From positions 1-52,763 of the forward strand of contig BGZO01000005.1 of the NCBI GenBank assembly GCA_003864475.1: 52,763 nt of DNA. Reading direction: 5' to 3'. The DNA comes from Candidatus Termititenax persephonae. Its GTDB lineage: Bacteria; Margulisbacteria; Termititenacia; Termititenacales; Termititenacaceae. Of the stretch, positions 1-52,763 are shown piece after piece (positions within the stretch are counted from its first letter, which is position 1; every line of letters starts with the position of its first letter). Made by a program: the position numbers and the translations under genes. Under the pieces are notes generated by a model that saw only the letters and a list, made by a program, of their open reading frames with translations, was not told where the DNA came from and ran no database searches.

Positions 1-2672
1 TCTATCCGTTTGTCGGTTGTAGGCACGCCGGGCTGGTCTTGGTCATGGTGATAAGCGAGGACGGTTTTCCAGTCGCCGCGATTGCCTGCCCTGTCCAAAG
101 CGGCCACTCGCAGAAAATAAACAGCGCTTACTGTCGGAGCAATATGGTAAGTGCGGTCTTGCTCTCTATTACCGGAGCAGAAAGAGGCCGTGTCCAGCGT
201 CTCGCCGCTGGGAGAAGTCCCCCAATAGAGATAATATCCCGCCACCTCTGAGCCGCCCGTGTCCGGCGCTTCATCCCAAGTAAAACTGGCGGTCGGAACG
301 TTCGTCCAATTGACGGTTATGGTGGAGCTGGATTGCCCGGGCTTGTCGCCGTCATAGCGATAAAGGGCGACTTGCTGATAATTGCTGCTGTTGCCCAGAC
401 TGTCTTCAGGGGCGACCCGCAAAAAATATTCGCCATTTTCATTTAAGGTAGGCGGGGTAAAACTGGCAGGTGTTTGATAGTTGGTGGTTACGCCATCTGC
501 GTCATTGCCCCAATACACATAATATTTGGCAGTGCCGGCATACCCGATGTCCTGCGCCTCAGCCCAAGATATGGCATCGGGATTTTTCTGGTTGGTCCAG
601 GCCAGCGTGCCGTAATTGGTGGAAACCGGGGGCGGCGGATTGTCATCATATTCCACGGCTCCACATTCGTAGCCTGTTTTTTGGAGATTGCGCGTTGCCC
701 CGTAATAATCTATAGGCAAGCCATAATCGGCCAGACCAGAATTAAGCACGGGAGATTCGCCGCTGGGCGCGTACTGAGAGTCGAGTTGCGGGTCGTCGGA
801 GAAGATATTTGTGCCGGACAAATTGTGCCGGGAAAAAGTATGCGCGCCGATAACATTAGCGACAAATCCGCTGTTGGCATTTTCGTCCCAGAGAATGCTG
901 TTGTAGAAAGCCGATTGCCCGACCGTATCTTGATGGAGGGTGCGGGTGTTGTCCAAAAAAGTTGAATGTTTGACCGTGAATTCCGCCAATTGCGCGTGGA
1001 GAGCGCTGTTTTCAATGGAACTGCCTTTATTTTGGGCAAAAATAGTGTTCTCTATTTCACCGCGGCCGCTTTCCAAATAGATTGCCGCGCCATGACTCCG
1101 GGAAGTATTGTTTTTAAAGCTGGAGCGTTTGATACTGAGGTCGCCCAGAAGATAAAGCGCCCCGCCCAAACCATTGGCCCCGGCGGTATGCGCGCGGGCT
1201 TGATTATTTACAAAATGGGATTTTTCTATTTCCGTGGCCCGGATGTTGTTCTTAAAAATAGCCCCGCCGCTGGAACGTTCCAAGCTGCTGTTTTTATTGT
1301 TGCCTTGGGTGTAATTGCCAGTGAAAAGCGAGTTTGCAATGGTCAACTTGCCGCTGTTTTCGTGCAGATAAATAGCCCCGCCGTAAGCGTGCCTGCTGTA
1401 GGTTTGATCGTCCTGGGCCTCGACGTAATTATCTTGAAATTGGGAGTCTTTAATCGTCAGCCTGCCCCGGTTTTGGTAAAGCGCCCCGCCATAACATTGC
1501 CAAGCGTAATCTTTGCTGGAATTTTTGCCGCGCTTATTGTAATTGCCGCGAAAAACACTGTTTTCGATAAGCGTGTCGGAGTTGCTATAAAGCGCCCCGC
1601 CCAATAAATTTACAAAATAATTGGCTTGATTGTAGTTGCGGTCAAAAACGGTATCTTGGATTAGGAGCTGTCCATTGCCGGAAAAATAAACCGCGCCGCC
1701 CGCGCCATGACCGCCGCCGCTGCTGTTATTATAGGTGCTGTTATTGCCGATAAAACTGGATTTGCTTAGGGTAAGGCTGCCGTTGCCGGAAAAATAAACC
1801 GCGCCGCCCGTACTGCTACTGCCGCTGCTTTGGCTGCTGTTATTGGTGAAACTGGAATTGCTGATAGAGAGGTCTCCATTGCCGGAAAAATAAACCGCGC
1901 CGCCCGCGAAAACCCGGGCATTGTTGGTAAAAACCGTGTCGGCAATGTCCAGATTGCCGTTGCCGCGGTGTTCTACGGCTCCGTTGGCATAGTTGGCAAA
2001 GTTCGCGCTGGCAATCTTTAAAACGCCTCCGTCCAGCGCCAGGGCGTTATAGCCCCTGTCGAACGTCGTGTTATAAATGGTCAGGCTTGACCCCGCGCCG
2101 TCGCTGAGTTGAATTTCTTTGCTGGTCTTGCCTTTGTTTTTGAAAAGAGAGTTGCTGATGGACAATTCATTGTGTCCGCCGCGCAAGACAATGGCGTTGC
2201 CGGTGCTGTTGATGAATTGTGAATTGTCAATAACGCCTTTGAAATATTGAGGCTCGCTCAGGAAATCAAGCGCCGCAGACATATTGTTTAAATCAAAAAG
2301 ACAGCCGCGGATGTCTAAAACGATTTGCCCGCTCTTGTTAATCTTTAGTCCTGCGCCGTTGCCCGCCTCAAATTTTAAGTCTTTCAGATTGAGACCGATG
2401 TTTTCTTGGGTAATGAGGATAACTCCTTTGATGGAATAGCGTTTGCCGTCCACTGATTTTAAGGTCAAATTATTTTTGGCCGGCCACGGCAGTCCTGGGT
2501 CAGGCAGGATTTGATTGCTCTGCAATTCAAGAACATCATTGGCTTGGGCTGCGGTAAGCGCGGTGGGCAAATCTTTGTGAACAGTATTGTCCCGTACGAT
2601 GCGCACGTTGGCTCCCGAACAGGTCAGCAGCAGCGCCGAGAAAATAAATATTTTTGTCAACAATCGCAACAT
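1..2672 (-). CDS. Secreted right-handed beta-helix / Pmp-like repeat protein with C-terminal FN3-like YWG domains (partial, runs off window start)
   Basis: Manual minus-strand translation from ATG at 2672 is open to position 1: MLRLLTKIFIFSALLLTCSGANVRIVRDNTVHKDLPTALTAAQAND..., then repeated GGAVYFSGNG(D/S)LSISNSSFxNN units, then KYYVYWGNDADGVT...EYFLRVAPEDSLGNSS and GYYLYWGTSPSG...YFLRVAALDRAGNRGDWKTV. Absent from the ORF track because no stop lies inside the window. Confidence 0.85.
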   Translation of the reverse strand, partial: MLRLLTKIFIFSALLLTCSGANVRIVRDNTVHKDLPTALTAAQANDVLELQSNQILPDPGLPWPAKNNLTLKSVDGKRYSIKGVILITQENIGLNLKDLKFEAGNGAGLKINKSGQIVLDIRGCLFDLNNMSAALDFLSEPQYFKGVIDNSQFINSTGNAIVLRGGHNELSISNSLFKNKGKTSKEIQLSDGAGSSLTIYNTTFDRGYNALALDGGVLKIASANFANYANGAVEHRGNGNLDIADTVFTNNARVFAGGAVYFSGNGDLSISNSSFTNNSSQSSGSSSTGGAVYFSGNGSLTLSKSSFIGNNSTYNNSSGGGHGAGGAVYFSGNGQLLIQDTVFDRNYNQANYFVNLLGGALYSNSDTLIENSVFRGNYNKRGKNSSKDYAWQCYGGALYQNRGRLTIKDSQFQDNYVEAQDDQTYSRHAYGGAIYLHENSGKLTIANSLFTGNYTQGNNKNSSLERSSGGAIFKNNIRATEIEKSHFVNNQARAHTAGANGLGGALYLLGDLSIKRSSFKNNTSRSHGAAIYLESGRGEIENTIFAQNKGSSIENSALHAQLAEFTVKHSTFLDNTRTLHQDTVGQSAFYNSILWDENANSGFVANVIGAHTFSRHNLSGTNIFSDDPQLDSQYAPSGESPVLNSGLADYGLPIDYYGATRNLQKTGYECGAVEYDDNPPPPVSTNYGTLAWTNQKNPDAISWAEAQDIGYAGTAKYYVYWGNDADGVTTNYQTPASFTPPTLNENGEYFLRVAPEDSLGNSSNYQQVALYRYDGDKPGQSSSTITVNWTNVPTASFTWDEAPDTGGSEVAGYYLYWGTSPSGETLDTASFCSGNREQDRTYHIAPTVSAVYFLRVAALDRAGNRGDWKTVLAYHHDQDQPGVPTTDKRI

Positions 2673-2822
2673 GATTGCCAGACTTATACCCTGTTTTGGT
2701 TGCAAATATACTCTGCTAAAAAATCCGCAAGAAAATTAACAAGCGACAGATGGAGAGTTAGACTGATTGTTATTGATTTTGCCGGACGCTTGTGCTAGTA
2801 TTTGCTCCCGATTTGTGGGTGT

Positions 2823-2898
2823 GCCCACATAGCTCAGCAGGTAGAGCACATCCATGGTAAGGATGGGGTCACCAGTTCAATTCTGGTTGTGGGCTCCA
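2823..2898 (+). tRNA. tRNA-Thr (anticodon GGT), CCA encoded
   Basis: Acceptor stem GCCCACA/TGTGGGC, D-arm AGCTCAGCAGGTAGAGC, anticodon arm CATCC-ATGGTAA-GGATG, T-arm ACCAG-TTCAATT-CTGGT, 3' TCCA; lies directly upstream of tuf. Confidence 0.95.
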
Positions 2899-2958
2899 GA
2901 TGTATTGTGTTTAGCGGGGCGTTAGCCTAAAATAAGAAAAATTTTTGAGGAGGAAACA

Positions 2959-4200
2959 ATGGCAAGAGAAAAATTTAACAGGAGTAAGCCACACGTCAAT
3001 ATCGGTACGATTGGCCACGTTGACCATGGTAAAACAACTTTGACGGCCGCGATTACCACGGTGCTGGCGAAGAAAGGTTTATCACAGGCTCGTTCTTTTG
3101 AGCAAATCGACAATACCCCGGAGGAAAAAGCCAGAGGTATTACGATTTCGACTTCACATGTGGAGTACGAGACAGAAAAACGCCACTATGCCCACGTGGA
3201 CTGCCCGGGACATGCCGACTATGTGAAGAACATGATTACTGGCGCGGCGCAGATGGACGGGGCTATTTTGGTGGTATCCGCCGCGGACGGTCCGATGCCG
3301 CAGACCCGCGAGCATATTCTCTTGGCGCGTCAGGTCAATGTGCCGAGTATCGTAGTTTTCCTGAACAAATGCGATATGGTTGACGACCCAGAATTGCTGG
3401 AGCTGGTCGAAGAGGAAATCCGCGACCTGCTGACCTCCTATGAGTTCCCGGGCAAGGATATTCCGGTTGTCCGCGGTTCGGCTCTGAAAGCCCTGAACGG
3501 CGACGCGGCGAGCGAGGAAGCGATTATGAAGCTGATGGAGGCGGTGGACAGCTATATTCCTCTGCCGAAGCGTGATATTGACAAGCCTTTCTTGATGCCA
3601 GTTGAGGATGTGTTTACAATTACCGGGCGCGGCACTGTAGGCACAGGGCGTATCGACCGCGGCATTGTTCATGTCAATGACGAGGTGGAGATTGTCGGTA
3701 TGAAAGAAGAGCGTTCCACCACGGTTGTTACGGGCGTGGAGATGTTCCGCAAGACTTTGGACGAGGGTCAGGCCGGCGACAACGTTGGTCTCCTGCTAAG
3801 AGGCGTGGAAAAGAAAGACTTGCAGCGCGGCCAAGTGTTGGCCAAGAAAGGCACAGTCAATCCGCACACCGTTTTTGAGGCGCAGATTTACGTGCTGAAA
3901 AAAGAAGAAGGTGGCCGTACCACGCCGTTTTTTGACGGGTATCAGCCGCAGTTCTATATCCGTACCACTGACGTAACAGGTGTGATTATTTTGCGTACTG
4001 GCCTGTCTGCCGAGGAGATTAAAAAACTGGAGGACGGCACCATCGATAAGAATAAAGAAAAGATGGTTATGCCGGGCGACAATACGACCATCACGGTCAA
4101 GTTGATTGTGCCAGTGGCCATCGAGGAGCAGTTGCGTTTCGCCATCCGCGAGGGCGGCAGGACAGTCGGTTCGGGTGTAGTAACCAAGATTATCAAGTAG
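2959..4200 (+). CDS. tuf: Translation elongation factor Tu
   Basis: [71 protein letters not shown] gaggagg upstream. Confidence 0.99.
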
Positions 4201-4266
4201 GCCTCCGCGTAGCGGACTTTTCCCCTTGATTTGGGGAGAAGAGTTAGAGAGGTAGTTTTTTATTTG

Positions 4267-4323
4267 CCCCCCTTTTTAAGGGGGGCTGTCATAATTGAGC
4301 GAAGCTAAATTATGACTGGGGGG
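4267..4323 (+). promoter_or_regulatory. Nested hairpins/alternative pairing in the hisC leader
   Basis: C6 (4267-4272), G6 (4280-4285), hairpin GTCATAATTgAGCgaaGCTaAATTATGAC (4288-4316), second G6 (4318-4323) at the SD position 4 nt before ATG 4328. Confidence 0.45.
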
Positions 4324-4327
4324 TAAA

Positions 4328-5380
4328 ATGCAGACCAAGGCAAACATTCAAAGCATCGCGCCCTATCAACCGGGGGTCTGGAAAGAGGGCGCGGTCAAGC
4401 TGGCCTCCAACGAAAACCCGCTGGGTTCAGCGCCGCAGGCTCTGGCGGCTGTTCAGGCAAAACTGTCTGCGCTCAATCTGTATCCCGACGGCGGTTGCGC
4501 GCGGCTCAGAGCGGCTTTGGCGGAGCATTACGGCAAAACACCGGAATATTTCCTGCCGGGTAACGGCTCGGATGAGATTTTTCATTTTATTACGGCGGCC
4601 TTTGTGCGTCCCGGCGAGCAGGTTTTGACTTCGACGGTAACTTTTTCGGAGTATACTTTTGCCGCCCGCCTTTTTGCCGGAACGGTGGAGTATGCGCCGC
4701 TGGCGGACGGCAAGTTTCAGCTCGCGGAGATAGCCAAGAGAGTTACGCCGCAGACTAGGGTTGTTTTTCTGGCCAATCCGAACAATCCAACTGGCACATA
4801 TTTTACGGCGGCGGAGTTTGCGGATTTTTTGCGGCAGATTCCTGAAGAGGTCATGGTCGTCAGCGATGAAGCCTACGCGGAGTATGTAACCGCCGCGGAT
4901 TATCCAGACTCTTTGGGGTTGCTGGAGCGGCACAAAAACCTGCTGATTACGCGCACTTTTTCCAAAATTTATGGCTTGGCGGGCTTGCGCGTCGGCTATG
5001 TGATGGCCAATCCCGAAGTGATTGCCTATCTCAATAAAACCCGCGAGCCTTTTAATGTCAACGCCTTGGCGCAAACTGCGGCGGCGGCGGCTCTGGGCGA
5101 CCAAGAGTTTGTGCAAAAATCACGTGTCAATAATGAAGCAGGTAAAAAATATCTCTATGCGGAGTTTACCCGGCTGGGACTGAAATATTTTCCGACGGAG
5201 GCCAATTTTATCTTTGTCTATATCGGACAGGATTGCGTGGCCGCCTTTCAAAAACTGATGGACAAGGGTGTAACAGTCCGGCCCTTGAAAAGTTTTGGGA
5301 TTTCTGACGCTCTGCGCGTAACCATTGGCACGCCGGAACAAAATCAGAAATTCATCGCCGCCTTGCAGGAGATACTTTAA
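4328..5380 (+). CDS. hisC: Histidinol-phosphate aminotransferase
   Basis: Class I/II PLP aminotransferase motifs: KLASNENPLG, ANPNNPTGTYF, VVSDEAYAEY, RTFSKIYGLAGLRVGY. Confidence 0.93.
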   Translation: MQTKANIQSIAPYQPGVWKEGAVKLASNENPLGSAPQALAAVQAKLSALNLYPDGGCARLRAALAEHYGKTPEYFLPGNGSDEIFHFITAAFVRPGEQVLTSTVTFSEYTFAARLFAGTVEYAPLADGKFQLAEIAKRVTPQTRVVFLANPNNPTGTYFTAAEFADFLRQIPEEVMVVSDEAYAEYVTAADYPDSLGLLERHKNLLITRTFSKIYGLAGLRVGYVMANPEVIAYLNKTREPFNVNALAQTAAAAALGDQEFVQKSRVNNEAGKKYLYAEFTRLGLKYFPTEANFIFVYIGQDCVAAFQKLMDKGVTVRPLKSFGISDALRVTIGTPEQNQKFIAALQEIL

Positions 5381-5382
5381 TC

Positions 5383-6435
5383 TTGAAACACACGCCGCTT
5401 TACCCTGAACATCTCAAACTGGGTGCAAAAATGGTTGAATTTGCCGGCTGGGCAATGCCCCTGCAGTACAAAAGTCTCCTTGAGGAGCATAAGGCAGTGC
5501 GCGCGCGCGCCGGGATGTTTGACGCGGGACACATGGGCGTGGTCAAGTTCCTCTCTGCCGAGAAATTATTATCTGCCCAGCGGCGGATACTGACGCGCTT
5601 TGTTGATGATTTGGCAGTTGGGCAAATCCGGTACAACCGTATCCGCAATGCGCAGGACGGTATTGTCGACGATATTTTGGTTTACCGGGATTACGAGCAT
5701 TATCTCGGTGTTTTCAATGCCGCCAATACAGACAAGGACATCCGGCATTTAGCTGAAAATTTTGGTGTGGAGTGCGAATTGCTGGGCTTGCATATCATTG
5801 CCGTGCAGGGGCCGGGCGCCGAGGAAATCGTGCAGAGACATACCGAAGAGGACTTGGGCAAGCTAAAATATTACACGTTTATCCCGCTGGAGTTTCAAGG
5901 CTTTGACGTGCTGGCCGCCAAGACTGGCTACACGGGTGAGCGTGGTTTTGAGCTGCTGACCCCTGCGGAAAACTGTGCGGCGGTTTGGCGTGTCCTGTGG
6001 CAAGACGGTGTGGTCCCCTGCGGTCTGGGCGCGCGCGACACCCTGCGTATCGAGGCGGGCATGCCGCTCTATGGGCAGGAATTGCGTGAAACCTGGACTT
6101 CTGACCAGTCGGACGGCATCGTCGGCCTGAAAATACTGGACAAATTTGGCGTGCCACGGCAGGGCTATCAGGTCTATGACGACAGGGAAAGATTGATTGG
6201 CGAGATTACCTCCGGGACATTCTCCCCGACCTTGAATGAGCCTGTCGCCATGGCCTATCTGGAAAAACAAGACCCGGTGGTTTTCGTGAAGATTCGCGAT
6301 AAAATGGCGCGGGCGCAGATTGTCAGCCTGCCGTTTTACAGCAAGGTGCGCAAGACCGGACAGGCGGCGGAGACTCGTGAAGCGTCTGTCCCTGAACGAG
6401 GGCAAGACGGGCCTTGCGCCTGCGGACATGACTAG
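5383..6435 (+). CDS. gcvT: Aminomethyltransferase (glycine cleavage T protein)
   Basis: MKHTPLYPEHLKLGAKMVEFAGWAMPLQY, AKTGYTGERGFELL, GLGARDTLRIEAGMPLYGQEL, ITSGTFSPTLNEPVAMAYL; TTG start. Confidence 0.93.
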   Translation: MKHTPLYPEHLKLGAKMVEFAGWAMPLQYKSLLEEHKAVRARAGMFDAGHMGVVKFLSAEKLLSAQRRILTRFVDDLAVGQIRYNRIRNAQDGIVDDILVYRDYEHYLGVFNAANTDKDIRHLAENFGVECELLGLHIIAVQGPGAEEIVQRHTEEDLGKLKYYTFIPLEFQGFDVLAAKTGYTGERGFELLTPAENCAAVWRVLWQDGVVPCGLGARDTLRIEAGMPLYGQELRETWTSDQSDGIVGLKILDKFGVPRQGYQVYDDRERLIGEITSGTFSPTLNEPVAMAYLEKQDPVVFVKIRDKMARAQIVSLPFYSKVRKTGQAAETREASVPERGQDGPCACGHD

Positions 6436-6484
6436 CGGAGATTATCGCAGGTATATTTTCTTTATTTCTGGGTAATATTTTCTT

Positions 6485-8608
6485 ATGAAAAAGTTTTGGT
6501 TGATTTTTGGCCTCGGTGCCTTGCTGTCTCTCGGCTACTCTTGGCCGTCCGCTCAGCAGAAACCGGAGCCTGTCCAGACGGACGGCTTGTCTGCTACGGC
6601 GTATTCCGCGCCGTTGCCGTCGTATCACACGCTGATTGTGGTGGAGTCTTTGTTTACGGAGCTTGACACGGGGACAGACAGTCCCGTCTCGGAATCGGCG
6701 TTGGTCATTTCGGCGGCGGCCGTCTCTGAGTCAGCGGCAATTGTTTCCGAGTCAGTGTCAGCCTCGCAGTCCATAGCCGCGCTGGAGCCGTTAAAGCCTG
6801 CGCTGTCTGCCGCCGCGACAGAATCTGTGGCCGTGCAGTCGCTGGAGCCTACCGAGGCCTTTGTCTTTGTAAGAAAAGCTGCCTTGGCGGAGACACTGCC
6901 GCAAACGCCAGAGATTGTTCCGTCCACGGTCTCGCGGGAATTTGGCACATTGAATGTCCGTGATGCCTCCGGTGTGGAGTATCAGCCGACTGTCTATCAA
7001 GAGATAGGCACGGATGTTTCTAGGGCGGGTAGTTTTGCCAATAACGTCAAAGTATCATCCTATTTTATCCCGGCGGACAAAAAAATCACGCTGTCTTACA
7101 GCGGGCTGGTCAGCAGTACCGTGCGTGAGCTGGTCATGGACACCAGCCATACTTATCAGGTTGAGCTGGGTCGAATAGAGGTGGAGAGAAGTTATTTGGT
7201 AACAAAAAGTGTTGTCACACTGGAGAGCGTGATGGTAACCGTGGCGGCCACGGTGAAGGAAAAAAAGGAAGATATTTTTGCCGCTCTTGAAGATGATTTA
7301 GAAAATATTGTGGCAGCCATGGCCACCGCCAGTGTTCCTATCGTCCCGGAGGTTGTGGCCGAGAAAAAAATAGAGGAGACTGCCTCCGATAATGCAGACG
7401 CTTTGGCCGCAGTGGAAAATATCGCCGAGACTGCCGCCACCGCCAGCGTTCCGGCTGCTCCCGAGGCTGTGGCCGAGAAGAATGGCTTTAATCCAATTCT
7501 TTTGCCGGATGTCCCTGTCGCTCCCGATACTGTGGCCGAGAAAAAAGCGGAAGAGACAGTATCCGATAATGCAGACGCTCTTGCCGCAGTGGAAAATATC
7601 ACCGAGACTGCCGCCACCGCCAGTGTTCCTATTGCCGCCGAGGTTGTCGCCGAGAAAAAAGTGGAAGAGAAAGTGTCCGATAATGAAGACGCTCTTGCCG
7701 CAGTAGAAAATATCACCGAGACTGCCGCCACCGCCAGCGTTCCGGCTGCTCCCGAGGCTGTGGCCGAGAAGAATGGCTTTAATCCAATTCTTTTGCCGGA
7801 TGTCCCTGTCGCTCCCGATACTATGGCCGAGAAAAAAGCGGAAGAGACAGTGTCCGATAATGCAGACGCTCTTGCCGCAGTGGAAAATATCACCGAGACT
7901 GCCGCCCTTGCCAGTGTCCCTATCGTCCCGGAGGCCGTGGCTGAAAAAAAGGCGGAGGAGTCCGTATCCGACAATGAGGAAGATACTTTTGCCGCCGTTG
8001 AGGATATTGTAGAGGTTGAGGCTGTGGCCTTCGAGCAAATCTTGGTGGAGACTGTAACCATAGTTACGGAGACTTATACGGCTCTTGAACCAGTCGAAGA
8101 TGTGCTGATCACGGACGGCAGTTTATGGGGCAGGGAGAACGAATTGCCCGTAACGGAAACTTCTTACTACACGCTGATAATTGCCGAGGCCGTCTATGAC
8201 GACACGCCGCTGCAGGGCTTGTATTCCTTTGGGCATTTGTTGGTCGAGGACGTGGACACGGACGAGCCATACAAAACTTTTAAGCTGTCCAACCGAACAG
8301 ATACGAGCAGGATTGGCGGTTTCTATAGAAATGTGCGCCAGTACCAATACTTGATTCCCGTCGGCGACCGCACTTTGAGATTTAAATATATCGCTGGCCG
8401 CCGCCGCAATAATTTGCCAAAAATCGACTGCGATGAGCTGTATCCCAATCCATTGCTAAACTATGTGCTGGACGGCACGCTCGGTACTTTTGATGTAACC
8501 AAGCTGGTAATGGATAACAATTATAATATCCATATCCGCACCGGCTGGGGTAGCGTCGAGGTGCTTAATAAAAAATCTGAATCTGCTTTGTCCGCGCAGG
8601 CACGCTGA
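6485..8608 (+). CDS. Hypothetical secreted protein with compound Ala/Val/Glu-rich repeats between two related terminal domains
   Basis: N-terminal signal-like MKKFWLIFGLGALLSLGYSWPS; central repeats ASVPAAPEAVAEKNGFNPILLPDVPVAPDTVAEKKAEETVSDNADALAAVENITETAAT; antisense ORFs across it look like composition artefacts. Confidence 0.8.
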   Translation: MKKFWLIFGLGALLSLGYSWPSAQQKPEPVQTDGLSATAYSAPLPSYHTLIVVESLFTELDTGTDSPVSESALVISAAAVSESAAIVSESVSASQSIAALEPLKPALSAAATESVAVQSLEPTEAFVFVRKAALAETLPQTPEIVPSTVSREFGTLNVRDASGVEYQPTVYQEIGTDVSRAGSFANNVKVSSYFIPADKKITLSYSGLVSSTVRELVMDTSHTYQVELGRIEVERSYLVTKSVVTLESVMVTVAATVKEKKEDIFAALEDDLENIVAAMATASVPIVPEVVAEKKIEETASDNADALAAVENIAETAATASVPAAPEAVAEKNGFNPILLPDVPVAPDTVAEKKAEETVSDNADALAAVENITETAATASVPIAAEVVAEKKVEEKVSDNEDALAAVENITETAATASVPAAPEAVAEKNGFNPILLPDVPVAPDTMAEKKAEETVSDNADALAAVENITETAALASVPIVPEAVAEKKAEESVSDNEEDTFAAVEDIVEVEAVAFEQILVETVTIVTETYTALEPVEDVLITDGSLWGRENELPVTETSYYTLIIAEAVYDDTPLQGLYSFGHLLVEDVDTDEPYKTFKLSNRTDTSRIGGFYRNVRQYQYLIPVGDRTLRFKYIAGRRRNNLPKIDCDELYPNPLLNYVLDGTLGTFDVTKLVMDNNYNIHIRTGWGSVEVLNKKSESALSAQAR
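7430..7900 (+). repeat. Compound in-frame tandem repeat, alternating 177-bp and 114-bp units (291-bp higher-order period)
   Basis: The phase-equivalent 'a' of ...gAgactgccgc occurs at 7430, 7607, 7721, 7898 (intervals 177, 114, 177); the 59-aa unit is the 38-aa unit plus a 21-aa insertion. Confidence 0.85.
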
Positions 8609-10925
8609 TTTCTTCGCCATGATAAATCTGGCCGTCCACTAAAACTTTACGGTACGGCACAGGCACTACCCAAGCGATGCGGCGCGGGCGGCGCGTGAAT
8701 CTGGGTTGCAGCGTCAATGTCGCGCCCCGGGCGGAGCTGGCGATGGTGTAATTGAGTTCGCCAAAATAAGTTGCCGCCTTGCTGACCGAGATTTTTTCGC
8801 CTTTGTACCATCTGGCCGGGACGACTGGCGTGATGAGCAAATCGTTGTTTTCCTCCAGATAGAGCATGTTGCGGACGAGCAGGCAAAAATCCGCCGCCGC
8901 CCAGCCGTGATGCCCGTCGCCGATGGTACCACCGAGCGTGCGCGGGTGTATCGCTTCCGGCCAGCACCAAGTCGGGGAGGCGACTTTGAGCAGCCAGCCG
9001 AGAATCTCCAGAGCCTTGGCGGAACGCTGCCCGATATAGCACTGGGCGATGTGCATGGTCAGGTATGTGCCGTAGCCGGAATGGTTAACGTCGTGGAAAA
9101 AACCGCCGCGGATAAAACATTTTTCCTGCAAGTATTTTACGGTATTGACCAGCCGCTGGTCGTCAGCGGCGTAGACACGGCAGGGATAATAAGCGGACAG
9201 ACAGCCGACGGCCGCCGAATCCATGCGGCGGCTGGGCGAGATGGGCATGATAGGCTGACCGAGATGCGCCTCGGCATAGAGCAGCGAGGTGTTCACCGCG
9301 TTTTGCAGTTTGGCCAGGCCGCGGCTCAAGCTGCTGCCTTTTTTCTGTAACTCCTCGCAGGCCTGCACGGCGGATTGCAGACCCGCCAAGGACCAAAAAT
9401 CATCCCAGTAATAATAATCATTGAGGCCGAAATGTTCAGCGGACAAGCCCGGCGGCATGATGTTGCGGTAGCCGGGGTGGAGATTGAGATTGGTCTGTGC
9501 CTTGCCGATAATCCACTGGGCGCCGCGCTTGATGATATCGTAGTTTTCTTTTAAAAAATCTTTGTCGCCAGTCAGGCGGTAATGCTCCATCAGCGTCCAG
9601 ATTGCCTGCCCGTTGGAGTCCCACTCGCCCTGCTGAGAGTGAAATAAGCCGCTGGCGAGAATTCTTTTGCGGAAAGTGTTGAGGACATTGCGGGTCTCTT
9701 GATGAAAGCCCAGCTTGTCCAAACCGTTGAGCAGGTATGTCGCATCGCGAAACCAAAACTCGTGATAGGTAGAAGGTCCCGGCGTGATGTAGGTGTTGTC
9801 GTAGAACATCAGCATGAAAGCCTTGTTGGCCTCAAAGCAGTCTTGGATTTTGGCATCCGGCACGGCGATACGCAGTCCGCTTTGCATTTTCTTTTGCCAA
9901 TTGCCGAGATGTTCTTGGAGCAGAGCAGCATAATTGCCCTGCCGCACCTGTTCGCTGTAAGCCGCCGAGAATTTTTTCTGGCGCAGTTTTTGGACAATCT
10001 TTTTATCCACGGGCAGGCGGGCTTCAAAGGCCGCGCTCTTGCCCGGCGGCAGTGTAACATGATAAACGCAGAGGCCTGTCGCCATGCCGACGCGCGACTT
10101 GCGGTAGTCCGTGATTTTGCCGTTGCTCTTCGCCTCGTCAAAAAACAATTTCACGTCGCCGCGCGACAGGCTGGAAGTCGTAGTGCCATTGGGGATTTGC
10201 AAAATAACCGCCGCCAAAGAGCCGTTGATGTAGACATCGCCGTTATCGCGGAAATCCAGCGTTCTAATCAAGGCAATGCCGTCATTGTTGTAAGGACGGA
10301 AAGCCCAGCTGAAACAAAAACTCTGCGTGGTCTTGGTCAGATTCTTCAGCTCGGTTCTTTGGTAGGCGACGGTTTTGAGGTCGCCAAAATCCTTGGCGAA
10401 AACCGTGCTGGTCATTTGGATTTTTTTCTCATAGGCCGTGGTGGTTACCACTATCGGCAAATTGTGCAGGAGGGTTTGCTCGCAATGCTCTTCTTGCGCC
10501 GGCGAGTACACTTTGTCGCCGATTTGCAGCCAAGTGTCCAATGACCAGCTGTTGAAATACGGCGTGGTCAGGCCGCGCGGGTCTATCGTGGCTTCGTATT
10601 CGGAATCAAGGTCGCCAATGCCTGTCCAGTTGCGGTAATTGGTGTTGATGGACGCGGGATTGAAACCGCGCGCCGAGAAGCCCTCGGAGGTCGCGTAAAA
10701 CTGCTTGACCATCCAGTACGGCCAAATCCAATCAAGATTGGTGGACACGACGAAGCGCGTAAAAAGTCCGCGCACAATATTTAAGATATTGAAGTCCATG
10801 AGGACTTTGGGAATCGGCTCGCCGGACGAATAGCCGATGGAAAGAAACGCGAAGACATAATCAGAAATAAACCCTAAACCAACCAAATACAAAGCCTTGG
10901 CGATGAGAAATTCTTTGACGCGCAT
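8565..10925 (-). CDS. Putative six-hairpin glycosidase-like protein (GH15/amylo-alpha-1,6-glucosidase-like fold)
   Basis: TYHEFWFRDATYLLNGLDKLGF, GEWDSNGQAIWTLMEHYRLTGDKDFLKENYDIIKRGAQWI, GTIGDGHHGWAAADFCLLVRNML are typical of (alpha/alpha)6 glycosidases; SD-like GGGGGTAAA-ATG. Confidence 0.65.
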   Translation of the reverse strand: MRVKEFLIAKALYLVGLGFISDYVFAFLSIGYSSGEPIPKVLMDFNILNIVRGLFTRFVVSTNLDWIWPYWMVKQFYATSEGFSARGFNPASINTNYRNWTGIGDLDSEYEATIDPRGLTTPYFNSWSLDTWLQIGDKVYSPAQEEHCEQTLLHNLPIVVTTTAYEKKIQMTSTVFAKDFGDLKTVAYQRTELKNLTKTTQSFCFSWAFRPYNNDGIALIRTLDFRDNGDVYINGSLAAVILQIPNGTTTSSLSRGDVKLFFDEAKSNGKITDYRKSRVGMATGLCVYHVTLPPGKSAAFEARLPVDKKIVQKLRQKKFSAAYSEQVRQGNYAALLQEHLGNWQKKMQSGLRIAVPDAKIQDCFEANKAFMLMFYDNTYITPGPSTYHEFWFRDATYLLNGLDKLGFHQETRNVLNTFRKRILASGLFHSQQGEWDSNGQAIWTLMEHYRLTGDKDFLKENYDIIKRGAQWIIGKAQTNLNLHPGYRNIMPPGLSAEHFGLNDYYYWDDFWSLAGLQSAVQACEELQKKGSSLSRGLAKLQNAVNTSLLYAEAHLGQPIMPISPSRRMDSAAVGCLSAYYPCRVYAADDQRLVNTVKYLQEKCFIRGGFFHDVNHSGYGTYLTMHIAQCYIGQRSAKALEILGWLLKVASPTWCWPEAIHPRTLGGTIGDGHHGWAAADFCLLVRNMLYLEENNDLLITPVVPARWYKGEKISVSKAATYFGELNYTIASSARGATLTLQPRFTRRPRRIAWVVPVPYRKVLVDGQIYHGEEISVPARTKQIQIFY

Positions 10926-10982
10926 TTTACCCCCTAAACAAAAAACGAATGGAATTAGTATAACAGATTTTTTGCTTTTTTT

Positions 10983-12194
10983 TTACAGATTTTTAATTAT
11001 CGCCTCCGCAAACTCGCGAGTGCCGACTTTGGTCGCGCCATTCATCTGGCGTTCCAAATCATAAGTAACGATTTTCTGCTGAATGGTTTTGGCGAGCGCA
11101 TCGGTGATTAATTGTCCGGCGGACCGCCAGCCAAGATAATCGAACAACATCACGCCGGAAAGAATAACCGAGCCGGGGTTGGCCATGTTTTTGTTAGCGT
11201 ATTTTGGCGCGGTGCCGTGCGTCGCCTCAAAGACCGCCACGTGGTCGCTGATGTTTGCGCCGGGGGCGAGTCCCAGCCCGCCGACCTGCGCCGCGCAGGC
11301 ATCGGAGATGTAGTCGCCATTGAGATTGGGCGTGGCTATCACGGAGTACTCGGTCGGGCGCAATAGTACCTGCTGAAACATCGAGTCGGCCAGCCTGTCC
11401 TTGATGAGAATCTTGCCGTCAGGGATTTTGCCGCCGTATTTTTCCGCCACTTCCTGCTCGCTGACGGTGGTTTCAGGAAAATACTCCCGGGCGGTCTGAT
11501 ACCCCCATTCCTTAAACGACCCTTCCGTGTACTTCATAATATTGCCTTTGTGCATCAGCGTTACGGATGGCTTGTGCTGACGGATGGCGTACTCGATGGC
11601 TTTTTTGACCAAACGTTGTGTGCCAAAGGCGGAGACAGGCTTGATGCCAATGCCGGAGCCGGGACGGATATTGGCTCCCAATTCTTGCCGTAAAAATTCG
11701 ATTACTTTGTCCGCTTCCGGTGTGCCGGATTTCCACTCAATGCCCGAGTATACATCCTCGGTATTCTCGCGAAAAATTATCAGGTCAATGTCCTGCGGGC
11801 GTTTGACTGGCGAGACTACCCCCTCAAAATAACGCACCGGGCGCACGCAGGCGTAGAGGTCAAGCTCTTGGCGGATGGTAACATTGAGGGAACGGATGCC
11901 GCCGCCGATAGGCGTGGTCAGCGGCCCCTTGATGGCTACGACATGTTCCTTGATGGCTTCGAGAGTGGCCGCGGGCAGCCATTCTTGGTGCCGGGCGAAG
12001 GCCGCCTCGCCCGCCAAGACTTCCAGCCACTCGATGCTTTTTTGACCGCCAAAGGCTTGGGCGACTGCCGCGTCCAGCACGAGCCGCATAGCCCGCATCA
12101 CGTCCGGGCCGATGCCGTCGCCCATGATGACCGGGATGATTGGCTGATTCGGCACATTTAGCTGGTCATTTTGAATAGTTATTTTGTTTCCCAT
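10983..12194 (-). CDS. icd: Isocitrate dehydrogenase (NADP-dependent type)
   Basis: [94 protein letters not shown]; start taken at [11 protein letters not shown] (12194) rather than the 75-aa longer ORF to 12419. Confidence 0.93.
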
Positions 12195-12441
12195 GGGGCA
12201 GAATAATAACAGGAATAGGAGAAATAGAAAAGTAAGTTTCCGGCCAATATTCCAAATATGCCAAATTTCCCTGCTGTTCGGATGTTTTTTTTGCAACAAT
12301 TTTCCGAAACTGACGATAACTATTAAGCAGAAATAAAGAAAAGCGAGTGAAAATGAAGGAGAAAGTGAGGAAAAATAGCGTAACTGCGCCAAAAACACGC
12401 TAGGAATAGCGGTGGACATGCTTTTTCTGAAAAAAAAGCAC

Positions 12442-12471
12442 TTGCTTTTGTTAAAAAAGAGTTGTTACAAT
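12442..12471 (+). promoter_or_regulatory. Putative sigma70-like promoter for the 12.5-26.2 kb operon
   Basis: TTGCTT (12442-12447) - 18 nt - TACAAT (12466-12471), just upstream of the MerR-like ORF. Confidence 0.4.
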
Positions 12472-12508
12472 GGCTATCCTCAAAAGCTAAGAGTTGTACT
12501 TTTAGGTT

Positions 12509-12799
12509 TTGAGTAAGTGGGGGGAGAAAGAGGCAAAAAAAGCCGTGCGACCCTTGCCGACTAAAGATAAATTATTAAAAGCTGGCGAGCTGGCCAAATT
12601 GGCTGGTGTGCTGGTTTCAACAGTCCGTTTTTACACCAAGCTGGGTATGCTCTCCGCAGACGGCTACACCCCGGGCAAGTACAATCTTTACGCGCGCGAC
12701 AAGGCGCTCAAACGCTTGCAACGTATCGAGGGCCTGAAGAGACGAAGGCTTACTCTGGACGAGATTGTTGCCACGCTCGGTGTGAGGGAAGTCCGATGA
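12509..12799 (+). CDS. MerR-family HTH transcriptional regulator (short)
   Basis: LLKAGELAKLAGVLVSTVRFYTKLGMLSADGYTPGKYNLYARDKALKRLQRIEGLKRRRLTLDEIVATL matches MerR HTH; TTG start; ATGA overlap with the next gene. Confidence 0.8.
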   Translation: MSKWGEKEAKKAVRPLPTKDKLLKAGELAKLAGVLVSTVRFYTKLGMLSADGYTPGKYNLYARDKALKRLQRIEGLKRRRLTLDEIVATLGVREVR

Positions 12800-15700
12800 G
12801 AAAATTTTGGGGCCATATTATTTTGCTCACGGCATTGCTTGTTCCAGCCTTGGCTTTTGAGTCTGGCGGCGCGAACAAAGTGTTTGCTACCTATAATATT
12901 TCCGGAGACAATGCTGTTTATACGAAAGACAGCAATAAAATCAACACGGCAACCTTAAAAATCGGGGCGCTGGCCGTCTCGCAAGGGTATCTTGGGCAGG
13001 GCGGCAGGGTAACGGTTACTTATACAGTGGAAAACACGGGGACTTTGGGAACAGCCAATATCACGTCTGGACTGAATTTCTTTAAATCAAGCTTGGGTGG
13101 CACGCTGGAAAACGCTAAGTTTACGGTAACACGCCTTGCGCCGTCGACTGCCACATATGCTCTGACGGGCGGGGCTTCCATACAAAATGTCTTTTTGGTG
13201 GAGGTCAAGGACGCTGCTCCGGGAGATGTTTATGTGGTGGACGGTACGCTAAGCAATGGCACTGTGGCGGACGGTTATTGGGCGGAGGCCAATATTTTAA
13301 GCGGCGTTCGTCAGCCCGGCGCGGCGGGAACTTCCAGCCTGTCTATTGTCCGGGGAGCTGTAACGATTAACAGCGGTATTGCTGGCCTGCCGGAATACAC
13401 AAACGCCCAGAATGTCGGTTTGACTATTGATTTTCTTACTGGCGGGACGGTTCTTAGCGGTGTGCAGATGGATATTAGCAATGACGGTATTAATTATTCC
13501 AGTAAAGTTCCGCTCGCTTCTGCTTATTCTTGGTCATTATCCTCCGGGGACGGCAAGAAAACAGTATACGTGCGTTTTAGCGACGCGTCCGGACGGGTTT
13601 TGGCTGTGGCTACCGACAATATATTCTTAGACGTTACTAATCCTAGTACGGTGGCCGCTCAGGGCATCACAACCGGAAATGTAACAAACAAAACGTTCAC
13701 TTGGCCGGCGGCCACGGACCCTACAGTAGGCGGCGTGGCCTCGGGCGTAACGACTTACAATATATATTGGGGTACTCTCAGCGGCGGTACGACTGCGATG
13801 ACCTCGGTGGCGGCGCAAAATCGGACTTACACGGCCACCAATATTTATCCTGACGGCACGTATTATCTGCGTATTCAGACGGTGGACGCGGTGGGCAATG
13901 CGAGCGGCTGGCAGACAGTTCACACCTATGTGCTGGACAGCACGGCTCCTGTCGGCAGTCTGGCCATCAACGCGGGAGCGGAATGGACGAGCCAGAATAA
14001 TGTTACGCTGACTTTGGATTTTTCCAGTGATGTAACGCTCATGACTATTATCACGAGCGGCGGGTCCCTGAGCGGCCAGCTAGCCGTGCCGACAAACAAG
14101 ACAATGGCATTTGCCCTGCTGGGCAGTGATGGCGAAAAGACTGTAACGATTACTTACTATGACATGGCCGGAAACGCCTCCGCTCCTGTCGTGGACACAA
14201 TCAAGCTGGACAAGACCAGCCCCGGGACGGTACCCGCCGGAGGGGTCTTGCCGCCGTCTGCCAATCTGACCCCGGTTTTAGGCTGGTCCCCGGCCACAGA
14301 TTCTGTGGTGGGCGGTGTGGCCTCAGGCGTGTCGACTTACAATATATATTGGGGCAATGCCACAAATGGTACGACGGTGGTGGCCTCGGTGCCAGCGGCG
14401 GTTAATGTTTACAATCCAAGCATAACCGGGGTTCAAGAGGCAACATATAACCTGCGGGTGCAGGCGGTGGACACGGTTGGCAATGTTGGCAATTGGCAGA
14501 CGGTCTGGGTGTATCCTTTTGATGATAATCCGCCGACCGGGAGAGTAACCATCAATGCCGGGGCGGAGTGGACGAGTCAGAATAATGTCGTGCTGACACT
14601 GGACTTTTCCGCGGATGTGGTGTCGATGAGTGTGAACGGTGGCGGTATTACGGCGGTTCCGCCCGGCAAGACAATGGATTTTACTTTGGCTGGTGGCGAT
14701 GGGGAGAAAGTCGTAACGATTGTTTACTATGACACGGCGGGCAACGCCTCTGCTCCAGCCGTAGACACTATCAAGCTGGATACAACTCTGCCGGATACGG
14801 TATCCGACCGCGATACCATAACCAGCAATATGAAAGAACCAGAGTTTACTTGGTCGGCGGCCAACGACCCGCTGGCTGGCGGTTCCCCGGTGGCCTCTGG
14901 CGTGACGGCCTACAATATCTATTGGGGCAGCGACGTGAACGGCGGGACCGTGGTTGCTTCGGTATCGTCGCAAAATCGGATTTACAAAGTGGCTCCGCCT
15001 ATCTCTACCGATGGCACATATTATTTGCGCCTGCGGACGGTAGACGCGGCGGGCAATATGAGCGCTTGGCAGACGGTGTATACCTATATACTCGACAGCA
15101 CGGCGCCGACCGGGGGAGTAACCATCAATGCCGGGGCGGAGTGGACGAGCCAAAATAATGTCGTGCTGACACTGGACTTTTCCGTTGACGCGGTGTCGAT
15201 GAATGTGAGCGGCGGGTCTCCCAGCGGCTTGATGGCAGTTCCGCCGAGCAAGACCATGCCATTTACCTTAGCGGGGGACGATGGCCTGAAGACAGTCAGG
15301 GTTGTCTATTACGATGCGGTGGGCAATGCTTCCTCCCCCGTAGAGGATGATATTAAATTGGATAAGACTCCGCCAGGGACGGTGGCCGACCACGGCATTA
15401 TAACCAGTAATGCGACAGGTTATACATTTGTTTGGTCGGAAGCCATTGATTCTCCGACGAATGGTGTGGCCTCGGGCGTAACGACTTACAATATTTATTG
15501 AGGTGATAACGTAAACGGTGTGGGGACAGAGGTGCGCGCCTCGGCCAATCGAAATTATTCTGTGGCGGTCATCTCTCCCGATGGCACATATTATCTGCGT
15601 ATCCAGACGGTGGACGCGGTGGGCAATACGAGCGCTTGGCAGACGGTGTACACCTATGTCCTCGACAGTACTATCCCGACCGGGAGCGTAACCATCAACG

Positions 15701-18700
15701 CTGGGGCAGAATGGACGAGCCAGAATAGTGTTACGCTGACTCTGGACTTTTCCGCTGATGTGGTGTCGATGAATGTGGACGGCGGGACACCGAGCGGTAT
15801 TATGGCAGTTCCGCTGAGCAAGACTATGCTGTTTACCTTGGCGGGAGACGATGGGGAGAAGACCGTTACGGTTACTTACTATGACGCGGCGGGTAATACC
15901 GCCAATCCTGTCGTGGACACTATCAAACTGGACAAGACTAGGCCGGGAATGGTGGAGGCGGGCGGGATTTTGCCGCCCTCTACTAATCCGACCCCGGCCT
16001 TGAGCTGGACGGTAACAGAACCACTCGACCCGCTGGCAGGCGGCGTGGCCTCTGGCGTAACGACTTACAATATTTACTGGGGCGACGCTGAGGACGGCAC
16101 GGCAATAACCGCCGTCAGGTCGTCGCCGAATGTTACTTATAATCCGACCATCTCTGGTGGACAGGAGACGACGTTTAACTTGCGGGTACAGGTGGTGGAC
16201 GCGCTGGGCAATGCGGGCGATTGGCGGACGGTCTGGGTCTATCCTTTTGACGATAAACCGCCGACCGGGAGCGTGTCGATTAACGTGGGCTTCAATGAGT
16301 CATTTACGAATAGCAGTTTGGTTACTTTGAATCTGGCTTACTCGGCGGATGTGGTATCTATGAATATCGCAGACGATGACGGGCAGGTCTCCGCGAACTT
16401 GGTGCCGAATGCGGTTTACCTGTGGAATTTCCAAGCGGATGGAGAAAAAATAATAACCGTTATTTTCTCTGACGCGGCGGGCAATAGTTTTACCGCGACG
16501 GACAGCATCAAGGTTGATGCTTATCCACCCAATTTAGATGCGGCCTACTATATAGATTCCACCGCCCCGACGCAGAATTTTGCGCTGGCTCTGGAATTCT
16601 CGGAAGAGATGCTTGATACAGCTGTTCCGCTATTTTCCTTTGACGCGGCGGGCGGAGTGGGGCTTGACGCGGCCAGCGCGTGGAATGCTGTCAGCCTTAA
16701 TTTTTATGATTTGCTCCTTGACGTAAGCGGTGCGACGGGCTGGGTAACGGTTAATCTGACTGGCGGAGCCAAGGATTTGGCAGGCAACGCGGCGGTGCCG
16801 AGTCCCCATTTTGCGGTCTTCTATATTGATGCTATTGCGCCGAGCGGCGGGGTGGTCATCAATTATGGCGAGGCTTTGACTGGCAACCCGGAAGTCATCA
16901 TCCTGCTTGACCCGCGCGACGACCATTCCTTGCCTGGCGAGATGTTCTTTATGCTTGTTACGCCGGATTCGGAGGTGTCCGATAATGCCGGGATTACGGT
17001 CAATGAATGGTTGCCCTATCAGCCGACTTTTTCGGTCAATCTTGAGGAAACACTTGGCACGAAAAATATTGCCGTACGCTTCAAGGACAAAGGGGGCAAT
17101 GAGAGCGGCCTGATTACGGCGAGCATTGTTTTGGATGACAGCGCGGTGCTTTGGTTGCTTCCGACATTTAATGTCGTGCTGGACGGCAATGCTGTCCGCG
17201 TGGTCAGCAGTAATGCTGATACGGAATTCCGTTTCAAGTCGCCGTATGCCTCAGGCGGGGCGGATTTTTATGTGAGCGTCAATGGCCTCTTGCACTTGAT
17301 TACCGCCAATATTCCGCCCGACCAATCTGGAGTTTACACTTACGCTTGGGCTACTTTGCCGCTGGTGAGTTCAGGTTCGACGGCGGCAGTGGAGTTCTAT
17401 GCCGCGGTTACTAAAGACGGCCAGTCCGTCCTGTGTGATAACCCCCTGACGGTGGGCGTGGACAAGGCCGCGCCGTCCGTAACCATCAATGTTCCCAATT
17501 CGCTGGCGATTAATTACGTGCCTACAGGCAGTGTGATTATTTCCGGCACGGCGACGGACAATGAGCAAATCACGGCAGTGGATTATGTGCAGGTGGATAT
17601 TTATCAGCCAGACGGCACCTTGGCTCATTCGGCTAAAGTGCCGTCAGCCTCTTTTGCCGACGAGGTTTGGGAATATACAGGCTGGACTATTCCTGCCCTG
17701 CCGAGCATTAACGCCACTTACAATATCGAGGCGCGGGCTTATGATTTGCTGGGCAATGTTTCGCTGGTGGCTACGTCCAGCGTGGTCAAGACGGATTTGT
17801 ATACCCGGATTTACCTTGATTCGCCGCCGACCGCCGCCGTGTCTCCGCGGGTCTGGTTGAGCAATCCTATCGTGGCCTCCGGTACGGTGGAGACCTTTGT
17901 CGAACTGGACCGCCTAGAGGTTACGTTCAACAATAGTATTTTCGGCAATACAGTCGGCACGGACAATTGGACGGTATCAATCAATCCGTCCGCCAGTGAT
18001 TTTACCCAGTGGACTGAAAATCTCAATCCGTCGACTTTGACTTTGAGCGCGGTTTCCATAGACAACCCGCCGAAAATCAGTAGCCAAGTTTTCCAATTTT
18101 GGCTGGACGGTGTGCCGCCGAATCTCGTAACTATTAATGTTACGCCAAATTATCATACGGCGGGGACGCTGAATATCACCGGTAATTTTGCGGATGCGCA
18201 CTCCGGTGTGTCGGCTGTGCTGGTCAGCGTGAACAATGCCACGACGACTATCAGCAGTGCGGCGAATTTTGCCTATGTGGTTAATCTGTCAGCGGCTGTG
18301 CCGGAAATGCTGATTGACTTCCGCGCCCTCGACAGCGCTTATCCGACACCCAATGAGTCCGCTTGGCTGACCTACAAGCTGGTTTATGACGAGGTGTTAC
18401 TGCCGACGGCTATGATAACCAGTCCCGTCTCCGGCTCTTATGTCAATAACGTCATGACGGTAACTGGTACGGCCGCGGTCAAAGACGGAAGCTCGGTCGC
18501 GGGTATCTGGCTGGATTTTGGTACGGGCTGGGTAACGGCGCAGATTACCGACAAGACTGCCCACGCGGCGGACTGGCAGTATCTTTGGAGCGTGCCGTCG
18601 GCTGACCCGGATGGGCAAACGTATTTTGTCTCGGCCAGTGTCTTGTCCGCCGCTGGTATGCGGTCGGAAGTTTCCCCAGCGGTGCTTGCGGTTTATCACA

Positions 18701-20160
18701 AGGATAGTTCCGGTCCGACAAGTAATTTTCTGAATCTGGCCCATGGTATTTTCCTGTCGCAGAGTCAGTTTATGGTGGCCGCGGAAACGCTCACGGAACG
18801 GGCAAAAATCCAAGAGGCTTATTTTATGGTCGATGGCGTAACCCAAAATCCTCCCTTCACGCTGGCTCCCGGCGCGTCCCGGTCAAATGACAATGTTTCT
18901 TGGAATTATTCTTGGGCGTGGAACAATCAGACGCATGAGGTTTTCATCCGCGCCGTGGACACGGCAGGCAATTGGACGGACTCGCCAACCATCTCTGTCC
19001 GCAGCTTCTCCGATGTTTTGACCGACCCTCTGCCGCCGGATGGGCTTATCCGCTTCCCCAATGACAAGGTTTACGCGACCAGTGTCAATAACGTAGCGCT
19101 GGATTTGCCTTACGACCCGGCGGCCAAGGTCAGGGTGTCTATCGCTGGTAGCGCCGCGCCGCCGCTCCCAGCCGTTATCGCCGATGACGGCAACGGTCGA
19201 CTCCGGGTCGAGCTGGATTCGGCCGCGCAGGAGACAGTGTATCTCATTAATATCTTGAATCCCGATGACACTTTGGCTTATCAGCAGTTGGTCATGTACG
19301 ACATTACGCCGCCGCGGGTCATCTATGATTTGGCGGCTCTGCAGAAGTACTATCAAGGCGCGATATTTTCGCTGGACAAGGATTTGGAATTCGAGATTCG
19401 GCTAGTGGACCGGGTTGCCTCCAGCAATAATAAATTTGCCCTATTGCCGCGCGGTAGTGGGTTTAATGCGCCGAATTTTGCCGACATCACGGGTGCTGAT
19501 TTGGCTGGAGCCGCCGCCAATACAGTATTGTTTTCTATATTCCAGGGTGGCACGACGGTCAATCAATCCGTGGCGGACAAGCGGTACGACCAGCGGAGCG
19601 AGACGCTGAGTTTCAAAGCCAGTTTGGGCAAAGGAACTTATGATTTGGCCTTGTTTGCGGTGGACAATGCCGGCAATAGAATGGATGTTGATTTTGATTT
19701 GCACAATATTTTGGACGTTGACCAGAAGAAAAATGACAATCTCCTGACCATGCTCGATGACTTGGGTACCACCAACAATATTTTTGTGATTAAAGGCTTG
19801 TCCATTGATAAGATGGCTATAAGCGAGTCGGGCGGTTTGGATAAAAAGAAATTCATCACGGCTTATCCTAATCCTTGTGATCCGGGCAAGGACGACCTGT
19901 TCTTTACCTATCACTTAAAGGACAATGCTTCCCGCGCCAGAATCATGATTTACAATCAAATTGGCGAGTTGCTTCACGTCATTAGCGTGGATGAGCCGGG
20001 TTTGGACGGCACGCGCGTCGGCTATAACCAAGTGTCGTGGGACGCTCTGGATAGGCACGGCCGTCTGCTGTCCAACGGTGTGTATATTTACATGATTGTG
20101 ATTGAGGGGAGCAAGGAACGGACATTTGCCAAAGGCACGCTGGTTGTGATTAGGAGATAA
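12796..20160 (+). CDS. Giant secreted Ig/FN3-like repeat surface protein with C-terminal FlgD/T9SS-type-A-like domain, interrupted by in-frame TGA at 15499-15501 (track ORFs 12796-15501 and 15520-20160)
   Basis: Signal peptide MRKFWGHIILLTALLVPALAFE; repeated YNIYWG...TYYLRIQTVDAVGN...VTINAGAEWTSQNNVVLTLDFS units; C-terminus ITAYPNPCDPGKDDLFFTYHLKDNASRARIMIYNQIGELLHVI...GYNQVSWDALDRHGRLLSNGVYIYMI. Both ORFs are in the same frame. Confidence 0.8.
13745..16000 (+). repeat. Long in-frame tandem repeats (~570-585 bp, 190-195 aa)
   Basis: The motif ga(a/g)tggacga recurs at 13981, 14566, 15139, 15709 (spacings 585, 573, 570) with extensive similarity in between. Confidence 0.85.
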
Positions 20161-20162
20161 AA

Positions 20163-21257
20163 ATGAGACGCTGGATAGGGCTATTGTTAATTTGTGCCGC
20201 GAGTTTCGCCGCTTTTGAGGTCAATGGCGACGGTGCGCCCGTGGACTTTACCAAAATCGGCTCATCCGCGCGTTTCTGGGGCATGGGCAAGGCAGGCGTG
20301 GCTTTGGCAAACGATTCGGGCGCCTTGCTGCTCAATCCCGCGTCGATGGCGCTGGCGCATTCGTTGGAGCTCAGCGCGATGCACACGCAGACACTGGGCG
20401 TGAGCAATTATACTTTGTTTAACGGTGTTCTGCCTTTCAATAATAAAAATTTGATTTTTGGTTTCTCGTTTATTCATGAGGATGCGGGGACAATATATGA
20501 AACTAACGGTCTGGACGCAAACGGCTATCCGCTCAAAGGTGGCACGATTGACAACAGCAATGTTGTCGCCAGCCTCGGCTTTGGCGGCAAACTGTCCTTG
20601 TTTGGTGGACAACGGAATACCTATCTCGGCCTGCTCCTAAAGAATCATCAACGCCACTTGGGCGAACTGACTGCCGGCGGCACGGCGTTAGACTTGGGCG
20701 TGATTTATCGGCTAGGCCACATTTTTTCGCTGGGACTCAATGTGCGTAATGCTTGGCAGAGCGGTCTGAATTATTCTGTTTCTGAGCGGAGCGGTTTTGA
20801 GCATTATCCGACGGAGTATGTGGCGGGTTTTGCCTTGACGATGCTGGATAATAATCTGATGCTGGCCCTTGACAAGGCGATTAGCGAAACGGACAGCAAA
20901 ACATACTTCGGCTTGGAATATATAATTGCCGAGACGGTCTCCCTGCGTTCTGGTCTGGCGGATAAGGATATGACGCTGGGCTTAGGGTTGCGCCTGGTGG
21001 ATTTGCAGTTTGACGTGGGGTATCGTTATCAAGACGCGCCGCTGGACAATCAGCTTTATTTTTCGATTACTTACGGCAATGCGCGTAGCCTGTTTATGGA
21101 TGTGCCGACGGACTTGGAGATTATTGACGCGCCGCGTGCGGAACCGGAGAAGATTGTCGTTTACCCGCCGCCTGTTGAGCCGCCGCCTCAATCCACGTAT
21201 AATGATAAGCGGACTAACGTTGCTATAGAGAATCGTCCAGAGGAGATTACCTTATGA
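20163..21257 (+). CDS. PorV/PorQ-like outer-membrane beta-barrel protein
   Basis: Signal peptide; VDFTKIGSSARFWGMGKAGVALANDSGALLLNPASMALA is the typical N-terminal PorV/PorQ/UPF0164-like segment; barrel-like alternation afterwards. Confidence 0.65.
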   Translation: MRRWIGLLLICAASFAAFEVNGDGAPVDFTKIGSSARFWGMGKAGVALANDSGALLLNPASMALAHSLELSAMHTQTLGVSNYTLFNGVLPFNNKNLIFGFSFIHEDAGTIYETNGLDANGYPLKGGTIDNSNVVASLGFGGKLSLFGGQRNTYLGLLLKNHQRHLGELTAGGTALDLGVIYRLGHIFSLGLNVRNAWQSGLNYSVSERSGFEHYPTEYVAGFALTMLDNNLMLALDKAISETDSKTYFGLEYIIAETVSLRSGLADKDMTLGLGLRLVDLQFDVGYRYQDAPLDNQLYFSITYGNARSLFMDVPTDLEIIDAPRAEPEKIVVYPPPVEPPPQSTYNDKRTNVAIENRPEEITL

Positions 21258-23509
21258 CGAAAAAGTTAAGGTTTTTGCCGCTCATTCTGTTGCTGACTCT
21301 GGCGCTGACGGCCGAGCAGATTACCTATACGGCCAAGGAAAAAATTTCCCTGCAAGGCAAAGCTAATAGCAATGTATTGATTGAAGTTTATGTTAATGTC
21401 AAAAAGGTAGCGGAAACCAGGACGAATGATAACGGCGAGTGGGTGGCCTACAATATCCCGCTCAACCTCAATACCAAGAATGAACTGTATGCCGTGGCGG
21501 TCAGCAGTGATGGCATGCGCAGCAAGACTTCGACCAAATTGACTATTATCAATGACACGACCATTCCTAAAATTTATAGTGCGGTGCTGGAGCCGCCGCG
21601 TGCTAAGCCAGGCGATACGGTCAAGATTTATGCCAAAGTAGAGGACACAGTTATTACAGCGCGGGCAATCATGCCGGACAATGCCTTGGTGGCCCTGCTC
21701 CCGCCAACCAACAGCAATATCGACGACAATTGGACGGGCGAGTGGAAAGTTCCCGAAAAAATCACGGGCGGGACTTACAAAGTGCTGGTCGGCGCGGCCA
21801 ATCGTGTTGGCACGCAGGCGCAGAATAGTGAAATAGACCTTTTGATTGATGCTAAGGCAAGTGTGCTTGTCCAAGCCCCCTTGGACGGTGCGCGGATTTA
21901 CGATGACACGCTGGTTGTGAGCGGCGTGGCACGCAATAGCGTGCAGGTCGAGGCCGGAGTTGAGCGGCTGGATTTACAGCCTGACGGGTCTTTTTCAGGC
22001 CTTTACCGTATCCCCAAACCGGGGCGCAATCAATTGATTGTAACGGCGCGGGACAGGTCAGGCAGTACTGTTGAGCAGGCCGTCAGTTTTATCAAGCTGA
22101 TTACGTTCCCGGATATTCAAAATCATTGGGCGAGAGCAGAAATAGAATACTTGGCGACGCTGGGCTATATTCAGGCTTATGAGAGCGGGGCTTATGCTCC
22201 CGATAACGGCATTTCGCGTGCTGAACTGGCGACCTTGCTGGTCCGGGCGCGGCAAATGTCCACGGCACAGTATTCCGCCTATACCACCTCTTCATTTCTG
22301 GATGTGCCGAAAGGCTACTGGGCTTTGGGCTATATCGAAGCGGCGGCGAACAGCGGCATTGTCGAGGGTTATCCCAACCGCACGTATAAACCGACCAATC
22401 CTGTAACTAGGGTAGAGGCCGCCGCGCTCTTTATCCGTTTTGCCAATATCCCTCCTGCTGATGGTCGTGCCGCGGCGGATATCGATGTGGGCGATAGGCA
22501 TTGGGGGCGGGGCATAGTCTCGGCGTTCAAGTCCTCAGGCTTGATGCCTGACCAGTGGAAAAGCGAGCAGAGGTTTCAGCCCAATCGGGCGATTACCCGC
22601 GGCGAAGTAGCCGCTATTTTGGCCAGAGTGAAGAGCGTCAATGTGGACATTGAAAATATGCTTGGCCGCCCGACTACGTGGGCCAGCGGCGGCTCGGTCT
22701 TGCCCCAAGCCTTTGTTTCTAACGAAAACACCGCTCTTTCCGAGGCAACGACGGACGGCTCATCGGTTATCATGGCAGTTGTCCTGCCGCGCGATGTTTT
22801 GCCCGGCAATGACGTGATTATTTCGGTGGCTTGTATGCAAAAAATGCGGCAAGTGTCCGTGATTTTACCGGACAAGCGGCATTTGCCCCTGCAGTACAAC
22901 GCGACTTCCGACCTCTGGGAAAATAGCTGGCGTATCCCCAATGATTTAAGTTCGGGATTGTATCAGCTGCCAGTCAGGGCGTTGGCGGATAGTGGTACGA
23001 TATTTGCGGCACAGACTGACCCTTTTGCTGTAACCAACGCCCAGAAAATAAATCAGCCGTATCTGCCGCAGGAAACCCCGCAGACTTTTCCCGAACAGCA
23101 GACGACGGTTTTCAGCGGCGACGGCTATGTGTATCCGCCCGTAGTAGCGGCGGCGGCTCAACCTCGCGCTGACGGTGTGTCTGCCCCGGCTCCGGCGGCG
23201 GGCGGCACCTTGACCAGAGCGGCGGCGGCGGCTATTTTAGCCAAACATGGTTATCTGCGGCAGGCCAAAGTTTCTGCCCCGCCCGCCAAGGATGTCGCCT
23301 TGACGCATCCGCAGGTGCAGGTTATCAAGTCGGCTATTGTTACGGGTCTAATCCCGAATAAAAAACCCGGTTACTTCCTGCCCAACGACCACTTGACTTA
23401 TCCCGAAGCGGCGGCCATCCTGCAAAGAGCCAAAATCAGCGGCAGTGTGCCGCCAGGCCAGGGCAATATCTCTCCCGCTGAGTTTGAAGACTTGGTTACA
23501 CGTCGTTAA
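21254..23509 (+). CDS. S-layer homology (SLH) domain protein with Ig-like repeats
   Basis: FPDIQNHWARAEIEYLATLGYIQAYESGAYAPDNGISRAELATLLVRA, FLDVPKGYWALGYIEAAANSGIVEGYPNRTYKPTNPVTRVEAAALFIRFA, IDVGDRHWGRGIVSAFKSSGLM...RAITRGEVAAILARV. Confidence 0.85.
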   Translation: MTKKLRFLPLILLLTLALTAEQITYTAKEKISLQGKANSNVLIEVYVNVKKVAETRTNDNGEWVAYNIPLNLNTKNELYAVAVSSDGMRSKTSTKLTIINDTTIPKIYSAVLEPPRAKPGDTVKIYAKVEDTVITARAIMPDNALVALLPPTNSNIDDNWTGEWKVPEKITGGTYKVLVGAANRVGTQAQNSEIDLLIDAKASVLVQAPLDGARIYDDTLVVSGVARNSVQVEAGVERLDLQPDGSFSGLYRIPKPGRNQLIVTARDRSGSTVEQAVSFIKLITFPDIQNHWARAEIEYLATLGYIQAYESGAYAPDNGISRAELATLLVRARQMSTAQYSAYTTSSFLDVPKGYWALGYIEAAANSGIVEGYPNRTYKPTNPVTRVEAAALFIRFANIPPADGRAAADIDVGDRHWGRGIVSAFKSSGLMPDQWKSEQRFQPNRAITRGEVAAILARVKSVNVDIENMLGRPTTWASGGSVLPQAFVSNENTALSEATTDGSSVIMAVVLPRDVLPGNDVIISVACMQKMRQVSVILPDKRHLPLQYNATSDLWENSWRIPNDLSSGLYQLPVRALADSGTIFAAQTDPFAVTNAQKINQPYLPQETPQTFPEQQTTVFSGDGYVYPPVVAAAAQPRADGVSAPAPAAGGTLTRAAAAAILAKHGYLRQAKVSAPPAKDVALTHPQVQVIKSAIVTGLIPNKKPGYFLPNDHLTYPEAAAILQRAKISGSVPPGQGNISPAEFEDLVTRR

Positions 23510-23524
23510 GAAGGATATCATCTC

Positions 23525-23878
23525 ATGAAATACCTGCCCAAGCTACTTTTGCCGCTGGTCGTTTTTTTCTCTGGGTTGTCCGCGTTTCCCGGCGGCGAAT
23601 TGGTTTTGTTTCCCTCGCCGGCTACAGACAATATTAATATCTGCTATGAATTGAAATCCGCGCAGAAAGTCAGCCTCTTGATTTACAATCTCAACGGGCA
23701 AATGCTTTTGCGGCGTGATTTTAACAGCAACCAGCCGGGCGGCCATGCCGGATACAATCAAGTCAAGGTCGAATTAAATACGCCCCACGGCAGGACTTTG
23801 GGTAATGGAGTTTACGTCGCTGTTCTGAAGAGTAGAAACAGCGTTCCCGTGCGGGTCAAATTCAGCATATTAAGATGA
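23525..23878 (+). CDS. Small secreted protein consisting of a stand-alone FlgD/T9SS-type-A-like C-terminal domain
   Basis: After the signal peptide: LVLFPSPATDNINICYELKSAQKVSLLIYNLNGQMLLRRDFNSNQPGGHAGYNQVKVELNTPHGRTLGNGVYVAVLKS, parallel to the C-terminus of the giant protein. Confidence 0.65.
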   Translation: MKYLPKLLLPLVVFFSGLSAFPGGELVLFPSPATDNINICYELKSAQKVSLLIYNLNGQMLLRRDFNSNQPGGHAGYNQVKVELNTPHGRTLGNGVYVAVLKSRNSVPVRVKFSILR

Positions 23879-26187
23879 AAAAGATATTAAGCCTTATTCT
23901 CCTGATGTCCCTGAGTTTGTCCGCCGAGGTGGTAACGGAGTTGGACGGTTATTTTTTTTCGCCGCGCACGGTCGCGCTCGGCATGGCTGGGACGGCGGAT
24001 AAAGCGACAGATATTTTTGTCAGCCAATACGGCTTGGCGGGGCTAAAAGATTTTGGTCTGGCGCTTTCCGGCTACCAGTTCTTCACTGACACCGATTATC
24101 TAAACGCGGCGGTCTATTTTCCGCTCGGAAGCGTGGGCATAGGCTTGGGTTATCGTCTGCGTTCTGTGCCGGACGTTTTGGTTACGCTGCCGGATATTAT
24201 CGGGGCGAATGGCCGTCCTGACCCCAGCCGTTTGGCACACCTGACCTATCAACAGAGTACATTTTATCTGGCCTTGGGTATTCCGCTGGGCAGTATGTTT
24301 GACCTCGGGCTGGCTTACAAAAGTTATTCGATAGGCAATGATTATGCTGCCCTGTCCAAATTGTCCGCGCGGGGCAATAATCTCGACGCGGGTTTACTCG
24401 CCAAGCTGGGTAAAGTCTGGTCAGTCAGCCTGCTGGGGCGCAATGTGCTGTCCGGTCAAGGCGTGAATGGCGCACTGGTCTGGGGCAATGACTCGGTTGA
24501 ACGTCCGCTCCAGTCGGTCGTGCTGGGGAACAAGCTGGCTTTGGCGGACGAGAAGGTGTTGTATTTCCTTGACGTGGAGCAGTATGCCGATGATTATTAT
24601 CCGGCGCTTTGGCGGACGGGGGCGGAATTTGTTTTGAGCGATTACTTGACTTTACGCTGGGGATTGCGCCAATACACGGTTTTGACCGGAGAAGAATCAC
24701 AGCGGATTTCTGTGGCAGGCTCTGGCGGTCTGCGCCTGACTCCTAGGCGCGGCTGGCATCTGGATTATGCCTACTATACAGGCGACAATCAGACCTTGGC
24801 GGCCATGCATTATGCTGGCTTAGCGGTGAATCTTGCCGCCGTTAGTCCACCCCAGCCGGAAGAGCCAACCTCGAAAGAAGAAAGGGCGGCAGTCGGCGTG
24901 GATAATGTGAGCGCCTCTCCGTCCCGGCCTGCGGGGGGCTGTTCTTTTCCAGATTGGCAGGAATCCTGCGCCGCAATCCGCGACAAGGATTTGACTTATT
25001 TAGTTTTTACGCCCGAGTGGCGGCAAAATTTTATCAATACCCGGCTGGGGCTGGAGGAGTTCGCGCCCTATGCCGTGCAGACACTGGATTTGGTTTTGCC
25101 GGATGAGTTGAACGAGGCGGTCGAGCCAGTGGATGTTCTTTATTTTTATAATTTGCTGGGCGGTCCGACGGAGGGTGTGTTTACCATAACGCGGTTTGGG
25201 CGTTTTACGCTGGGGCATTTGGCAGAGATACTGGCGCGGGTGGAGGGTTACGGCGCGGCTTTGGACGCGAGTCCCGACCCGCAAGAGCAGGCGGTGGCCG
25301 TCTTGGCGGCGGGCGGACAATACTCCGCCGCGGATTTTGAGCCGCGCGCTGGCGAGATAACCTTGGCCAAGGCGGAGTCTTTGCTGCTGCGGACGACCAG
25401 GGCGCGCCACCGTCTCGCCGAACAGTATGGCGCGGCGCCGCTGGCTTGGCTGGACCGCGCGGAGCAAAATCAAGGCAGGCTCGCCCTGCGATTTTATAAC
25501 ACAGAATGTTTAAGCGGTTATAGCTGGGTTAGCGGCGGGCAAAATTTTGCCGCCTCGCTCAATGCGGAAGGACAGGCCGTGGTATGGATTACGCCGGACA
25601 GCTCTGCCCCGCTGAGGATTACGGCTTATGACAAACTAGCTAAGGCTTGGCATTTTACGGTTAATTGGCGGCGGCGCACGGCGGAAAATGCCGATTCTAT
25701 TGCCCGACCCTTGGCAGGTGCGGAGGCAAGTGTCCGCCAGCCGCCGCCGGACGAGGTGCGTGTGCAGACAGTGATTGCGATTGTCTTGGACAAGGAATAC
25801 GCGGGGCGGCCAAGCCAGACAGACGGCGGGCAGAGCCAGAGCCGCGCTACCACAATTAAACCTGCTCCCCCGCCGCAGCTGAAGCCGCCTGTCCCAGCTA
25901 AAAAAAGGCGTTTGAACAAGGCTTATTATCCGGTGGAGATTAAGTTTTCGCCGGCTCGGCCACGGCCTGGACAGGTTTTATTAATTACCGCCAAATATGA
26001 TTCCGCCAAGATTCGCAAAGTGTCCGCTTTGATTAAGGGTCAGCAGATTCCCCTGCGCCGGGCGGCGGGCGGGGTCTGGCAAAGACAATACAATTTGCCG
26101 CCGGGGCATCAGACTTTGTACATCAAGATTTTTTGCGAGGACGCGCAGGGGAATCTGTCGATGACCGAGAAAGTGCTGACGTACTGA
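23875..26187 (+). CDS. Outer-membrane barrel-like protein with C-terminal periplasmic/Ig-like extension
   Basis: Signal peptide; FFSPRTVALGMAGTADKATDIFVSQYGLAGLKDFGLALSGYQFFTDTDYLNAAVYFPLGSVGIGLGYRLRS; C-terminal VEIKFSPARPRPGQVLLITAKYDSAKIRKVSALIKGQ resembles the Ig-like unit of the SLH protein. Confidence 0.6.
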   Translation: MKKILSLILLMSLSLSAEVVTELDGYFFSPRTVALGMAGTADKATDIFVSQYGLAGLKDFGLALSGYQFFTDTDYLNAAVYFPLGSVGIGLGYRLRSVPDVLVTLPDIIGANGRPDPSRLAHLTYQQSTFYLALGIPLGSMFDLGLAYKSYSIGNDYAALSKLSARGNNLDAGLLAKLGKVWSVSLLGRNVLSGQGVNGALVWGNDSVERPLQSVVLGNKLALADEKVLYFLDVEQYADDYYPALWRTGAEFVLSDYLTLRWGLRQYTVLTGEESQRISVAGSGGLRLTPRRGWHLDYAYYTGDNQTLAAMHYAGLAVNLAAVSPPQPEEPTSKEERAAVGVDNVSASPSRPAGGCSFPDWQESCAAIRDKDLTYLVFTPEWRQNFINTRLGLEEFAPYAVQTLDLVLPDELNEAVEPVDVLYFYNLLGGPTEGVFTITRFGRFTLGHLAEILARVEGYGAALDASPDPQEQAVAVLAAGGQYSAADFEPRAGEITLAKAESLLLRTTRARHRLAEQYGAAPLAWLDRAEQNQGRLALRFYNTECLSGYSWVSGGQNFAASLNAEGQAVVWITPDSSAPLRITAYDKLAKAWHFTVNWRRRTAENADSIARPLAGAEASVRQPPPDEVRVQTVIAIVLDKEYAGRPSQTDGGQSQSRATTIKPAPPPQLKPPVPAKKRRLNKAYYPVEIKFSPARPRPGQVLLITAKYDSAKIRKVSALIKGQQIPLRRAAGGVWQRQYNLPPGHQTLYIKIFCEDAQGNLSMTEKVLTY

Positions 26188-26569
26188 GAATCAGAATCAA
26201 CAGGGCAATTAAGAACGAGACAGGGACAGTCCAAGTGCGCCAGCCAGTCAGGAAGCCCAGACCCAGCGCGACGACATGTCGCTTCTCCCGCAAAGGCGAG
26301 AATGTTTCACTGAGCAGGGCCAGCAGACAGCCGCAGAATAAGACCAACGGACTGTCCAGCCAGAAATTACCGAGCAGGCAGAGCAACCAGCCTTTGCCCA
26401 AGAAGATAAAATCAATCAAGACATTCAGCCAAGCCAGCCAGACCAAGATTGCCCCGGTCTGGGGACGCACCGCCCGTTTGGGAAAAAGCCGGACGGCGTA
26501 ATGCTCAATCGGTAAAAAACAAAGACCGCAACAGGCGGTCAGATAGATAAGCAAATAGAGCATGAACAT
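26123..26569 (-). CDS. Small polytopic membrane protein, possibly a divergent PlsY-like protein
   Basis: Hydrophobic segments; weak PlsY-like spacing (LNVLIDFIFLGKGWL ... LSETFSPLREKRHVVALGLGFLTGW). Overlaps the preceding gene convergently by 65 bp. Confidence 0.45.
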   Translation of the reverse strand: MFMLYLLIYLTACCGLCFLPIEHYAVRLFPKRAVRPQTGAILVWLAWLNVLIDFIFLGKGWLLCLLGNFWLDSPLVLFCGCLLALLSETFSPLREKRHVVALGLGFLTGWRTWTVPVSFLIALLILILSTSALSRSSTDSPARPRKKS

Positions 26570-27280
26570 TTAGACCCTAGCCAATCGATGAGTTTTTCGC
26601 TGGGCGTTGATTTTCTCATAGACAAAATCTGCGGACAATAAAGGGTCAAGCCGCTGGGCTATTTCCAGATTGGCTAGGCGGTGTTCTTGGCGGCGTTCGT
26701 TTTCCTCGGCGGTTTCTTTGTTGTTTTTGATTCTGATTTTTAAGACTTCCGCGTCAGCCAGATTAGTTTCCTTATAAATCTCCGCGGCCTGCAGGGCATC
26801 TTTTTTAGCCAGCAAATCTTGGACAGAGACGAAAGCAATCGGCGGTCTTTCGCCAAAATAATTAACCTTGGCGTGAGGAGAATTGTTCGTGGCGAGCCTA
26901 GGGTCGCTTTGCCGCAAAATATTGACCGCCAAATCGACAATGGTTTCTTCGGGATGCGCTTTTCGGCGTTCCAGCATTTGCGTAAAACTAATGCTCCTGC
27001 CGTCTTGATTGTATTTTTGAATGATGCCGAGGGCATGTCCGACAACTAAATCCATGATAAGGATTACGTCTTTTTCATTCTGGGCATTGTATTTAGCCAC
27101 CGCGTCGGCAATCTCTTTATGAGTATGGCCATTGAGATATTCCGTGGTGGTCAAGCCGCGTTGCTTAGCTTGATTGGCGGCGGTCAAGGCAACCAAATTT
27201 TCCACAATCTCGCGCTGAGACCGGGTGTTGGCGGCTTGATAATCTTGTATATTTACTGCTTGTAAATTACTGAGGGACAT
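26570..27280 (-). CDS. Hypothetical protein (236 aa)
   Basis: Long ORF of coding-like composition; no family recognised. Confidence 0.6.
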   Translation of the reverse strand: MSLSNLQAVNIQDYQAANTRSQREIVENLVALTAANQAKQRGLTTTEYLNGHTHKEIADAVAKYNAQNEKDVILIMDLVVGHALGIIQKYNQDGRSISFTQMLERRKAHPEETIVDLAVNILRQSDPRLATNNSPHAKVNYFGERPPIAFVSVQDLLAKKDALQAAEIYKETNLADAEVLKIRIKNNKETAEENERRQEHRLANLEIAQRLDPLLSADFVYEKINAQRKTHRLARV

Positions 27281-27589
27281 GTTCTAGGTCCTTTCTTCCC
27301 CCCTAAAAGCATATCCTTCTAATCTTATATTTCTATATCGATGGAATTCGGGCAAAACTTGCATGACTTGGTATAAATTTCTGAAAACAGGGTATTATAC
27401 ATATATGTATTTTTGTGGGAAAAATATTGCTTTTGCGAAAGCTGACGGCATGGCTTCTTCGCCCTTTATATTTACTGGGGGGGGGTAACAACTTCCTCTG
27501 AAGCCTACAAAAATATCACGTTAGACCTAAAACCTAATGTTGAGATACACCCAATACAGCAAAGCATCAATGACTATAGCGCACAAAAT

Positions 27590-29275
27590 GTGCTGCCTAA
27601 GTTGCAGGAAACTTTTTGGGGTTCTCCGGGTAAGAAATTCTGGTCGACAACATTTTTAACAACTTTAGTGAGGAATGTTAGCGTCTTGTCAGCAAGTCTT
27701 GAAGTGTCAAGTAGTATTGTAAGTAAAAATGTTTTTGAAATTTCTCCGCTGATTTGGGGAGTGAGTTTAGGCTCGGCCAGTTTGTCTTCTTTATTGAATT
27801 TAGCTGTCTTAACAGATTTTTTTAGTCCTGCCGCAAACAGAAACGATGTCGAAAAAAGCAAACCCTGGCTGGCTCCTGCGGAGTTGCCGCAAATCACTAT
27901 ACAAATCCCCTGTCGTAATGAGCCGCTGGATGTAGTCCAAAATGGTTCGCTAAAAAGCGCGTTGGCACTCAATTACCCCAAAGACAAATTAACTATTCAG
28001 TTAGTGGACAATAGCGAACAAGGAAAATATGAAGAACTGGCCGCTTATTGTGAGGAACAAGGGGTGCATTTTATTCACCGCGAGGGCCGGGACGGCGGCA
28101 AGGCCAGAAATCTAAATATAGGCTTAGGTTTATGGCCTGTGAACGGACAACGCTATGAGCCGCAAAGTGATCTTTATTTTTTAGTGGACGCGGACATCAC
28201 TTTTGAACCGGACACGCTCCAAAAACTTTTACCAGAATTCAAAGCCAATCCCAGACTGCCTTTTGTGGTTTGTGAGGCGGAGTCCAGCGGCGGTAATTTA
28301 TTTACCGATGCCATAGCCGCGACGCATCTGCCTAGGTTGTACCGCAGAACTAATACCGAGAAATACGGTTTTGCCAATTCCACGGGATTTGGCCTGCTCT
28401 ACAATAGACACGCTTGGAGTGAGATACAGGGCTGGCCGGAAGACAGCATTAGCGAGGACTGGGCGGCCAGTATGACAATCCGCGCCCGTTCGGAATACTG
28501 GACGAAAGGCCACAGAGTGAATTATGTGCGGCTTAGCGATCCCGTGCCGGCCAATCTGGAACGCTATAAAATACAGCAGGCGCGCTGGGTGCAGGGTACC
28601 CTAGAAAATATACGCTGGTATTTATGGCCTTTGCTCAAAGCCAAACATATTCCTTGGAATGAAAAGGTTGATGTGTTTTTCAAGGCTTGGGGTTACCCTC
28701 AGCAGGCAATGGCGCAGGTAATAATACCGCTCATTACTGTGAGCAGCGGTATTAGCGTTATCGACAACTATCTTTTGCTCAATAATGCCTCCGCCTGGCT
28801 GCAATCTCTAAGCAGCGTCGTCAGCCTGTTTATCATACCCTTTGTTTTGCTGGCCGGAGTGCCGATTGTGTTTCTTAAAATTAAGCAAGGTTCGGAATCA
28901 GCCGGGCATTATTTTCGGCATTTATTGACCGGGTCGCTGGCTGGCATCAGCGCCGGATTGGCGATAACGCGCGGAGTCGGGAAAGGTTTGTTCGGTGCCA
29001 AGAACGCGCTGTTTAATGTTACGCCTAAAGGGAATGTTCCCCAAGAAAATGCTTTATTAAGAACATTCCAGAAAAACTGGAAAGAAATTGCCTTTGGTTC
29101 GGGGATAGTGTTGTCCAGTATTTTCTTGCTGCCGGGCTATTTAGGACTGGTAAGTTTTTTCGGGCTGGGTTTTATAATTACGCCATTTATGTCTTTGATA
29201 AAATTCAAAAAATCAGAAAAAACGGATTTTCCAAAACAACAAGAAACTCAAGCGGACAAGCCCCACGATATGTAA
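27590..29275 (+). CDS. Processive family-2 glycosyltransferase (cellulose-synthase-like, QxxRW)
   Basis: IQIPCRNEPLDVVQNGSLKSALAL, DGGKARNLNIGL, LVDADITFEPDTL, SEDWAASMTIRARS, IQQARWVQGTLEN, C-terminal TM helices. The true N-terminus probably lies upstream across the G9 tract (see finding). Confidence 0.85.
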   Translation: MLPKLQETFWGSPGKKFWSTTFLTTLVRNVSVLSASLEVSSSIVSKNVFEISPLIWGVSLGSASLSSLLNLAVLTDFFSPAANRNDVEKSKPWLAPAELPQITIQIPCRNEPLDVVQNGSLKSALALNYPKDKLTIQLVDNSEQGKYEELAAYCEEQGVHFIHREGRDGGKARNLNIGLGLWPVNGQRYEPQSDLYFLVDADITFEPDTLQKLLPEFKANPRLPFVVCEAESSGGNLFTDAIAATHLPRLYRRTNTEKYGFANSTGFGLLYNRHAWSEIQGWPEDSISEDWAASMTIRARSEYWTKGHRVNYVRLSDPVPANLERYKIQQARWVQGTLENIRWYLWPLLKAKHIPWNEKVDVFFKAWGYPQQAMAQVIIPLITVSSGISVIDNYLLLNNASAWLQSLSSVVSLFIIPFVLLAGVPIVFLKIKQGSESAGHYFRHLLTGSLAGISAGLAITRGVGKGLFGAKNALFNVTPKGNVPQENALLRTFQKNWKEIAFGSGIVLSSIFLLPGYLGLVSFFGLGFIITPFMSLIKFKKSEKTDFPKQQETQADKPHDM

Positions 29276-29324
29276 GGTATATTTATAAGGGAAAAGGGTA
29301 TATATTTTGTATAGGAAGATAATT

Positions 29325-30899
29325 ATGCGTATATTTTACTGCAACCTTAATATAAATAAAATTAATGGAAAACCTCTTTCATTAAATTTAGGTATGCCTA
29401 AAACCAAAGATGCAGCGAGTGGGATAACGAAAGCAATACCTCAAACGGAAAATTCTTTTTTACAAGATTTTGTTAATAATCCACAACAAATTACAGTGGA
29501 CTATCAGTGTTCTATAACCACAGATGGCTTCGTTGGGTTTGGTTCCGAAAATAATATCAATGGTTTATTTCAGATAGAGCAAGACAGCGGATTTGTGTCT
29601 GCAGCCGATATTGAGACTGCCAAACACAATTTAGATGAATTGTTGAAGGCTATTAAACGGGAATTATTAAAACATCCAGAAAAACCTCTTGGCGACAAGA
29701 TTCTCCTTGCTTATATGGTTATCGAAGATAGTTTTGGTGGTTATATTGACGGGGTTAATAGTCCACTTTTAACCCACGCGTTGCTTAATAAAGAAATAGA
29801 TTGTGATACATCATCTCTGATTATATTAGCTTTGGCAGAGGAATTGAAGAACGACGATCTGGAATGGTCAAGCATTGGCATGGTTCTTATGCCTAATCAT
29901 GCCAGCTTACAATATGGCGATAGTTATTATGATAAGGGAGAAAAAATAGATAAGTCCAGATATGAGCGGCAATTTGGTATTCCTCAAGATATTGCTGATA
30001 ATCCGCTTAGAGAAAATGTTTTTGCGATTTTAGCTAATACAACTTGTGGCATCTTGGCAGGACGTAAAAATAATTATCAGAAATCCATTCAGTATTATGA
30101 CCAAGCGTTAGCGCTGAGTGCTTATAACTTTATAGCTTATTATAACAGAGGCATTAATCATTTCTCGCTAGCGCAAGACAAAGCTATCGAACTTGATTTA
30201 TTTAAAAATAAAGATATTGTCCCGTCCATGGCAGACAGAGAGTTTATTTTACAGCACTATACAAAAGCTATTGTTGATTACACACAGGCGAGTCAGATAA
30301 CGAGTAAATACGCCGGTTCCTATTATGGTATAATTGACTGTTGTATTGATTTAATAGATCTGAATATTGAGCCGGAAAAATATGGGCAGTTAGCCCTCGC
30401 TACTCATGCAGAAAAGACACGTGTGTATGGTGAAGACATGGATTCGCCTATAGAACGAGCAGCTGTCTATATGCACTTGCAAAACTATGTAATGGCAGAA
30501 CAAGAATTATATGCATCATTGAACGGATGGCGTAATGATGGTTATTTTCCGCGTACAATGGTAAAGGTGTATAAATTATTGGCGGAAGCTTTACGCGCAC
30601 AAGGCAAGGAAAGTGAGGCGGCGCGATTCGATTCGTATACAGTAGAAGATCTAGACGTGGATCAATTATTTCAACAGACTTTAGATAGCTTAAAGGCCAA
30701 GGATTATGACGGCGCTGAGACAAGTTTTCTGAATATGAAAAATGTTTTGGCTAAACATTATGGATTTACTGTGCATAGGTATTTTGCGGAAGATTTATTT
30801 TATGCAAAACCTGAATTTACAGAACAAGATAATATTCGTGCCATGGAGTTATTAGACGCTTGGGGCAACTTGCTTTTGCAGAACATGGAGACACAATAA
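29325..30899 (+). CDS. TPR-like repeat protein
   Basis: SIQYYDQALALSAYNFIAYYNRGINHFSLA..., HYTKAIVDYTQASQITSKYAGSYYGI; start taken at ATG 29325 (SD AGGAAG, 6-nt spacer). Confidence 0.65.
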   Translation: MRIFYCNLNINKINGKPLSLNLGMPKTKDAASGITKAIPQTENSFLQDFVNNPQQITVDYQCSITTDGFVGFGSENNINGLFQIEQDSGFVSAADIETAKHNLDELLKAIKRELLKHPEKPLGDKILLAYMVIEDSFGGYIDGVNSPLLTHALLNKEIDCDTSSLIILALAEELKNDDLEWSSIGMVLMPNHASLQYGDSYYDKGEKIDKSRYERQFGIPQDIADNPLRENVFAILANTTCGILAGRKNNYQKSIQYYDQALALSAYNFIAYYNRGINHFSLAQDKAIELDLFKNKDIVPSMADREFILQHYTKAIVDYTQASQITSKYAGSYYGIIDCCIDLIDLNIEPEKYGQLALATHAEKTRVYGEDMDSPIERAAVYMHLQNYVMAEQELYASLNGWRNDGYFPRTMVKVYKLLAEALRAQGKESEAARFDSYTVEDLDVDQLFQQTLDSLKAKDYDGAETSFLNMKNVLAKHYGFTVHRYFAEDLFYAKPEFTEQDNIRAMELLDAWGNLLLQNMETQ

Positions 30900-30913
30900 A
30901 AATTTACAAACCG

Positions 30914-31013
30914 CTAATTATTCTTCGCTCAACAAAGCTAGCAGAGCCGCCAGATTGGCCTGCCAATTAATGGCCACTTCATTGGTCGACCAAGAATTTT
31001 GGTCATCGGCGTA
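30914..31013. repeat. 100-bp direct repeat copy 1: detached copy of the GH9 gene 3' end
   Basis: Identical over 100 bp to 34614-34713, same orientation, by direct comparison. Confidence 0.95.
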
Positions 31014-31115
31014 TAACAGTAAAAACAACAGAAACCTACCACCAAAACCCACCAGTAAAAATCAACGCATTGTTAATGCTTTCCCAAACGATACTTTCTT
31101 TATGTGAGGAAAGTT

Positions 31116-33188
31116 ATGCATGTTGTCCCGCTAATCGATAACCATACAATTTCGCAAAAAAACAGTTCGTTGCGCCAATACACTCCGGCAAATCCGAATA
31201 TTGTTTCGCCAGAAGAACATGATTATTTTAAACCCAAACCCGCAAGCCTAGAAACGATCCTGTCGCCGGTCAGATACACCCTGCCTCTGCCAGGGTTCCG
31301 TACCCTGCCAGACATAATCCCGGAAACAGCATCCCCGGCTAAACCAAACCAGCCCCAAAATATTTTACTGAGCGTCGACGGCCAGCAAATACGCGGCGTG
31401 TATTGCGCGGAAGCGACCCAGCCGCTGACCATAGAAACCCCGGCTGACACCAGACAAAAGAATTTATCGGAATGTTTTACAGCCGCATTGCGCGGTGAAA
31501 CAACCAGCGTGGTCATCGGCGGCCTGTATTTTGACCTGACGTATGACACGGCAGTCGGACAATTTTCTCTGGCCAATGACGATACTGTCTACCACCTGCC
31601 TCTTGGTCCGGTTGAGCAAAAACCACCATTGTCAGAATCTCAAAATATTACCGCGCAAAACATAGGCTACACCGTCGACAACGCCCCCAAGCAGGGATTT
31701 GAAATATTAAAATCAATTATCTCCGCGATCAAAGACCACCCGGACGGAGACGCTGCCGCTATTCTATCTGATGTTCTGGACGGGTTAAAAACCATAGGCA
31801 AAGACCGCGCCATTGACCTACTAAATGACCTGTACTCCGCGCAGAAAAACAATCCTATCGATATTATCTTTCAACGCCGGATATCCGCCATTATCTATGA
31901 CGCAATTTATGCCCTGGAAACACTGGTTTATAAGGACAAGCTGGCCGCCGACAAAGCCGAATTTCAGGTAGCCGCGGCTGATATTGATGTCATAGGCCAA
32001 ACACGCAAACTAATGGAAATCCAACAGAGGTGGCAGCAAGAAATAGACAAATTGCCCAATGTCTCTAAGCGAGAGCCTCAGCAAAAATTATTGCACACAA
32101 AACTGCTAAATGAATTCTTGCTTAAAACTTTTATCGAGGAGATATTTTTGCCTGACTTATTCGACAAATATCCGCGCCTAGAGAATTCTATGTTCATGTT
32201 CGGTTTCGGCCGTTTATTGTCCGAAAACAACAAACTGGGAGCTTCGGCCGGCTCGGATATGGACTCCAATGTTATTGTCGGCTCCGGGCAAGGGACCGGC
32301 TCGATAATCTGTGAGAACGAAGCTGATGTCGAGACCATAAAACAGGAATTAAAAATCGCTCAAGAAGTTTTGGACGCTTATTTGCATCTGAATATGGAGA
32401 TCGATGATGAATTTACAGTTAGAAGTTTTGATGAGTTTGAGGAATCAATTTCTCCAGAAGGAAAAAACTTAGAAAATGACCCAGAAAAATCAACACAATT
32501 TTATATATCTATACTAAGAGATTATTATCAGTTTCATGAGCCAAATGAAAGGATTATATTGGACTTTCATAACGCTATTAATATTTCTGCTAAAAAATTT
32601 GACATAAGCTCGCCTATCCAAGCAATTTTTGAAGAAAACTTAAACGATTCTAGTAAGTACTCTATAGGCATGGCACATGGAGACGATCCCTTGCCTTTGG
32701 GCAATAAAAGATATACCGATAAAGTTATCGGTAGCGGCAACGAACAACCGGACAACTGGTATTTCTCCATGAAATACACGGTTAACCGCTTTTATGATTT
32801 TCTCTACAAACTGGAAAGTCTCAAAGGAACACCAGATGAAGTGAGTCTGTCTGCTGTTGGATTGAGCGAAAAAGACGCTTTGTTCATTAAGAATGTCAAT
32901 AATATGATGCTAGCTTTACAAAATTATGCTCTCAAGCTACATCCAGAAAACTGCGGCTATTTGTCCGCCGCTGACTTTCAAGAATTATATGCCCGCCCGG
33001 AATTCCGTCAGGAATTCAAGATAATTGCTGAAAAATTGAGTATTCAGCCGGGACTACTTGAAAAAATCAGTTCATCTTTTAACCAAGATTATAGAAAACT
33101 AGGCCATACATTTTTTAAAAGACTAGATGAAAAAATGTTTGGACTTCACCAAAAGATAGCCGCGGCTGACGCGCTAAAAAACCATTAG
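31116..33188 (+). CDS. Hypothetical protein (~690 aa), unknown family
   Basis: Long ORF; start taken at ATG 31116 (SD gtgagg) rather than GTG 31104; no recognised domain. Confidence 0.65.
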   Translation: MHVVPLIDNHTISQKNSSLRQYTPANPNIVSPEEHDYFKPKPASLETILSPVRYTLPLPGFRTLPDIIPETASPAKPNQPQNILLSVDGQQIRGVYCAEATQPLTIETPADTRQKNLSECFTAALRGETTSVVIGGLYFDLTYDTAVGQFSLANDDTVYHLPLGPVEQKPPLSESQNITAQNIGYTVDNAPKQGFEILKSIISAIKDHPDGDAAAILSDVLDGLKTIGKDRAIDLLNDLYSAQKNNPIDIIFQRRISAIIYDAIYALETLVYKDKLAADKAEFQVAAADIDVIGQTRKLMEIQQRWQQEIDKLPNVSKREPQQKLLHTKLLNEFLLKTFIEEIFLPDLFDKYPRLENSMFMFGFGRLLSENNKLGASAGSDMDSNVIVGSGQGTGSIICENEADVETIKQELKIAQEVLDAYLHLNMEIDDEFTVRSFDEFEESISPEGKNLENDPEKSTQFYISILRDYYQFHEPNERIILDFHNAINISAKKFDISSPIQAIFEENLNDSSKYSIGMAHGDDPLPLGNKRYTDKVIGSGNEQPDNWYFSMKYTVNRFYDFLYKLESLKGTPDEVSLSAVGLSEKDALFIKNVNNMMLALQNYALKLHPENCGYLSAADFQELYARPEFRQEFKIIAEKLSIQPGLLEKISSSFNQDYRKLGHTFFKRLDEKMFGLHQKIAAADALKNH

Positions 33189-33772
33189 TTATAATCATAT
33201 TCGACCCTATCTTCTAAAATTTTAGTGATTTTGCCGGTTTCGGATATCTCAATTACATTAAAATATTCTCCTTGAGAACTTCTTACTCTGTTTAGCCAAA
33301 TTCTTTTGGGTAATCCATTGTCTTCATAAAAAGTCACTGTATCTCCTTTGTATAACATAAGCTGTTCGCCAGCATCGGTAAGATTTATTTTTATTTCATC
33401 TTTTACGGAGAACCGTTCTAACTTGCCGCTGTGATAGAAAAAAATTCCCCTTGATAAAGGGAACTCTTGGCCTCTATGTTCGTACTTGTAGCTGTCATTG
33501 TAATTCTTATTGTGTAAACCAGTTCCGTGGAATTTTCCATCTTTGTATAAATATATCCTTCCATCTATGGGGATTGTATGTCCTTGATAAGTTATCACTG
33601 TTAGTTCTATAGCAAAACTTTCCAATTCGCCGGTCGGATGATAATGCGGACGTATTAACGGAAATGTCTGCCCAAAAATCTCCACAGTGTTGCCGGAGAT
33701 TTTGGCGATGGAATCATCTGCTCCGATTAGCTGTTCAGAGTTGCTCATAAGTTTACTTTGCATAACTTTCAC
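33185..33772 (-). CDS. Hypothetical protein (195 aa), short antiparallel repeat-like sequence
   Basis: ORF with coding-like composition, preceded by the GGGTATATAATAT promoter-like module. Confidence 0.55.
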   Translation of the reverse strand: MKVMQSKLMSNSEQLIGADDSIAKISGNTVEIFGQTFPLIRPHYHPTGELESFAIELTVITYQGHTIPIDGRIYLYKDGKFHGTGLHNKNYNDSYKYEHRGQEFPLSRGIFFYHSGKLERFSVKDEIKINLTDAGEQLMLYKGDTVTFYEDNGLPKRIWLNRVRSSQGEYFNVIEISETGKITKILEDRVEYDYN

Positions 33773-33853
33773 CTGCGTATATTATATACCCAATTTCACC
33801 GGGGATTATACATGTGTTTTTCATGCACAGTTCATGCACAGTTTTTCATGCAA

Positions 33854-33983
33854 AGAAGTAAGTCTGTCCGCTGTTGGATTGAGCGCCAAGAACGCGCCGT
33901 TTATGTCCTTGATAAAATTCAAAAAATCAGAAAAAACAAATCTCCCCCAACAGTCCGAAAACTCAAGTGGACAAGCCCAATAA
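33854..33983 (+). pseudogene. Mosaic gene remnant (internal piece of the 31116 gene + 3' end of the GT2 gene)
   Basis: 33854-33903 resembles 32838-32886 (EVSLSAVGLS...); 33899-33978 resembles 29186-29264 (MSLIKFKKSEKT...). Confidence 0.75.
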
Positions 33984-34298
33984 CTCCAGATAATTGCGCC
34001 GCGCGGCTAAAACACGGTGAATAATCACTTGTTTCAGTGTTTCATCGGTTACATAAAAAATCAAATAATTATCCACTGGTAAAATACGAAACCCTTGTTT
34101 ACGCAAAAACACATCTTTTACTAACGAATGTCTCTTGGGCAGGAACGTCAAATTAGAAATAGTTTTATAGAGTTTTGCCACTAATTTGACCGCCGTGTCC
34201 GGTGCGCTTAATTGCCGGGCTATATATTGAAATATTCCTCCCAAATCTTGATCCGCGCTGGGCGTAACTGTTACGGCGTACTTATTTGGCTTGCCCAT
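33963..34298 (-). CDS. RelE/ParE-family toxin
   Basis: YAVTVTPSADQDLGGIFQYIARQLSAPDTAVKLVAKLYKTISNLTFLPKRHSL...FRILPVDNYLIFYVTDETLKQVIIHRVLAARRNY; start taken at MGKPNK (34298). Confidence 0.85.
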   Translation of the reverse strand: MGKPNKYAVTVTPSADQDLGGIFQYIARQLSAPDTAVKLVAKLYKTISNLTFLPKRHSLVKDVFLRKQGFRILPVDNYLIFYVTDETLKQVIIHRVLAARRNYLELLGLST

Positions 34299-34554
34299 AT
34301 TGCGCCTGATACTTGGCAAACACTGTGTCCAAAGGCAGCAATTTTTGGCCGGAGGCGACTTCCGCTTGCGAAGCGGCTAATTTGTCGTAAATTTCCAATC
34401 TAGCCAAACGCTGTTCATAATCTTCCGCGCTCAAAACCACTAAGTCGGCATAGCCGTTTTTGGTAATGAAAATCGGCTCATGCTGGGAATGTGCCAGCTT
34501 AGCGATTTTTGTAGTATTTGTCCTTAATTCGGATAAAGGTTGTATGGTTGGCAT
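34282..34554 (-). CDS. Phd/YefM-family antitoxin
   Basis: MPTIQPLSELRTNTTKIAKLAHSQHEPIFITKNGYADLVVLSAEDYEQRLARLEIYDKL; overlaps the toxin start. Confidence 0.85.
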   Translation of the reverse strand: MPTIQPLSELRTNTTKIAKLAHSQHEPIFITKNGYADLVVLSAEDYEQRLARLEIYDKLAASQAEVASGQKLLPLDTVFAKYQAQYGQAK

Positions 34555-34570
34555 AGTTGAATTACTCCCT

Positions 34571-34600
34571 AAATTAGTATATGTATTATATTACTAATTT
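34571..34600. promoter_or_regulatory. Inverted repeat, candidate TA operator
   Basis: AAATTAGTA - 12 nt - TACTAATTT (9-bp perfect arms) just upstream of the antitoxin start. Confidence 0.5.
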
Positions 34601-34613
34601 GTATATAGTCAAT

Positions 34614-34713
34614 CTAATTATTCTTCGCTCAACAAAGCTAGCAGAGCCGCCAGATTGGCCTGCCAATTAATGGCCACTTCATTGGTCGACCAAGAATTTT
34701 GGTCATCGGCGTA
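34614..34713. repeat. 100-bp direct repeat copy 2 (3' end of the intact GH9 gene)
   Basis: Identical to 30914-31013. Confidence 0.95.
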
Positions 34714-37161
34714 AATACGCATCGCCGGATAAGTCTGAATGGACATGGCTATAGTGTCGCCGGAATACGCCACGCTGTTCGGGCCGCCGACCAGCAAGCC
34801 GTCCGGAGTAGGATATTGGCCGGACATAGATGGCCGGAAATGCGGCTGGCGCACTGATTTTTCGCCAAAACCAGTGATATAGGAAATACCGTTAGGATTT
34901 TTACCCAACAGATAATCCACTATTTTCAGTGCGCCCTGTTTATATTTAAGATTGCCAGTCTGTTTATAGATATACATTAACTCCAACCCGGCGGTGGCCG
35001 CTACGGAATTGGAACCCCAGTCAAATCCAGCGCCGATTCCGGCAAAAGCCAGACCGTAAGGATTTTCAGCCTGCCGCGCCAGCAAAGCATCCGCGTATTT
35101 AATTAACGCGCTCTCTATCTTCTGCTGTAATTCAGGGTCGGCGTTGGAATTGCGAGTATAAGAAAACAAGGCCAAATAATTGACGTTGCCCCAGTCCGGC
35201 GCGTTGTCGCCAAAGCGGTCTTGCGTCAACAGAGCGGGTAAATTGTCTTTAATATATTTTTGATATTTTGCTTCACCAGTGGCGTTAAAAAGCTCCACTG
35301 CCGCCCACAATCTTTCGTCTTGGTCTTGGTGGTCTGTGTAAGGCCCGCCGTATCTATGATTGTCATAAGTTTCCGCGGTCATAATTAAATCAGGATTTTG
35401 GACTAGAAAAGCCCAGGCTTGTTCCGCGGCGGCCAAATATTGCGCGGCCATAATTCTATCCTCGGCGACGGCGGAGTTTTTGTACTCGGCGTAGCCCAGC
35501 GCCATGGCCGCCGCGAAGTCTGCCGTGGCTGTGGTGGACACCGGAAGAACAGTTTTGAGCTGCGCATCGTCTTGCGGCGCGACTTCCGAAGCCAGCCATT
35601 CTGCCGCCGTTGCTTTATGATAGCAGGCTCCGTCCGTGCGCTGCATTTTGAGCAGAAAATCCAGTTCGTGTTTGACGATAGAGAGATAATCCGCCCGCGC
35701 CGCATTTTCGCGCGGCACCAGACCAGCGTCGTAAGCCAAATCATTGTCCGCATATTTTTTATTGACCAGCAGCAGACCCGCGCTGTAAGCGCCGTTGACC
35801 GTATATTTACCGTAATCACCGGCATCATGCCAGCCCCCAGAGACATCGATAGTCGTTTCAGAACCGTAAATTGGCGTTTCTTTATCCTGTTCATGAATAT
35901 TTCCGTAGGGTCCGTGTTCGCCGTCGGTAAACCATTTGAAGGCCAGTAAAGCGGCGTTACGTGTCGCGGACAGCCCGGCGGCGGGATTTTCTTTAAGGAC
36001 GACGGGTGTTTTTAATTCGCCGCTAATGCCGTTTTGTTGCGGCACAATCAGCGTGTATGTTCCCGGCTGTTCCAGCGCTGAAAAATCCAAAACCATTACT
36101 TTGGCTCCGGCATCTTTATAGACTTGATTGTAAGTTGACCTGCCAGTCCAGACGGCCTCTCCCTGTGTATTCTGTACCGAAAACTCCAGGCTGTCTACCG
36201 CACTATCCGCGGGAAGTTCCACAATGGCGGTCTTGGCAAAACCGCGGATATAACCGATTTGATTGCTCTGTATAGTTTGGTCATTGACTTGCGGCGCGGG
36301 TTCCGGCTGGACTACGATTTCAATATTGCTGACTCTGGCAAAATAATTTGTTGCTCCAGCGGTCATAAAAGCCAGCACGCCGATATTTTGCATCTCTTTA
36401 GGCACAATAAATTCATAAACGCCGTCCTGCGGCGGCACGAAGCCTTTAAGGTCGCTACCAAAATCCAGTTCAAAATTGCCGGGTTTCAGTTCAATTCCGT
36501 TCAGGGTTACTTGAAAAATTTTTTGCCCCCATAAAGCTCGAAAATCCTGTCCCACCTGTAAAGTCAGACGTAATGTTTTCTCGCCATAGTCTATGGTTTT
36601 ATTAACTACTACCGCGAACATTTCGCAATCGGCAAAACTGCTGTTGAGCCGTGGATCATAAATTTCAAAGCCGCCGGGAACCCGCCGACCCTGTAAACGG
36701 TTTTTGTCCCACAATGGTTCAATATGAGCCACGTTAATTTTTAAGACTTTTTCGTTTTCCGCCAAACCGCGGACAGGCTCCGTTATTGGACGAACCGCGT
36801 TATGCGCGGCATCCGGCTCCGGGTTTGGCTCAGAAACAATCGGCGCTTGAGCGCTGTAAACCAACTCTTTTAATAAATCTTCTTTGGTTTGGAAATGTTT
36901 CATTAGTTCGGCGACAGCGGCCTCAACTTCCGGCGTGTCAATAATATCGTTAAAAGCCGTGTCCTCGCGGCTTTGGGTGTCCACGAATTGCCGCAGAGTT
37001 CTCTGGTATTTCTGCGGCAGCTCGTCGATAGGCCGACCCTCTAGGATTAACTGCAAAGCTTGTTTTATTTCCTGCTCGGAATCAATCTCGCCGCTAAAAT
37101 CCGCGTCCGCGCGGCGCAGCTCTCTTTGATAGAATGCGGCATTATCAATGTTAATACCCAT
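34618..37161 (-). CDS. GH9-family endoglucanase with N-terminal EF-hand/dockerin-like module, CBM-like domain and CelD_N-like Ig domain
   Basis: TIDVSGGWHDAGDYGKYTVNGAYSAGLLL, YGGPYTDHQDQDERLWAAVELF, DYLLGKNPNGISYITGFG, PDGLLVGGPNS are GH9 signatures. Confidence 0.9.
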   Translation of the reverse strand: MGINIDNAAFYQRELRRADADFSGEIDSEQEIKQALQLILEGRPIDELPQKYQRTLRQFVDTQSREDTAFNDIIDTPEVEAAVAELMKHFQTKEDLLKELVYSAQAPIVSEPNPEPDAAHNAVRPITEPVRGLAENEKVLKINVAHIEPLWDKNRLQGRRVPGGFEIYDPRLNSSFADCEMFAVVVNKTIDYGEKTLRLTLQVGQDFRALWGQKIFQVTLNGIELKPGNFELDFGSDLKGFVPPQDGVYEFIVPKEMQNIGVLAFMTAGATNYFARVSNIEIVVQPEPAPQVNDQTIQSNQIGYIRGFAKTAIVELPADSAVDSLEFSVQNTQGEAVWTGRSTYNQVYKDAGAKVMVLDFSALEQPGTYTLIVPQQNGISGELKTPVVLKENPAAGLSATRNAALLAFKWFTDGEHGPYGNIHEQDKETPIYGSETTIDVSGGWHDAGDYGKYTVNGAYSAGLLLVNKKYADNDLAYDAGLVPRENAARADYLSIVKHELDFLLKMQRTDGACYHKATAAEWLASEVAPQDDAQLKTVLPVSTTATADFAAAMALGYAEYKNSAVAEDRIMAAQYLAAAEQAWAFLVQNPDLIMTAETYDNHRYGGPYTDHQDQDERLWAAVELFNATGEAKYQKYIKDNLPALLTQDRFGDNAPDWGNVNYLALFSYTRNSNADPELQQKIESALIKYADALLARQAENPYGLAFAGIGAGFDWGSNSVAATAGLELMYIYKQTGNLKYKQGALKIVDYLLGKNPNGISYITGFGEKSVRQPHFRPSMSGQYPTPDGLLVGGPNSVAYSGDTIAMSIQTYPAMRIYADDQNSWSTNEVAINWQANLAALLALLSEE
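36929..37161 (-). repeat. Duplicated 5' gene module (N-terminal LRRADA domain), copy in the GH9 gene
   Basis: High nucleotide identity by eye to 40198-40430. Confidence 0.9.
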
Positions 37162-37174
37162 GGCCGGGCTCCTT

Positions 37175-37897
37175 TTAGTTTTTCAGCTCAACCTGGACAG
37201 TCATTTTAAAACCATTGTTTACAAAACCTTTAATGCCAACCCAGATATCTTTCATACCGGAGATGTCATAAACTAATTCGTCGCCGGCATCGAGGCTTTG
37301 CTCAATGTAACTATCGTTAACGGTAAAGCCTTCCGGCTCCGGGAAAGCTCCCATTACAGGATTGTGATTGTAGGTGTTTTGGGGGTCATAAGGTCCTTCG
37401 TTCAAGCCAAAGCCCACAGCTTTGCCGCCCCAAATAAGTTTGTCTTTCCCTTCTATGGATGTTACCGTAACCACCAGTTTGGTATAGCCAGAGGGATTGA
37501 TTTTGCCGAGAAATACTCCCGAAGCTTCGCCCCTAGTACCGGAACCGTCAATAGTTAAAGTGTTGCCATTGACCGTATATTTGCCGGGACCCCAGACCAC
37601 TTCCGGTTTCTTCAGCAGCGCGACAGGTTTGCTGTCGGACTGCACGGCCTGTGTCGCCTGCACCGCATTGTTTTGCCCCAAGGCCACCCGGCGCAAATAG
37701 CTTTCCGCTTCCGACACGGAGCTGCCGTTGAATTTTTGCGCAGCCTCTTTGGACACTTCCTGGGCAGCGTTAAGCAATTCCTCATTTGTGTCTATGCTAC
37801 CGTTGTAGGCTTTGTCTCCATTGCCTGCATCCGCTCTGCGTAAAGCGCGCTGATATTGTGGTAACGCTTCTGAAATCTTTAATGAAAATCCGCTCAT
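37175..37897 (-). CDS. CBM-like beta-sandwich protein with N-terminal LRRADA module
   Basis: YQRALRRADAGNGDKAYNGSIDTNEELLNAAQEV N-terminus; beta-sandwich-like remainder (WGPGKYTVNGNTLTIDGSGTRGEASGVFLGKINPSGYTKLVVTVTS). Confidence 0.65.
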   Translation of the reverse strand: MSGFSLKISEALPQYQRALRRADAGNGDKAYNGSIDTNEELLNAAQEVSKEAAQKFNGSSVSEAESYLRRVALGQNNAVQATQAVQSDSKPVALLKKPEVVWGPGKYTVNGNTLTIDGSGTRGEASGVFLGKINPSGYTKLVVTVTSIEGKDKLIWGGKAVGFGLNEGPYDPQNTYNHNPVMGAFPEPEGFTVNDSYIEQSLDAGDELVYDISGMKDIWVGIKGFVNNGFKMTVQVELKN

Positions 37898-37967
37898 AAT
37901 TTTTCTCCTTTACTGTTTTTATTTTTTTGAAATACAAAATACGATCAAGATGACAATTTAAAGAGGT

Positions 37968-37988
37968 CTACATAGGCAACACCTCCTT
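37968..37988 (-). promoter_or_regulatory. Start-stop element: strong SD followed by ATG-TAG
   Basis: Minus strand AAGGAGGTG-TTGCCT-ATG-TAG in the leader of the 37897 gene. Confidence 0.55.
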
Positions 37989-38028
37989 CTTAAGATTTAT
38001 CTATGAAATATTTGTCTATAAATTTTAC

Positions 38029-38057
38029 GGGGGGGGGGGGGGGGGGGGTTTTTTTTT
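38029..38057. repeat. Homopolymer tract G20-T9 (plus strand)
   Basis: Direct reading; exact length uncertain in any assembly. Confidence 0.8.
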
Positions 38058-38133
38058 ATTAACATTTTCTCTTTTTAAATTTCCACCATTTTGTATACCC
38101 TCTTTTTTAAAAATTATAATTTATTTTGTTTAA

Positions 38134-38165
38134 TTTTTTTTTTTTTTTTTCTCTGGGGGGGGGGG
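38134..38165. repeat. Homopolymer tracts T17 and G11
   Basis: Direct reading (T17 38134-38150, G11 38155-38165). Confidence 0.8.
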
Positions 38166-38267
38166 TAATTGTTAAGTAATAATCATTCATTTTCAACTCC
38201 TACCATATTGTATACCCACTTTGTTAAAAATTATACATATATGTTGTCAAGATTTTTTCTTTATTTT

Positions 38268-40430
38268 TCAAATCCCATATTTTGCCTTAAATAAATTTAA
38301 CGCAAAGGCGATAAGGTTGCTGGTGAAGTAGTCGTCGGCATCAGTTGTAAAATGTCCAGCGGTATAATTCTCTTTTAATAATTTATAACATTTCAGGGCA
38401 TTGGCTTGATCGTCCCGCGCGCAAAATACAGCCAACGCAATGCCCATGCCAAACGGCGTGCTTTTGCTCTGCGCACCGCGGCGGTTATTCTCCGGCAAAG
38501 TGCCGTCTACATTGTAGGCGTTATATATCCAGTTGTTTTTGGCCAGTTCGTCTGCGAAAAATTTGCCGGCTTTGTCCAGCAGAGTTTTGGACTGTGCGTT
38601 GCCATTCTGCACATAATCATAGGCCGCCCAGGTGTAAAGCCGCAAAGCGTCCCAACTGCTCAAGTGCGTGTCCTGCGCTTCCCCGCTGGCAAAAGAGTCC
38701 CAAGTGCCGTAAGCGCTGGTTAAGCCCTCGACCGTGAAAGCGTTCCAGTCCGGCACTAAAACGCCGTTGCTGCGATACTCGCGTCCGCCGGGTTTGGCAT
38801 CGCGGTAAGGCACAGCGCGACTCAGCGCGGCATCCACATTTTTATAACTCTCGTTAAATAAGCGTCCCCAATCATGTGCGCGGTCAACCTTGCTGAATTC
38901 CGCCAGCGCAAAAGGCATAAAGTAAGAAAGATTAAAAACGTTGCTGCCCTTATTGTTGGCAGAGATGAACAGATGTTCGGCGGCAGGGGCGGCGACTGTT
39001 TTGCGGTTTAAGTGAATGTCGGTGATGGTCAATATCACGCCGGCTCGGTCGCTTTGCATAGCAAAGTTGTCGAGTGTAGCCTTGCCAGGGATGCGCACGG
39101 CTGGAGATTTGTAGTTCCAGTCGCCACTGGTGTGCCGCTCTTTGAACGCGCTGATTGGCACTATGTTTTCTCCGGGTTTTAAATTGTAATCGCAGGCGTA
39201 GTCCGGTTGGCCGCCTTTGCCCTGAAACATCAATTTTACAGCGCAGGCTTTCTCCGCCTGAATAGTTATGGATTGATAGGTGTCAGCGAAATCCGCCAGA
39301 GCCAGACTATGCACGCCGTAACTGCTGTAGGGTTGATGAAAGGAAATCGTGGTTTGGCCGTTCGCAAAACTGGCCGTGGCCGCCGGATTGGGTGTGCTGG
39401 CGTTCTTAATGTTGGTGTCCCAAACATGCTCATTTAATTTCAACGCCACTTCCGCGCCGCCAGTCCTGATCGACAGCACACAGCTTTGCCAAACATCATT
39501 TAGTATTTGCAAGGCCAGGCCTTTATAGTTTTTATTGCCGCTGGTGCTGCCCCATTTTTTGTCGGCCAGCAGTAAAGTGTAAGCAATCAGAATGTCCGCA
39601 TCCGGCGCGGCATCATATCCGTCAAACCAAACGCTGGGGTCATTGGGGTCCCATTGATATTGAAAAACTCCGGTGTGCTTGCCAAGCTGTTGGGAAAGCG
39701 CCGAACCTTGTCCGACATAACGCCAGGCGGCCAGATAATCACGCGCCTCCGCGTCAATATTTTCACGCTTGTTGATGGAATACACGCGGCGCAGGCTCGC
39801 GCTGTCATGATAAATATTGGCTCGCGCCCAATCCCAGACCTGATCAAAAGTTTGGCGGTCGTTGTTATTGATGGCCTGAAACATGACGTAAGAAACTGTT
39901 TCCGAAAAAGTATTATTGTCGTCGCCAAGTGGCCGACCCGTAGCCGCGTCAATCTTGGCAGTTTTGTAATGCGCCCAGATTTCGGGGATTGTTTTAGCTA
40001 TATCTTGGAGCAAGTCGGCAAAAGAAGTGATCTCCGTACGGCCAGAGGCCGCTGAGGCAACGCTGTCGATTTTTGGCGCAACGTCCGCTTGAGCAATATT
40101 TTTAGAGTTCATATTGTTTGTTCCGTAAACAAAATCTTGGAGCAAGTCTTCCTGTGTCCGATAATGCTTGGACAATTCGGCAACGGCAGCCTCGACTTCC
40201 GGCGCATCAATAATATCATTGAAAGCCGTATCTTTGTGGCTTTGGGTGTCCACGAATTGCCGCAAAATCCTCTGGTATTTCTGCGGTAGCTCGTCGATAG
40301 GCCGACCCTCTAAGATTAACTGCAAAGCTTGTTTTATTTCCTGCTCGGAATCAATCTCGCCGCTAAAATCCGCGTCCGCGCGGCGCAACTCTCGGGCATA
40401 AAACTTGGCGTTGTCAATATTTATAGTCAT
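38268..40430 (-). CDS. GH8-family endoglucanase with N-terminal EF-hand/dockerin-like module and internal CBM-like insertion
   Basis: TFSETVSYVMFQAINNNDRQTFDQVWDWARANI, DAAPDADILIAYTLLLADKKWGS, NLSYFMPFALAEFSKVDRAHDWGRLFNESY, SSWDALRLYTWAAYDY. Confidence 0.85.
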   Translation of the reverse strand: MTINIDNAKFYARELRRADADFSGEIDSEQEIKQALQLILEGRPIDELPQKYQRILRQFVDTQSHKDTAFNDIIDAPEVEAAVAELSKHYRTQEDLLQDFVYGTNNMNSKNIAQADVAPKIDSVASAASGRTEITSFADLLQDIAKTIPEIWAHYKTAKIDAATGRPLGDDNNTFSETVSYVMFQAINNNDRQTFDQVWDWARANIYHDSASLRRVYSINKRENIDAEARDYLAAWRYVGQGSALSQQLGKHTGVFQYQWDPNDPSVWFDGYDAAPDADILIAYTLLLADKKWGSTSGNKNYKGLALQILNDVWQSCVLSIRTGGAEVALKLNEHVWDTNIKNASTPNPAATASFANGQTTISFHQPYSSYGVHSLALADFADTYQSITIQAEKACAVKLMFQGKGGQPDYACDYNLKPGENIVPISAFKERHTSGDWNYKSPAVRIPGKATLDNFAMQSDRAGVILTITDIHLNRKTVAAPAAEHLFISANNKGSNVFNLSYFMPFALAEFSKVDRAHDWGRLFNESYKNVDAALSRAVPYRDAKPGGREYRSNGVLVPDWNAFTVEGLTSAYGTWDSFASGEAQDTHLSSWDALRLYTWAAYDYVQNGNAQSKTLLDKAGKFFADELAKNNWIYNAYNVDGTLPENNRRGAQSKSTPFGMGIALAVFCARDDQANALKCYKLLKENYTAGHFTTDADDYFTSNLIAFALNLFKAKYGI
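40198..40430 (-). repeat. Duplicated 5' gene module, copy in the GH8 gene
   Basis: See 36929-37161. Confidence 0.9.
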
Positions 40431-40491
40431 TCTTTCTCCTCATGTCATATAATCGTAAGGAAAAAATTTCGGTTGCATTTATTTTTACTGT

Positions 40492-41040
40492 TTAGAAAAA
40501 GCAGTCTAAAGGCAAATCTTTTAACCGCGGATTTTGTCGGTCTTTGGCCGAGACCAGCGGCGCGGCAACTGGCCAGTCGATTTTTAAGTCCGGGTCATTC
40601 CAGAAAATGCCGACCTCGGCCTGCGGCGCGTAATAAGCGTCGCATTTGTACTGGAACTCCGCGCTGTCCGACAGTACGGCGAAACCATGGGCAAAACCCC
40701 GGGGTATAAAAAACTGTTTTTTGTTTTCCGCCGAGAGCGTAACGCCCAGCCATTGCTGAAAAGTCGGCGAGTCGCGCCGCAAATCGACAGCCACATCATA
40801 AACCTGCCCGAAAGTACAACGCACCAGCTTGGCCTGTGCCAGACTGCCTTTTTGAAAATGCAAGCCGCGCAGGGTGCCTTGCCGGGACTGAGAATGATTG
40901 TCCTGCACGAAGATATTGTCTAAACCTGCGGCGGCCAGAGCTTTTTGACTGTAGCTTTCATAAAAAAAACCGCGCTCGTCAGGGAAAACCTGGGGTTCGA
41001 TAATAAGCAGGCCGGGCAGCGCAGTTTTGATGATGTTCAT
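40492..41040 (-). CDS. rfbC: dTDP-4-dehydrorhamnose 3,5-epimerase
   Basis: PGLLIIEPQVFPDERGFFYESYSQKAL, QDNHSQSRQGTLRGLHFQ, KQFFIPRGFAHGFAVLSD. Confidence 0.95.
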   Translation of the reverse strand: MNIIKTALPGLLIIEPQVFPDERGFFYESYSQKALAAAGLDNIFVQDNHSQSRQGTLRGLHFQKGSLAQAKLVRCTFGQVYDVAVDLRRDSPTFQQWLGVTLSAENKKQFFIPRGFAHGFAVLSDSAEFQYKCDAYYAPQAEVGIFWNDPDLKIDWPVAAPLVSAKDRQNPRLKDLPLDCFF

Positions 41041-42002
41041 AAGAATGCGCCCGTTTTCTCCCGCACGGCTTGGAGAGTTTTGGCTATTTCCGCGCGGGCT
41101 TTGTCCGTGCCTTTTTGTAAAATCTTTTGCACGGCATCGAGATTTTGGGACAGCTCGGCGCGCCGCTCACGGTACGGCCGGAAGTATTCCCAGAGCAGGG
41201 CGAAAGTTTCTTTTTTGGCCTCGCCGTAGCCGTAGCCGCCCGCGCGGTATTTTTGTGCCAGCGCCAGCTTTTGCTCCGCTGTGGCCAAGAGCGCGTAGAT
41301 TTTGAAGACATTGCAGGTTGCGGGATTTTTCGGCTGTTCCAGCGGTGTGGAGTCGGTAACGATATTCATTACTTGTTTGCGTAGGACTTTTTCTTCGCCG
41401 AAAATCTCAATGGTGTTGCCGTAAGATTTGGACATTTTTTGCCCGTCCGTGCCAGGCACGATGGCGACCCCTTCTTTAATCAGTGCGTCCGGCACTTGGA
41501 AAGTTTCGCCAAATTCATTGTTGAATTTTATGGCGATATCGCGGGTAACCTCGAGATGCTGTTTCTGGTCTTGGCCGACCGGCACGATGTCCGACTGCAC
41601 GGCCAAGATGTCCGCCGCCATGAGCAGCGGATAATTGAACAGCCCAGCGTTGGCGGGCAGTCCCTTGGCCAGCTTGTCCTTGTAGGAATGACAGCGCTCC
41701 AGCAAACCCACTGGCGTAATATTGCTAAGGTACCAAGCCAGTTCGTTAATCTCCGGGACGGTAGACTGCACCCAGAAAACGGCCTTGTCCGGGTCGATGC
41801 CCAGCGCCAAAAAATCTAACGCGGCTTGGAGCGTCTTGGCACGCAGGTCAGCTCCGCGGTTGAGCGAGGTCATGGCGTGCAGGTCGGCCAGAAAACAAAA
41901 CAATTCGTTTTGGGCCTGCAGTTCAATCATCTGCCGCATCATGCCGAGATAATTGCCGATGTGCAGAGTGCCGGACGGTTGTATTCCTGAGAGGACACGC
42001 AT
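41037..42002 (-). CDS. trpS: Tryptophanyl-tRNA synthetase
   Basis: MRVLSGIQPSGTLHIGNYLGMMRQM, QSTVPEINELAWYLSNIT, VPVGQDQKQHLEVTRDIA, KMSKSYGNTI. Confidence 0.97.
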   Translation of the reverse strand: MRVLSGIQPSGTLHIGNYLGMMRQMIELQAQNELFCFLADLHAMTSLNRGADLRAKTLQAALDFLALGIDPDKAVFWVQSTVPEINELAWYLSNITPVGLLERCHSYKDKLAKGLPANAGLFNYPLLMAADILAVQSDIVPVGQDQKQHLEVTRDIAIKFNNEFGETFQVPDALIKEGVAIVPGTDGQKMSKSYGNTIEIFGEEKVLRKQVMNIVTDSTPLEQPKNPATCNVFKIYALLATAEQKLALAQKYRAGGYGYGEAKKETFALLWEYFRPYRERRAELSQNLDAVQKILQKGTDKARAEIAKTLQAVREKTGAFL

Positions 42003-42082
42003 GTTGCCAAGATTATAACATAAAAAATCAATTCAACTTTGGGGAGAAACTTACGAAATCCAAGTGAAGGGAGTTGATTTTT

Positions 42083-42352
42083 ATGAAAAAAATAATTTTA
42101 GGACTTTTGATTCTGGGAGCGGTGCTCAGTGCGGATAAGATTTATTTGACTGATGGACGGGAAGTATCCGGCGATTTGGCGATTCGCGCCAATAGTTTTG
42201 TGGTGCTGGGACAGGAGATTGATTTGGTTTGCCCGGAAAGCATAGTCGACGCGGTGGAAAAAGACGGCGTGAAATATACTCCGCGGCAGTATCTGAAGAT
42301 GCGCCTGCTGGACGAGACAACTGACCCGGCGGATGTTTGGTTCGCCGAATAA
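42083..42352 (+). CDS. Small secreted hypothetical protein
   Basis: MKKIILGLLILGAVLSADKIYLTDGREVSGDLAIR...; SD agggag; start at 42083 preferred to TTG 42074. Confidence 0.7.
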   Translation: MKKIILGLLILGAVLSADKIYLTDGREVSGDLAIRANSFVVLGQEIDLVCPESIVDAVEKDGVKYTPRQYLKMRLLDETTDPADVWFAE

Positions 42353-42381
42353 AACGCCGCTGGGCTTTTCAGGCCAAGAGT

Positions 42382-43209
42382 TTAGGGTTTGAGACTGAGC
42401 GAGTAATAGCCATTATTTTTCTCAACACGCAACGGCAAATGGAAAGTTTTGGACAGGAGGGAACTCCGTAAAATCTGATCTTTTTCTCCGTCGGCTAAAA
42501 TTCTGCCATTCTGGAGAATGATGACGCGTGTTATTTCCGGGATTATTTCTTCCAGCAAGTGCGTAACCATAATGATACTGCGGCCGTTCCGCGCCAAATG
42601 GCGGATATTTTGCAGGAACTGTGTGCGGGCTTTGATGTCCAGCGAGACGGTCGGCTCGTCGAGGACGATAATCTGCGGATTATTGATTAGGGCCCTGCCG
42701 ATGAGGAAGCGGCGCAACTCTCCGCTCGACAGGGAACCGACGGTCTGGGCGAGGAGTTTGCTCAAGCCTAATTCTTGGGCGATTTGCCGGGCTTGTTTTT
42801 TTTGTGCGCTGGAGATTTGCTGATTGGCGCGCAAACCGATACTGCCGAAAAGCCCGGACAAAATCAGGTGCAGTCCTGGGCAGTCGGGCTGACGCTGCTG
42901 CTGTTCCAGCAGGGCGGGGGAGATGACCGCCAGCCTGCTGCGCAGGCTGAATAAATCCCAGCGGGCTTGGCCGAAGAGACGGATGGCGGGCTGCGCACGG
43001 TGCAGCGGATAAATATCGCCGGAGAGCATTTTGAGCAGGGTGGATTTGCCTGCGCCATTGGGTCCTATGATGGCCACCTGCTCGCCCAGCCCTATTGCCA
43101 GCGAAAGGTTTTTGAGAATAGCCTGACCGCCGCGCACGACGGAAGCTTGGCGGAGTTGTAAGAACGGCGGCATGTTCAATCTTAACATGGATAATCTGCG
43201 GCAATCCAC
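42382..43209 (-). CDS. ABC transporter ATP-binding protein
   Basis: Walker A GPNGAGKSTLL, signature LSSGELRR, Walker B IIVLDEPTVSLD, H-loop VTH. Confidence 0.92.
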   Translation of the reverse strand: MDCRRLSMLRLNMPPFLQLRQASVVRGGQAILKNLSLAIGLGEQVAIIGPNGAGKSTLLKMLSGDIYPLHRAQPAIRLFGQARWDLFSLRSRLAVISPALLEQQQRQPDCPGLHLILSGLFGSIGLRANQQISSAQKKQARQIAQELGLSKLLAQTVGSLSSGELRRFLIGRALINNPQIIVLDEPTVSLDIKARTQFLQNIRHLARNGRSIIMVTHLLEEIIPEITRVIILQNGRILADGEKDQILRSSLLSKTFHLPLRVEKNNGYYSLSLKP

Positions 43210-43222
43210 GCCCCCAGTTTTG

Positions 43223-43231
43223 TGTTATAAT
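43223..43231 (+). promoter_or_regulatory. Extended -10 promoter upstream of mraY
   Basis: TGTTATAAT, perfect extended -10. Confidence 0.5.
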
Positions 43232-43253
43232 TCCACGGCAAGAGGGGGGTAAA

Positions 43254-44231
43254 TTGACAGTTCCTGGCATTTTGCTGGCCGCGCTGATTATCAGCATTTT
43301 GCTCAATTTTCTGGGTCTCCAGATTTTGAAATATTTTCAATTAAAACAGACCGTGCGTGAGTGCGTTCCACAGAATCACCAGGCTAAGACCGGCACGCCG
43401 ATTATGGGCGGTCTGATAATTATCGCCGCGCTGGATATTTTAGCGGTTTTATTTTTGCCCCGGCTCAGCGGTCTGCCGCGCCTGACCAACGAAGTGATTA
43501 TCTTGCTGACGCTGTTCACGCTGACCGGGGTGATTGGTTTCTTGGACGATTGGCTGATTGTCGTGCGCGGCAAAAATAACGGGCTGAAGCCGCGCTACAA
43601 ATTGCTGGGGCAACTGATTATCGCGGCTTTGTTCTGCGCCTATCTGCTCAAAAATAATTTTCATCTTCTCGTTTCGCCCTTTTTGCATATTCTGGGTATG
43701 CACCAGCCCGTGCTGTATGTGCTGTTTTCTTCTTTCATTGTCGTGGGCGTGTCTAACGCTGTCAATCTGACCGACGGGCTGGACGGCTTGTCGGCGGGAG
43801 TGTCCATCATTGTCCTGCTGGCCTTGGCTTTTATCGCCCAATATAGTTTTCACAATAGTCAGTTAATGTACTTGGCTCTGCTGGCGGCGTTGGCGATTTT
43901 GGGTTTTCTCTTTTTTAATTACAATCCCGCGAAAATGTTCATGGGCGATGTTGGGTCTCTGTCGCTCGGCACGCTCTTGGCGGGTTTCGCCTTGCTCCTG
44001 CATGCTGAATTATACTTGGCCTTGGTGGGACTTGTTTTTGTCTGGGAAACACTTTCGGTAATTTTGCAAGTGGGTTATTTTCGCTTGACCAAGGGCGGAC
44101 GGCTTTTCAAGATGTCGCCCTTCCATCATCACTTGGAGTTGTGCGGCTGGTCGGAGAGAAAAATCGTCCACAGCGCCTGGCTGATAACGGCGGTTCTGGC
44201 ACTGGTGGCGATAATTTTTCGGATTAGATAA
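43254..44231 (+). CDS. mraY: Phospho-N-acetylmuramoyl-pentapeptide-transferase
   Basis: KTGTPIMGGLIII, NAVNLTDGLDGLSAG, FNYNPAKMFMGDVGSLSLG, FKMSPFHHHLELCGW; TTG start. Confidence 0.96.
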   Translation: MTVPGILLAALIISILLNFLGLQILKYFQLKQTVRECVPQNHQAKTGTPIMGGLIIIAALDILAVLFLPRLSGLPRLTNEVIILLTLFTLTGVIGFLDDWLIVVRGKNNGLKPRYKLLGQLIIAALFCAYLLKNNFHLLVSPFLHILGMHQPVLYVLFSSFIVVGVSNAVNLTDGLDGLSAGVSIIVLLALAFIAQYSFHNSQLMYLALLAALAILGFLFFNYNPAKMFMGDVGSLSLGTLLAGFALLLHAELYLALVGLVFVWETLSVILQVGYFRLTKGGRLFKMSPFHHHLELCGWSERKIVHSAWLITAVLALVAIIFRIR

Positions 44232-45350
44232 ATGCCAAAAGTCGCGGTGCTGGGCAAAGAAGGTAAGACGGGACAGGCGGTGCTGGCTAGATTGGCCAAG
44301 CCGGGCGCTTATCAATACGTGGAGGATTTGCGCGAGGCGGATTTGCTGGTGGTCTCGCCGGGGATTCCGCCGCAAAAATATCCGGCGGTCAAAATTCCGA
44401 TTATCAGCGAGATTGAGCTGGCTTACCGCCTCAATCCCTCGCCGATTATCGCGGTTACCGGCACCAACGGCAAGACGACCACCACGACTTTGCTTGCTTT
44501 ATTGCTTGATGTGCCTGCCGTCGGGAATATTGGTCGGCCCTATATCTCGGTGGAAAAAGAATATCCCTATCTGGCGGTAGAGGTGTCCAGTTATATGCTG
44601 GAAAACATTGTTTTTTTTCGCCCCAAAATCGCGGTAATTTTAAATCTGACGGCGGATCATTTGGAACGCCACGGCGATTTGGCTGGATACGCCGCCGCCA
44701 AGAAGAGAATACTGCTGAATCAAACGGCGGAGGATTATGTCGTCTACAATGCCAAGGATAAATATGTCTGTGCGCTGGTGCAGACGGCCTCGGCGCAAAA
44801 AGTGCCGTTCACCGCGCCGCAACGATTGCAGGAAAATTTTGCGGCGGCCCGCGCGGCGGCGCGGCTTTGCGGGCAGACCGACACGCGGATTGACAAGGTG
44901 TTTGCGGAGTTTACGGGCGTGGAACATCGCTTGGAAAAAGTCGGCGTGTACGGCGGCATCCGGGTCATCAATGATTCCAAAGGCACGAATGTTGACGCGA
45001 CGGTCGCTGCCTTGGAGTCCGAACCTCTCCAGGGGCATATTATTTTGCTGGCCGGGGGGCGCGACAAATTAACTGCGCTAGAGCCCTTGGCGGCGGCTTT
45101 GCGGGGGCGGGTCAAAAAATTGATTTTGCTGGGCGAAGCGCAGGCCAGGTTTTCCCGTGAATTAAAAGATTTTCCGCAGATTTTGGTCAAGGATTATGCC
45201 GAGGCGGTGCGGGAAAGTTTTCGGTTGGCGCGGAGCGGGGATTTGATTTTGCTGTCGCCGGCCTGCGCCTCGTGGGACATGTTCCAAGATTTTGCGGAGC
45301 GCGGCAGGTATTTCAAGGAACTGGTGCGGAAATATGCTCCGCAGGGTTGA
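44232..45350 (+). CDS. murD: UDP-N-acetylmuramoyl-L-alanine--D-glutamate ligase
   Basis: SPGIPPQKYP, AVTGTNGKTTTTTLLALLL, NLTADHLERHGDLAGYAAAKKRI, GVEHRLEKVGVYGGIRVINDSKGTN. Confidence 0.95.
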   Translation: MPKVAVLGKEGKTGQAVLARLAKPGAYQYVEDLREADLLVVSPGIPPQKYPAVKIPIISEIELAYRLNPSPIIAVTGTNGKTTTTTLLALLLDVPAVGNIGRPYISVEKEYPYLAVEVSSYMLENIVFFRPKIAVILNLTADHLERHGDLAGYAAAKKRILLNQTAEDYVVYNAKDKYVCALVQTASAQKVPFTAPQRLQENFAAARAAARLCGQTDTRIDKVFAEFTGVEHRLEKVGVYGGIRVINDSKGTNVDATVAALESEPLQGHIILLAGGRDKLTALEPLAAALRGRVKKLILLGEAQARFSRELKDFPQILVKDYAEAVRESFRLARSGDLILLSPACASWDMFQDFAERGRYFKELVRKYAPQG

Positions 45351-46419
45351 CGGCTACCTTTTGTGGCCGGCGGTCGCACTGCTGGCGGTCGGCGTGCTGA
45401 CGCTGTTTTCGGTTACGCCGATTTCCGGTGCGCAGTATTTTCAGAATGAATTTTATTTTGTCATCCGGCAGTCCGTGGCTCTGCTGATTGGTGGCGTGCT
45501 TTGCCTGCTGGCTTCGCGCTGGGATTATCGGAAACTGCGAAAGCTCGCGCCGTTTGGTCTCCTCTTGTCTGTTTTTCTGCTCCTGCTGACTTATCTCCCC
45601 GGCGTTGGCGTAATGGTCGGCGGGGCTTCGCGCTGGCTGGGCTATGGCTCGCTGAGTTTTCAGCCCTCGGAGCTGGCGAAGTTTTGCTTGATTTTGTATG
45701 TGGCCGCCGCCTTGACCAATAAAAAAAATGGCCTGCGCAGTTTTTGGCAGGACACTTTGCCTATCTTGACGGTTTGCGGCGCGGTAGTCTTGGCAATCTT
45801 GCGGCAGCCAGATTTGGGAACCAGCTTGGTGGTGCTGGCGACGATTTTGGCCATGCTCTTCGTGGGCGGCAGTAATTTTACGGATTTGCTGATTTTGGGT
45901 TTGCTGGGTTTTCGTGCGCTGGTCTATCTGGTTGCGCACACCCCGTATCAATGGCGGCGCTGGACGGCGTTTCTGGACCCCTTGGGCGACCGTTTTGGCG
46001 CGGGGTTCAACACGATTCAGTCCTTGATTGCGGTCGGCTCGGGCGGGCTGTTCGGCGTGGGCATGGGCAATAGCCGCCAAAAATTTGCCTACCTGCCCCA
46101 GCATTATACGGACTATATTTTTGCCATGATTTGCGAGGAGCGCGGTTTTATTTTAGCGGCGGCGGTCGTGCTGTTGTGGGCTTTTTTAGTTTTGCGCGGC
46201 ATCCGTTTGGCTTCGCGGGTCGCCGACCCTTTTGGCGCGTTTTTAGCCCTAGGCTTCTCGCTCTGTCTCGGCATCCAATCTCTGGTGCATATTTTGGTGG
46301 TGCTGGGCTGGATTCCTGCCACGGGCATCACTTTGCCGTTCATTTCTTACGGCGGCAGTTCGCTGGTTACTTCTCTGCTGATGTTGGGAATTATTCTGCG
46401 GATTTCGCGCGAGGAGTGA
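45334..46419 (+). CDS. ftsW: Peptidoglycan glycosyltransferase FtsW/RodA-type (SEDS)
   Basis: GGASRWLGYGSLSFQPSELAKF, RQPDLGTSLVVL, TGITLPFISYGGSSL; start at MLRRVDGY inside the murD 3' end. Confidence 0.9.
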   Translation: MLRRVDGYLLWPAVALLAVGVLTLFSVTPISGAQYFQNEFYFVIRQSVALLIGGVLCLLASRWDYRKLRKLAPFGLLLSVFLLLLTYLPGVGVMVGGASRWLGYGSLSFQPSELAKFCLILYVAAALTNKKNGLRSFWQDTLPILTVCGAVVLAILRQPDLGTSLVVLATILAMLFVGGSNFTDLLILGLLGFRALVYLVAHTPYQWRRWTAFLDPLGDRFGAGFNTIQSLIAVGSGGLFGVGMGNSRQKFAYLPQHYTDYIFAMICEERGFILAAAVVLLWAFLVLRGIRLASRVADPFGAFLALGFSLCLGIQSLVHILVVLGWIPATGITLPFISYGGSSLVTSLLMLGIILRISREE

Positions 46420-46530
46420 GCCAAGGCCAGATAAAAATCCGGCGGATAAATCATTGGCAAAAAAATGCGGGACGACCCCCTTGCCTAAAAAGCCCAAGCG
46501 GTGTACAACATTCTGGCGGGGCAAAGGGGT

Positions 46531-47361
46531 GTGGCGGTGCAAACTTATAAATTAAATAACGGTCTGGAAATTCCGGCGGTCGGTTTCGGCACTTGGCAGA
46601 CTCCGGCGGGAGAGGTAACGGTCAAGTCCGTGCGCGAGGCTTTGCGTGTCGGCTATACGCATATCGACACGGCGGCGGCTTATGAGAATGAGGCGAGCGT
46701 CGGTAAGGCGATTCGGGAGAGCGGCTTGCCACGCGAAAAACTTTTTATCACGACCAAGCTTTGGAATTCTGACCGCGGCTACGACCGTACCTTGGCCGCC
46801 TTTGACTGGAGCCTAAAAGAACTGAAGCTGGATTATCTCGACCTCTATCTTATTCACTGGCCGGATGCCAAGGACAAGGAAAAAAATATCAGCTCTTGGC
46901 AAGCTCTGGAGCGGCTGTGCAAAGAGGGGCGGGTTAAGACCATCGGGGTCAGCAATTTTAAGCAACAACATTTGCAACCGTTGCTGGATGCGGCGGAAAT
47001 AAAACCAGCCGTCAATCAGATTGAATATCATCCGGGTTTTCGTCAGCCAGAACTGGTGGATTTTTGCCGTCAGAATGATATCTTAATCGAGGCTTGGAGT
47101 CCGCTCGGTTCTGGACGGATATTGCAGGATAAAAATCTCCAGGCAATCGCGCAGAAATATAACAAGTCTGTCGCGCAGATTTGCCTGCGCTGGTGTCTGC
47201 AGAACGGGACATTGCCGTTGCCCAAATCGGTTACGCCAGCGCGGATTAAAGAAAACTATCAGGTCTGCGATTTTGTCATAGCGGCGGAAGACCTGCAATT
47301 TATCGACGCTTTGCCGGAGTTCGGCTGGTCGGGGCTGAATCCCGACAGCGTACCTTTTTAA
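46531..47361 (+). CDS. Aldo/keto reductase
   Basis: KLNNGLEIPAVGFGTWQTP, YTHIDTAAAYENEASVGKAIRES, LDLYLIHWPD, IGVSNFKQQHL; start uncertain (GTG 46531 or 46501). Confidence 0.92.
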   Translation: MAVQTYKLNNGLEIPAVGFGTWQTPAGEVTVKSVREALRVGYTHIDTAAAYENEASVGKAIRESGLPREKLFITTKLWNSDRGYDRTLAAFDWSLKELKLDYLDLYLIHWPDAKDKEKNISSWQALERLCKEGRVKTIGVSNFKQQHLQPLLDAAEIKPAVNQIEYHPGFRQPELVDFCRQNDILIEAWSPLGSGRILQDKNLQAIAQKYNKSVAQICLRWCLQNGTLPLPKSVTPARIKENYQVCDFVIAAEDLQFIDALPEFGWSGLNPDSVPF

Positions 47362-47365
47362 GCAA

Positions 47366-48511
47366 ATGGCCGAGCCTTACGTTTTTGTCTTGGCTGGCGG
47401 TTCGGGGACGCGGCTGGCTCCCTTGTCCTTGACTAGTCCGGGCAAGTTGCCCAAGCAGTTTTTGGCCTTAGTCGGCAGGCAAACCATGCTTCAGCAGACT
47501 ATCGAGCGCGTCCCTGCCGGACAGGTCGTCGTTGTGCCGGAGGAGCGTTATGTCTCCGCTATCCGTGAGCAATGCCGGGATTTGCCGCGGCAAGTCGAGA
47601 TACTGGCCGAGCCTTTTGGCTGTAATACCGCCGCGGCGGTTGGTCTATGCGCCCGGTACGCCCAATGGCGGACTGGCGACGAGCAGACTGTGCTTTTTTT
47701 CCTGCCAGCGGATCACCTCATGGACAGGGCTGTTTTTGGCGAGCTGTTCGTGCAGGCCGTGGAACGCGCCTTGACGGGCAGGATAGTAACCATCGGCATC
47801 ACGCCCGACCGTCCAGAGACCGGTTACGGCTACATCCAGACCAGCGCGGCGGAGGGTAGATTGGCGGTGCGGGCTTTTGTGGAAAAACCCGACCTGCCGA
47901 CCGCGCAAAAATACTTGGCGGCGGGCGGTTATTTTTGGAACGCCGGGATGTTCGTGATGCAGGCTGATACGGCCTTGCGGGCTTTGGAGCGCGATGCGCC
48001 GGAGATTTACAATGCCCTGCTCGGCATTGATTTTGCTCAGGACTGGCTGACGGAGATTGCGCGTCAGTATCAGATTATCAAGGACAAAAAGCAGAATATT
48101 TCCATCGACTATGCCGTCATGGAAAAAGAAGCGGCCAATCTGGAACTGCTACCCGCGCCGACCGCGCTGGAGTGGAATGATGTTGGCGGCTGGATTGCGC
48201 TCAAGAAATATTTTCCGCCGGACGCGCAGAATAATTTACTTCTCAATTATACACCAGACAAAATAAAGCTGGCTGGTCTGCGGGAGATGCTGGTGGTCGA
48301 TACGGAAAATGGTATTTTGCTCTGTCCGCAGGCGCAGGCGCAGAGAGCCAAAGAAATCATCGCCGGACTGGAGAAAAAACTGACCGCGGAAACTATAGAC
48401 TGCCAAGGGGTAAGCATCGAAAACCACACGGCGCGTTATATCGGCGCTATTGGCCTGCAAAATATTAAGGTTGTTTATGACCATGGAGAGTTAAATATTT
48501 CCAGCCTTTGA
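47366..48511 (+). CDS. manC: Mannose-1-phosphate guanylyltransferase
   Basis: VLAGGSGTRLAPLSLTSPGKLPKQFLAL, EPFGCNTAAAVGL, YGYIQTS, VEKPDLPTAQKYLAAGGYFWNAGMFVM. Confidence 0.9.
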   Translation: MAEPYVFVLAGGSGTRLAPLSLTSPGKLPKQFLALVGRQTMLQQTIERVPAGQVVVVPEERYVSAIREQCRDLPRQVEILAEPFGCNTAAAVGLCARYAQWRTGDEQTVLFFLPADHLMDRAVFGELFVQAVERALTGRIVTIGITPDRPETGYGYIQTSAAEGRLAVRAFVEKPDLPTAQKYLAAGGYFWNAGMFVMQADTALRALERDAPEIYNALLGIDFAQDWLTEIARQYQIIKDKKQNISIDYAVMEKEAANLELLPAPTALEWNDVGGWIALKKYFPPDAQNNLLLNYTPDKIKLAGLREMLVVDTENGILLCPQAQAQRAKEIIAGLEKKLTAETIDCQGVSIENHTARYIGAIGLQNIKVVYDHGELNISSL

Positions 48512-48551
48512 GCTGGTAAAGTTTCTGGTCTGGAGTAACGCTCATTATTCG

Positions 48552-48580
48552 TTGACAATTGTATCACAATAATATACACT
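48552..48580 (+). promoter_or_regulatory. Putative TA promoter with operator-like palindrome in the spacer
   Basis: TTGACA (48552-48557) - 17 nt - TACACT (48575-48580); ATTGT-atc-ACAAT inside the spacer. Confidence 0.55.
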
Positions 48581-48598
48581 CTTTAAAAGAGGGTAATT

Positions 48599-48892
48599 AT
48601 GAATTTTTACACAGCGCGGGATTTACGGACGATTCCCAAGAATATTTGGGGCAGTTTGGCTGATGACAATGAAGTGGTCATTACCAATAACGGTCGCCCT
48701 ACCGCCTTAATGCTGCCTGTTTCGGAGACAAATTTTGACGAGACGCTTAAAGCCATACGTCAGGCCAGAGCCATGATTGCTTTCAATAATATGCGCGGTA
48801 AGGCTGCCCAGCAGGGTTTCCTGACCGTTAAGGAAATTGCCGCCGAGATAGACGCTTGCCGCAAGGAACGCCGCGCCGCCGCGCACAAGTAA
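48599..48892 (+). CDS. Phd/YefM-like antitoxin
   Basis: YTARDLRTIPKNIWGSLADDNEVVITNNGRPTALMLPVSE. Confidence 0.75.
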   Translation: MNFYTARDLRTIPKNIWGSLADDNEVVITNNGRPTALMLPVSETNFDETLKAIRQARAMIAFNNMRGKAAQQGFLTVKEIAAEIDACRKERRAAAHK

Positions 48893-49287
48893 TGCAGGTT
48901 GTTTTAGACACTAATGTTTTGGTTTCCGCGCTCTGGTCGCGTCAAAGTGAACCGGCCAGGGTACTGGCTCTTGTACAAAATGGAAAAATCACACCCTGCT
49001 ATGATTACCGAATCTTGACCGAGTACCGGGAGGTACTAAGCCGGGCAAAATTTAATTTTGCCGCGTGGGAAGTCCAGGCGCTCTTGGCTTTGTTCGTCCA
49101 GGATGGTTGGTCTGTGGTACCCAAAAGTCTGTCGGTCGCTTTTACCGACCCTGACGACAGGCCATTTTACGAGACCGCAAAATATTGCCAAGCCAAATTG
49201 ATTACTGGTAATAAAAAGCATTTTCCACCGGATTCACTGGTCGTTGCGCCAAGAAAATTTCTGGAATCTTTTGGCGAAGGGCAATGA
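48892..49287 (+). CDS. PIN-domain toxin (COG1569-like)
   Basis: MQVVLDTNVLVSALWSRQSEPARVL, TEYREVLSRAKFNF, FTDPDDRPFYETAKYCQAKLITGNKKHFP; TAATG overlap with the antitoxin. Confidence 0.85.
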   Translation: MQVVLDTNVLVSALWSRQSEPARVLALVQNGKITPCYDYRILTEYREVLSRAKFNFAAWEVQALLALFVQDGWSVVPKSLSVAFTDPDDRPFYETAKYCQAKLITGNKKHFPPDSLVVAPRKFLESFGEGQ

Positions 49288-49343
49288 TTCAAAGGCGGAG
49301 AAGCAAAAGCGATAATTGCCAGCAGGCCCGTAAATATATTTGC

Positions 49344-50381
49344 TTATGGAAGCTTGGCTTGTTGGCTGGGCAATTCCCAATTCGGCAGGGCGGAGATGTT
49401 CAGCGGCGCAAAATTTTTGCTTTGCCATTTGGCTAGCGCTGCGCCGGCAATCATGGCCGCGTTGTCGGTGCAGAGTGCGGGCGGCGGAAAATGGATTTGC
49501 CTGCCCTGAGCCTGTCCCGCCGCGCCCAGCGTCCGGCGCAGCCCTTGGTTGGCGGCCACGCCGCCGGCCAGATAAATATGCTCACTGCTGTATTTTTGCG
49601 CGGCGGACAGCGTATGTTCCGTCAAGGTCTCGGCGACAGTTTTTTGAAAAGCGGCGCAGACATCTGCCGGGCGTGCCGCGGGATTGCGGCGGCAATAATT
49701 TAGCACATTGGTTTTTAAACCGCTGAAACTAAAATCAAACTTGCTTTCCGGCGCGCGCAACCGCGCCTTGCTAAAACTGATAGTGCCGCTGGCGCCGTCC
49801 TGCGCCAGCCTGTCCACGAGCGGCCCGCCGGGGTAACCGAGTTTTAGTATCCGCGCCACCTTGTCATAAGCCTCCCCTGCCGCGTCATCGATGGTCTGTC
49901 CGACGGTCTGATACTGCCCGGGTTTTGCCGAAATTATTAGTTGCGTATGCCCGCCGCTGACCAGCAGGCACAGGAAAGGATAAGGTATGTCCATTTTTTC
50001 CTGCGGCGCCATGGAGATAAAATTGGCGAAAATATGCCCCTCTAAGTGATTGACGGCGATGAGCGGTTTTTGGTGGATGTAGGCGAGGGTTTTGGCGGCC
50101 TGCAAGCCTATTAACAAGGCGCCGAGCAGGCCCGGCCCTTGCGTTACAGCCAGGGCGGAGATATCGCCCATATTTTTCGCGGCCTCTTGCAGGGCTTGTT
50201 CGATGACAGCATTTATCGCCTCGACATGCATCCGCGAGGCGATTTCCGGTATCACGCCGCCGTAAGCCTTGTGCGTGTCGATTTGCGTGGCGATGACATT
50301 GCTGTGTACCACGCCGCGGGTGTCGACCACGGCGGCGGCGGTCTCGTCGCAGGAAGTCTCGATGCCGAGAATGTAGTCCAT
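49344..50381 (-). CDS. tsaD: tRNA N6-adenosine threonylcarbamoyltransferase
   Basis: ILGIETSCDETAAAVVD, AVTQGPGLLGALLIGLQAAK, VNHLEGHIFANF, LVSGGHTQLI, LAGGVAANQGLRRTL. Confidence 0.97.
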   Translation of the reverse strand: MDYILGIETSCDETAAAVVDTRGVVHSNVIATQIDTHKAYGGVIPEIASRMHVEAINAVIEQALQEAAKNMGDISALAVTQGPGLLGALLIGLQAAKTLAYIHQKPLIAVNHLEGHIFANFISMAPQEKMDIPYPFLCLLVSGGHTQLIISAKPGQYQTVGQTIDDAAGEAYDKVARILKLGYPGGPLVDRLAQDGASGTISFSKARLRAPESKFDFSFSGLKTNVLNYCRRNPAARPADVCAAFQKTVAETLTEHTLSAAQKYSSEHIYLAGGVAANQGLRRTLGAAGQAQGRQIHFPPPALCTDNAAMIAGAALAKWQSKNFAPLNISALPNWELPSQQAKLP

Positions 50382-50458
50382 ATACTATAAGAATAACACA
50401 AATCTGGCTCAAGCTTCTCTCGTCCTGGCCCAAAAAATGGCGCACACCCCCGCCCTCG

Positions 50459-50530
50459 GTCGCGCTCCGTAGCTAGGTTATTTTGGGCGCGGGGTAAATA
50501 TCTTTACCGCCGCATTCGACCTTAAAAAAA
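50459..50530. repeat. Degenerate dispersed repeat, copy 1
   Basis: ctccgtagctaggttattttgggcgcggggtaaatatctttaccg matches 51238-51305 with scattered mismatches. Confidence 0.8.
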
Positions 50531-50544
50531 GTTAAATTCATTAG

Positions 50545-50955
50545 CTAATTATCCTTAAACGGATTGAAATAACCCAAAATCCGTTCCGGATTTCTCACAC
50601 AAATTTGGATGTGATTTTTTTCTCTAAAAGATGCCGATGGATAAAGCGCTTGGCCTTCCCAAAACACACCGCGCACAGTGTCGTAAGGTTTTTCTTCAAG
50701 CAAATTTAAACAATTTCCCAGACTGATAATAGCCCCAATTACTGCCGGATTTTTCTTGTGTTCTTTTGCCCACTCCCAAGCCCTTTGGGGATTGGCTTCC
50801 CAAAAATATATTCCCGTGCCGAGCCAGTCCCAAGTGTTTTCGCTTTTACTCAAATGAGGAATTTTACCCAATATCACATCATAAGCACATTTTTCATCTG
50901 TGCCATGAAAACCGTATGCGATTACCGGAGAAGCAGAGTACTCATGCTTGTACAT
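50545..50955 (-). CDS. Candidate ADP-ribosyltransferase-like (PARP/ART-type) toxin protein
   Basis: YGFHGTDEKCAYDVILGKIPHLSKSENTWDWLGTGIYFWEANPQRAWEWAKEH: HG...G.GIYFWE..P.RA..WA signature; start taken at MYKHEY (50955). Confidence 0.55.
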   Translation of the reverse strand: MYKHEYSASPVIAYGFHGTDEKCAYDVILGKIPHLSKSENTWDWLGTGIYFWEANPQRAWEWAKEHKKNPAVIGAIISLGNCLNLLEEKPYDTVRGVFWEGQALYPSASFREKNHIQICVRNPERILGYFNPFKDN

Positions 50956-50959
50956 AAAG

Positions 50960-51100
50960 CTAGGTGGCAAATTCCTTTTTCAAACTTCCGTCTGCGTTAT
51001 GAACGCCGGTGGACAAAAAATATTTTTGCAAGGCCTTTTTGTCAGTCAAAAGTTTTTTGACGATGGCATCACTTTTCTGCTGTATGTCTTTCGGTGTCAT
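50960..51100 (-). CDS. Small ORF (46 aa) upstream of the ART-like gene, candidate antitoxin/partner
   Basis: MTPKDIQQKSDAIVKKLLTDKKALQKYFLSTGVHNADGSLKKEFAT*, SD AAGGAG upstream; stop 4 nt before the next ATG. Not in the ORF track. Confidence 0.7.
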   Translation of the reverse strand: MTPKDIQQKSDAIVKKLLTDKKALQKYFLSTGVHNADGSLKKEFAT

Positions 51101-51237
51101 AATCAAAACTCCTTGGCTAATATTATGCTACTTTTTGGCTTAAAAGCAAGGGAGCAATTACCGTAATTTCCCGATTTTCTTGATAATTTCTGCTTTTGAA
51201 GGTCCCAAATGTTTTACTAATAGGTATTCCCAGCGCA

Positions 51238-51307
51238 GTCGTACTCCGTAGCTAGGTTATTCTAGGCGCGTGGATAAATATTTTTACCCCGCGCACAACT
51301 TTAAAAA
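51238..51307. repeat. Degenerate dispersed repeat, copy 2
   Basis: See 50459-50530. Confidence 0.8.
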
Positions 51308-51523
51308 ATGGCGCACAAGAGGACAGAAATAAAAGAACACAAAAAGAACACAAAAAATTGCACGAGAAAAGAACGGAAAAATTCGATGCAAGTATCCGCG
51401 CGCCCCCGCCGATAGTTGAGTCGGACAAGGTATTGACACTCGTGGTAAGATAACAAGATAAAATATTTTGGACAACCCGCCGCGGAGACACGCAAGACGC
51501 ACGGCATGACAAGGAGACATCCC

Positions 51524-51649
51524 ATGGTTAGTGGCCAGACACTCGGACATTCAGATAATCGCGCGGCGGACGCGGGGTTTCCGCGCCGTTCCGGCGTTGT
51601 GTTAAGTAATACTTACCCCCCCCCCCCCCCCCCACAATTTTTGGCTTAG
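51524..51649 (+). CDS. Small ORF (41 aa) running into a C18 tract
   Basis: AAGGAG-acatccc-ATG; MVSGQTLGHSDNRAADAGFPRRSGVVLSNTY(P)6QFLA*. Confidence 0.4.
   Translation: MVSGQTLGHSDNRAADAGFPRRSGVVLSNTYPPPPPPQFLA
51616..51633. repeat. Homopolymer tract C18
   Basis: Direct reading. Confidence 0.8.
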
Positions 51650-51696
51650 GTACGCCAAAAACATAACATATCCTTACGGCGCAATGAACAAATGGA

Positions 51697-51728
51697 CCCG
51701 CCCGGGCCTGGCTCGGGCGGGTTTTTTT
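51697..51728 (+). terminator. Rho-independent terminator
   Basis: CCCGCCCG (51697-51704) / CGGGCGGG (51714-51721) followed by T7. Confidence 0.85.
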
Positions 51729-51769
51729 GCGCTCGGGAGATGAAAAAATAAAACACAGGGGGGCATATC

Positions 51770-52763
51770 ATGGCGAACGCGGGCGACTACAATGACGGCA
51801 CGGACACGGACTTCACGGGGGCGACATACAAAATAAGCACCAACGAGAAAATCTCGGCGGAGGGGATGCGGAACGCCCTGCACACCAAGGAGAAGGTTGC
51901 GAACAAGCAGGTGGACTCCACCGACGCCACGGGGACGCTGACCGCCAGCAGCAGCGACACGTACTACCCGTCGTCCAGGCTGGCGGGGAGAAACCTCGAC
52001 AAGAAAGTGAGCAAGAGCGGGGACACGCTGAGCGGGAGGCTGACCGGGGCGAACCTGAAGGGCGCTTGGATAGACACGTTCACGACGAACACGGCGCTCT
52101 ACGTCCCGCCGAACGACGCCACGGGTTCCGCGGCGCAGGGGGTGCTGTCTTGGCGCACGGCGCAGGGGGACGGGTACGCCATCAACAACCTCAACGGTGA
52201 GAACAGGACGAGGCTGCAGTACGCCACGAGCGCGAACATAACCAGCGGCACGAACACCACGGCAGACGTTCTCACCATCACGGGCGGGGTGGTGTCCTTC
52301 GCGGCATCACCGACCGTGCCGGGCAAGGAGAACCCGGCCTCGGCCAGCAACAAAACGGTCATCGCGACTGAGGCGCAGGTCGCGCTCAAGCAGGACAAGA
52401 TAGCTGCGGCCAGCGGCACGGCGGACGGGCTGATGAGCGCGGCTGACAAGACCAAGCTGAGCGGGATAGCGGAAAACGCCAACAATTACACGCACCCGAC
52501 GGCGACGGAGTACACGTCCGGGCTGTACAAGGTTACGGTGGATGGCCTTGGTCATGTGACGGCGGCCACCGCCGCCACCAAGGCTGACATCACGGCGCTC
52601 GGAATCCCGGGTTCCGACACAACGTACGCGCACCCAACGGCGACGGAGTACACGTCCGGGCTGTACAAGGTTACGGTGGATGGCCTTGGTCATGTGACGG
52701 CGGCCACCGCCGCCACCAAGGCTGACATCACGGCGCTCGGAATCCCGGGTTCCGACACAACGT
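51770..52763 (+). CDS. Phage-tail-fibre-like protein (partial, runs off window end)
   Basis: Manual translation MANAGDYNDGTDTDFTGATYKISTNEKISAEGMRNALHTKEKVANKQVD...; KTKLSGIAENANNYTHPTATEYTSGLYKVTVDGLGHVTAATAATKADITALGIPGSDTTYAHP is typical of tail-fibre repeats. Absent from the ORF track because it has no stop in the window. Confidence 0.8.
   Translation, partial: MANAGDYNDGTDTDFTGATYKISTNEKISAEGMRNALHTKEKVANKQVDSTDATGTLTASSSDTYYPSSRLAGRNLDKKVSKSGDTLSGRLTGANLKGAWIDTFTTNTALYVPPNDATGSAAQGVLSWRTAQGDGYAINNLNGENRTRLQYATSANITSGTNTTADVLTITGGVVSFAASPTVPGKENPASASNKTVIATEAQVALKQDKIAAASGTADGLMSAADKTKLSGIAENANNYTHPTATEYTSGLYKVTVDGLGHVTAATAATKADITALGIPGSDTTYAHPTATEYTSGLYKVTVDGLGHVTAATAATKADITALGIPGSDTT
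52488..52763 (+). repeat. 138-bp (46-aa) tandem repeat, nearly perfect, truncated at window end
   Basis: ggcgacggagtacacgtccggg at 52501 and 52639; the window ends on cgacacaacgt, the same phase as 52625. Confidence 0.95.

What the first reader, a model, noticed from the sequence alone, without database searches (positions are those of the whole stretch)
36929..40430. Shared N-terminal EF-hand/dockerin-like 'LRRADA' module on signal-peptide-less GH9, GH8 and CBM proteins
GH9 (MGINIDNAAFYQRELRRADADFSGEIDSEQEIKQAL...), GH8 (MTINIDNAKFYARELRRADADFSGEIDSEQEIKQAL...) and the CBM protein (ISEALPQYQRALRRADAGNGDKAYNGSIDTNEELLNAAQ) start with the same module. The DADFSGEIDSEQE loop is EF-hand-like, and GH9/GH8 contain a second, related segment (EDTAFNDIIDTPEVEAAVAEL), reminiscent of duplicated dockerin loops. 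None has a Sec signal peptide, although cellulases are normally exported. The module could be an undescribed export, docking or scaffolding tag, which would make this a cellulosome-like or non-Sec delivery system.
Basis: partly seen in the sequence, partly recalled or inferred. Interest (0 to 1): 0.75.

Follow-up and report, generated by a model that had tools for sequence, protein, structure and literature searches.

The report
Signal-less cellulases sharing an N-terminal tag
In an uncultured bacterial phylum (Margulisbacteria), cellulose-degrading enzymes that lack any ordinary export signal start instead with a conserved calcium-loop-like tag, which probably sends them out of the cell, most likely through a flagellum-type secretion machine that has no filament.

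Summary
GH9, GH8 and a CBM-like protein begin, at the initiator Met, with the same EF-hand-like module: two units in GH9 and GH8, one in the CBM protein. No upstream start can add a signal peptide.

The module is not confined to this locus. A profile finds it in 16 of 74 Margulisbacteria genomes (nine families) and in 0 of 21 outside genomes. It sits on GH48 cellulases, CBM, beta-barrel-like, HEAT and ankyrin proteins. It is N-terminal in 26 of 26 carriers checked, none with a signal peptide. In a syntenic locus of a related genome the same GH48 has a lipoprotein-type signal instead, so the module stands in for an export signal.

It is not a dockerin: no Pfam match, no cohesin in this genome. 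No contractile injection sheath was found.

Nearly all these genomes carry a flagellar-type type III export apparatus (own FlhA clade, 100/100), yet only 8 of 74 have flagellin. Several carriers share a sigma-28-like promoter (TGAAATTT-N14-CGATA) with the sigma-factor operon beside that FlhA. This promoter was not found before the window's three genes.

Best reading: an N-terminal non-Sec export tag, probably for the filament-less flagellar T3SS. Export itself is not shown.

The parts
34618..37161 (-). GH9 cellulase gene, 847 aa, signal-less; CelD_N Ig-like domain plus GH9 catalytic domain (34639-35904)
   Evidence: ORF; Pfam PF00759 E 2.5e-77, PF02927 E 1.4e-14; PF00759 place
36847..37161 (-). 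N-terminal double EF-hand-like module of GH9 (units 36985-37161 and 36862-37029)
   Evidence: profile matches
37175..37897 (-). CBM-like protein, 240 aa, signal-less; beta-sandwich C-terminal part
   Evidence: ORF; model with pLDDT 65, best PDB match CBM86; homologous to a lipoprotein-type CBM in G050, E 3e-12
37685..37897 (-). single EF-hand-like unit at the N-terminus of the CBM-like protein
   Evidence: one-unit profile E 6.5e-21
38268..40430 (-). GH8 gene, 720 aa, signal-less
   Evidence: ORF; Pfam PF01270 E 3.9e-16
40113..40430 (-). N-terminal double EF-hand-like module of GH8 (units 40254-40430 and 40152-40298)
   Evidence: profile matches; AlphaFold2 model, pLDDT 82, two helix-loop-helix units
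26570..27280 (-). signal-less 236-aa protein, possible member of the same regulon (no module)
   Evidence: ORF; promoter-like site upstream
27336..27362 (-). sigma-28-like promoter site GCAAGTTT-N14-CGATA before 26570-27280
   Evidence: motif scan; spacing control

Best explanation
The module is an N-terminal, Sec-independent export tag: an EF-hand-like helix-loop-helix unit, used once or twice, that begins at the initiator Met of cargo proteins and routes them out of the cell. The likely exit is a filament-less flagellar-type T3SS (FliK, a FlgE/F/G-like rod or hook protein, FliM/N, FliOPQR, FlhB, FlhA) held across Margulisbacteria. A sigma factor encoded beside its FlhA gene in several genomes probably transcribes part of the carriers. 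Shown: the module, its N-terminal position, absence of signals, phylum-wide spread, signal-for-module swap, the flagellin-less apparatus, and the shared promoter class for part of the carriers. Inferred: recognition of the module, passage through this apparatus, and any calcium dependence.
For: N-terminal position and no signal peptide in 26/26 carriers. Signal swap: GH48 has the module in G054 and a lipoprotein-type signal in syntenic L096 (46% identity, flanking genes 62%); the window CBM domain is homologous to a lipoprotein-type protein in G050. Diverse cargo: GH9, GH8, GH48, CBM-like, HEAT, ankyrin. GH48 carriers in G054 lie in a catabolic cluster with a sugar ABC transporter and a GH94-like phosphorylase, which implies an extracellular substrate (assigned by eye). 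FlhA in 66 of 74 phylum genomes but flagellin in 8; 14 of 16 carrier genomes have no flagellin; the two carriers without an FlhA hit have FliP. FlhA type B is one clade, 100/100. Promoter TGAAATTT-N14-CGATA: 21 sites at spacing 14 against 1 at all other spacings 6-23; before 8/24 carriers and 18/537 other genes, p 3e-6; also before the gene following FlhA-B that leads to a sigma factor.
Against: No export data. The T3SS is nearly universal in the phylum while the module is in 22% of genomes, so co-occurrence proves nothing. The N-terminus is ordered in the model and recurs in the second unit, unlike the disordered signals typical of T3SS cargo. The promoter class also precedes a Sec-type GH8 in G054 and was not found before the window's own three carriers. 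The motif was first seen by eye in the carriers, and the fetched DNA is enriched for carriers and T3SS loci.
Confidence: 0.42

Rival explanations
1. The module is an export tag, but for another, unrecognised secretion route; the shared promoter only reflects common regulation.
For: All export-tag evidence is independent of the route; the promoter class also includes a Sec-type GH8.
Against: No contractile sheath in 69 genomes; own FlhA/FlhB are flagellar, no injectisome seen; no other candidate machine was identified, though type VI, type IV and others were not searched.
Confidence: 0.22
2. The module is a docking domain that works like a dockerin, holding CBM and enzymes on a common surface partner after export by an unknown route.
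For: EF-hand-like duplicated unit; CBM and GH48 are separate module-bearing proteins in G054, G050 and G014 but one fused lipoprotein-type protein in L096.
Against: No dockerin match; no cohesin in this genome; always N-terminal and never with a signal peptide, so export would still need an explanation.
Confidence: 0.18
3. The enzymes are cytoplasmic and the module is a regulatory or solubility domain.
For: No signal peptide; intracellular GH8 and GH9 enzymes are known in other bacteria (own knowledge).
Against: GH48, CBM-like and beta-barrel-like partners make no sense in the cytosol; relatives of the same domains carry lipoprotein-type signals.
Confidence: 0.15
4. The shared N-terminus is a local accident: a recent duplication between neighbouring genes without a function of its own.
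For: The GH9 and GH8 module cores are nearly identical in DNA, so one was copied recently.
Against: Found in nine families of the phylum on unrelated cargo.
Confidence: 0.02

Closest known systems
Non-flagellar cargo of the flagellar T3SS (e.g. Campylobacter, PMC2764114)
   Same: Signal-less proteins whose N-terminus carries the export information, sent out through a flagellar export apparatus
   Different: Here a conserved, apparently folded EF-hand-like domain of ~65-105 aa is shared by unrelated cargo, the cargo includes cellulases, and the apparatus has no flagellin; export not shown
Flagellin-less flagellar basal bodies of Buchnera (PMC8109811)
   Same: Flagellar basal body and export genes kept without a filament; role unknown
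   Different: Here it spans most of a phylum, coexists with a true flagellum in a few genomes, and has candidate cargo
Injectisome / non-flagellar T3SS (PMC3459982)
   Same: Derived from the flagellar export apparatus and used for secretion
   Different: FlhA and FlhB here pass the flagellar equivalog cut-offs and not those of SctV/SctU; flagellar FliK and rod/hook genes remain
Dockerin type I
   Same: Duplicated EF-hand-like loop unit on cellulases
   Different: N-terminal, replaces the signal peptide, acidic residue at position 13, no Pfam match, no cohesin
LXG/WXG-type and MIX-type N-terminal targeting domains (own knowledge)
   Same: Conserved N-terminal domain of about 100 aa on diverse signal-less secreted proteins
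   Different: No sequence relation found; those belong to type VII and type VI systems, which were not searched for here

Membership tests
EF-hand superfamily | Helix-loop-helix with D-x-[DN]-x-[DNS]-G-x-I loop | tested here: met
   AlphaFold2 model shows two helix-loop-helix units; loop tally: pos 5 D/N/S 29/29, pos 6 G 20/29, pos 8 I/L 29/29
EF-hand superfamily | Acidic ligand at position 12 of the loop | tested here: inconclusive
   E at position 12 in 11/29 units, at position 13 in 24/29
EF-hand superfamily | Significant profile or fold match | tested here: not met
   Best PDB profile hit calmodulin E 0.064 and calbindin 0.032; Foldseek no E below 1; Pfam best EF-hand E 0.0076
EF-hand superfamily | Calcium binding | not testable with these tools
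   Needs ITC or a structure
Dockerin / cellulosome | Match to the dockerin profile | tested here: not met
   No dockerin family among Pfam hits of 14 units at E<=10
Dockerin / cellulosome | Cohesin-bearing scaffoldin in the genome | tested here: not met
   PF00963: none in the own genome; over cut-off only in G040 and G046 of 69
Cargo of a flagellar-type T3SS | No Sec signal, information at the extreme N-terminus | tested here: met
   26/26 carriers
Cargo of a flagellar-type T3SS | Export apparatus in every carrier genome | tested here: met
   FlhA in 14/16, FliP in the other two; not discriminating, since nearly all genomes have it
Cargo of a flagellar-type T3SS | Co-regulation with the export apparatus | tested here: inconclusive
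   Shared promoter class in 8/24 carriers and the sigma operon beside FlhA-B; not found before the window's carriers
Cargo of a flagellar-type T3SS | Export that depends on the apparatus | not testable with these tools
   Needs a secretion assay
Contractile injection (eCIS) cargo | Sheath gene in the genome | tested here: not met
   PF04984 0 of 69 genomes
Sec or lipoprotein cellulase | N-terminal signal peptide | tested here: not met
   Hydropathy and upstream-stop checks with positive controls

The most novel reading that the evidence does not exclude
Margulisbacteria use a filament-less flagellum as a general protein secretion machine, and an EF-hand-like N-terminal domain serves as a portable address label that sends cellulases and other enzymes through it.
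Probability: 0.38. Interest if true: 0.88.

Novelty: new variant of a known kind. Interest (0 to 1): 0.72.

Why it matters
If true, an uncultured phylum related to Cyanobacteria exports cellulases without Sec, through a flagellum-derived machine, using a conserved, portable folded label. That would suggest what flagellin-less flagellar systems are for, give a searchable signature for their cargo, and offer a compact export tag. Even if the route is different, replacement of signal peptides by a calcium-loop-like domain across a phylum was not found described in the literature searched here.

Tried and rejected
Close-relative scan of GTDB contigs with one module sequence: nothing; profiles were needed. 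Dockerin/cohesin: rejected. Contractile injection: rejected. Injectisome: own FlhA/FlhB are flagellar equivalogs. Co-occurrence of T3SS and module: not informative, because the T3SS is nearly universal. Whether a carrier genome lacks the T3SS: G001 and G003 lack an FlhA hit but have FliP. Classic sigma-28 pattern (TAAA-N-GCCGATAA): only a single match before one carrier (G032); the phylum form differs. That form before the window's GH9, CBM and GH8: best scores not significant (one search gives 7 two-mismatch sites against 5.7 expected). Known RNA element in the CBM leader: none. Literature: no description found; the 2019 Termititenax genome paper, remembered as describing cellulose-fermenting Margulisbacteria, is not held. 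A file of the whole genome was not available, so no genome-wide promoter or signal-peptide census was made.

Full report
Observation. The three genes and the shared N-terminus are as described. GH9 (34618-37161, -), a CBM-like protein (37175-37897, -) and GH8 (38268-40430, -) were read from the ORF table, and Pfam confirms GH9 with CelD_N, and GH8. GH9 and GH8 share 85% identity over the first 104 aa although their catalytic domains are unrelated. At DNA level 260 of 330 bases agree, with a nearly identical core, so one copy was recently duplicated or converted. A one-unit profile shows two units in GH9 and GH8 and one in the CBM-like protein. Upstream in-frame stops at 7, 3 and 4 codons (GH9, GH8, CBM), Shine-Dalgarno-like sequences before the ATGs, and the lack of any hydrophobic stretch exclude a missed signal peptide.

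How widespread. A profile of the double module finds relatives in the same genus and across the phylum. A profile of single units (A7) finds 16 of 74 phylum genomes at E<=0.001 and none of 21 genomes outside it. Record titles of related loci name the phylum: Saganbacteria/WOR-1 and Marinamargulisbacteria, i.e. Margulisbacteria. Carriers are GH48 cellulases (G054, G050, G014, G013), neighbouring CBM-like proteins, beta-barrel-like proteins (G005, G002, G001; judged from sequence by eye), HEAT-repeat proteins (G009, G040), an ankyrin protein (G058) and small proteins made of little but the module (G003, G005, G007). In all 26 carriers checked the module begins at the start of the protein (two have a one-residue offset in the automatic start call), the ORF cannot be extended by more than 32 codons, and no signal-like hydrophobic segment precedes or overlaps it.

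Signal swap. In G054 the GH48 bears the module, beside a GH8 that has a lipoprotein-type signal. In a Saganbacteria contig (L096) the related GH48 (46% identity) lies in a syntenic locus (two flanking genes 62% identical) and has a lipoprotein-type signal and a region resembling the CBM-like proteins instead (that resemblance is weak, E 0.004-0.01). The CBM domain of the window protein is homologous (E 3e-12) to a lipoprotein-type protein in G050. Among GH9 proteins elsewhere in the phylum, those of G016, G060 and one of G013 have signal-like N-termini, while that of G019 does not (by eye). The module thus stands where an export signal stands in relatives. This is the strongest evidence for an export role, but it is indirect.

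What the module looks like. AlphaFold2 gives two helix-loop-helix units with mean pLDDT 82. Fold and sequence searches give no significant match, but the weak lists are rich in EF-hand proteins. The loop reads D-x-N-x-[DNS]-G-x-I-D, with E at position 13 in 24 of 29 units rather than the canonical 12. No Pfam family fits. The CBM-like protein has a beta-sandwich whose best PDB match is CBM86 (model confidence only 65).

Not a cellulosome. There is no dockerin profile match, no cohesin in this genome, and only isolated cohesin hits in the phylum. No contractile sheath was found in 69 genomes.

A flagellin-less flagellar apparatus. FlhA is found in 66 of 74 phylum genomes, but flagellin in only 8; 14 of the 16 module-bearing genomes have none. 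The two carrier genomes without an FlhA hit have FliP. A tree of 40 FlhA sequences splits the phylum's FlhA into type A, found in flagellin-bearing genomes (100/99), and type B, one clade at 100/100, found in all sampled phylum genomes except G015, of which only one FlhA was fetched. Type B genes lie with FliK, a FlgE/F/G-like rod or hook protein, FliM, FliN and, judged by order and sequence, FliO-FliP-FliQ-FliR and FlhB. In the own genome FlhA and FlhB pass the flagellar equivalog cut-offs and not those of injectisomes. FliF, FliG and FliI were not looked for.

A shared promoter. Upstream of several carriers lies TGAAATTT-N14-CGATA, resembling sigma-28 promoters (own knowledge of that class); the window's genus also shows GCAAGTTT-N14-CGATA. 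In about 1 Mb of fetched sequence (with overlaps; sites counted once), TGAAATTT/CGATA occurs 21 times at spacing 14 and once at all other spacings from 6 to 23. It lies within 160 bp of 8 of 24 carriers and of 18 of 537 other genes (p 3e-6; some of the 537 are overlapping copies). It also precedes the small gene that follows FlhA-B in G050, G040, G013 and G023; downstream of that gene in G050, G040 and G013 lies a sigma-70-family factor with regions 2 and 4. The motif was first noticed by eye in seven carriers; the G037 site, the sigma operons and the spacing test came afterwards. The class also includes a Sec-type GH8, and it was not found before the window's three carriers. In this window a site precedes the signal-less protein 26570-27280.

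Mechanism. The simplest account is that the module is an N-terminal, Sec-independent address label, probably read by the filament-less flagellar T3SS. N-terminal export information on non-flagellar cargo of the flagellar system is described for Campylobacter (PMC2764114, abstract), and flagellin-type basal bodies of unknown role are known in Buchnera (PMC8109811, abstract). Against it: the N-terminus is ordered in the model and repeated in the second unit, the T3SS is too widespread for co-occurrence to count, and nothing shows export. Confidence is 0.42 for the full mechanism and, by judgement, about 0.65 for an export role by any route.

Noticed in passing
phylum-wide; own genome C1 (L055 13137-16428) and C34 (L146 1389-5946): A flagellar-type T3SS without flagellin: FlhA in 66 of 74 Margulisbacteria genomes, flagellin in 8; FlhA type B forms its own clade beside the true flagellar type A.
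   Followed up: partly
window 38029-38048 and 38155-38165 (-); also L042 1772-1788, L043 1353-1369: Long poly-C tracts (20 and 11 in the window, 17 in relatives) upstream of the CBM-like and small module-bearing genes; possible phase-variable expression by slippage.
   Followed up: partly
window 51616-51633 (+) and 27477-27485; L155 2592-2612: Further poly-C/poly-G tracts in this genus (18, 9 and 21 bases).
   Followed up: no
L149 (G040:C16 50000-69999): Eight matches of TGAAATTT-N14-CGATA within 20 kb around FlhA-B, most before predicted proteins that look signal-less; a candidate cluster of unknown cargo.
   Followed up: no
L106 278-3210 (G019): A GH9 protein without a signal-like N-terminus and without the module, downstream of a gene with the sigma-28-like promoter.
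   Followed up: no
L027 2040-8966, L028 941-3106, L029 3-686: A transglutaminase-like protein (up to 2308 aa in one frame), apparently signal-less, transcribed away from the beta-barrel-like carrier, with GCAAGTTT-N14-CGATA before it in three species.
   Followed up: no
L030 9608-11462 (G050): GH48 is split into two ORFs, possibly a frameshift in the gene or the assembly.
   Followed up: no
L092 (JASEHN010000469.1): A short contig labelled Thermodesulfobacteriota encodes a GH48 46% identical to that of G054; possible misbinning or transfer.
   Followed up: no
L056 4137-7256 (own genome C1): A 1039-aa protein with an N-terminal stretch resembling the G001 carrier, but below the profile threshold.
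   Followed up: no
window 33963-34319 (-): ParE-type toxin gene next to the GH9 locus.
   Followed up: no
window 8565-10925 (-): Glucoamylase-like protein with a hydrophobic N-terminus (TIGR01577 E 7e-10, below cut-off).
   Followed up: no
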